From positions 1 through 32,359 of IMG/VR virus record IMGVR_UViG_3300035698_018667: a stretch of DNA of 32,359 bases, one strand, 5' to 3'. The position numbers and the translations under genes were made by a program. Positions 1 to 32,359 of this stretch are shown in pieces (the stretch's first letter is position 1; each line of letters opens with the position of its first letter). The notes under the pieces were generated by a model, which was not told the DNA's origin, did no database searches, and saw only the letters and a list, made by a program, of their open reading frames with translations. Source of the DNA: a virus.

Positions 1-1
1 A

Positions 2-235
2 GGGTGGGCGGTTTCCTCTGAGAATCTATCTAATGTGAAGGCCATAAAATTTGATCTAGAATTATCGCTAGCTCTGGAAATTGCCGGATGGGATGCCGAT
101 AGTTTCGGGGGCGCTTACGCCTGGGAATCTAAAATACCATCTGTATCTAAATGGGATAATGAAATTGAAGATTTATTGAATCACCTAAAAAAAGAGTGGG
201 GTTCCCCCTACGCCAATGAGGACACCGACATTTAA
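2..235 (+). CDS. Hypothetical protein, 5' end outside window
   Basis: The frame is open from base 2 without a stop, so this is probably the 3' part of a gene that begins before the window. The only in-frame candidate start inside it is GTG at 35, which has no clear ribosome site. The visible product (about 77 residues) is acidic, has a tryptophan-rich middle (AGWDADSFGGAYAWES) and ends in an amphipathic helix-like stretch (EIEDLLNHLKKEW). I do not recognise a family. The next gene begins close to its stop codon on the same strand, consistent with a polycistronic early cluster. Confidence 0.5.
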   Translation, partial: GWAVSSENLSNVKAIKFDLELSLALEIAGWDADSFGGAYAWESKIPSVSKWDNEIEDLLNHLKKEWGSPYANEDTDI

Positions 236-266
236 AGAAAATAAATTAGTTAAACATAGTGTAAAA

Positions 267-629
267 ATGACAGTAAACGAAAATATAGAAAGCAACCTAT
301 CGTATTTCTCAGGCACAGAACAATGGCACCGTTTAACATTCTTACCCGTACTGGGAAGCGATGGCGTAAAGTATCTTGCTGAAAAAGCTGAAGCCTTTTG
401 GCTTATAGATGCAATTGCTGCGCATCTTCCAGCGGTTAAGGCTACAGGTGACAGAATGGCAACAGTTAAACTTTTAAAACGTAAACATGATTGGCTATTG
501 ACCCTAGAAACCCTAGACAAAACTATTTCACAAGAAATTGAGTACAGCGATTTCCAATTTAATGAAATTACATTATACTTATGTGACAACGGTTTTTCTT
601 GGTGCTTACTATTGCCAAATGAATACTAA
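267..629 (+). CDS. DUF6876-like small phage protein
   Basis: This is a 120-residue product with the pattern SYFSGTEQWHR, SDGVKYLAEKAEAFWLIDAIAAH, then a tryptophan-containing strand and the C-terminus LYLCDNGFSWCLLLPNEY. I recall this arrangement (FTGTE.W.R, DGVKY.AE.A.A.WLID.I, LLLP.EY) from the DUF6876 family found in phages and bacteria; its biochemical role is unknown. The assignment is from memory of the motif, not from a search. An upstream in-frame ATG at 216 would add 17 residues and overlap the previous gene by 20 bases. I prefer 267 because the family motif starts soon after it. No membrane segment is visible. Confidence 0.65.
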   Translation: MTVNENIESNLSYFSGTEQWHRLTFLPVLGSDGVKYLAEKAEAFWLIDAIAAHLPAVKATGDRMATVKLLKRKHDWLLTLETLDKTISQEIEYSDFQFNEITLYLCDNGFSWCLLLPNEY

Positions 630-668
630 AACCAGGGACTATTTAATTAAAAGAATAATAATCAGTAG

Positions 669-927
669 AAAAATTTACACTGCTGAATAAGCAGCTTAGA
701 AAATTATCTGGTAAAAATTTACACTGCTGAATAAGCAGCTTAGAAAATTATCTTGTAAAAATTTACACTGCTGAATAAGCAGCTTAGAAAATTATCTTGT
801 AAAAATTTACACTGCTGAATAAGCAGCTTAGAAAATTATCGCGTAAAAATTTACACTGCTGAATAAGCAGCTTAGAAAATTATCTTGTAAAAATTTACAC
901 TGCTGAATAAGCAGCTTAGAAAATTAT
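669..927. repeat. Six-copy 44-bp tandem repeat array with internal palindromes
   Basis: Copies start at 669, 713, 757, 801, 845 and 889. Each has about 40 invariant bases, separated by a 4-base variable link (tggt, ttgt, ttgt, gcgt, ttgt). Each unit carries three symmetric elements: TGTAAAAATTTACA across the unit boundary (TGTAAA and TTTACA arms around AA, perfect where the link ends in TGT), CTGCT-GAATA-AGCAG, and TAAGCAGCTTA. The period is not a multiple of three and every frame hits stops, so the array is not coding. The 4-base links rule out a CRISPR array. Likely roles are binding sites for a phage protein (iteron-like origin or operator array) or a run of RNA hairpins. It fills most of the only gene-free stretch in the left cluster. 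Confidence 0.95.
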
Positions 928-1023
928 TTCCATGAGAACTATATTGAAGCTTTTGGGCAGCCAGAAGAGTAGCAAAACATTAAATTAAACTAAATTACAC
1001 AACACCTTAACAGGAATGATACA
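928..1023 (+). other. Gene-free stretch after the repeat array
   Basis: There is no convincing gene or promoter here. One frame reads ENYIEAFGQPEE followed by a stop at 970, which looks like the tail of a real protein but has no start; it may be the remnant of a gene replaced by the repeat array. The last bases hold an AGGA ribosome-site candidate for the gene at 1024. Confidence 0.4.
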
Positions 1024-1251
1024 ATGAAGACCTCAGAACTATTTGCAATAGCGATGGGAAATAACAAAAAGGTTTTTACCTCTCCTTGCGGTCTCGATAT
1101 TAATGATTTTGCAAACCAACTAAATAGCAAAGCACAATTAAAACCTAACTATAATGGGACCGGACCATTTATACGTTATGAATTTCAAGATTATTCTGCA
1201 ATTGTCGTTGCAGCGATGTATGGGATATTGAAGGGTCCGAGTTCTTTTTGA
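1024..1251 (+). CDS. Hypothetical protein, first of a tandem paralogue pair (frameshifted C-terminus)
   Basis: This 75-residue product is similar to the next gene: ELFAIA.GN..KV...PCGLDI..FA, then RYEF.D.SAIVV in both. After SAIVV the frame changes: this gene ends AAMYGILKGPSSF, while the -1 frame reads SDVWDIEG, matching WDIEG in the paralogue. A single-base deletion near 1211 would explain this. In the -1 frame the reading continues without a stop into the neighbour. The stop overlaps the next start (TGATG at 1249-1253), so translational coupling is also possible. An AGGA lies 9 bases before the ATG. The family is not recognised; the conserved CPCG-like cysteines could bind metal, but only one cysteine is present in this copy. 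Confidence 0.6.
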   Translation: MKTSELFAIAMGNNKKVFTSPCGLDINDFANQLNSKAQLKPNYNGTGPFIRYEFQDYSAIVVAAMYGILKGPSSF

Positions 1252-1532
1252 TGCTAGAAGAAGAAACAAAACAAAATAAACATAAAATGACAATCGCGGA
1301 ACTATTCGCGATAGCAGCGGGAAACGATGGAAAAGTTTTAGTATGTCCTTGCGGTTTAGATATTGATAAATTTGCTATAACTGCAGGAGCTAACCACGCG
1401 ATAGAGCCTCTTACTTTTCCAGCTGCTTCACGATACGAATTTTCCGATAAATCTGCGATTGTTGTTAGAAAAAATTCATGGGATATTGAAGGGTTTGCGC
1501 CTTGGTCTTTTGCCAGTAAAGTAGATAATTAG
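1251..1532 (+). CDS. Hypothetical protein, second of a tandem paralogue pair
   Basis: From ATG 1251 the product has 93 residues. The part homologous to the preceding gene begins only at Met 13 (ATG 1287), with TIAELFAIAAGNDGKVLVCPCGLDIDKFA and later RYEFSDKSAIVVRKNSWDIEGFAPWSF. The first 12 residues (MLEEETKQNKHK) are the frame-shifted read-through of the upstream copy. Start 1251 overlaps the upstream stop (TGATG); start 1287 has only A-rich sequence before it, so the true start is uncertain. No known domain is recognised. It is followed after 17 bases by an unrelated small gene. Confidence 0.65.
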   Translation: MLEEETKQNKHKMTIAELFAIAAGNDGKVLVCPCGLDIDKFAITAGANHAIEPLTFPAASRYEFSDKSAIVVRKNSWDIEGFAPWSFASKVDN

Positions 1533-1549
1533 TAAAGGAAATATAAATT

Positions 1550-1819
1550 ATGAATAATAGATTTGATTATGGCCGCATCCCTGGGAATCATATCATAACA
1601 ATTAAATATTATGTTGAAGATGGGCTTCATATGGGAGATTGCTTTGACGCTATTTTTTCAAATGAACTTATACAGTCTGTTGATCGCTGCGATCCAGAAA
1701 CACTTGATATACTTCCAACAATTATTTGTTATATATCTAACAACTTGCCGATAGAATGCTGGGGAAGTCGTGAGAAAGTAAATGCCTGGTATAAGAGAAA
1801 AAAGAATGACAGATTATAA
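1550..1819 (+). CDS. Small phage protein with GDCFDAIFSNEL / CWGSREKVNAW motifs
   Basis: The 89-residue product has the pattern I.YYVEDG..MGD(C/F)..AI.SNEL, a central acidic helix and WGS.EKV.AW near the C-terminus. I know this pattern from many short proteins in phages and proteobacteria (often WGS.E.V..WL), but no function or formal family name comes to mind. The next gene is a diverged paralogue. The start has AAAGGAAATATAAATT before it, a good ribosome site about 10 bases away. The gene overlaps the following open frame if that gene starts at 1806. Confidence 0.7.
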   Translation: MNNRFDYGRIPGNHIITIKYYVEDGLHMGDCFDAIFSNELIQSVDRCDPETLDILPTIICYISNNLPIECWGSREKVNAWYKRKKNDRL

Positions 1820-2093
1820 AGAAGATATTTTTTCTGAAAGAATTATCGATTATAAAGAAGATATTTTTCCTGAAAGGATGGTAAAATCAATGAAAAGATA
1901 TATAGAGCATAAGGAATCTGTTGGTAGGTTTCTAACATCTATACTATCAAACGACTTGCTGGGAGCGTTTAGAGCTGCTGACGACGAAAACAAGCCATTA
2001 ATTGAGCAATATGCTATGTGGGCGTACTGTGAAATCCCAGCTAATTCGCATGGAAGCAAGGAAGCTGTCAACAAATGGATTAAACAAGATTAA
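1806..2093 (+). CDS. Paralogue of the preceding gene, with a duplicated 12-residue N-terminal segment
   Basis: The core MKRYIEHKESVGRFLTSILSNDLLGAFRAADDEN...GSKEAVNKWIKQD aligns with the upstream gene (I.YYVEDG, SNEL, GSREKVNAW). The frame begins either at ATG 1806, giving a 95-residue product with the tandem peptide DYKEDIFSERII / DYKEDIFPERMV, or at ATG 1890, which has an AAAGGA ribosome site 11 bases upstream and starts at the conserved core. Start 1806 would overlap the upstream gene by 14 bases. The 36-bp duplication keeps the frame open, which mildly favours translation from 1806. Function unknown. Confidence 0.6.
   Translation: MTDYKEDIFSERIIDYKEDIFPERMVKSMKRYIEHKESVGRFLTSILSNDLLGAFRAADDENKPLIEQYAMWAYCEIPANSHGSKEAVNKWIKQD
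1812..1876. repeat. 36-bp tandem duplication
   Basis: Segments starting at 1812 and 1848 match at 28 of 29 bases (gattataaagaagatatttt and onward). The period of 36 bases is twelve codons, so the duplication does not break the reading frame. It lies exactly between the two paralogous genes, either as a duplicated N-terminal peptide or as a duplicated leader. Confidence 0.9.
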
Positions 2094-2099
2094 TAGCAC

Positions 2100-2128
2100 T
2101 TGATTTTTTCTGTTTACTAGTATATAAT
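2100..2128 (+). promoter_or_regulatory. Sigma70-type promoter
   Basis: TTGATT at 2100-2105 and a perfect TATAAT at 2123-2128 are separated by exactly 17 bases. The expected transcription start is near 2135, giving a leader of about 25 bases with an AAAGGA ribosome site before the ATG at 2160. It would drive the genes at 2160 and 2393, and probably the single-strand binding protein and resolvase. Confidence 0.75.
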
Positions 2129-2159
2129 GTTATTATGACACATAATTAAAGGAAATATT

Positions 2160-2390
2160 ATGGCAAAAACCCCTGAACCATTCGAAACAACTGATTGTGA
2201 CGGAAATACTTGGTGGTTTGGACTCGAAGCGCTGGAAAAATATCCAAACAGATCCAACTTAGTATTTAAGTTTAATGATAAATCTTTCCAGATTCAATTT
2301 TTTTCAAGCAGAAAAGACGCTTTTAACATATGGGATTTGATCAAAATGACAGTTAAAAAATATGTACCTAAAAGGTTAACACAAGGCTAA
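2160..2390 (+). CDS. Hypothetical small protein
   Basis: The 76-residue product is first behind the strong promoter at 2100 and has a good AAAGGA ribosome site. It has a compact alpha/beta-looking composition with an aromatic N-terminal segment (DGNTWWFGLEALEKYP) and a basic C-terminus (TVKKYVPKRL). No cysteine cluster, signal peptide or membrane segment is visible and no family is recognised. Its stop is two bases from the next start, so the two genes are translated together. Confidence 0.7.
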   Translation: MAKTPEPFETTDCDGNTWWFGLEALEKYPNRSNLVFKFNDKSFQIQFFSSRKDAFNIWDLIKMTVKKYVPKRLTQG

Positions 2391-2392
2391 AA

Positions 2393-2620
2393 ATGCAACA
2401 ATTACTGATTGAGGTAAGTCACTTAGACCAGATATTTGTAGAAGAAGAATGTTCAAACATAGGTGAAACACTATCTTCATTTTTCAAAAAGCTGCTAGAC
2501 GGCTATAGAGACGGCCTAACGGCAAAAGAAGATCTAGGATTGTCTAAGGCCCTGGACGTTGACGAATGCCCAACAGAGGCAGTTAAACCTAAAATAGGCA
2601 GAAGATCCAAACTTAGCTAA
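2393..2620 (+). CDS. Hypothetical small acidic protein with basic tail
   Basis: The 75-residue product has an acidic body with an amphipathic helix (ETLSSFFKKLLDGYRDGL) and a short basic end (KPKIGRRSKLS). It begins two bases after the previous stop, with AAGGTTAACACAAGG upstream within the neighbouring gene. Family not recognised. It is followed by a hairpin and a run of nine Cs before the DNA-binding protein gene. Confidence 0.65.
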   Translation: MQQLLIEVSHLDQIFVEEECSNIGETLSSFFKKLLDGYRDGLTAKEDLGLSKALDVDECPTEAVKPKIGRRSKLS

Positions 2621-2624
2621 AAAT

Positions 2625-2657
2625 GGAGGGGAAATACTCTCCCCCCCCCTCCCCTCC
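2625..2657 (+). other. GC-rich hairpin containing a run of nine Cs
   Basis: GGAGGGGA (2625-2632) pairs with TCCCCTCC (2650-2657) around a loop that holds C x9 (2641-2649). There is no T-run after it, so it is not a typical intrinsic terminator. It lies between 2393-2620 and 2676-3221 in one transcription unit and could act as an attenuator or an mRNA-stability element. The long C-run is also a place where sequencing errors are likely. Confidence 0.5.
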
Positions 2658-2675
2658 TTAACAGATCGGAACAAA

Positions 2676-3221
2676 ATGACTAAACGAATCTACATGAAAA
2701 AAACCGCTCAGAAGTCACGAGAGTCTGAGTTTGTTAAGATCGTCCAGACGGAAATGATGACACCTGTTGCTAATATTTATTTCTGTGCAGTCGCTAAGCC
2801 CCACTATTTTCCTGGCAGTCCTGTACCTAGATATAAAGTTCAATTAGAACTAGATCCAGAAAATCCCGAGCACAAAAATTTCCTTGATACACTAGAAGCG
2901 TTGGCTAAAGAATGGGATGTAAAATCGCTGGGGAAATTGACAGACGACAAAACGATCCTTATGACTTATCAAGGTAAAGAGTGCCCTTACACAAAAATGG
3001 TTGAATTTGGGAAGGAGCAGGCTGTCAATATTTCACTTGAGCATGACTTACCAAAGGGGTTTAAATGCAAAATAAAATTTGACCTCAAGCGATACATCGA
3101 ACGATATACAAAAATAAATGCGTTTACTTTCACTCCTCGTGAAGTTATCTTTTACCTTGATGCAGAAACCCAAAGCATGATTGAGGTTGAGGATGGAAAT
3201 TGTACGGATAGCGGGGATTGA
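2676..3221 (+). CDS. Putative single-stranded DNA-binding protein (OB-fold type)
   Basis: The 181-residue product has beta-rich segments: PVANIYFCAVAKPHYFPGSPVPRYKVQLELDPENPEHKNFLDTLEALA, a middle part with ECPYTKMVEFGKE, then FKCKIKFDLKRYIERYTKINAFTFTPREVIFYLD and an acidic-polar tail (IEVEDGNCTDSGD). The order (short strand, proline-rich loop, Y.v.l.ldp.np, later a K/R-rich strand and V.F.D) is like phage single-strand binding proteins of the T7 gp2.5 or DUF2815 type, where the acidic tail contacts polymerase and helicase. This is a pattern-level assignment. The last 29 bases overlap the RuvC-like resolvase gene, which supports a replication or recombination role. Confidence 0.55.
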   Translation: MTKRIYMKKTAQKSRESEFVKIVQTEMMTPVANIYFCAVAKPHYFPGSPVPRYKVQLELDPENPEHKNFLDTLEALAKEWDVKSLGKLTDDKTILMTYQGKECPYTKMVEFGKEQAVNISLEHDLPKGFKCKIKFDLKRYIERYTKINAFTFTPREVIFYLDAETQSMIEVEDGNCTDSGD

Positions 3222-3720
3222 TCCAGGTTTACGATTTACTGGATACGGGATTGTCAACTATGACACCGAAAAAAATGAGATCTGGACTAGCAATTGTGGT
3301 GTAATCAAAAACAGATCATCCCAATATCTAAAGGGATTAGATGCAATTATGCATATGAAAGATTTGATAACCGATCTATCTTGCCAAGATTGTTTTACAG
3401 ATTGCGACAAAATAATTGTTGAAGTTCCCGCTGCAATATATAGCAAAAACTTTAGTAGTGGATCGCTAATACCTGTTGGAGTTATATCGGGGGTAATTAT
3501 TTCAAGTTTTAGAGATCGTGAAGTAATCCCAGTGTACCCATCTGTCTGGAATTCAAAAAGAAAGAAAGAAGTAACCCATTCTAATACTCAAGAAGTACTT
3601 GGTAGTTATGAAGAATGGAATTATGACAAAAGACCTAAAGCTAAACCACAATTTGAGCACATCATGGACGCTATAAGTATGGGTCTGTGGTATGTAAGAA
3701 TCAATTACATTGAAGATTAA
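3193..3720 (+). CDS. RuvC-like Holliday junction resolvase (RNase H fold)
   Basis: The 175-residue product from ATG 3193 starts with the RuvC first strand: IAGIDPGLRFTGYGIV, with Asp10 as the first metal ligand. VEVPAA carries Glu77, and FEHIMDAISMGLW carries His156 and Asp159. These positions match the D, E, H/D catalytic set of RuvC-type resolvases, which cut four-way DNA junctions with Mg2+. In phages they resolve replication and recombination branches before packaging. It overlaps the upstream DNA-binding protein by 29 bases; TTG 3181 is a possible alternative start, but GAGG sits close to ATG 3193. The size is normal for RuvC. The tRNA-like element begins 14 bases after the stop. Confidence 0.85.
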   Translation: MEIVRIAGIDPGLRFTGYGIVNYDTEKNEIWTSNCGVIKNRSSQYLKGLDAIMHMKDLITDLSCQDCFTDCDKIIVEVPAAIYSKNFSSGSLIPVGVISGVIISSFRDREVIPVYPSVWNSKRKKEVTHSNTQEVLGSYEEWNYDKRPKAKPQFEHIMDAISMGLWYVRINYIED

Positions 3721-3733
3721 AATTTTAATATCA

Positions 3734-3841
3734 TGTTGTCGTAAGTTAATGGGTATTAGCAAGCTATTTAATTATGCTCGTGGCATCAGGGGCTATAGTT
3801 AACCGTGTCCCCCACTGGAGGTTCGAGTCCTCACGCAACAC
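3734..3841 (+). tRNA. tRNA-like element with an enlarged anticodon loop (uncertain)
   Basis: The 3' half is clear: GAGG-TTCGAGT-CCTC is a T arm, followed by CGCAACA (3834-3840), which pairs with TGTTG.CG at 3734-3741 if T3739 is bulged. TA follows (positions 8-9), then GTT/AGC as a short D stem around AATGGGTATT. A six-pair stem A3762-T3767 with A3795-T3800 could be the anticodon stem. The loop between is 27-29 bases and contains its own hairpin (ATGC-TCGTG-GCAT), and the variable region is about 16 bases. Total length is about 108 bases. It could be a degenerate tRNA, a tRNA with an intron-like insert, or a tRNA mimic. Taking the 3762-3766 stem, the bases after the stem read TTTAA, which would place TAA (Leu) in the anticodon, but position 37 would be a pyrimidine, which is unusual. 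Confidence 0.4.
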
Positions 3842-3864
3842 TTTTATATATAAAGGACAAATAA

Positions 3865-3984
3865 ATGGAAGTAATTATTTCAATAATAGTATTCCTGCTA
3901 TTACTAACCCCATTAAGTAATTTAATATCTTTTGCTTTCTCTGAATATAGAGATTTCTCTGAATATAGAGATCGTGACCGCTAG
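3865..3984 (+). CDS. 39-residue single-pass membrane protein
   Basis: The ATG at 3865 has an AAAGGA ribosome site 8 bases upstream. The product is MEVIISIIVFLLLLTPLSNL followed by ISFAFSEYRDFSEYRDRDR: one strong membrane segment (about residues 3-24) and a charged tail with a doubled FSEYRD. The doubling comes from a perfect 18-bp tandem repeat at 3937-3954 and 3955-3972. The stop (3982-3984) abuts the stop of the convergent fibre gene with no gap. The role is unknown; short membrane proteins of this kind in phages include holin and superinfection-type functions, but nothing specific supports either. Confidence 0.6.
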   Translation: MEVIISIIVFLLLLTPLSNLISFAFSEYRDFSEYRDRDR

Positions 3985-4530
3985 TTATTCGGGCTCATTA
4001 AGGCTATTATAAGTAATGTGCCAATTAATTGTTTTGGCTGCCTCACCATTTGCCCTAATACTTATTGTTTCACTACCAACATCAGCTATCAAGGTAATAG
4101 TTGGACTTCCAGAACTATTATCATTCCAATTTATAACAGATGCTCCAACTATTTGAACAGAGCCTCCAGTTGGCCGATGAAATGTGCCAAGAAAGTTCCC
4201 ACCAGCTGCCTCTGTTGCGGTACTAAGCAATGCAATTGCCCTGCCCGACACAGTTATAGACTGACTCTCTGCGATTGCGATTGCAACAATTTCAACGGGG
4301 GTCGCGTCCGTTGTTTGTGCAGTTGCCTCTGAAATAATCTCAGACGAAAGCTTTGCTGGAGTTATTGCACCATCCTGGATACCACTTGTCCCAATTTGCA
4401 CCCCCTTATTCGGTGCCCCAGAATGGTCATGGCTATCGACATTATCTAAGCCAGCTGAAAACGCCGGATCATAGACTTGCTCCCCAGGAGCAGGTTTGTA
4501 CACGCTCATGTTCGGTGTTCTTGTACCCAT
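3985..4530 (-). CDS. Tail fibre / appendage protein with VDSHDHSG motif
   Basis: The 181-residue product begins with a short collar-like segment (MGTRTPNMSVYKPAPGEQVYDPAFSAGLDNVDSHDHSG) and then KGVQIGTSGIQDGAITPAKLSSEI. The N.DSHDHSG...G.QI...GIQD.AIT..KL series is a frequent junction motif in phage fibre and appendage proteins, followed here by a beta-rich domain (SITVSGRAIALLSTAT...GSVQIVGASVINW...TITLIADVGSETISIRANG). It is the last gene of the leftward structural operon, the place of the fibre gene in T7-like phages. It is much shorter than a full receptor-binding fibre, so it may be a base or adaptor piece. The upstream gene ends one base away. Confidence 0.7.
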   Translation of the reverse strand: MGTRTPNMSVYKPAPGEQVYDPAFSAGLDNVDSHDHSGAPNKGVQIGTSGIQDGAITPAKLSSEIISEATAQTTDATPVEIVAIAIAESQSITVSGRAIALLSTATEAAGGNFLGTFHRPTGGSVQIVGASVINWNDNSSGSPTITLIADVGSETISIRANGEAAKTINWHITYNSLNEPE

Positions 4531-4531
4531 T

Positions 4532-6817
4532 CTAACCCCTTATCAGGCTTTCTAGATTTTTACCGCGATTGATATACGCTTGCAAAATGGCTTTGTCCTC
4601 AAGAACGATGCTACCATCAGACTCGATTTCAGCAACTGCTTGCTTGCGCTCTTGTGGATCTCTTAGAACACCGTGACTGTATGACGGATAACCCGAAATG
4701 GTCTCTACAGTGAATTTAAGTCCCTGGTCTCCGGCAAGTGACCGACCATAACTAGCTATCACTCCAGGGTCTGTAATGCCTCTCAGAGTGCCTTCTACGG
4801 CCAATTTACCGCCCTGTATACCCGCTGCGACCTTTCCGACTCCAGGTATTCCCAGCAGCTTGCCCAGACCCATAGTACCCGCTGCAAATGCCCCTTTCTC
4901 TCCAGCTTTGAGCGGTTGCGTCTCGAATCGTTGCGCTGTCCGGCCAACCGTTGGCGGATTTCCTGGAATTGGCGATTGTGGAGCATCTAATCTGCCTGGG
5001 CGTACTGGTTCTTGTCCCTTATTTAGTTTGGGAAGTGGCACAGGAGCTTCATACGGGGGTACAGGCGCGTTTGTTGCGGCCCTGCCTGTATTTGGATTGG
5101 GTACTCCGGTAGCGTGGCTTAGCCGGCTTGTAATTTTGTTCTCGGCTTCATGGACGATAATTCGCCCTTCAAGAGCCTGTTTTCCTAAAAATTCTGATAT
5201 ACCCCGATCCAGCTCACCAGGTATCTGCTGGAAACGTGTCTGCGCTTCGAATACGCTGGGCGGCAGATGTCTCTGAACTAATGCACGTGAATGTTTAGGA
5301 ATCCCTGGAAATTTATTTGTGGCCTTATGAGCAGCGAAATCGATCATTGATCTATATAATTCGTTATCCGTCAATACATCGACAAAGCGCGAACTATCTT
5401 TTTTTGTAAGGATTTCTATGAATTCGTCAGGAGAAATCGAACCAAATCGATCTCGTAATTCTTTAGAGATCTGCTGTTTCCAGCTTTGCACAGCACCTTT
5501 ACCGAATTCTTCCTCAATTGTTTTGATTACATTTTTAGGAAGTCTCTCAACGAGCTTATCGACAAGATTAATGACCTTTTTTTCTACTCTGGGAAAAATT
5601 TTGCCCATGAGCTTGTTTTGTGCAGCCCCTAGGGGGAGCGTTTCCATCAAGTGTCTCTTGAAAGATTGCATCAACGGTCCTTGGAACTCACCGCCCTGGA
5701 GCATTTTGGTTTCCACTGCTTCAAACAGTCGGCTTACATCAGCAGCTTGCAGTGTTTCAGGAAGCGATTCGTACACTGATTCAAGGAATCTGCTAGCTTC
5801 CTTCGCTTCTTTAGTCCCTGATTTGGCACTCACGCCGATATAGTTTGAGATGAATTCATCCAGATTAATAGATGCTTTGTTAATGCCGTAAGAGCCTAGG
5901 TCTTTTTGCATTGCCTGTATCTTCTCACCCATTCGCACACGAAAAGCTCCAACACTATCCTGGTACGCGACCTGCGATTCTTCACTGAGACGTTGATAAT
6001 CTTGAAGGCTTTCTTGATAAATCCTTTGAGATTCCACTTCTCTCTTGCCGAAATGCTCCTTTGCTTTCGTGTATGCGCTGTCAGCCTCTTTTTGAAGTCT
6101 CTCATAATCATTAAAAGACTCTTTATAAACTCTATTGGCCTCAGCTTCTGATTTCTCAAAAGCTCTCAAGGATCTTCGCTCTGACGCTACCCTTTCGACC
6201 TGATTTCCCACTTTACCAAGCCCATATCCAAGACCCGTGCCGATTGCTGTAGATTTAGCAAATCCTTCAGGATCTTCGAATAGCGACCTATCACTGGCCC
6301 CAGCTCCGTATAATGCCCCTGTAGCAGCTGGGCTACCTGAAATTCCTTTAGGTAAAGGCATAAATATATCTGCACCAAGAGACGCAGCACCAGCAATCTT
6401 TGTTGCCGTTGGATGATTCGATTGGATCTCTTGAGACGCATCCCTTCTACCCATTCTTTGGGCTATATAGTTTTCTCCGAGCCTATCGAAAAACCCCATA
6501 TCCTCTTGGCCCTCTCCAGGCTGTATGGCCCTTGCACCTGCTGCAGCTGGATCTAGCACATAGTCTGTTGCTAGCTTGGAAAAAATATTGCTCTCAGCAA
6601 ATTTCTTCGTGAATGCAGTTGCAGATTTAGGGATCGGTCCTTTCTCGTACCAGTCTCTTTCTGACTGACTAGTATTTTCTCTTAGCTGCTTTTGGGCAGG
6701 AGAAGAAAAAAGGGCAAAATCTGCTTGTTCAGATAAAGGAGCTTCTCGTCCGCTTGTATAGAAGATCTTCTTTGATTCTGGATCGATATGATCAATCTCA
6801 TCTTTGACAATGGTCAT
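4532..6817 (-). CDS. Large internal virion (ejection-type) protein
   Basis: This 761-residue product occupies the position of the last, largest internal virion protein in T7-like phages, between the 673-residue protein and the fibre gene. Residues about 140-205 are Gly/Ala-rich and hydrophobic (KIAGAASLGADIFMPLPKG, STAIGTGLGYGLGKVG), suggesting membrane-interacting helices. Residues about 211-300 are a charged coiled coil with a 36-residue repeat: NRVYKESFNDYERLQKEA at 228 and QRIYQESLQDYQRLSEES at 264. A second Pro/Gly-rich region with hydrophobic helices lies at the C-terminal side (GAFAAGTMGLGKLLGIPGVGKVAAGIQGGKLAVEG). No transglycosylase motif was found by eye. The start abuts the upstream stop, indicating coupled translation. 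Confidence 0.65.
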   Translation of the reverse strand: MTIVKDEIDHIDPESKKIFYTSGREAPLSEQADFALFSSPAQKQLRENTSQSERDWYEKGPIPKSATAFTKKFAESNIFSKLATDYVLDPAAAGARAIQPGEGQEDMGFFDRLGENYIAQRMGRRDASQEIQSNHPTATKIAGAASLGADIFMPLPKGISGSPAATGALYGAGASDRSLFEDPEGFAKSTAIGTGLGYGLGKVGNQVERVASERRSLRAFEKSEAEANRVYKESFNDYERLQKEADSAYTKAKEHFGKREVESQRIYQESLQDYQRLSEESQVAYQDSVGAFRVRMGEKIQAMQKDLGSYGINKASINLDEFISNYIGVSAKSGTKEAKEASRFLESVYESLPETLQAADVSRLFEAVETKMLQGGEFQGPLMQSFKRHLMETLPLGAAQNKLMGKIFPRVEKKVINLVDKLVERLPKNVIKTIEEEFGKGAVQSWKQQISKELRDRFGSISPDEFIEILTKKDSSRFVDVLTDNELYRSMIDFAAHKATNKFPGIPKHSRALVQRHLPPSVFEAQTRFQQIPGELDRGISEFLGKQALEGRIIVHEAENKITSRLSHATGVPNPNTGRAATNAPVPPYEAPVPLPKLNKGQEPVRPGRLDAPQSPIPGNPPTVGRTAQRFETQPLKAGEKGAFAAGTMGLGKLLGIPGVGKVAAGIQGGKLAVEGTLRGITDPGVIASYGRSLAGDQGLKFTVETISGYPSYSHGVLRDPQERKQAVAEIESDGSIVLEDKAILQAYINRGKNLESLIRG

Positions 6818-8839
6818 CTACTTTCCTACCCTCACTTTATCCCTGTATTTCTCAGGATCTTGAGCGATGTCTTGATTGTCTACAGATACCGATTCCAGCA
6901 TATTCTTACCCGTAACAGGTAAAATATTCTCAATTGGCTCCCTCAAAAATCCTGCACCAGTAAGATTTTCAAGCGATCTTTCATTCACGATATTTTTGAA
7001 GTTTTGAGCCTGCTGTTTCATGGTGGGTAGGTCTGCTTTTAGCCATGCTTTGACAGAACTTGGGTCAGGAAAAACATTTTCCCAGTGCTTGAGTAGATTA
7101 CTTGTCAGCTTGTTACCGCCCAGGTATTCTCTATTATAGACATCCTGAAGTGCTGTAATCCTCTGTCTAATTAACGGTAGGGCTTGAACTTTTACGGATT
7201 TACCATCATCCCCGATTATATCAATAGTCACCTGTTCATAACCAAGAAGAGGGCCCGTAATCCCCTGTAAATTCTGAGCCATAGCAGCTCTCATACCAGG
7301 GTTTTGATCAGAAATTAAATTCATAATATCGACGACTTCATCAATAACTCTATTGGCATCCTTCATCTTCCCAAGTGCCTCTCGACCCTCTTTTGAAGCA
7401 TCCCTAAATCCAGTAATGTCTTCGTCATCCCTAAGAAGATTCGCGTCATACCATAGCGCTCTAGACTCATCTTTCGCGGTAATACCTATCTTATCTCCAA
7501 TACGTATCCCATCCCGACCCATTCTGACCTCTGGCTCACCGTTTGGCCCATCCGAAACATCCAAAACATCGTAATCGTTCAACAGCTTCTTCAATGCTGG
7601 ATTTTCGATGTTCTTGAATAGCTCAGCTCTTAGTTTCTGCCTGTCTTCATTGATCCCGCGCTTCTCTTTCTGTATACCACCAATTTTATCCATAATTTTG
7701 GAGTCAAACGCTCCTTGTTTGATCATGCTCTCCCCAATCCCTCTAACAGCACCACCCATCGACGAGACAAAACCCTCTCGTCCATACATCAGACCAACGA
7801 TTACGGGAAGTGCCAGAGCTATCCCAATTGCGACTTTATCCAGTCCTGTCATCTCTCCGTTTGTCATGCGATCACGTAAAGCGCTCTCATTCGCATCTAA
7901 TTGAGAGATATCAGCAGTAAGCGCGGCCTCAACAGTCTTTGCATGTTCCCATAACTCAACGGGAATGTCCCCAGATTTGAGCCTGAGAAGATTTGTTACT
8001 TGATCTACTATACCTGGATCTTGTCGTGCGACTTCTACGATTCCAGGAACAGGCTCAAGCCCCTCCACAGGAATATCTGACTCTGATACGCTCTCAAGTG
8101 GACCGCGATCAAAAGAATCTTCGACTGCTGGTGGAATTGGGATTTCTCCAGCAGTCGAATCTACGTCATCCGCAACTGTCTCTTGTCCAGAATCCAATCC
8201 AACTTCATTAGAGAGACCCTTTGCATCTGCGAAAAGCTCGTCACTTAATTCTCTCGTCTCTGCACGCTTGGTCGGACTCAGGTAATCCATAATAGAACCA
8301 CCGATCACCTGAAATGGAGATTTGGCACCCTGATCTTGCTCAGAGGCTACCTGCTCCTGCTGCTGTGCTTGTTGTGAGAATACACGCTGAGGATCTGGCT
8401 CGGTCTCAGAAAGCAGTTTAAGCGTCTCCTCTGGCACTAAGTCTATCAGTGACGGATCGGACTGCAGCTGGGCTCTAAGCGTCTCTAGCGGGTCCTGAAG
8501 CTGCCCAGGGCTATCTAAATAAGATCCGTATGGCGATGTCTCTGAAACAGCATCCAGAGCATCCTCACGAGCTTCCGTTTCAGCTAATCCACCAAGTAAC
8601 TCAAGACCCTCTGGAATTTCATTCTGATATAATTCAGGGTCGGATGGAACACGTGGGATATCTATTTGTCCTGAATCTACAGGCTGTTGAGCTGTGCCAC
8701 TCATATCTAGCTCATCCTGGTCTTGATACTTGGCTAAATCAGCAAGACCCTTCAGAGCATTCAGGGTATCCATGACTCCTGGATTGGATTGCTGCTCAAG
8801 ACTGTCTAGAGATTGAGAATTTATTCGTCTTTTAGCCAT
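6818..8839 (-). CDS. Internal virion-type protein with central membrane segment
   Basis: The 673-residue product has a long acidic, Gln/Ser/Pro-rich, probably disordered N-terminal half (many SESD, PIPP and EQDQ stretches) and a helical C-terminal half. A clear hydrophobic helix is at about residues 334-352 (VAIGIALALPVIVGLMYG), followed by a Gly-rich amphipathic stretch (SSMGGAVRGIGESM). In short-tailed phages, proteins at this map position enter the cell envelope during DNA ejection; the membrane helix fits this but sequence recognition is lacking. Its stop abuts the next start, and three bases separate it from the upstream gene. Confidence 0.6.
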   Translation of the reverse strand: MAKRRINSQSLDSLEQQSNPGVMDTLNALKGLADLAKYQDQDELDMSGTAQQPVDSGQIDIPRVPSDPELYQNEIPEGLELLGGLAETEAREDALDAVSETSPYGSYLDSPGQLQDPLETLRAQLQSDPSLIDLVPEETLKLLSETEPDPQRVFSQQAQQQEQVASEQDQGAKSPFQVIGGSIMDYLSPTKRAETRELSDELFADAKGLSNEVGLDSGQETVADDVDSTAGEIPIPPAVEDSFDRGPLESVSESDIPVEGLEPVPGIVEVARQDPGIVDQVTNLLRLKSGDIPVELWEHAKTVEAALTADISQLDANESALRDRMTNGEMTGLDKVAIGIALALPVIVGLMYGREGFVSSMGGAVRGIGESMIKQGAFDSKIMDKIGGIQKEKRGINEDRQKLRAELFKNIENPALKKLLNDYDVLDVSDGPNGEPEVRMGRDGIRIGDKIGITAKDESRALWYDANLLRDDEDITGFRDASKEGREALGKMKDANRVIDEVVDIMNLISDQNPGMRAAMAQNLQGITGPLLGYEQVTIDIIGDDGKSVKVQALPLIRQRITALQDVYNREYLGGNKLTSNLLKHWENVFPDPSSVKAWLKADLPTMKQQAQNFKNIVNERSLENLTGAGFLREPIENILPVTGKNMLESVSVDNQDIAQDPEKYRDKVRVGK

Positions 8840-8842
8840 TTC

Positions 8843-9463
8843 CTATAACCTTTCCAGATACTTTCTCCAGTAGTCAGAGAAGATATCTTGTTTTGCTTTG
8901 TCCTGTTGACCCGTGAAATAATCCATATTTTGCTGCCTTCCAATGATCCCCTCAGCAGCTCTACCTTCTACACCACCTAGATATGCCGCCAATTTTTTCA
9001 TACGTACATCAGCATCTTTTTCTGTCAGATCTCTTTGAAACTGATTCTGTGCTTGTAGACCTGATTCTGCAAGTTCCACTTGCGGAGCAGCTGCAGCACC
9101 TCCCCGAATACCTCTCTGTCCAGATTGTGAAGCCAACATCCTAGAATAATTGTTGACTTGAGAACTAATCTGGGCATTTGCCGACTCTTGCAAAGCTCTT
9201 TTATGATCTGCACTCATCCCTGGGACTTCGGTAGAAACGTCCTCTAAGGACTCCTGTCTGTACTGATCTCTTTGCTGTTGCCGTCTTGGTTCGTTCGTAT
9301 CCTCTACTTGATTGAGCTGCTGGTTGATAGCACCTAAATCTTCACCTAGCTTTACTGGATCTTGCTCAGAAGCCAATTGCTGCCTTCGGCGATCTTCGCG
9401 AACGCCAAATTCCCTATCCCGCTCCTGCTGCATTTTTCTTTCTCTTGCCAACTGACCAAACAT
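8843..9463 (-). CDS. Gln/Arg-rich internal virion-type protein
   Basis: The 206-residue product is strongly helical and polar. Its N-terminal 80 residues are rich in Q, R and E (ERKMQQERDREFGVREDRRRQQ...QQLNQ) and look like a coiled coil. An Ala-rich middle (GQRGIRGGAAAAPQVELAESGLQAQNQFQRD) and a C-terminal helix with YWRKYLERL follow. Position and composition resemble the small internal core protein (gp14-like) of T7-type phages, which precedes the two large ejection proteins, but no residue-level homology is recognised. It has an AGGAGTAGG ribosome site a few bases before its start. Confidence 0.55.
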   Translation of the reverse strand: MFGQLARERKMQQERDREFGVREDRRRQQLASEQDPVKLGEDLGAINQQLNQVEDTNEPRRQQQRDQYRQESLEDVSTEVPGMSADHKRALQESANAQISSQVNNYSRMLASQSGQRGIRGGAAAAPQVELAESGLQAQNQFQRDLTEKDADVRMKKLAAYLGGVEGRAAEGIIGRQQNMDYFTGQQDKAKQDIFSDYWRKYLERL

Positions 9464-9472
9464 AACCTACTC

Positions 9473-9829
9473 CTATACTGTTGACTGATAAATGTCGAAA
9501 AACCGCACGCTGACGGTTACTGTGCCAGCACCGTTATTTACCAGCCTCAAAGTATCCGCATCCCAGACACCATCTGTAATAACTCCGTCACCAACCTGCC
9601 TAACAATTATTCTCTCATTCGGTATCGTTCTAAGCTGGTTGGGTATTGCAGCCGTCGCAGCAGCTGCAATGTCAATATCTTTGGCAAGAAAGCTCTGGAA
9701 ATTGTCATCAAAGCTCAGTCTACCATTGATCCCAGAAATCAGGTTGCGAAGCCAACCAAAAAGATCGCTCTGTACGTATTTTCCTATACCCTGCTGCGAA
9801 GGTAGTCGCGGGGGATTATTAATAATCAT
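9473..9829 (-). CDS. Small virion-associated protein downstream of tail tubular protein B
   Basis: The 118-residue product begins MIINNPPRLPSQQGIGKYVQSDLFGWLRNLISGINGRLSFDDNFQSF and ends in beta-rich sequence (ERIIVRQVGDGVITDGVWDADTLRLVNNGAGTVTVSVRFF). The second half resembles small phage structural proteins that carry a single beta-sandwich-like unit. The start overlaps the stop of tubular protein B by four bases (ATGA), so it is made with the tail proteins. No specific role can be assigned. Confidence 0.6.
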   Translation of the reverse strand: MIINNPPRLPSQQGIGKYVQSDLFGWLRNLISGINGRLSFDDNFQSFLAKDIDIAAAATAAIPNQLRTIPNERIIVRQVGDGVITDGVWDADTLRLVNNGAGTVTVSVRFFDIYQSTV

Positions 9830-12711
9830 CGAGCTATTGTCTTCCCGAAATCTGGAGCAATTTCTTGTTGATATCCCTGCAAACGAAAAGTTGTATTGAT
9901 CGTATTCAGCTGCAATCCTATCTTAATAGACCTAGCCACTGTTCCTCCCTTTAGCCCAATCGTGATAAAAGAATCTTGATAGCCGGACCACGAAAGCCAA
10001 TCCCAATGATCCGTGCTCCACTTCGAGCTATTTATCTTTTGCATCACATCAGCTCTCGTGCTGACCCGCCCCTCAACCCAATCTTTATAGCTGTAAAAGC
10101 ACAAGGTTGGAATATTTTGTTGATATAAAGCCGATATGTCATCAAACAAGAGACATGTTCTAATAAATTTTTTCCTAACCCTAGGCTGACCTACGTCCTC
10201 CCAGGCACTTTCCCATGTGACTCGAATGGGAGTTACGTGATCTACCTGATCAATCAACCTGTATTTTCTATGCTGCTTATACTTTTTAGCCGTTATCGTG
10301 GAATTGTTGGTTTTGCGTTCTTGCCAATAGAGATTGTCCTCTATAACATACCAACCACCAGCAGCATTTATTCGGGTCCATTCAAACCAATTCTTTCCTT
10401 GGTAATCATAGACTAGAACTATAGAATTATTATTTGCTCCTCGTGGTCCGCTCGCTTCCTCTGACGGTAGGAATAATAGGTATTGATTGTCTTTTGTATA
10501 GTTGACAGCTGTAGCTCTTTTTAAAACGTGTCGTTTATATTTATCAAACGGGTCTTCACGGAAAACTTGATCGATCACCATAGACAGCGCGATAGGATTA
10601 CCAAATTTATCGGTTGGATATAATTGCGTTTCTGCGATGGCGTATAGACCATTCGTATGCAGAAAATAAATTAGACCACCGATACTAACAATCGTATGGT
10701 GTGATACTGCACCGATGTTTGACCCAGGGGAAACGGATTGTACGTTAAACTGACTCCTGATCAAATCTCCACTAACTGCATAGATAGATTTATCTTTGAA
10801 AATAATTAACGTCGATCCGGCAACACCGACACCAGTCACATCATCGTCATTTGATGGTACAATAAAATTATTAAACGCCTGAGAAACATACTCTGGCTGA
10901 GATGCTTCGGAAAACCAAACATAATCATCATTCGTAGGATCATCTGTAAATATGATCTGATTACCAAATGATGAAACGATACCGACTCTAGGTGGAGGAT
11001 CTGGTTGATGGTACGATGCTTGAAACGCTGCCAATGGATATTGACGTCCTAATATGAGAACAGCGTCTGTAATCTGATCTAAATAAACCTGTGTAGATAG
11101 GTAGCTATTATTTGGTATAGTGGTAACTAAATAAGGCTGGGTCCCAGCTACTTCAGTTCTATAGATATTGATCTTTAAATTATTACTAATAGAGGCATTA
11201 TCCGCGACATTAACAGCAACCCCGTCAATTGTAATAGTCGTTGAGGTCACAGCGGTCACTTCCCGAGTCACATATAAGCTCGTGATCCCATCAAAGAAAT
11301 AGGCGTTGTCTCCCTCTCTCATGCTGTGTACACCGCCCGTAGAATCGTCCACAGTGATCGTCGTAACCCCTGCTTGCGCCCCTGCAACTACGGCACAATC
11401 TGTATTCCACCCACTACCCTGCAAAAGTGGCTCTACAGTGACGTTTACATCCTCTAACGCACCAACAGTGACATCTCCAGCAATAGATAATCGACCTTCG
11501 ACTAGTCTACCATTGTGATCTGTCTGCTCATACGTTGTATAGTAGCTGTGCGCCCCTGCGTCTATTCCTACTCCAGATGCTACGACTGCTGGCGAAGGCG
11601 TATCACCTCTTGGCATACCTGCACGATAGATCGTCTGCCCATCGTACTTTTGCACCTCGTCCCAAGGATTCGCTATGTAAACTGCTTCCTCAAATGGTGC
11701 AAATGTAGCGTTCTTGAAATTATCTGAATCGATTTGTGCTACTAGTCCAGAAAATGTAGACGATACAGTTCGATTTGCAAGCTCCCAGTAGTACCAGTTT
11801 AGAGTGACTTCCTCACCGTTCGCTATAATTGTTTCTTCGGCGATTTCTATGAATGCTACGGGATAATTTGTGCTACCTGTAGTCGACACAGTAACGCCTG
11901 TTTCCGCTGTCAGCAACACAACTAACTCAGTTATGGAGAATGGTGACGCGACTCCAAATCCCTTTCCCAGACACTTATTAAATTTAGCCTGTAGTGTAGA
12001 TCGATAGCTCGCTGTAACAGATCCAGTAGACGCTGTGAAGTTAACAGTATAGGCCCCTGTTGTGTAATCAATCGTATTTGTACCGGCTCCAATATCCCCG
12101 AAAAATCCACCTACAGCATCATCTTGGATGGTATATGACCCATCCGTCATCAGGATGCTTCCAGGAGTTATTGGACCTCCAGAAAGTATATCGCTATACG
12201 TATCTGTTCCAGACCCAACTGCAATTGCAGAATAGCCTGTGAGTGCATTCATCCTGAATTTCATACAGTCATTAACAAGCGCATTGTCGTCCACAATGAG
12301 ATACGGATCGAAATCGCATGTTTGAGTGTCTGATACAAGATCAGGATCAATATAGATTTCGTAGCTTACATAGCTCTCAGGATTACTATTTGGATCGTCA
12401 AAACTGATCGTCATAGCACCTGTTTTCTGTATATAGAGATTTCCATCTTTGTTGATGCAGATTGGCTCTACTTGATCACGATCTAGATTTTCATAGATCC
12501 CGATCCCCAGACCGCCGATATCTCCTGTTTGAACCTGATAACCTCGTCTTGGAGAAAAAGTTCTATCTGGCAACCGTGAAATATTAACAGTCTTATCAGA
12601 AAAATTAGCCGTTGAAGATTTTCCCTTAGAACTTGCACGACTAACGAATTTGCTCTCCGTGCTAAATCCGCGAAGTGTCGAATAATCTTGAGATAGAATG
12701 TGTTTCGTCAT
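9826..12711 (-). CDS. Tail tubular protein B (tail nozzle)
   Basis: The product is 961 residues from ATG 12711. This start is preferred over an in-frame codon at 12768 because it has GGAG 8 bases upstream and overlaps the stop of the adaptor gene as TAATG. The protein is beta-rich throughout, with repeated Thr/Val/Asp-rich strands. Segments such as NPWDEVQKYDGQTIYRAGMPRGDTPSP, FGNQIIFTDDPTNDDYVWFSEASQPEYV, LIIFKDKSIYAVSGD and SVSPGSNIGAVSHHTIVSIGGLIYFLHTNGLYAI are typical of podoviral nozzle proteins that form a beta-propeller-like tube end. The gene sits directly after the adaptor gene, as expected for gp11-gp12 order. It is longer than the T7 protein (about 800), with extra beta inserts around residues 100-300. 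Confidence 0.8.
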   Translation of the reverse strand: MTKHILSQDYSTLRGFSTESKFVSRASSKGKSSTANFSDKTVNISRLPDRTFSPRRGYQVQTGDIGGLGIGIYENLDRDQVEPICINKDGNLYIQKTGAMTISFDDPNSNPESYVSYEIYIDPDLVSDTQTCDFDPYLIVDDNALVNDCMKFRMNALTGYSAIAVGSGTDTYSDILSGGPITPGSILMTDGSYTIQDDAVGGFFGDIGAGTNTIDYTTGAYTVNFTASTGSVTASYRSTLQAKFNKCLGKGFGVASPFSITELVVLLTAETGVTVSTTGSTNYPVAFIEIAEETIIANGEEVTLNWYYWELANRTVSSTFSGLVAQIDSDNFKNATFAPFEEAVYIANPWDEVQKYDGQTIYRAGMPRGDTPSPAVVASGVGIDAGAHSYYTTYEQTDHNGRLVEGRLSIAGDVTVGALEDVNVTVEPLLQGSGWNTDCAVVAGAQAGVTTITVDDSTGGVHSMREGDNAYFFDGITSLYVTREVTAVTSTTITIDGVAVNVADNASISNNLKINIYRTEVAGTQPYLVTTIPNNSYLSTQVYLDQITDAVLILGRQYPLAAFQASYHQPDPPPRVGIVSSFGNQIIFTDDPTNDDYVWFSEASQPEYVSQAFNNFIVPSNDDDVTGVGVAGSTLIIFKDKSIYAVSGDLIRSQFNVQSVSPGSNIGAVSHHTIVSIGGLIYFLHTNGLYAIAETQLYPTDKFGNPIALSMVIDQVFREDPFDKYKRHVLKRATAVNYTKDNQYLLFLPSEEASGPRGANNNSIVLVYDYQGKNWFEWTRINAAGGWYVIEDNLYWQERKTNNSTITAKKYKQHRKYRLIDQVDHVTPIRVTWESAWEDVGQPRVRKKFIRTCLLFDDISALYQQNIPTLCFYSYKDWVEGRVSTRADVMQKINSSKWSTDHWDWLSWSGYQDSFITIGLKGGTVARSIKIGLQLNTINTTFRLQGYQQEIAPDFGKTIAR

Positions 12712-13718
12712 TAATAGACTCCTCGGCCACCAAACGGGAAGGTGTTCCGAGTTCCATTCTGTGTCCACCTGACAGGATAGATGCTTGGCCTATATCTGCG
12801 ATATGCATTCACAAGGTCTTCTAGAGACTGTTCCTCTCTAATCTTAGACGCTTGCATCTCAGAGCTATTTGACTGAAGCCTCAACAATCTGGATATGATG
12901 AACTCAATCAAATAGTCTTCTGACTGAGAGTCTAGCTCGCTGTGTGTACTTGCATACTCACCAGATACCACATAAATAGTGGTTCCGGCTGCTATAGCTG
13001 CGTCTAGAGCGGCTAACTCAGCTGTAGGGAAGGAATACCCCGACTCAGCTGTAATCACCTTTGTAGTCGAGTTATAGCTGTTTACGGGTATCTGGCTAAC
13101 AAGGGGTAGACCGTCTCTGTCAACCAAGCATATCCAGTCTCTCTTATCTAATGCTGATTCTGCATTTGTCTGCATGTTCGCATCTTTTGCGCTCGTAGCA
13201 GTGAATGTGAGAGTGATGCTGACGGGACTATCGACTTTTGATGCTAGAATGCCTCGACGAACGTCTAGACTTCTCATTCGCTTCTGATAGTTGATGATGA
13301 TCGCACCCGTGCGACTGCTATCAGGAGTTGGACTAAGCAAGATTTTCCCATCTCGGATACAGTACGCATCTGGTATATTGATTGGGTAATCAAACCGATC
13401 CTGGATCATCGTTTGCTCAAGAGTCACAAACTCGTATGCCTGTCCACCCCACTGAAACCGCACATCCATAATTCTCAAGGACATGAAGACATCGGCGGGT
13501 ATATCATACGACTGTTGTCCTGCAACAGAATCGATAGTGCTCTGCTCGATATTTGCAGGATTATCAATCTGAGTGATCCTGTGGTAGAGTCGATTGAGTC
13601 CTAGGTTAGCAAGACGCGCAGCTACGTTGTCGTCCCATCCTTCTGTTAAAGAGTAATCCTCACTGTATGCCTGTGACCTGGCATCGATAAGGATCTCCTC
13701 AAGCCTACGTGTACCCAT
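12711..13718 (-). CDS. Head-tail adaptor, tail tubular protein A-like
   Basis: The 335-residue product has an N-terminal helical adaptor region (GTRRLEEILIDARSQAYSEDYSLTEGWDDNVAARLANLGLNRLYHRITQI), a beta-sheet region with QQSYDIPADVFMSLRIMDVRF...WGGQAYEFVTLEQ, and IINYQKRM; the C-terminal helices end the fold (EDYLIEFIISRLLRL). The Y.IP.D...i..v.v.....y...........Y.i.dgkI.lSP.P scheme is seen in podoviral adaptor (gp11-like) proteins, which join the portal ring to the nozzle. An AGGGGGAG ribosome site precedes the ATG, just after the 17-bp palindrome. It is translationally coupled to tubular protein B. Confidence 0.75.
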   Translation of the reverse strand: MGTRRLEEILIDARSQAYSEDYSLTEGWDDNVAARLANLGLNRLYHRITQIDNPANIEQSTIDSVAGQQSYDIPADVFMSLRIMDVRFQWGGQAYEFVTLEQTMIQDRFDYPINIPDAYCIRDGKILLSPTPDSSRTGAIIINYQKRMRSLDVRRGILASKVDSPVSITLTFTATSAKDANMQTNAESALDKRDWICLVDRDGLPLVSQIPVNSYNSTTKVITAESGYSFPTAELAALDAAIAAGTTIYVVSGEYASTHSELDSQSEDYLIEFIISRLLRLQSNSSEMQASKIREEQSLEDLVNAYRRYRPSIYPVRWTQNGTRNTFPFGGRGVY

Positions 13719-13730
13719 TCGCTCCCCCTA

Positions 13731-13747
13731 TGTAAGATAATCTTACA
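13731..13747. promoter_or_regulatory. 17-bp palindrome TGTAAGATAATCTTACA
   Basis: Eight-base arms flank one central base. It lies in the 30-base gap between the acidic-protein gene and the adaptor gene, just upstream of the adaptor ribosome site. In RNA it could form a 7-bp hairpin with a 3-base loop; in DNA it resembles a dimer-binding site. It shares the TGTAA/TTACA ends with the palindromes at 14829 and 21887. Confidence 0.55.
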
Positions 13748-13748
13748 A

Positions 13749-14120
13749 TTACTTTTTCTTACGACCGCCCATCCCTGCTTTTTTTGTGATCAACACGACA
13801 GCTAGATTCTTACGTGACTCTTTATCAAGCTTTTTGGGAGACTTTTCTTCTACGTCTTCATAACAATCCCCACCTTCGTCTTCACCTTCGTACTCTTCCT
13901 CTTCCCCATCATATTCCATATCAGGGTCGTCAGGGTATTCGGAGTCATAATACGATTCACCGTGCTTCATGCCCATCATCTTAGGCATATCGTTCATCTC
14001 ATCATCGTCATCACTCAGCATATCCATGTCATCTTCGGAAAAGTGCTTTTTGAGTAAATCGAGAAGTTTATCGTATGACTTTTTGTTTTTGCGACTTTCT
14101 TTTGGTTCGCCGTAATCCAT
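13749..14120 (-). CDS. Hyperacidic small protein with basic ends
   Basis: The 123-residue product has a basic N-terminus (KESRKNKKSYDKLLDLLKKHF), a central block of about 60 residues dominated by Asp, Glu, Met and Tyr (MDMLSDDDDEMNDMPKMMGMKHGESYYD and more), and a basic C-terminus (KAGMGGRKKK). Such charge segregation suggests a disordered DNA-mimic-like or scaffold-associated protein, but no family is recognised. AGGTAGG lies just before the ATG, and the upstream gene ends five bases before. Its place among connector and tail genes suggests an assembly or virion role. Confidence 0.65.
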   Translation of the reverse strand: MDYGEPKESRKNKKSYDKLLDLLKKHFSEDDMDMLSDDDDEMNDMPKMMGMKHGESYYDSEYPDDPDMEYDGEEEEYEGEDEGGDCYEDVEEKSPKKLDKESRKNLAVVLITKKAGMGGRKKK

Positions 14121-14124
14121 TTAC

Positions 14125-14430
14125 CTACCTCAGTGCTTGAACGTATTGTGAAGCCATATTTTGTAGAGCATTAGCACGCTGACTAGCGAAATCAGCACCC
14201 CTCTTTCTAACGCCCTCTCCAGCCTCAAACTCTCGACCCATAGCAGCATTCATGAGCTCTGCAAGAGTCCGTCTTTTTGTCTCTTTAGCTTGACGTTTCG
14301 AAGCTTTGGATCGTTCCATCGAACTCATAGCTTGTCCAGTACCCTGCAACCCAAGACCAAGCGCGGCCAGAGGGTTTCCTGCAGCTGCTCCGGCTAATTG
14401 AGATATTCCTGCTGTAATTGCACCGCTCAT
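14125..14430 (-). CDS. Small Ala/Gly-rich virion-type protein
   Basis: The 101-residue product has a hydrophobic Gly/Ala-rich N-terminal segment (GAITAGISQLAGAAAGNPLAALGLGLQGTGQAMSS), then a basic helix (RSKASKRQAKETKRRTLAELMNAAMGREFEAGEGVRKRGADFASQRANALQNMASQYV). The pattern, a short membrane-active-looking head and a long basic helix, fits small ejected or tail-assembly proteins of podoviruses. No family name is recognised. The upstream neighbour is a 52-residue gene; the downstream neighbour is the acidic protein. Confidence 0.6.
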   Translation of the reverse strand: MSGAITAGISQLAGAAAGNPLAALGLGLQGTGQAMSSMERSKASKRQAKETKRRTLAELMNAAMGREFEAGEGVRKRGADFASQRANALQNMASQYVQALR

Positions 14431-14457
14431 ATTCGTCTCCCTTAGAGATCCTGTTAT

Positions 14458-14616
14458 TTAGTACTTACAGGCTACGTCTTTAGGCTTCATAGCAGCTTGT
14501 TGAGCGGAACCATCGTTCTTACCACTCTTAGGCGTAGTATTGTTTCCTTTTTCAGGCTTCACATCATTTCCATACACATACTTATCTTTGGTCTTGAGCG
14601 GTCTTTTTATATCCAT
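14458..14616 (-). CDS. 52-residue lysine-rich protein
   Basis: This gene is short but well supported: an ideal GGAGGAATAG ribosome site lies immediately before ATG 14616, formed by the last codons and stop of the lipoprotein gene, two bases away. The product begins MDIKRPLKTKDKYVYGND and ends AAMKPKDVACKY; it is Lys/Pro/Asn-rich and probably disordered. The tight coupling suggests it is made with the lipoprotein. No family recognised. Confidence 0.7.
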   Translation of the reverse strand: MDIKRPLKTKDKYVYGNDVKPEKGNNTTPKSGKNDGSAQQAAMKPKDVACKY

Positions 14617-14618
14617 TT

Positions 14619-14795
14619 CTATTCCTCCGGTGATTCGTGGCTTAGATCAATATCAATCCCTGTCTCGTTCTCAATAATTGCCTCTCCGATCTCTTCTAAG
14701 AGATTATCGTCTTCAAGTCCAAGATATGGATTTATGTACGAACATCCACTCAAAAGTACAATCCCAGATATCAAAACTGCTGCAAAAATTCTCAT
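14619..14795 (-). CDS. Phage-encoded lipoprotein
   Basis: The 58-residue product starts MRIFAAVLISGIVLLSGC, a complete lipoprotein signal: one basic residue, a hydrophobic core and the lipobox LLSG-C with Cys18 as the lipidation site. The mature part is SYINPYLGLEDDNLLEEIGEAIIENETGIDIDLSHESPEE, which is short and acidic. Residues after Cys are not Asp, so outer-membrane sorting would be expected in a Gram-negative host. I recall similar short phage lipoproteins (GC...LG..DDN..EE..E..IE..TGID.DL) in structural operons, function unknown. It could be an outer-membrane spanin or an exclusion factor; no partner spanin is visible nearby. The AGGTGGTG ribosome site is good. Confidence 0.8.
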   Translation of the reverse strand: MRIFAAVLISGIVLLSGCSYINPYLGLEDDNLLEEIGEAIIENETGIDIDLSHESPEE

Positions 14796-14828
14796 GAAAC
14801 ACCACCTATTATATTTTTCTGACTACCG

Positions 14829-14845
14829 TGTAAAGCAGCTTTACA
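14829..14845. promoter_or_regulatory. 17-bp palindrome TGTAAAGCAGCTTTACA
   Basis: The arms are perfect 8-base complements around a central A. It differs from the site inside the portal gene (21887) only at the central base. It includes the stop codon of the 77-residue gene and lies 33 bases upstream of the lipoprotein start. A leftward TATAAT at 14808-14813 with TTTACA 15 bases away was considered as a promoter, but the spacing is short and the start point would fall in the ribosome site. Confidence 0.65.
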
Positions 14846-15074
14846 TAGCACCTTGCCGTTTCAAAAATACATCTTTTTCGCTTTGCGTCAGAGTTGAAGA
14901 AAGCTTATCCAGGGCGGACTTGTATTCCAAATCTTCTGTTTCCGAATCTTCTTTTTCTTTTAGAGCAAGAGCTTCGTTCTTAGCCCAGTCTGCTCTAATT
15001 ACGGCATCTTCCTCTAGCGTGCATTCGACTACATGCCCACCCTTTTTAGTGGCTACTACCTTTGTCAAAATCAT
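14841..15074 (-). CDS. Hypothetical protein following the fibre gene
   Basis: The 77-residue product begins MILTKVVATKKGGHVVECTLEEDAVIRADWAKNEALALKEKE and continues as a charged helix ending LTQSEKDVFLKRQGAM. Its position one base after the fibre gene and its beta-then-helix composition resemble small fibre-assembly or chaperone-like proteins, but there is no firm family. Its stop codon lies within the 17-bp palindrome. Confidence 0.6.
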   Translation of the reverse strand: MILTKVVATKKGGHVVECTLEEDAVIRADWAKNEALALKEKEDSETEDLEYKSALDKLSSTLTQSEKDVFLKRQGAM

Positions 15075-15075
15075 C

Positions 15076-16005
15076 TTATGCCTCTCCGATTCCGTATAGT
15101 ATAAATTCTCCGGTGGTAAATGTGCCTCCAGATGCGGTTATTCTAAATGCGTTTATTGCTGAAGCCACTCCATATACCCCGCCGTAAACGCCAATCCTTC
15201 TATCTGTTGTAGCACTATAATATTGCATTCTCCCTGAGACCGTCACAAAACTGCCCGAATCGTTCAAATTGAAAAAATCGAACATCCCACATGAATTCGA
15301 CCCGACCACAACGCTAGTTCCTGGAATAATTCGAAAAGAAGTTGTAATATTGCTATTGGACCACGTAGCCAAGTTGTACGAAGTACTAACCGCTCCTGAA
15401 AAATATCCTGAAGAAATCCAAGTCGAGCCATTGTCGATGGAAAGTTCTATATATATTAGATTTGAGTTAAGCGAATGTTCCAAATCTCTAATCACAAGTA
15501 CATGATGGTCATATGTACTATCAATTACGGACGTAAATTCAATAGATGAGCTTACCAATGCTGTTGCTGATGCAAGAACATTCCATGCTCCTCCACCTGC
15601 TGCTGCAGCCCACTTCACACCACTACCCACTGCAGAATCAGCTGTCAGAATTGTATCATTAGCTCCGACTGTCAGTTCAGTCGGTGCTGTTACACCGTCT
15701 CCGACTAAGATCGTTCCCTTCGCCAGAACACCAGTATCTGTGATTTGATTCGATGCGCCAGCTAGTAATACGCCGCCCTCAGTAAGAGCAGCAGAAAGAT
15801 TAGGTACAACTACCCAGCCTGTATTTCCAGTACCTGTATCTTTTCTGTACAGTGGTCCATTGGTTCCGTCTAGAGCCAATGATCCTACAACCGCAGCCAG
15901 AGCGCCTTCTGGAGATCCAGACACAGCATATACCTTTACTGTGACACCATCATCCGTTAGCTCGACAGACTTGCACTCTGCTACTTCATTAACAAACCCA
16001 GCCAT
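15076..16005 (-). CDS. Tail fibre / receptor-binding type protein
   Basis: From ATG 16005 the product is 309 residues. This start is chosen because it overlaps the upstream stop as TAATG and has GGTGA before it. An N-terminal segment (MAGFVNEVAECKSVELTDDGVTVKVYAVSG) leads to a repetitive Gly/Thr/Ala stalk (GTNGPLYRKDTGTGNTGWVVV, GVLLAGASNQITDTGVLAKGTILVGDGVTAPTELTVGANDTILTADSAVGSGVKW), typical of trimeric fibre shafts. The C-terminal about 160 residues form a beta-rich head with many Ser/Tyr/Asn and no chaperone motif seen. It likely binds a host surface structure. It is the most probable host-range protein in the window. Confidence 0.75.
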   Translation of the reverse strand: MAGFVNEVAECKSVELTDDGVTVKVYAVSGSPEGALAAVVGSLALDGTNGPLYRKDTGTGNTGWVVVPNLSAALTEGGVLLAGASNQITDTGVLAKGTILVGDGVTAPTELTVGANDTILTADSAVGSGVKWAAAAGGGAWNVLASATALVSSSIEFTSVIDSTYDHHVLVIRDLEHSLNSNLIYIELSIDNGSTWISSGYFSGAVSTSYNLATWSNSNITTSFRIIPGTSVVVGSNSCGMFDFFNLNDSGSFVTVSGRMQYYSATTDRRIGVYGGVYGVASAINAFRITASGGTFTTGEFILYGIGEA

Positions 16006-16487
16006 TAAGTCACCTCTATGAATTGTGCTGACGCTACCCAATTAATATCTAATAGTGCAACTCCAGTCACCTGAACTATTGCTGTATTTCCACTCACGAC
16101 GACATTTGCGTCTGCTCCGGTAAGTGCGGCATCTTCATCACCGTTCAAATCTGATACTCCTACTAAGGTCGCAGCAGCCCCATCCGTTCTAACAACTCCC
16201 AGGACCTTGTATCCGGCTGATGCTGGCGTAGTTGACTCGAATCCAGATATTAGTGCGTTGATTGTGTAAGTCGCTGCTGTGCCCCCTAGAGACAGAGTAA
16301 CTAGGTCAGCAGTAACAGCTCCAGATGTAGCACCAGAACCTTCTGAAATTCTCAGCTCACTATCCTGGATTAGCTTACCATTGATACCATCCCATCTTGC
16401 GACTGCATTATCTGTGCTAGTTGCAGGTCCTACAACATCTCCTGCTGGTGCGCTTCCTGATGGTGCTAAATTTGCTATCTGACTCAT
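16005..16487 (-). CDS. Fibre or appendage protein with VVGPATSTDNAVARWDG motif
   Basis: The product is 160 residues from ATG 16487, which has GAGAGG 8 bases upstream; an in-frame codon at 16505 adds six residues. The segment SGSAPAGDVVGPATSTDNAVARWDGINGKLIQDSELRIS is a common unit in phage fibre and spike proteins (G...STDNAI.R.DG..GK.IQ.S). A beta-rich C-terminal domain follows (NVVVSGNTAIVQVTGVALLDINW). It is coupled to the larger fibre gene by TAATG and likely forms part of the same appendage. Confidence 0.75.
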   Translation of the reverse strand: MSQIANLAPSGSAPAGDVVGPATSTDNAVARWDGINGKLIQDSELRISEGSGATSGAVTADLVTLSLGGTAATYTINALISGFESTTPASAGYKVLGVVRTDGAAATLVGVSDLNGDEDAALTGADANVVVSGNTAIVQVTGVALLDINWVASAQFIEVT

Positions 16488-16515
16488 GAAAACCTCTCTT
16501 GCCATGAAACACTTG

Positions 16516-16671
16516 CTAGGACATCGTTTGATCCTGCCGATTCATGTCAGTGTTTAAATTGTACGGGAAGTGAGCAAGTACAGATGCAGTCGGTTGAGCA
16601 ACCGAAACCTCACCGAATGCGCTCGTTAGATTAGACAGTTTTTCTTTTGCCAGACTTGATGACCCTGACAT
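16516..16671 (-). CDS. 51-residue structural-type protein
   Basis: The product starts MSGSSSLAKEKLSNLTSAFGEVSVAQPTASVLAHFPYNLNTDM. The VAQPT..V...FPYN.NTD segment resembles an N-terminal unit found in phage structural and fibre proteins. The gene is short, so it may be a trimmed remnant or an independent small subunit. The ribosome site is weak (GTTGATAG before the ATG). It sits between two structural genes with 28-base and 19-base spacers in the same direction. Confidence 0.5.
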   Translation of the reverse strand: MSGSSSLAKEKLSNLTSAFGEVSVAQPTASVLAHFPYNLNTDMNRQDQTMS

Positions 16672-16690
16672 CTATCAACTACTCTTCATA

Positions 16691-17011
16691 TTAAGCATAT
16701 TCAGCTTCAATCCAAAACGACCCGCTGGTAGTCGCACCAGCATCATATTTAATTGAAAATTGTGTTCCTGCCTTTCGATACATGTCGTTAGTCTTATGAT
16801 CGAAGACACGACCCGTCTGGGCTGCGACTTTCTTGTGATCTGTAGCTGCATCTGTCGATACATAGATGTTTTGATTCGTGTCGTTAAACATCGAAACTGT
16901 AAGAGCATCATGAGCAAGTACTGCTCCTAATGCTGTATATGTGGCATTTATAGATCCAAACGCGACCTCTCTGACCGCTTCATCTTTAACAGATAACCCT
17001 GAATTGCTCAT
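16691..17011 (-). CDS. Small beta-barrel virion protein
   Basis: The 106-residue product has the order VREVAFGSINATYTALGAVLAHDALTVSMFNDTNQNIYVSTDAATDHKKVAAQTGRVFDHKTND, then GTQFSIKYDAGATTSGSFWIEAEY. This scheme (F..I...Y..LG.......I...N.T...V.IS.D...D...........D......GT...IKY......G..W.E..Y) occurs in small phage structural proteins of beta-barrel type next to capsid genes. A GC-rich hairpin precedes its ribosome region. It is probably a minor capsid, decoration or fibre-base protein; no sharper call is possible. Confidence 0.65.
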   Translation of the reverse strand: MSNSGLSVKDEAVREVAFGSINATYTALGAVLAHDALTVSMFNDTNQNIYVSTDAATDHKKVAAQTGRVFDHKTNDMYRKAGTQFSIKYDAGATTSGSFWIEAEYA

Positions 17012-17028
17012 TTGAACCCCATGTGAGA

Positions 17029-17048
17029 AGGCCCCCAGGTGGGGGCCT
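17029..17048 (-). terminator. GC-rich intercistronic hairpin
   Basis: AGGCCCCC pairs perfectly with GGGGGCCT around a 4-base loop. The leftward RNA continues TTCTCAC without a U-run, so this is more likely an attenuator or a 3'-end-protecting element than a full terminator. It lies two genes after the major capsid gene, a place where phages often lower downstream expression. Confidence 0.6.
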
Positions 17049-17053
17049 CTAAC

Positions 17054-17419
17054 TTACAAAATAAACTGCGTTGTTTCGTGACTATAAATAAAGACATCAA
17101 AATCTTGATTAGCTAAACCTGCTGCGTTGTCATCCCTCTCCACACCTACTAGCGTAAGAGCTGTTTTTGATACGCTCACATTTGCTGCACCATTTGCTGT
17201 CTTTGCTTGCACAAAGACATATGGAGCCTCTTTAAATGCTCTATTGAACGTAACAGTCTGTGTTGCACCATCGGCATCACCAATGGTGCCAATCGCTTGA
17301 CCGCGCCCATCGAGACCAGCTGTACTAGCTGCAGAAGTGACTTCAGAGCCATCAATACTGAAGGCATATAATCTAGCTTCTGGCTGCCCTGCAAAAAGGG
17401 GGTATCCTTGTTCTGCCAT
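17054..17419 (-). CDS. Capsid-adjacent beta-rich protein (possible decoration protein)
   Basis: The 121-residue product is composed of beta strands: EARLYAFSIDGSEVTSAASTAGLDGRGQAIGTIGDADGATQTVTFNRAFKEAPYVFVQAKTANGAANVSVSKTALTLVGVERDD, ending DFDVFIYSHETTQFIL. The F...F...P.V.V section resembles small lectin-like beta-sandwiches used in phage appendages. It lies 12 bases downstream of the major capsid gene and before the strong hairpin, so it is probably made at high level; this suggests a decoration (cement) protein. It has an AGGAGGTGATCC ribosome site, which is ideal. Confidence 0.6.
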   Translation of the reverse strand: MAEQGYPLFAGQPEARLYAFSIDGSEVTSAASTAGLDGRGQAIGTIGDADGATQTVTFNRAFKEAPYVFVQAKTANGAANVSVSKTALTLVGVERDDNAAGLANQDFDVFIYSHETTQFIL

Positions 17420-17431
17420 GGATCACCTCCT

Positions 17432-18679
17432 TTATGATGTTGCTAGGCCATCAATACAACCTGTAAAAGTCGGATTGATGAAAAAGTTTCCATATGTCGC
17501 GTAGAACATTGCAAAGCTATCGAGAGGTGTTCCTGAAACATGTAATGGGAAGAAAACTGAATCCCCATTTAGGATGAACCCACCACAGTCTTCACCGCGA
17601 TCCACAGAATCAGGTCGCAGCTCCAGTGCCACTTTATTCCGATTAACAGCGTATACACGATCTGGTGGGCAATATGGAGACCACTGGATGCGAACAGTAC
17701 GACCGTTCAGTTTTACAGCAGCTACTTGAGATCCAGCTTCACGCTCAGGAGCGATGTTTGGCTCTACGTAGATGATTGACTTAGCGTCTTCAGAATCTTC
17801 AAACAATCGAAGCTGAGTGTGCGAGAAGATATAGTCCGTTGGGAGCACTCCGCGCGATGTAAATCGCATTAGCTGATCTAGCTCACGGAATAGCTTAATG
17901 CTTGGTCCAGAACCTGAAGCATCAACCTTAGTCCCTTGCCAGCGATATCCAACATCAACGCCATACAAGCTTTCACCCGATACAGCGTCACAGACACCTT
18001 TCAGACCTAACATCTCGTTGTCTTTAGATTTCTGCTTGTAGATCTTTTGCAGTGCAAGTGGTACGTGCGTACCGCTCTGTTTAACCAATCTGATTACACG
18101 AGTAGAAAGATTGATGTCAGTCACTAGAAATGGATCTTGCGAACTTCCAATGTTTAGAATGTCGTTGCGAATCCAGTGCGCCTCGATGTAGTCAGTAGAA
18201 CTCATCGTTAAGCTGTAGTCTCCAGGGGAGTTTGTTACCACAGACGTGATAGATCCCAGTTCTCCAGTACCGTCACCGAAAAACTGTCTAGCAATCTGCT
18301 CTTGAAATGATTGCTTGAGGATGTTCATTGACAGCTCGGTAGCATCCTCAAAAGCACCCAAGTTCGTTCCGGCTCGACGCGCGGCCTTCATGGACTGATT
18401 GTCAATTACAGTAGTAGAATATACCGATTTAGCAAAAACGGTAGGACGGATCATATATGCAGTGGATGCCGCTGGCAAAGATCCAGACGACTGTCCACCA
18501 CCGTAGTCCAGCATCTGTGCAATTTCGAGCTTGTTACCGTTGAACTTTTCGTTCTTACGGATAGCTCCGATCAGCTGGCTATTATCCCAACCTGCAGAAT
18601 CTACTTCAAAACCACCGTATGCGACCTGGTACAGTTCACTCAGGTCGGTAAGCGACATCTGCTTGATTACAGAAGGCAT
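17432..18679 (-). CDS. Major capsid protein (HK97-fold type)
   Basis: The 415-residue product follows the scaffold gene and precedes small decoration-type genes. It has the expected layout: N-terminal arm with helices (PSVIKQMSLTDLSELYQVAYGGFEVDSAGWDNSQLIGAI), an extended loop region (FAKSVYSTTVIDNQSMKAARRAGTNLGAFEDATELSMNILKQSFQEQIARQFFGDGTGELGSI), a central region with GYRWQGTKV, and late beta strands (RVYAVNRNKVALELRPDSVDRGEDCGGFILNGDSVFFPLHVSG). No protease gene is apparent next to it, in line with T7-type capsids that mature without cleavage. It assembles the shell around the scaffold. Confidence 0.8.
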   Translation of the reverse strand: MPSVIKQMSLTDLSELYQVAYGGFEVDSAGWDNSQLIGAIRKNEKFNGNKLEIAQMLDYGGGQSSGSLPAASTAYMIRPTVFAKSVYSTTVIDNQSMKAARRAGTNLGAFEDATELSMNILKQSFQEQIARQFFGDGTGELGSITSVVTNSPGDYSLTMSSTDYIEAHWIRNDILNIGSSQDPFLVTDINLSTRVIRLVKQSGTHVPLALQKIYKQKSKDNEMLGLKGVCDAVSGESLYGVDVGYRWQGTKVDASGSGPSIKLFRELDQLMRFTSRGVLPTDYIFSHTQLRLFEDSEDAKSIIYVEPNIAPEREAGSQVAAVKLNGRTVRIQWSPYCPPDRVYAVNRNKVALELRPDSVDRGEDCGGFILNGDSVFFPLHVSGTPLDSFAMFYATYGNFFINPTFTGCIDGLATS

Positions 18680-18687
18680 CTTTTACC

Positions 18688-19770
18688 TCATCTTAATTGT
18701 TGACTATTCCTCTTCGCGAGAAGTTGAGCTTTCAGAGCATCTTTCGGAAGCATTTTGCTAAAATCCTGCGACTGGGGAGACCTTTGGCTTTGGCCTCGGA
18801 CCGCTTGACTACGCGAACGCTTCGAAAGAGCTTTGGACGCTTTCGTTCTCTTCACCCCGTTTAATACCCCTTCAGCAACCTCTTCGAGATCGCGTGTGGT
18901 AAAATCTGGGTTATTCTTAAGAAGATCAGACAACTCAAAGACTAGGGGATCGTTATGCTGCAGATCTGATTTGTACTTCGACAGGGCTGCTTTGACAGCT
19001 TGTTGTCTTTGTACCTCATCTGCAAATTGTTCGATCCGATCAAATAGTTGCTCCTCATTCTCGATATCGGAACCAAGTACGGGATCGGATAATATCTTCT
19101 GTCCCCAGGTATAAACCTGCTCTTCTGACAGACCCATATCTCCAATAAGTCCTTGCTTCCGTTCCTGGATTTTTGTAATTCTCTCCGATTCAGTGAGAGT
19201 TTCACGGGTCTCATCCAGCTCCCTTTTCAACTGGTACGCTTCGCGTTCAGGGGTGCTCATCTGAGTTAAGCCCTGGGCTTGCTTACCTAAAGACACCAGG
19301 AACTTATTTAAGTCAGCTCCTGGATCGACTTGCTTAATAGCACCAAATACTTTTTTAAGCGCACTAAGCGGGTCGCTGCTTGCGACCTTACTAAAATCTT
19401 TGTAAGGAGTAAAGAACTTTTTCTTTTCTTCTGATAAAGCACGCATTCTATTGCGAACAGCAACACCTCCAGCTGCCGCGTCTCTCATCTCTTTGAGAGT
19501 CATCTTTACGGGCTTTCCGTCTGCTTTAAACTCAAACTCAGCATTTTCGTCTACGTCGAAGCTCTCTTCTCCCAACGAAAAATGAAAGCTCTTCCCTTTT
19601 CCTTCTTCTTCGAATCCTTCTTCTATCTGTCCGCTATCTTCAAAGGATTCATCATCATCACTCTCTTGAACGGACTCTACTGGCTCATCTCTGCGTGCTT
19701 TGATCTGTGCAATCAATGCTTCTTTTGTATCAGCACTATTGGTTGGTGCCTCGTCCATTGCTACTGTCAT
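18688..19770 (-). CDS. Capsid scaffolding protein
   Basis: The 360-residue product has an acidic N-terminal region (ESVQESDDDESFEDSGQIEEGFEEEGKG), a small beta part (SFHFSLGEESFDVDENAEFEFKADGKPVKMTLKEMRDAAAGG), long helices (about residues 100-310, coiled-coil-like with many K, E and L) and a basic C-terminus (KRTKASKALSKRSRSQAVRGQSQRSPQSQ). An acidic front, a helical middle and a basic tail between portal and capsid genes are characteristic of podoviral scaffolds, whose basic end contacts the capsid protein. GAGGAG lies 7 bases before ATG 19770. It ends 8 bases before the capsid gene. Confidence 0.8.
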   Translation of the reverse strand: MTVAMDEAPTNSADTKEALIAQIKARRDEPVESVQESDDDESFEDSGQIEEGFEEEGKGKSFHFSLGEESFDVDENAEFEFKADGKPVKMTLKEMRDAAAGGVAVRNRMRALSEEKKKFFTPYKDFSKVASSDPLSALKKVFGAIKQVDPGADLNKFLVSLGKQAQGLTQMSTPEREAYQLKRELDETRETLTESERITKIQERKQGLIGDMGLSEEQVYTWGQKILSDPVLGSDIENEEQLFDRIEQFADEVQRQQAVKAALSKYKSDLQHNDPLVFELSDLLKNNPDFTTRDLEEVAEGVLNGVKRTKASKALSKRSRSQAVRGQSQRSPQSQDFSKMLPKDALKAQLLAKRNSQQLR

Positions 19771-19829
19771 GCCAAGTCTCCTCGTATGGTCTAAATTGGC
19801 TCTGGTATAGATGCGCTAGCTTCGCGATC

Positions 19830-21953
19830 CTATATCGGCGATAACTCTTGTGACCCTTCAATCGATCCGTCCACAGGCGTGTTTTCTTGCGCCATAGGAT
19901 CAGCATTTTGAAGAGCTGGATCTTCTATTTGAGGATTTGGTTCATTCAGGGGAATCGGAGAGTAAAACATAGGGAATTGACGCAGACCCTGAATTCTACT
20001 AGCGAAACTTGGATCTTCGACCATTTGCTCAAACATCAGCTTTTCTGTTGCGGTCATATGTTTTTCAAAAATTAGCTTAATGTTGTCAGGGGCTAATTTA
20101 TACTCCTGTGTCTGGAGAGGTATCCTATGAGTATCCCAGTGAGTAATAAGATCTTCATATCGTTCAGGAGGAGGCACAGGAATTCCATTCATCATATCCT
20201 CGTTCTCAGACTCTGCACTATTGACCGCTGCTGTCACTGCATTTTGAAATTTCTCACTGGTACTCAGACCGATCATATCTACAAAAACTTCGTTGCTCAT
20301 CAGCTCAGGGAACTCTCTCTTAATGGTCAGCATAAGCTGAGTTCTAGCAGCCTTGCTGTTAGCCAAATTCCCAGTCGTGGTGATTTTTACATCGTAGACT
20401 TTGCTTAAGTTTTCAGGGTCGAAGTACTTTAGGTTTACAGTGTTATTCCGTCCTGCAATCTTGATTAATCGCTGATCGTCAGCATCGTAATGATCTTTTG
20501 CGATTGTGATCATCAGTCGATACAGATGCTCTATTCCGGCAATATGGCCTTTTATGTCGGGACCCGCCTGTTGCACTCTAAGATCCTCAAAGTGCTGCAA
20601 GGCCACAAAGCTGTCTAACTGAGCGTTGGGAGTATCCCCTCGCTGCATTGGAGTCTGCTGACCCAGCTCAATGATGTTCTTCTTAAGGTCTTCGCGGAAT
20701 TTGAATATTGAGGAAGTGTTCGTGTTGGGAGTTTCAATGGTGGGTTTTTGATTCCCCCTCCACTCCATGACGACCACACCATTTGGCATTCTTTGTGCGT
20801 CTATGCCAGCTGTCTCATGTACTAAGATTTTAGGAGACTCAGCCTCAAGATTATTATACATCTGATTAGTGAGTCGATTGTATCCGACAATAGCTGGCAT
20901 CGCATTCCGAAATAACATCGGCGTGCCTCTCACACCAAATCCAATATCAAGATCTGTAAACCGGATGAGAGGAAGCTGGAGATTGTCTACAAGAGTGGGG
21001 TGATCTTTCATTGACTCATTAACAAGCACCTCGTCTTCAGTAGCAACAATGTGCCTTCCCTCATGTAAAAACTCATGAGATCGATGATAGAAGTGATATA
21101 CCCTTGTGTAATGATCGCCGCCCTTCGTTGTTCCGCTGACAGCATCGTACTTTTGTGTATTCTTCTTTTCTTCGAATTTTACTTCAGGATATTTCCGAGT
21201 AAGATAATCAGTCTCTACATAGTCAAGGTAGTAAAACCAATTTGCATCTGAGTAATTGGTCTTAGGGTCGATCATTACGTCAAATGAAATCGGATTACGC
21301 AGCTCTATATCGCCGATCCGCTGCCACTTATCAATCCAAATAGGATCTCCGTTATCATCGAGCACTCGTCTACCATCGTCGTCTACTAGTGCTATTTTAT
21401 CATCGTCGATGTCTCTGGACATCGGGTGTAATTCACCCTTATTCGGATTCCAGACGGGAACTACGAACGATTCACCAAAGATCTTTTTCTGTATCTCCCA
21501 TTTAATCCTCTGCATATCTATGCCCAGATCGTAGCTCATCGAGTCGAGCCACATCTTCACAAATTTAGCAGCGATCTTATCCTGATAATCATCATTATTC
21601 GGCAAGACCTGAGCTGTCAGCTCATTGCTAACTATGGTGGCCACTTGCTCCATGACCAACAGATACATCTCATTGATGTGTATCTCGTCAGGCTCGTTCT
21701 GCATTAGACCCTGGTTAAGGTACACGTTGACCAGGGGACTGAAGAAATTGGGGTTGACCCCCATAGCCATAAAGATTTTTAGATTGTTTTTTTGCTCTTT
21801 AAAAAGAGGATTATAATACGCGCTTAGTGCCGTATCTGCATCTTTTAGCCAATCCAATACATCTGAATCATTTTCGTAGTCGATGCTGTAAAGCGGCTTT
21901 ACATAAGGTAGATTTTTTTGGAGGTAAAACCTCTCTAGCTCTGGACGCGACAT
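19830..21953 (-). CDS. Portal protein
   Basis: The 707-residue product matches podoviral portal layout: N-terminal helices (DVLDWLKDADTALSAYYNPLFKEQKNNLKIFMAMGVNPNFFSPLVNVYLNQG), a wing region with KFVKMWLDSMSYDLGIDMQRIKWEIQKKIFGESFVVPVWNPNKGELHP, the segment YYLDYVETDYLTRKYPEVKFEEKK, a stem and clip section with DLDIGFGVRGTPMLFRNAMPAIVGYNRLTNQMYNNLEAESPKILVHE, and a helical crown with a Pro/Asn/Gln-rich end (EPNPQIEDPALQNADPMAQENTPVDG). Twelve copies would form the DNA channel that terminase docks onto. The start overlaps the stop of the upstream small gene (TAATG), and a GGAAGG ribosome site precedes it. A 17-bp palindrome lies inside its early codons. Confidence 0.85.
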   Translation of the reverse strand: MSRPELERFYLQKNLPYVKPLYSIDYENDSDVLDWLKDADTALSAYYNPLFKEQKNNLKIFMAMGVNPNFFSPLVNVYLNQGLMQNEPDEIHINEMYLLVMEQVATIVSNELTAQVLPNNDDYQDKIAAKFVKMWLDSMSYDLGIDMQRIKWEIQKKIFGESFVVPVWNPNKGELHPMSRDIDDDKIALVDDDGRRVLDDNGDPIWIDKWQRIGDIELRNPISFDVMIDPKTNYSDANWFYYLDYVETDYLTRKYPEVKFEEKKNTQKYDAVSGTTKGGDHYTRVYHFYHRSHEFLHEGRHIVATEDEVLVNESMKDHPTLVDNLQLPLIRFTDLDIGFGVRGTPMLFRNAMPAIVGYNRLTNQMYNNLEAESPKILVHETAGIDAQRMPNGVVVMEWRGNQKPTIETPNTNTSSIFKFREDLKKNIIELGQQTPMQRGDTPNAQLDSFVALQHFEDLRVQQAGPDIKGHIAGIEHLYRLMITIAKDHYDADDQRLIKIAGRNNTVNLKYFDPENLSKVYDVKITTTGNLANSKAARTQLMLTIKREFPELMSNEVFVDMIGLSTSEKFQNAVTAAVNSAESENEDMMNGIPVPPPERYEDLITHWDTHRIPLQTQEYKLAPDNIKLIFEKHMTATEKLMFEQMVEDPSFASRIQGLRQFPMFYSPIPLNEPNPQIEDPALQNADPMAQENTPVDGSIEGSQELSPI
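21887..21903. promoter_or_regulatory. 17-bp palindrome TGTAAAGCGGCTTTACA in the portal gene
   Basis: This is a perfect 8-base arm palindrome with a central G. It matches the site at 14829 at 16 of 17 bases. It sits about 50 bases inside the portal coding region, encoding VKPLY, where codon choice is free enough to avoid it. It may be a protein-binding site or a short mRNA hairpin. Confidence 0.6.
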
Positions 21954-22246
21954 TAACCTTCCTCCAGATCTTTTCCACCGAATGCCGATTTCATTTTCGA
22001 CAACCTATCGTTATCTGTTTTCTTGCTACTGGTATCTATTTTTTGATAAATATCCTGAATATTTTTTAGGTATATGTCCATATCTTTTTTTTTTAGCAAC
22101 TCATGCCAAAGATTTTCTAGCGTCTCGTATAAACCGTTTTCTTCATCCCGAATATGTTCAACATCTTTTTGAATACGGAAAAAACAACCCATACCTACAG
22201 TCATAAGGCATAAATTGCATACTGTTAGCAAAATAAGTGATATCAT
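21953..22246 (-). CDS. Small membrane-anchored protein upstream of the portal
   Basis: The 97-residue product starts with a hydrophobic segment (MISLILLTVCNLCLMTVGMGCFF) that may anchor it in the membrane, followed by a charged helical region (IQKDVEHIRDEENGLYETLENLWHELLKKKDMDIYLKNIQDIYQKID). The start lacks a clear ribosome site: TATACT directly precedes the ATG, so a later start such as Met15 is possible and would shorten the membrane segment. It is the first gene of the leftward operon and divergent from terminase. It does not look like a small terminase subunit because of the membrane segment. Confidence 0.55.
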   Translation of the reverse strand: MISLILLTVCNLCLMTVGMGCFFRIQKDVEHIRDEENGLYETLENLWHELLKKKDMDIYLKNIQDIYQKIDTSSKKTDNDRLSKMKSAFGGKDLEEG

Positions 22247-22310
22247 AGTATACCAAGTTAAAATTCGACTTCATAACAATCTATTACGGTAATTTTTGCA
22301 AGGAATTTTT

Positions 22311-23792
22311 ATGGGATTTTACGATCCAATCAAAAAGAAATCTCCATACGGACCTAGTTCAAAAAACTCATACAAAACAAATAGTAATAATTTAGATGGC
22401 GAGAGAGAAGATTTAGCGGATGTTTTTTGGGAAGAGATAAGAAAAAGGCGAACCTTCCATGTCGGTCAAGAAGCTATCTTTAAAGCTTTCTTTGAAGATG
22501 GGGCTAAATACATATTTGAGCGGATCGGTCGAAAAGGCTGTAAGACCGCGGGTAATATTACGTGTGCCTGGGGCTACGCGCTCGAAAAAAAGAACCGAAT
22601 GATTAACGTCATATGCCCGACAAAAACATCAGCAGTTGAAATATACTGGGACGAACATCGATTGCAATGGGCTGATCTGCCTGAGCCGGATCTTTTCGAT
22701 ATGTTTGTGAAAGAAGTCGATAAAAGTAGACATGTTCTCACTTTCGTCAATGGGAGCCAAGTCAAGCTTCTAGGAACCTGGACAGAAGCTCGATCTCGCG
22801 GAACACAGCCTGACCTGGTTATCGGTGACGAAGTTCAGGATTGCTCAGCGGATTATTTAGACGCTATGGAGCCTAACCTGGCTGCAAAGCCAGACGCTCG
22901 TTGCATCATGACCGGAACTCCTCCAAAAAAACGGAATCACTTCCAGGAATGGGAAGCGCGGATCGAGTCTAATGAAGAGGGTACGTGCTTTCACTACAGC
23001 TCCTATATCAACACCGTGCTACCTCACCTAAAGGACTGGCTTGATAAAAAGCATGCAGAGCTTATCGCTAGCGGCAAAGAGGATGTATGGCTTCGTGAAT
23101 ACATGGCTGAAGACTGTTTTAGCAGCGATGAGAGAGTACTGCCAGATATTAGTGTGGTTGACTATGAAGAATTCCTCCAAAAGCTCTACAGCGTGGATCC
23201 TACCGCTTTTGACCCGATCCTTGGTATCACTATCACTCCACATAAGCTTTGTGCTTGTTATGCCGTCAGCCTACAGACTCGATGTACGGGCAGGCAGATT
23301 TGGGTGTTGGAAGTCGAGACTACAAACAAATTGTGGGATTCTAGCTACCAAGAAATCTACGGCAAGATGGTTAGCAAGATGAATGAGTTCGGAAATATCT
23401 TCCCAAGACCATGGAAACAGGTCGTATACGATGAGACCGAAAGCTTTACGGATGTAATCCCTAACGTTGTACAATCTAGAAAAGATTTAAAATGGAAAAA
23501 TCGTGGAATCCCTTTACTTAAAGAAATGATTTTAAGTGAGAAGATCACGTTTAGTACCCAGGCAGATCAATTCGCCGTTGAATCTCAAAATCTATTGAAA
23601 GAGGATGATATCCGTGAGTATCCTACGGTTTGTACTATGGCTATGCTGGCGAATGAATATTACCAGCCTCCCACCTTATCGAAGGATGAACAGATGGTTT
23701 GGGATCAGTTCGCGCCCCTGCGTGAAGCTGGAATCGTTTGTTATCCTCCCAAGAAAAAAGGAAAGAGACTATTTAGCCACCGATGGGATTAA
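22311..23792 (+). CDS. Terminase large subunit
   Basis: The 493-residue product is the packaging motor ATPase and nuclease. Visible motifs are Walker A GRKGCKT (residues 73-79), Walker B LVIGDEVQ (169-176, hydrophobic strand then DE), and the coupling motif IMTGTPPKK (199-207). The C-terminal part is the position of the RNase H-like nuclease, but the usual first Asp after a beta strand is not obvious: the sequence reads ILGITITPHKL (303-313). VVYDETE (371-377) may hold one acidic ligand. ATG 22311 is the start because AAGGAA lies 8 bases upstream. Unlike most phages it is on the opposite strand from the portal, diverging from it. Confidence 0.85.
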   Translation: MGFYDPIKKKSPYGPSSKNSYKTNSNNLDGEREDLADVFWEEIRKRRTFHVGQEAIFKAFFEDGAKYIFERIGRKGCKTAGNITCAWGYALEKKNRMINVICPTKTSAVEIYWDEHRLQWADLPEPDLFDMFVKEVDKSRHVLTFVNGSQVKLLGTWTEARSRGTQPDLVIGDEVQDCSADYLDAMEPNLAAKPDARCIMTGTPPKKRNHFQEWEARIESNEEGTCFHYSSYINTVLPHLKDWLDKKHAELIASGKEDVWLREYMAEDCFSSDERVLPDISVVDYEEFLQKLYSVDPTAFDPILGITITPHKLCACYAVSLQTRCTGRQIWVLEVETTNKLWDSSYQEIYGKMVSKMNEFGNIFPRPWKQVVYDETESFTDVIPNVVQSRKDLKWKNRGIPLLKEMILSEKITFSTQADQFAVESQNLLKEDDIREYPTVCTMAMLANEYYQPPTLSKDEQMVWDQFAPLREAGIVCYPPKKKGKRLFSHRWD

Positions 23793-23816
23793 ATACTTCT
23801 CTTTTATAAAAAGATC

Positions 23817-24218
23817 CTAGCTAAGAGGGTCCTTCATTATAGATTGTTTAATTTTGGTGATTGCTGTGCTTAATCGCTCAAGGTCGCTGTATTTAATTAC
23901 CTCTGGCTCTAGCCAAGATATTTCTGCTAGTTCAAACGCTCTCTCGGCATCTACGAAAGGGTGATGACTAACGGTGTGCAATCGATCAATCACAACTAAC
24001 TTCAAACGAGCATGCGTGCTTGTGAAACCGTTAACATCTTTTTTATCTATCCACCGCATCACCCGCAATTTGTAGTCGATGTACATTTGGTCATCAACCT
24101 CCAGTTTGGGAATCTCTCCTGAACAGCAGCATAGGCGATCAAAACAGCTCATAGAGCCAATGTGAAAATGCAGCCCAAGCTCAGGAGCAATCGATATTCC
24201 GGTTATGACAAAACTCAC
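23817..24218 (-). CDS. Hypothetical protein with N-terminus shared with the wHTH gene
   Basis: The 133-residue product begins MSFVITGISIAPELG, nearly the same 15 residues as the gene at 25022-24453, and then diverges (LHFHIGSMSCFDRLCCCSGEIPKLEVDDQMYIDYKLRVMRWIDKKDV). It starts with GTG, whose first base overlaps the upstream stop (TAGTG), with AGGGGGA as ribosome site. It continues into a basic helix-rich region. The shared N-terminus lies at the edge of the 804-bp duplication, so this gene may be a fusion of a copied start region to another gene. Function unknown. Confidence 0.55.
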   Translation of the reverse strand: MSFVITGISIAPELGLHFHIGSMSCFDRLCCCSGEIPKLEVDDQMYIDYKLRVMRWIDKKDVNGFTSTHARLKLVVIDRLHTVSHHPFVDAERAFELAEISWLEPEVIKYSDLERLSTAITKIKQSIMKDPLS

Positions 24219-24502
24219 TAGTTCCCCCTAAGATTAGATAGGAATTTTTTAATCCCTTCTTGAAAATTCGGCATCTCGTATTCAAAGCAAGTGGGTTGAG
24301 CAGCTGACTTCTCGATCACAAATTCAACGTGCTTATTCAGCACATCACACACGTATCCAGGAGCATTTGGTCTGTGGTTTGGATAGAAGTGTTGCAGTGT
24401 CTCTGTAGCCCACTGCTTGTTGGTCGTAGCGATTTCTTCTTTCGGCACAATGTCATCCCACGTCTCCCAGGCCCCTAGAACTGCGAAGAGAAAAAAGCAC
24501 AC
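24218..24502 (-). pseudogene. Downstream fragment of a frameshifted copy of the replication-module gene
   Basis: The frame encodes AVLGAWETWDDIVPKEEIATTNKQWATETLQHFYPNHRPNAPGYVCDVLNKHVEFV...LSNLRGN, the same C-terminal module as the intact gene at 25022-25894 (VLGAWEAWDDIVPKEEI...LSNLRGN). It is separated from its N-terminal part by a 49-bp insertion that shifts the frame. A GTG at 24502 could start it (MCFFLFAVLGAW), but this uses the inserted sequence and has no convincing ribosome site. It is probably a remnant. Confidence 0.7.
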
Positions 24503-25022
24503 CCTCCCAGGTCTCCCAGGCCCCTAGAACGGCATTGCACGCTTTAGCGTCCGATTCCCTCGACTTCAAAGCGTTAACGCACTGAACGAGCTTATATGCA
24601 GTCTGAGCGTCCATTTTGGAAGAAAGCTCCCTCTTCATATTTCTGGATATGTCCAATTCATCAAAAATAGGGAAGACAACGACGACAGCCGCCGCAGGCT
24701 TTTCAGGCTCTGCCTGTTGTTGTTTTTTTAAATACGAAACCCTGTATTTTACGTTTCTCTTGAGATTGCCCTCCCTAATCTCCACTTTTTCCATGTAACC
24801 AAGCTGAATCAACTCGTCGAACGCCTTGTATACATGATTTCTTGAAATGTTCTTGGCTTTCCAGACACACTTAGGCTTGATAACCCAGTCCGGTTTGCAA
24901 GAGAGCAGGTAGATCAAGACCATGGTAGCGTCTGCAGACATGGTTGGATGCTGGCTTATTTCGTTGGGGATTATTGAACCAAGCTCAGGAGCAATCGATA
25001 TTCCGGTTATGCCAAAACTCAC
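24453..25022 (-). CDS. Second wHTH replication-type protein, truncated by the frameshift
   Basis: The 189-residue product has a winged-helix domain with LSADATMVLIYLLSCKPDWVIKPKCVWKAKNISRNHVYKAFDELIQLGYMEKVEIREGNLKRNVKYRV preceded by MSFGITGISIAPELGSIIPNEISQHPT, a Gln/Pro/Ala-rich linker (KKQQQAEPEKPAAAVVVVFP) and the first half of the shared module (IFDELDISRNMKRELSSKMDAQTAYKLVQCVNALKSRESDAKACNAVLGAWETW). It then runs out of frame at the 49-bp insertion (EGVLFSLRSSRGLGDVG). The N-terminal domain is different from that of the intact gene, so two N-termini share one C-module. GTG start, TAGTG overlap. It may be inactive or act as a shortened variant. Confidence 0.65.
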   Translation of the reverse strand: MSFGITGISIAPELGSIIPNEISQHPTMSADATMVLIYLLSCKPDWVIKPKCVWKAKNISRNHVYKAFDELIQLGYMEKVEIREGNLKRNVKYRVSYLKKQQQAEPEKPAAAVVVVFPIFDELDISRNMKRELSSKMDAQTAYKLVQCVNALKSRESDAKACNAVLGAWETWEGVLFSLRSSRGLGDVG

Positions 25023-25894
25023 TAGTTCCCCCTAAGATTAGATAGGAATTTTTTAATCTCTTCTTGAAAATTCGGCATCTCGTACTTAAAGCAAACGGGT
25101 TGAGCAGCTGACTTCGCGATCACAAATTCAACGTGCTTATTCAGCACATCACACACGTATCCAGGAGCATTTGGTCTGTGGTTTGGATAGAAGTGTTGTA
25201 ATCTCTCTGTAGCCCACTCCTTGTTCGTCATAATTATTTCTTCTTTCGGCACAATGTCATCCCAGGCCTCCCAGGCCCCTAGAACGGCATTGCACGCTTT
25301 AGCGTCCGATTCCCTCGACTTCCAGGCTTTAACGCGCTGAACGAGCTTATATGCAGCCTGAGCGTCAATCTTGGACGATAGCTGCTTCTTCATATCTCTG
25401 GATATGTTCAATTCATCAAAAATAGGAAAGACAACGACGACAGCCGCCGCAGGCTTTTCAGGCTCGCTCTGTTGTTGTCTTTCATTCTTACTTAAAGAGT
25501 CTTTCTTAATAGGACCTGGTTTCACCTGATCGGGGGATTCACCGGCAAGGAGGTTTCCACCGTTTCGGTAACTTTTTTTGAATTCTTCGTCTGATATGGG
25601 GTCTTCAAAGAAGTGCCAATCTAGTCCCGTGAACTGTCCATTAGTATCGTTATGTCGCATAGCTCTATGTAGATACCCGGCATTTTCAAGCTCCTTAAGT
25701 CCAGAATTGAATGAGGTTTCTCCGTCCGTGCAATGCGCCATCATCTCAGACTTGTAGAATGTCCAGTCGTCGGGCCTGGAGAATGCTATCGACAGAAGTC
25801 CTTTAGCCTTTAGAGAGATAGAAGAGTCAAAAACGATTGACTTGCTGAGTCTTACGAAGGGATCTTTTCTTTTATGAGAGTGACATAATGTCAT
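25022..25894 (-). CDS. Winged-helix replication-initiation / replisome-organiser type protein
   Basis: The 290-residue product starts at ATG 25894 (AGGA 10 bases upstream); TTG 25930 would add 12 residues. The N-terminal domain reads FVRLSKSIVFDSSISLKAKGLLSIAFSRPDDWTFYKSEMMAHCTDGETSFNSGLKELENAGYLHRA, the classic wHTH of phage and plasmid replication proteins (LS.KAKGLL...S.PDDW, G......L.ELE..GYL). A Pro/Gln linker and a helical C-module follow. Such proteins bind the replication origin and help load helicase; no helicase loader is seen next to it. It is the first gene of the leftward unit and is likely regulated by the operator at 25941. Confidence 0.7.
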   Translation of the reverse strand: MTLCHSHKRKDPFVRLSKSIVFDSSISLKAKGLLSIAFSRPDDWTFYKSEMMAHCTDGETSFNSGLKELENAGYLHRAMRHNDTNGQFTGLDWHFFEDPISDEEFKKSYRNGGNLLAGESPDQVKPGPIKKDSLSKNERQQQSEPEKPAAAVVVVFPIFDELNISRDMKKQLSSKIDAQAAYKLVQRVKAWKSRESDAKACNAVLGAWEAWDDIVPKEEIIMTNKEWATERLQHFYPNHRPNAPGYVCDVLNKHVEFVIAKSAAQPVCFKYEMPNFQEEIKKFLSNLRGN

Positions 25895-25933
25895 ATTGAT
25901 TTGTCCTGTCACCAGGAAGAATGAGGCCAAATG

Positions 25934-25957
25934 ATTATATATCTATTCTAAATAGAT
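25934..25957 (-). promoter_or_regulatory. Leftward -10 box with adjacent operator-like palindrome
   Basis: A leftward TATAAT is at 25934-25939. Next to it is ATCTATTCTAAATAGAT (25941-25957): 7-base arms around CTA, a typical dimer-repressor site. No good -35 was found 16-18 bases upstream, so the promoter may need an activator. It would serve the wHTH gene starting at 25894. Confidence 0.5.
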
Positions 25958-25983
25958 TAGATGTGGTACATTCGGGCTATACT

Positions 25984-26076
25984 TTCCTGGTATTAGTCCC
26001 AGTGTCAGAGCATGACTAGTTGGGACATATAGATTTCGATTCATGAGGGAAAGCTTCTTCGCTTTCCCTCTTTTTT
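25984..26076 (+). ncRNA. Structured small RNA candidate with its own terminator
   Basis: In the long divergent intergenic region, the RNA would contain GTCCCA (25996-26001) pairing with TGGGAC (26021-26026), with an inner stem GTCA-GAGCA-TGAC. It ends in a perfect intrinsic terminator (26045-26076). A TATACT box at 25978-25983 could be its -10, but no -35 is seen. No protein is encoded. The 5' end is uncertain. Confidence 0.5.
26045..26076 (+). terminator. Rho-independent terminator
   Basis: GAGGGAAAGC (26045-26054) pairs perfectly with GCTTTCCCTC (26061-26070) around TTCTTC, followed by six Ts (26071-26076). It ends the candidate small RNA and insulates the rightward promoter at 26121. Confidence 0.9.
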
Positions 26077-26101
26077 ACCTAGCCTACTCCATGTAGAATA
26101 T

Positions 26102-26149
26102 ATTGTACATATACAATTACTTGTCATATTTGATCATGTGATTTATAAT
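26102..26149 (+). promoter_or_regulatory. Strong sigma70-type promoter with upstream inverted repeat
   Basis: TTGTCA (26121-26126) and TATAAT (26144-26149) are exactly 17 bases apart. Just upstream, ATTGTACATATACAAT (26102-26117) has 6-base arms around CATA, placed as for an activator or repressor site. The promoter would serve the rightward cluster starting at 26181 (leader about 25 bases with AAGGAA). Confidence 0.8.
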
Positions 26150-26180
26150 CATTTAACTCAAATAAACGCAAGGAAATGTT

Positions 26181-26507
26181 ATGGAAAATCGGCTAAAGAT
26201 CACCTTCTACTCACCTGGACAAGAAGCCAACTCACGAGTGGTGGCAACCTTTGGTGTTCACATAATCTCCATAGATCTTTTCTTGAGCAAGGTAAAACTG
26301 ATCCGAAAAAAAGATGGCGACCTCTATTCAGCGTCTCCTGCTGAAAAATACACTTGCCCTAGGACAGGTCAGGTTAAGTGGTCAAACTTCTGGTTCTTCG
26401 GTGATAGTGCGTCTTCATTTTTCCAGGAAGAGTGCAAGAAGGCTCTTATCTCATACTGCGAAGAGAAAAAAGTACACCATCCCTGGCACCCAGGTTTCCT
26501 AGGTTAG
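26181..26507 (+). CDS. Hypothetical protein, first in the rightward cluster
   Basis: The 108-residue product is led by the strong promoter at 26121 and an AAGGAA ribosome site. It has the pattern LKITFYSPGQEANSRVVATFGVHIISIDLFLSKVKLIRKKDGDLYSASPAEKYTCPRTGQVKWSNFWFFG...FFQEECKKALISYCEEKK: beta strands, a conserved loop, then a C-terminal helix. This outline is faintly like SpoVG-type nucleic-acid-binding proteins (strand, PS....., EEC.KAL), but that is only an impression. As the first gene behind a strong promoter it may act early in infection. Its 3' end contains the sequence that also appears in the insertion at 24480. Confidence 0.7.
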   Translation: MENRLKITFYSPGQEANSRVVATFGVHIISIDLFLSKVKLIRKKDGDLYSASPAEKYTCPRTGQVKWSNFWFFGDSASSFFQEECKKALISYCEEKKVHHPWHPGFLG

Positions 26508-26535
26508 CAAATAATCACAAGATAGAGGACGAGAA

Positions 26536-26922
26536 ATGTGGAATTGGTTCAGAGAATACTTCCTGAATTGTGAAGGGGAAGAGGATAGTGATATTGAAAA
26601 AGTATGGGCAGATCTTGAAGGCAGCATAAGTATTACCTTGTCGATTGTTATGCGTGACGGATCAACCCACAAACGAATCGCTAGAATACACCAAGATGAT
26701 GTGGGATCATGGAAAGATGATGCAATTATAAAAATAACAAGCCCAGACAATCGATGGTTCTGCTTAGAGGATTCAGATGATCATATAGATATCCGGTTGT
26801 TTCATATCCCTGATATAATCAGCGTGTCTATTAAACAAATGCCAATTTTTATTCTATACAAGGGAGAAAAAGCTAGAAACAAAATCACACAGTATTTTGA
26901 AGATAACAAGGACTTTTCTTAA
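26536..26922 (+). CDS. Hypothetical acidic protein
   Basis: The 128-residue product starts MWNWFREYFLNCEGEEDSDIEKVWADLEGSISITLSIVMRDGSTHKRIARIHQDDVGSW and later has DNRWFCLEDSDDHIDIRLFHIPDIISVSIKQMPIFILYKGEKARNKITQYF. It is a beta-rich acidic protein with no signal peptide. AGAGGACGAG gives a ribosome site. Two bases separate it from the following Cys-rich gene. Not recognised. Confidence 0.65.
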   Translation: MWNWFREYFLNCEGEEDSDIEKVWADLEGSISITLSIVMRDGSTHKRIARIHQDDVGSWKDDAIIKITSPDNRWFCLEDSDDHIDIRLFHIPDIISVSIKQMPIFILYKGEKARNKITQYFEDNKDFS

Positions 26923-26924
26923 CT

Positions 26925-27407
26925 ATGAAATGTAAAAAATGCGATCAATTATGCTCTCTAGAACCTAACCAGTTCTTTTACCAAGGCGAGCGATCTCCAG
27001 GATGGGTTTGTCATGAATGCAATAACCTTTGGGAATCAGATGATTACTCAATGGTAAAACTAGCCGAGCTAGTCAATAAAAAAAATACACGTATTAGAGA
27101 TGAAAGTTGTGCTACGTGTGAATGGTATTGCTCTGGGACATGTCGAAGAAATCCACCTCAACTTATCACTATTGACGATGAAGCCTGTACAGAATCCCCG
27201 TGGGTAAAAGAGGATCACTGGTGCGGAGAATATTCACCATCAAAACACAACTGCATCCAATGTGGTACACTTGTTTATCGAACACTGGACTTTCCCAAAT
27301 GCAGGTCTTGTGCAATTAGTGAGTTTAGAAAATATTCTGACCAAGTTGGGGATAAGATAGACAAACTACTAGGGATAAATAATATTAAAGTAGATATTAA
27401 AAAATGA
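26925..27407 (+). CDS. Multi-zinc-finger-like cysteine-rich protein
   Basis: The 160-residue product has three Cys clusters. At the N-terminus MKCKKCDQLC...CHEC. In the middle ESCATCEWYCSGTCRRNPPQ...ESPWVKEDHWCGEYSP, a scheme I recall from phage and bacterial proteins (C..CR.W....G.CRR.PP......WP.V...DWCGE). At the end NCIQCGTLVYRTLDFPKCRSC. The C-terminus is a basic helix. It is likely a metal-bound protein interaction or nucleic-acid-binding factor. It overlaps the next gene by four bases (ATGA). Confidence 0.7.
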   Translation: MKCKKCDQLCSLEPNQFFYQGERSPGWVCHECNNLWESDDYSMVKLAELVNKKNTRIRDESCATCEWYCSGTCRRNPPQLITIDDEACTESPWVKEDHWCGEYSPSKHNCIQCGTLVYRTLDFPKCRSCAISEFRKYSDQVGDKIDKLLGINNIKVDIKK

Positions 27408-27679
27408 CTAGATGTTTAATTTGTGGACAAGATGAAGAATTAAATATAGATGTTTGCTGGGACTGCTGGGAAGCTGAATTAGTTATGCGGACAGGACAGG
27501 AAAGGCAGGGTAAGAAAATACCGACAATGGATGGTCGTACTGATGAAATGGCTAAGCTAAAATGGATCATTGAAAATCACACTGGATTATGCGAGACAAT
27601 CCAAAAGGAAAATCATGATAGTAGACCTGGCGATATCAATATGTTTTGGGGCTTTGATAGCTTCATCGTGTATAATTAG
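27404..27679 (+). CDS. Small zinc-binding-type protein
   Basis: The 91-residue product starts MTRCLICGQDEELNIDVCWDCWEAELVMRTGQERQGKK: two CxxC knuckles (CLIC, CWDC) suited to one zinc ion, then a polar helix. It is translated by ATGA overlap with the upstream Cys-rich gene, and its 3' end overlaps the following membrane protein by about 65 bases. The function is unknown; the pair may act together. Confidence 0.65.
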   Translation: MTRCLICGQDEELNIDVCWDCWEAELVMRTGQERQGKKIPTMDGRTDEMAKLKWIIENHTGLCETIQKENHDSRPGDINMFWGFDSFIVYN

Positions 27680-27782
27680 AGATACGTACAAAAACAGAAA
27701 AGAGCCTGTATTGGAATACGTGAAAACGTTTGTATTGTGTGTGGGATTCCTCTTCGCTCTGAAGATGGTAATGCCGCTATGA
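27615..27782 (+). CDS. Small two-helix membrane protein (holin-like)
   Basis: ATG 27615 has AAAGGAAAATC upstream and gives 55 residues: MIVDLAISICFGALIASSCIIRDTYKNRKEPVLEYVKTFVLCVGFLFALKMVMPL. It has two membrane segments (about 2-21 and 37-55) with a charged turn between, the topology of small class II holins. No endolysin is found next to it, so the lysis role is only a possibility. It overlaps the previous gene in another frame and the next by four bases (ATGA). Confidence 0.5.
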   Translation: MIVDLAISICFGALIASSCIIRDTYKNRKEPVLEYVKTFVLCVGFLFALKMVMPL

Positions 27783-28165
27783 AATCAATAATCATTATTC
27801 TGATATCCCTGTCATTCTCACTTCTGTCTAACCCTGTATCCGAGAGACGTATAGAGATCTGTAACGAGTACAACGCCGAGCTAGATTCCCTGTTGTCCGT
27901 AGATATTGCTAAAGCCACCAAGAGCGCCATAACGGGATCTATTGCAGCATCACCCTGTAAGCGCCCAGAAATCATTGTAGCTACTGGAGTGTGTGCTGCT
28001 GCTATCTCTATTATCGACGACTCGTACTCTCACTATGAGACTATGAGGGATCTCACTGAAGAATATCATTCATTAGATAGTCAGATGAGTGAAAATTTAC
28101 AGAGACTGAATAATCCTGGGCCATACATCAGCGATCCTGGATATGATTACTCATACTTAAACTAA
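27779..28165 (+). CDS. Exported or membrane-anchored protein with duplicated tail
   Basis: The start is ATG 27779 (overlap ATGA), giving 128 residues. The N-terminus MKSIIIILISLSFSLLSNPVSERR looks like a signal peptide with possible cleavage after LLSN or a membrane anchor. A second hydrophobic run (IIVATGVCAAAISIIDDS) is in the middle. The C-terminus MSENLQRLNNPGPYISDPGYDYSYLN is repeated as a separate 26-residue frame at 28575. The function is unknown; with the upstream two-helix protein it could form an envelope-acting pair. Confidence 0.6.
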   Translation: MKSIIIILISLSFSLLSNPVSERRIEICNEYNAELDSLLSVDIAKATKSAITGSIAASPCKRPEIIVATGVCAAAISIIDDSYSHYETMRDLTEEYHSLDSQMSENLQRLNNPGPYISDPGYDYSYLN

Positions 28166-28179
28166 GAAATGGCATAACA

Positions 28180-28530
28180 ATGGGATTGGATACAGAGCCA
28201 GGAAATTATCACTCTAGCTACACTAGATTTGTAGAAATGAAACGGCAGCTTGTCGAGTCCAACGGCTATATAGTTCTGGATTGGGGACAGGTCACACAAG
28301 AAAATTTAATGGGGGAGTGGGAGAAGATTCCAGAAGATCCTCTGCTTATTTTGTTTTTCCACCATGATCATACTGGAGTGATCAAGTACGAGCACACACT
28401 TTTGCTTGCAAACCGCATATTTAATGCAAAAAAGAACTTAGCAAAGCTTGAGTGGCTTGAGTTATCAAGTGATTTTGAGCAGGCTCTTAGGGTCGCTAAT
28501 CAAGAGGGTGTAGATCTACAATTTTGTTGA
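28180..28530 (+). CDS. Hypothetical phage protein (MGLDTE start)
   Basis: The 116-residue product begins MGLDTEPGNYHSSYTRFVEMKRQLVES and continues GYIVLDWGQVTQENLMGEWEKIPEDPLLILFFHHDHTGVIKYEHTLLLANRIFNAKKNLAKLEWLELSSDFEQALRVANQEGVDLQF. I recall MGLDT..........Y..F..M+..L proteins from other phages, with no known role. HHDH followed by acidic residues could bind metal, but no catalytic scheme is clear. The ribosome site is weak. Confidence 0.65.
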   Translation: MGLDTEPGNYHSSYTRFVEMKRQLVESNGYIVLDWGQVTQENLMGEWEKIPEDPLLILFFHHDHTGVIKYEHTLLLANRIFNAKKNLAKLEWLELSSDFEQALRVANQEGVDLQFC

Positions 28531-28574
28531 ATGAAGAAATTTAGAGAAAGTCAATCGTATAGGGATGTGTGCTG

Positions 28575-28655
28575 ATGAGTGAAAATCTACAGAGACTGAA
28601 TAATCCTGGTCCATATGTCAGCGAGCCATGCCATGATTACGGATACTTAAACTAG
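28575..28655 (+). repeat. 81-bp duplicate of the 3' end of the 27779 gene
   Basis: An ATG-to-stop stretch of 26 codons (MSENLQRLNNPGPYVSEPCHDYGYLN) matches the last 26 codons of the upstream gene (28085-28165), with no indel and an offset of 490 bp. Differences are mainly in the middle and at wobble positions. It may be a remnant of a duplicated gene after replacement of its front, or a translated mini-protein; GTGCTG precedes the ATG without a good ribosome site. Confidence 0.85.
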
Positions 28656-28664
28656 GAAAATTAA

Positions 28665-28883
28665 ATGAACGATGAACCGTGTTGTCCACTTTGTCAGGGT
28701 GAACTACTGGATATGGGTGGAGTGTGCGGGGATAATGACCCCGATTGTGAATGTGACACGTATTGGAGATGTGAGAAATGTAATGAAGGATTTATAGAGC
28801 CGTGTCCAGCCCATCAAAATTACAACTGGGGAAGAATCACGATCATTAGATCTACCCCCGCGGTTTGCAAGCCTGGTGACTGA
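28665..28883 (+). CDS. Cysteine-rich zinc-finger-like protein
   Basis: The 72-residue product MNDEPCCPLCQGELLDMGGVCGDNDPDCECDTYWRCEKCNEGFIEPCPAHQNYNWG contains a CPLC knuckle and a later CEKC knuckle, enough for a zinc ribbon, plus more cysteines between. Its C-terminal residues (RITIIRSTPAVCKPGD) are less ordered. It follows the 81-bp duplicate by nine bases, with AGGAAAATTAA as a weak ribosome site. Like the proteins at 26925 and 27404, it may belong to a set of small metal-binding factors. Confidence 0.6.
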   Translation: MNDEPCCPLCQGELLDMGGVCGDNDPDCECDTYWRCEKCNEGFIEPCPAHQNYNWGRITIIRSTPAVCKPGD

Positions 28884-29018
28884 CAGAATGGAAAAATTGA
28901 AATCCAGCGGGCTTATCGGGTGTTTAGATGGGACTGGGGTAACTAGCACAAATTATAAAGGTCAGTGGCAGACAAATAGTCCCTACTCACTGGATGCCTC
29001 TGCCACCTGCTCCCCAAT

Positions 29019-29054
29019 AAAAAAACCGCGCAGCCCTCACCACAAGGACTGCGC
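29019..29054 (-). terminator. Rho-independent terminator (leftward)
   Basis: On the minus strand, GCGCAGTCCT pairs with AGGGCTGCGC (ten pairs, one G-U) around TGTGGTG, followed by GG and seven Ts. It also blocks antisense reading into the small + genes. Confidence 0.85.
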
Positions 29055-29244
29055 TCCACATAACCTTCAATCGACTTTTCACAATTAACCTTGACTGAGG
29101 TGGTATGAAATGCCAGGCGTATAATGGGGAAGAGATAGATTGTTTGTCAAAATAAAATGAGCCTCCCATGGAGGTGGGAGACCCAACAAAGCGTGTGGCT
29201 TCATCTACACTTTAGACGTTTTTTTGATTTCAATCAAGATTAGG

Positions 29245-29276
29245 AAAAAAGGGGTGAGAACCAAAGCCCTCACCCC
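29245..29276 (-). terminator. Rho-independent terminator (leftward)
   Basis: On the minus strand, GGGGTGAG pairs with CTCACCCC, followed directly by six Ts (29245-29250 complement). It lies about 70 bases after the stop of the gene at 29348 and ends that unit. With the one at 29019 it forms a double stop. Confidence 0.85.
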
Positions 29277-29347
29277 CAAGCTCTAGGAGGAACCTAGATC
29301 TGTCGTACAAGGCGTTTGACTAACGTTAGTCATTACCCTCCACTGTA

Positions 29348-30103
29348 CTAAGCTTGATAACCACATTCCCAGATCATTAATGGAACAACTCCAGCAATAT
29401 CTGTATCCTCCAAAAAGTACACGCACGGCATTACATTTAGACCATCTGTTAGAGTATAGGCTGCAGTAACAGTCGGTGCTGCACCATCGATCGTGTATGT
29501 CACGACACCAGCTGCGCTAACTAAAATCTGAAGCTCATGGGTTGCTAGGTCAGCCCAATTATCAGTAGTATCAGTAGTAGTAGTACCGGCACCGCCTACG
29601 ATAGTCTCAAGCTTAATGTCACCAGAGATTACGTTCAGACAAGCTAGATCAGCATAGTCGTCCAGGTTCGCCTGGTTGGCTTCGACCTTTCTAAAACCTA
29701 CTGCACAATCATCAGTACCCGATACATCCGCAATCGAAAATCGAGCACGTAGGAAAAATGCAGCATCTGTTCCAACGATGAAACTAGGGATTTGCGAGCT
29801 AAGCACACCATGGTTTAACTCAAGACCGTCATTAGCAGTCTGGTCCAGTGACCCTAGATCCAATCCGTCAGCTGTAATGACAGGGGCTAAAATAGTTTGA
29901 GTACCTAGTATGTGATACTCAAATGCAGTTGTAGGTAGCACCAGGACGTTCTCATCGCCTGCACTACCTGTTGCAGCTCCACCGCCCACTGCTGAGCTTA
30001 CGGGATTCTGCTTGAAATTCTCAAAGACGTATTTCTCATCCCAGTATCGACGATTGATTGCGTCTGAGTATTGATACTTATTGATGCTTGCTGGTGATGG
30101 CAT
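29348..30103 (-). CDS. Beta-rich structural protein (jelly-roll / lectin-like)
   Basis: The 251-residue product has an N-terminal helical segment (PSPASINKYQYSDAINRRYWDEKYVFENFKQ), then a beta-rich domain: FEYHILGTQTILAPVITADGLDLGSLDQTANDGLELNHG, FIVGTDAAFFLRARFSIADVSGTDDCAVGFRK, LETIVGGAGTTTTDTTDNWADLATHELQILVSAAGVVTYTIDGAAPT, ending MPCVYFLEDTDIAGVVPLMIWECGYQ. This strand series is like the concanavalin-type beta sandwich found in phage virion and appendage proteins, often with ordered W.DL..H.L.I.V...G....YIDG. It has a two-gene unit with the next gene and a double terminator after it. It is probably a virion protein outside the main operon. Confidence 0.65.
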   Translation of the reverse strand: MPSPASINKYQYSDAINRRYWDEKYVFENFKQNPVSSAVGGGAATGSAGDENVLVLPTTAFEYHILGTQTILAPVITADGLDLGSLDQTANDGLELNHGVLSSQIPSFIVGTDAAFFLRARFSIADVSGTDDCAVGFRKVEANQANLDDYADLACLNVISGDIKLETIVGGAGTTTTDTTDNWADLATHELQILVSAAGVVTYTIDGAAPTVTAAYTLTDGLNVMPCVYFLEDTDIAGVVPLMIWECGYQA

Positions 30104-30118
30104 GTTTTACCCCTTCGG

Positions 30119-30313
30119 TTAACCGCGCATATTTTGCCAAACAGGACCTTCGTCGCAGGATTTCGGCTTAGGACTCATGTCGTGAGAGCCATTCTTTTTG
30201 CCTGGATTGTCGTACTTCTTTTCCATTTTCCCTTTGTAGTTATTTGAAGGAGTCATGTCGGCTTTCTGCTTCTTTTGAGGATTCATATCCCCTTTCATCC
30301 CATAACTTTTCAT
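30119..30313 (-). CDS. Lysine-rich small protein with three DMxP motifs
   Basis: The 64-residue product has AGGAGG five bases before its ATG, an ideal ribosome site. It is about one quarter Lys and carries DMNP, DMTP and DMSP at roughly equal spacing (GDMNPQKK, ADMTPSNN, HDMSPKPK), with Cys and Trp near the end (SCDEGPVWQNMRG). It looks disordered and basic. Role unknown; it is the first gene of the leftward unit with the beta-rich protein. Confidence 0.65.
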   Translation of the reverse strand: MKSYGMKGDMNPQKKQKADMTPSNNYKGKMEKKYDNPGKKNGSHDMSPKPKSCDEGPVWQNMRG

Positions 30314-30363
30314 CTCAGCCTCCTAGGTAGACTTTGCTCTTTTGTAAAAGATTGTTGTAATAT

Positions 30364-30391
30364 TTGCACGAGTATTAAAATATTATATTAT
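30364..30391 (+). promoter_or_regulatory. Promoter candidate for the toxin-antitoxin pair
   Basis: TTGCAC (30364-30369) and TATTAT (30386-30391) are 16 bases apart. An alternative is TTGTTG (30352) and TAAAAT (30376) with 18. TAATA and TATTA arms (30358, 30373) flank ten bases and could bind the ribbon-helix-helix antitoxin. The region is AT-rich, so the exact promoter is uncertain. Confidence 0.4.
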
Positions 30392-30410
30392 TAAAAATCA
30401 GGATGAGGCC

Positions 30411-30680
30411 ATGGATGATATAGTCACAACCACTTTTCACATCGAGAAAGCGCGGCACAAAAAGTTCAAGAAAATCGTCTTCGAAAAAGATCTTACTATT
30501 AAGGCAGCATGCCACGAAATGATTGACCGCTGGATTGAGGACTATCAGGATCAGACGGATCTACATTTAATTGAGTCATGGGATAGGCTATCGATGAGTA
30601 AGGGAACAGAAAGCTGGAATAGTTTTAAAAGGAGAAATGGGCTGGATGGGATACAAGATTATGGTAACAAGAACGGCTAA
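30411..30680 (+). CDS. Ribbon-helix-helix antitoxin
   Basis: The 89-residue product has TTTFHIEKARHKKFKKIVFEKDLTIKAACHEMIDRWIEDYQ: a short strand, two helices, the scheme of the Arc/MetJ/CopG fold. The C-terminal part (LHLIESWDRLSMSKGTESWNSFKRRNGLDGIQDYG) would cover the toxin. It represses its own operon in known pairs by binding the promoter with toxin as co-repressor. An AGGATGAGG ribosome site is good. It overlaps the toxin gene by 44 bases. Confidence 0.75.
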   Translation: MDDIVTTTFHIEKARHKKFKKIVFEKDLTIKAACHEMIDRWIEDYQDQTDLHLIESWDRLSMSKGTESWNSFKRRNGLDGIQDYGNKNG

Positions 30681-30885
30681 AAAAGATATCGATCAGCTTC
30701 TCCCCTGTGAGGTCAAGTCGGTCACAACAGCAATCGATCTAATGGAATCGATAGGTCAGATGGGAGAGCCTATTCATCCGAAAATCAATGTATGGATCTA
30801 TAGGGTAGGTAAGGTGAGGATTATCTATAAGCTCCTCAGTAATGAAATTAGGGTGATAAAAATAGCCAGGGGATCAAACCCCTGA
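30637..30885 (+). CDS. RelE/ParE-type toxin
   Basis: The 82-residue product reads YKIMVTRTAKKDIDQLLPCEVKSVTTAIDLMESIGQ...HPKINVWIYRVGKVRIIYKLLSNEIRVIKIARGSNP. It has the RelE/ParE fold order: first strand, two helices with KD...LP, and strands YRVGKVRIIY and IRVIKIA, with basic residues in the last strands. RelE-type members cut mRNA in the ribosome and ParE-type members poison gyrase; the catalytic set of this one cannot be decided. The start has AAAGGAGAA directly upstream inside the antitoxin gene, ensuring coupling. The stop lies in a hairpin that also serves the convergent gene. Confidence 0.75.
   Translation: MGWMGYKIMVTRTAKKDIDQLLPCEVKSVTTAIDLMESIGQMGEPIHPKINVWIYRVGKVRIIYKLLSNEIRVIKIARGSNP
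30858..30884 (-). terminator. Rho-independent terminator (leftward)
   Basis: CAGGGG (30867-30872) pairs with CCCCTG (30879-30884) around ATCAAA. In the leftward direction it is followed by GCTA and five Ts (complement of 30858-30862). It lies within the last codons of the toxin gene and ends the convergent gene at 30893. Confidence 0.65.
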
Positions 30886-30892
30886 CATGATT

Positions 30893-31426
30893 CTATTCTG
30901 TTCCTGTGTTTTCACAAGGTGACAATTCAACGTCATCATGAAACTTAGAACACAGCTCGTCTAGGAGAATTTGATAGAAAGCGCGATCAATTGTTCCGAG
31001 TACTTTTTGCACAGTATAGCTAGGGCCTTCACCCTCGAAAACCTTTGTGATATCAGTAATATCCATTTCGTCTAGGTAATACATTTTCGCCCAGTCACGG
31101 AGTCTGTCTTCAAGCTTATCCAATAAATCTGGAGAGTTAGATAAAAGTAGCTTGATTTTGCAAAACTTTTTTGTCTTTTTCACAGTTCTTGTCTTCTTCT
31201 TAAATGTTGGAAGCTTGACTGCATACCAGGTATCTGTATCTTGTACAGCCCATTTATCGCCAGTATCATCTTCCCAAAATGCTGGAAGGCTATCTACAGA
31301 TTCAATATAGAAAACCAATGCGATCTCAATATTTTCGGGGAGTGTATCGGTCTCTTTATTCATGGCAACTAAGAGCTGCGTATCCACAGGAGGCGTGTTT
31401 CTTAAAACTTTATTCCACTTAGACAT
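30893..31426 (-). CDS. Hypothetical protein
   Basis: The 177-residue product begins MSKWNKVLRNTPPVDTQLLVAMNKETDTLPENIEIALVFYIESVDSLPAFWEDDTGDKWAVQDTDTWYAVKLP, a beta-rich start with W..VLR..PPV...LLVA, seen in short phage proteins with an N-terminal DUF551-like look (W...LP..P..G..VLV....g......a.......W........V..W..LP). A basic linker (KKKTRTVKKTKK) and a helical C-terminal region follow (LLSNSPDLLDKLEDRLRDWAKMYYLDEMD). The DUF551 similarity is a memory-level impression. A good GGAG ribosome site and a leftward promoter precede it. Confidence 0.6.
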   Translation of the reverse strand: MSKWNKVLRNTPPVDTQLLVAMNKETDTLPENIEIALVFYIESVDSLPAFWEDDTGDKWAVQDTDTWYAVKLPTFKKKTRTVKKTKKFCKIKLLLSNSPDLLDKLEDRLRDWAKMYYLDEMDITDITKVFEGEGPSYTVQKVLGTIDRAFYQILLDELCSKFHDDVELSPCENTGTE

Positions 31427-31458
31427 TATCTCTCCAGATATTGAGTTCAGGTTCGGTA

Positions 31459-31487
31459 ATCCTATTCTTTATGTTGACATACGTCAA
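31459..31487 (-). promoter_or_regulatory. Leftward promoter with palindrome over the -35
   Basis: On the minus strand TTGACG (31482-31487) and TAGGAT (31459-31464) are 17 bases apart. The -35 is half of TTGACATACGTCAA (31474-31487), an inverted repeat with a 4-base spacer, so it may be an operator. It would express the gene starting at 31426. Confidence 0.6.
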
Positions 31488-31513
31488 GTAGAACATGTAT
31501 GATTTTATCATGA

Positions 31514-31786
31514 TTATTCAAATACTGAAGACCATATCTTATGACGTTCGTCGCTCGATGCTGTCCATGTGGGTGCATTTCTCAAAACTGATCTATCAGG
31601 ACAAGGAGAATTAACCATCCTAAACACTAAATGCCATATATCATCATGTCTGTAAAGATCCATGAACACACCACCCAAGCATTTTTCTAGGGTATTAACT
31701 TCGCATGACGTTAACTCACGATAACATCTAAATATTTGTACTGGCTGTGGATGAGATGTATTTCTCAACATAAATTTCCTATTCAC
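31514..31786 (-). CDS. Hypothetical protein
   Basis: The 90-residue product begins MNRKFMLRNTSHPQPVQIFRCYRELTSCEVNTLEKCLGGVFMDLYRHDDIWHLVFRMVNSPCPDRS. It overlaps the upstream gene by four bases (ATGA). It has alternating beta-like segments and several Cys/His residues but no clear ligand spacing. Its downstream gene at 31426 has its own promoter. Not recognised. Confidence 0.6.
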   Translation of the reverse strand: MNRKFMLRNTSHPQPVQIFRCYRELTSCEVNTLEKCLGGVFMDLYRHDDIWHLVFRMVNSPCPDRSVLRNAPTWTASSDERHKIWSSVFE

Positions 31787-32157
31787 TCATAAAGAATTTC
31801 TACTAGTTCTCTGTTCTCAAATTTCACAAGTTTGATCTTTATGCCTGGAGGTATGGGATGGTTTTTTATCATGTTAGCTACGATTGGTCGAACTACATCC
31901 AAGTTATCCTCGTATCCGAAGACTAAAGGCATCTCTCGACCCATAATATTTCCAGCGACAATTCCCTCATCCCCATCGGAATCTTCTGACAGAACTGCAT
32001 AAATGCTTGAGATTTCCTGTGTATTAAGTTTTATTGAATCTCTTATCTTACATTTACATGGTTTGCAAAATGTCTCTGCTGGGTTGTCTGGGTGTGGACG
32101 GATGAGATTACTGGTGGCGCCACAGCTAGCGCAGGAGTATCTAGGAGTGTCTGTCAT
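31783..32157 (-). CDS. Protein with N-terminal zinc ribbon
   Basis: The 124-residue product starts MTDTPRYSCASCGATSNLIRPHPDNPAETFCKPCKCKIRDS: CASC and CKPCKC give a four-Cys zinc ribbon. The rest (LNTQEISSIYAVLSEDSDGDEGIVAGNIMGREMPLVFGYEDNLDVVRPIVANMIKNHPIPPGIKIKLVKFENRELVEIL) has a compact alpha/beta pattern. It heads a two-gene unit with the following gene (ATGA overlap). Family unknown; a regulatory role is possible. Confidence 0.65.
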   Translation of the reverse strand: MTDTPRYSCASCGATSNLIRPHPDNPAETFCKPCKCKIRDSIKLNTQEISSIYAVLSEDSDGDEGIVAGNIMGREMPLVFGYEDNLDVVRPIVANMIKNHPIPPGIKIKLVKFENRELVEILYE

Positions 32158-32335
32158 AATTTTAACTTGAATATAGGGGGGTTAGATTTTATCGGTTGAC
32201 CTTAATGAGAGCTGTCGTGCTATAGTTATCACCATGATCACAGCACATCCTTTGGTAGTGTTTCTCTCGCCCAGGCACTATATAAGTTCTTATGCTGGAG
32301 TGGTTTAGTATACGCTATTTTGCTATAATAAAGCA
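32158..32335 (+). promoter_or_regulatory. Right-edge control region with two rightward promoter candidates
   Basis: Candidate 1: TTGACC (32196-32201) and TATAGT (32221-32226), 19 bases apart. Candidate 2: an extended -10 TTGCTATAAT at 32320-32329. Between them GTGCT (32217-32221) and AGCAC (32242-32246) enclose ATCA-CCA-TGAT, a nested inverted repeat that may bind a regulator. The region separates the leftward gene at 32157 from the gene leaving the window. Confidence 0.45.
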
Positions 32336-32359
32336 ATGGCATCTATCCCGTTGACAAAA
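32336..32359 (+). CDS. Partial gene at right edge
   Basis: ATG 32336 opens MASIPLTK before the window ends. The TATAAT box ends only six bases earlier, so if this is the true start the mRNA would be nearly leaderless; no ribosome site is seen. Later starts cannot be excluded. Not identifiable. Confidence 0.3.

Follow-up and report, generated by a model that had tools for sequence, protein, structure and literature searches.

The window analysed here, the whole 32,359-bp stretch of a virus record from a tailed phage, carries between two of its genes an array of six copies of a type I-F CRISPR repeat, spaced exactly 44 bp apart. Its probable products are small RNAs that serve as dummy guides and sequester bacterial CRISPR proteins; we consider it likely that it serves as a multi-dose RNA anti-CRISPR, whose 'dead' mini-crRNAs occupy the Cas proteins of the host. 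This reading is supported by the identity of the repeat, the short-spacer architecture, the recurrence of this architecture in about 40 other phage contigs, the near-absence of Cas6f from them and their association with anti-I-F genes.

Tandem Repeats Finder reported the array at 669-927 as by far the strongest tandem array of the window (period 44, 5.9 copies, 97% matches, score 497). The exact 44-bp spacing confirmed the regular six-copy array described in a first-pass annotation of this DNA, which was also right in calling it non-coding: the array is intergenic, between the gene boundaries at 629 and 1024, and lies on the same strand as both neighbouring genes. The six 28-bp repeats are mutually identical, and a repeat stands at both ends of the array. 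All variation falls in the five 16-bp links, where it is confined to spacer positions 7-8 (TG, TT, TT, GC and TT), so that the links read ATTATC(TG/TT/TT/GC/TT)GTAAAAAT. The annotation had divided the unit into 40 invariant bases and 4-base links; this layout is equivalent to ours, but two of the four link bases are invariant too, which brings the invariant positions to 42 out of 44. The copy number rests on assembly, since the contig is metagenomic. No strong promoter or terminator was found flanking the array. The features are as follows:

216-629, + strand: DUF6876 gene upstream of the array (Pfam PF21781, E 2.3e-26)
669-938, + strand: complete array (six CRISPR repeats, type I-F-like, five short spacers and incomplete spacers at the edges)
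675-702, + strand: I-F repeat mimic 1, TTACA CTGCT GAATA AGCAG CTTAGAAA (stem, loop and 8-nt handle; Rfam RF01317 and fold)
703-718, + strand: 16-nt pseudo-spacer 1, ATTATCTGGTAAAAAT
719-746, + strand: I-F repeat mimic 2 (Rfam RF01317)
747-762, + strand: 16-nt pseudo-spacer 2, ATTATCTTGTAAAAAT
763-790, + strand: I-F repeat mimic 3 (Rfam RF01317)
791-806, + strand: 16-nt pseudo-spacer 3, ATTATCTTGTAAAAAT
807-834, + strand: I-F repeat mimic 4 (Rfam RF01317)
835-850, + strand: 16-nt pseudo-spacer 4, ATTATCGCGTAAAAAT
851-878, + strand: I-F repeat mimic 5 (Rfam RF01317)
879-894, + strand: 16-nt pseudo-spacer 5, ATTATCTTGTAAAAAT
895-922, + strand: I-F repeat mimic 6, handle intact; similarity stops 5 nt downstream (Rfam RF01317)
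1024-1251, + strand: small orphan gene, first downstream of the array, 47% identical to 1284-1532; no family found
1284-1532, + strand: paralogue of 1024-1251, a candidate accessory or anti-defence gene by position alone

Each unit contains TTACA-CTGCT-GAATA-AGCAG-CTTAGAAA, with a paired stem around a GNNNA loop, followed by the handle. All six repeats match the Rfam family CRISPR-DR4 (RF01317, consensus GUUCACUGCCGcACAGGCAGCUUAGAAA) over its full length, at 28 out of 28 positions and with every stem pair standard, and all six carry the paired 5-bp stem and the 8-nt handle CTNAGAAA. In a 401-base search the match scored 32.1 bits (E = 1.8e-5), slightly below the curated gathering score of 35 for CRISPR-DR4, and the gathering search of the whole window therefore missed the array. 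Judged by its sequence, the repeat is a mimic, and with a score under the cut-off it is not filed as a member of the family. The 28-mer folds as a single 5-bp hairpin, resembling the fold of the Pseudomonas repeat. The window has six occurrences of a perfect 5-bp hairpin with CT.AGAAA after it, all of them in the array, while 0.005 occurrences are expected per shuffled window. The three symmetries that had been described for the unit are the I-F stem, the overlap of stem and handle (TAAGCAGCTTA) and, where spacer and repeat join, a palindrome that is either structural or due to chance. CTGCT/AGCAG is present in every unit, as had been stated, but the full TGTAAA/TTTACA palindrome is found in only three of the five links; GTAAAAATTTAC is present in all five.

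The claim that the array is not CRISPR did not hold for the unit, which is a full-length type I-F repeat match, but it stood for the array. A functional CRISPR array would have unique spacers of about 32 nt and cas genes in cis, whereas the spacers here are 16 nt long and near-identical, and no Cas6f was found in the window. With spacers of half the length, nearly the same in every link, and without cas6f, this is not a normal CRISPR array. No PAM-flanked seed match to the spacers was found elsewhere in the window, and the genomes of relatives gave only partial matches, 12 of 16 at best.

The exact 37-nt pattern had no match in IMG/VR and the window DNA had none among phages in distant mode; as to the host, the single genome match is a contig within a Bacteroidales MAG, possibly mis-binned. 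IMG/VR was scanned for I-F repeats, and then for an I-F repeat with a second I-F hairpin at a short or long distance. The hairpin pairs were spaced either by 60/61 bp (254 pairs), which are normal arrays, or by 42-49 bp, with none at 50-51 or 55-59 bp; a third, looser group lies at 64-66 bp. I-F repeats 42-49 bp apart, corresponding to spacers of 14-21 nt, occur in about 40 phage contigs besides the window, and 16-19 nt is common among these spacers. Counted by distinct spacer and excluding the window, this short group comprises 46 spacers at 38 loci: six at 42 bp, one each at 43, 44 and 45 bp, seven at 46, eight at 47, 11 at 48 and five at 49 bp, where a locus may count at two spacings. Most loci have two hairpins and the largest others have five, four and three, so the six copies of the window form the largest array found. 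The second hairpin is often without a handle (intact in 13 of 46), and several of the elements run into a terminator. The loops are nearly all GNNNA. The fifth stem pair, which was left free in the search patterns, is complementary in all 48 first hairpins and in all 48 second ones (37 C-G and 11 T-A), indicating that the RNA hairpin is under selection. The spacers are mostly unrelated to one another. As to their composition (n = 46), base 1 is A/T in 96% and base 5 in 89%, compared with 75% and 57% in normal I-F spacers, and the seed ATGATGTG recurs in several loci. For type I-E, one strict pattern used with no positive control, and hence a weak search, gave 0 matches.

Cas6f is absent from 39 of the 40 short-class records, an absence that is weak for several short fragments; the exception is L150 (record G034), which encodes it at 48407-49021. 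AcrIF8 (Pfam AcrF8) is encoded by six of the 40 short-class records and by none of 73 records with normally spaced or other I-F repeats (p = 0.0015, for whole records and uncorrected for kinship). All six belong to the seven loci with 42-43-bp spacing (p = 2.5e-6), and perhaps not all of them are independent by descent. AcrF8 also heads the list of Pfam neighbours within about 900 bp in both halves of the set, in one instance level with DUF2514, and one neighbour matched Aca2. In the Pseudomonas phages IME307 and LESphi3, the order is hairpin, 18 nt, hairpin and terminator, directly behind a gene that in LESphi3 is annotated as AcrIF24. Their handle, CTAAGAAA, is presumably the Pseudomonas form. 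Plasmids gave related matches: on the Salmonella plasmid pRSE40 (L205, 1449-1610), three I-F hairpins spaced by 48 and 46 bp and a terminator adjoin an antirestriction gene, and further matches lie on Thiomicrorhabdus and Shewanella plasmids (L204 and L206), the Shewanella one near a DUF1870 gene. Beside the array of the window, no acr or aca gene was recognised with Pfam, NCBIfam, PHROGs, PADLOC or Aca2, and the AlphaFold model of the downstream orphan (pLDDT 47) was unusable. An acr gene near solitary RNA anti-CRISPRs (Racrs) is frequent and not obligatory.

From these features we infer how the array may be transcribed, processed, assembled into complexes and made inhibitory. Transcription would run rightward, as part of the early operon, and host Cas6f (Csy4) would bind every CTGCT-GAATA-AGCAG hairpin and cleave the RNA at the 3' base of the hairpin, after 694, 738, 782, 826, 870 and 914. 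The cuts would release five 44-nt RNAs, each with a normal 8-nt 5' handle CUUAGAAA, a meaningless 16-nt guide and a normal 3' hairpin. As both ends of such an RNA are authentic, it should draw Cas5f/Cas8f, Cas6f and some three copies of Cas7f into a short Cascade. Cascades with a 16-nt guide could not license Cas2/3 and would hardly bind a target, so that the Cas proteins would be held in inert complexes. The cognate host would have a type I-F repeat that is TTACACTGCTGAATAAGCAGCTTAGAAA-like. Of the three options offered in the first-pass annotation, a hairpin RNA has the most support; a titration array also agrees in spirit, if RNA is taken to be what titrates the Cas proteins.

The length of the spacers can be compared with laboratory results. 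In I-F1 Cascade, the spacer length is 6N-4 for N Cas7 subunits, and spacers as short as about 14 nt still allow the complex to assemble (PMC7296934). The full 32-nt spacer is needed for Cas2/3 to fire: a spacer just 6 nt shorter no longer activates Cas2/3, and shortening by at least 18 nt leaves no detectable protection in vivo (PMC7296934). By analogy, the 14-21 nt of the short class would be enough for assembly and too short for action. We lean towards the broader proposal that phages evolved a distinct RNA anti-CRISPR, namely truncated-crRNA arrays with 14-21-nt guides that are matured by Cas6f and form short, nuclease-incompetent type I-F Cascades, the guide length lying between the assembly limit (~14 nt) and Cas2/3 licensing and the window carrying a six-copy, high-dose form. 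A counterpoint to the decoy reading is that 16 nt is off the ideal 6N-4 lengths of 14 and 20 nt.

The strongest rival, which we regard as unlikely, is a regulatory mini-crRNA: the short guides would steer host Cascade to a promoter, which would be repressed but not cut, as with CreR/CreA, and the promoter could for example be that of the cas operon of the host, of a CreT-type toxin or of a rival phage. Truncated I-F Cascades do still make R-loops (PMC7296934), and the bias of the class spacers at positions 1 and 5 would suit such guides, as would the I-F locus of E. coli 503025, which itself holds an RNA of this kind between cas3f and csy1. However, a Cascade with a 14-nt spacer gave in vivo protection no higher than the non-targeting control (PMC7296934). 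The guides of the class also differ mostly from locus to locus while the six copies of the window share one, and they match E. coli I-F promoters by a short seed at most, at one locus; the lack, elsewhere in the window, of a seed match with a PAM argues in the same direction. As for the E. coli element (NZ_CP025892, L202, 19255-19584, reverse strand), the cas3f-csy1 gap contains a repeat, a 25-nt spacer and a hairpin. Next to a CC PAM, its spacer matches the region upstream of csy1 at 12 of its first 14 bases, the mismatches being only at positions 6 and 12, and on this match it looks like a CreR-type autorepressor.

Another explanation, to which we likewise give a low probability, follows RacrIF1: the hairpins would be repeat mimics, and the RNA upstream of them would gather Cas6f and a long Cas7f filament without Cas5f and Cas8f, and the short spacing would be incidental. 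RacrIF1-3 inhibit I-F systems and the mechanism has been demonstrated for RacrIF1, whose active product is the handle-less RNA upstream of the cut (PMC10651486), so that handle-bearing fragments may not be the inhibitor. Yet every hairpin of the array after the first is preceded by a unit with an intact handle, and therefore only the first can yield a handle-less product. The strict 42-49-bp spacing across many phages would also go unexplained.

The window encodes an internal virion protein, a major head protein, a large terminase, a Gp2.5-like SSB, a RuvC-like resolvase and replication initiators. Seven relatives, with major head proteins 69-83% identical, were compared, and no I-F repeat was found in any of them. 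The DUF6876 gene has homologues without an array in G001 and G007, and in G001 an unrelated gene starts 8 bp after it. From the absence of the repeat in the relatives and this gene order, the array is an accessory in a variable stretch.

An iteron-type replication origin, as had been suggested, or a partition centromere is very improbable for the array. Direct repeats in an intergenic gap would suit either, and the relatives have ParA with a small protein that is RHH-like by eye, as well as repeat-rich ends. The units, however, are I-F repeats, which the seven relatives lack, and four of the relatives have 22-23-bp iterons at the initiator gene. The GC-skew check proposed for an origin gave no sign of one, the skew turning with gene orientation and transcription and not at the array, and the origin was rejected. 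So was the centromere: ParA is present in relatives only, with none found in the window. The iteron-like repeats, in or beside the initiator gene at 25462-25505 of G002, 8082-8148 of G003, 27782-27853 of G006 and 26787-26838 of G007, are themselves likely origins. A ParA-like ATPase gene followed by the small RHH-like gene stands at the right end of G001 (38014-39074), G006 (34563-35626) and G007 (37828-38885; L008, L028 and L030), which suggests that these relatives are phage-plasmids. The ends of the relatives' contigs also have short palindromes, possibly hairpin telomeres.

Several further observations were made in these genomes. In the window, a replication-initiator gene is partly duplicated at 24218-25930: identity to the 302-aa initiator is 90% for a 94-aa piece and 67% for part of a 189-aa copy. 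An overlapping pair at 30411-30885 resembles by eye an antitoxin and a RelE/ParE-like toxin; it has distant homologues in G005 and no meaningful NCBIfam match. The left end of G002 (L009, 588-1107) has two genes with GATGGC-type repeats coding for Asp-Gly-rich proteins. TTTACA/TGTAAA sites occur in a 45-bp array at the right end of G002 (L010, 10765-10866), as TTTACA repeats at the left end of G005, and in two palindromes of the window, 14829-14845 (TGTAAAGCAGCTTTACA) and 21887-21903 (TGTAAAGCGGCTTTACA); they are possibly a shared operator. The idea that this TGTAAA motif of G002 and the two palindromes is shared with the unit of the array was dropped, since the I-F match accounts for the unit.

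Finally, it is hardly credible that the array is a captured fragment of a real host CRISPR array or an assembly artefact. Its repeats are of authentic I-F type and the contig is metagenomic, but real I-F spacers are 32-33 nt long and distinct, unlike the near-identical 16-nt spacers of this array. The assembler resolved the copies, as the link variants TG/TT/GC show, and about 40 contigs and two isolate phages share the short architecture.

In the openly licensed literature, with subscription papers and preprints mostly outside this coverage, no account of phage-borne I-F arrays with short spacers was found. RNA anti-CRISPRs have been described as solitary repeats, and the search behind them discarded repeats within 100 bp of each other. 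The window and about 40 other contigs suggest that a whole architecture was missed in this way, namely pairs and arrays with short spacers, a few of which lie beside AcrIF8 or AcrIF24. Their 14-21 nt coincide with the lengths at which the I-F complex forms but cannot act. This provides a simple, testable mechanism and a way of recognising anti-CRISPR loci from sequence only.

The closest known systems are RacrIF1-RacrIF3, which are likewise phage-borne, intergenic I-F repeat mimics without cas genes and have the same hairpin and C6-G20 pair (PMC10651486); as with Racrs, the wider short-spacer class adjoins acr genes. The array shares with Racrs the similarity to a CRISPR repeat, the intergenic position in a mobile element and the absence of cas genes. 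Racrs are by definition solitary, with no other repeat within 100 bp, whereas the window has six tandem repeats at 44 bp with 16-nt spacers and handles intact on both sides. On its proposed function the array would work like a Racr, but, as its repeats are not solitary, it is not a member as defined. In the Racr search, full repeat matches within 100 bp were clustered as arrays and discarded (PMC10651486), and the short-spacer class would therefore have been dropped. Unlike known Racrs, the array is predicted to give complete 44-nt mini-crRNAs, and its decoys are proposed to include Cas5f and Cas8f, both of which are missing from the RacrIF1 complex (PMC10651486). Viral mini-CRISPR arrays also imitate the host repeat without cas genes, but their spacers match related viruses (PMC11656645), whereas those of the window are 16 nt, near-identical and with no target found. 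CreR and CreA are similar in being crRNA-like RNAs that use host Cascade with a spacer not meant for cleavage; they reside in the CRISPR-cas loci of hosts, where they match a promoter (PMC12737573), and no such match was found for the window. In the phages vB_PaS_IME307 (MN096267) and LESphi3 (OQ594956), the I-F hairpins are similarly close, 46 bp apart with an 18-nt spacer, but there are two hairpins and a terminator, the second hairpin being without a handle and the first stem of LESphi3 having one mismatch, in place of six full repeats. The I-F1 Cascades with truncated spacers share the shortened spacers between I-F repeats and are laboratory constructs (PMC7296934), of which the window and its class appear to be the natural counterparts.
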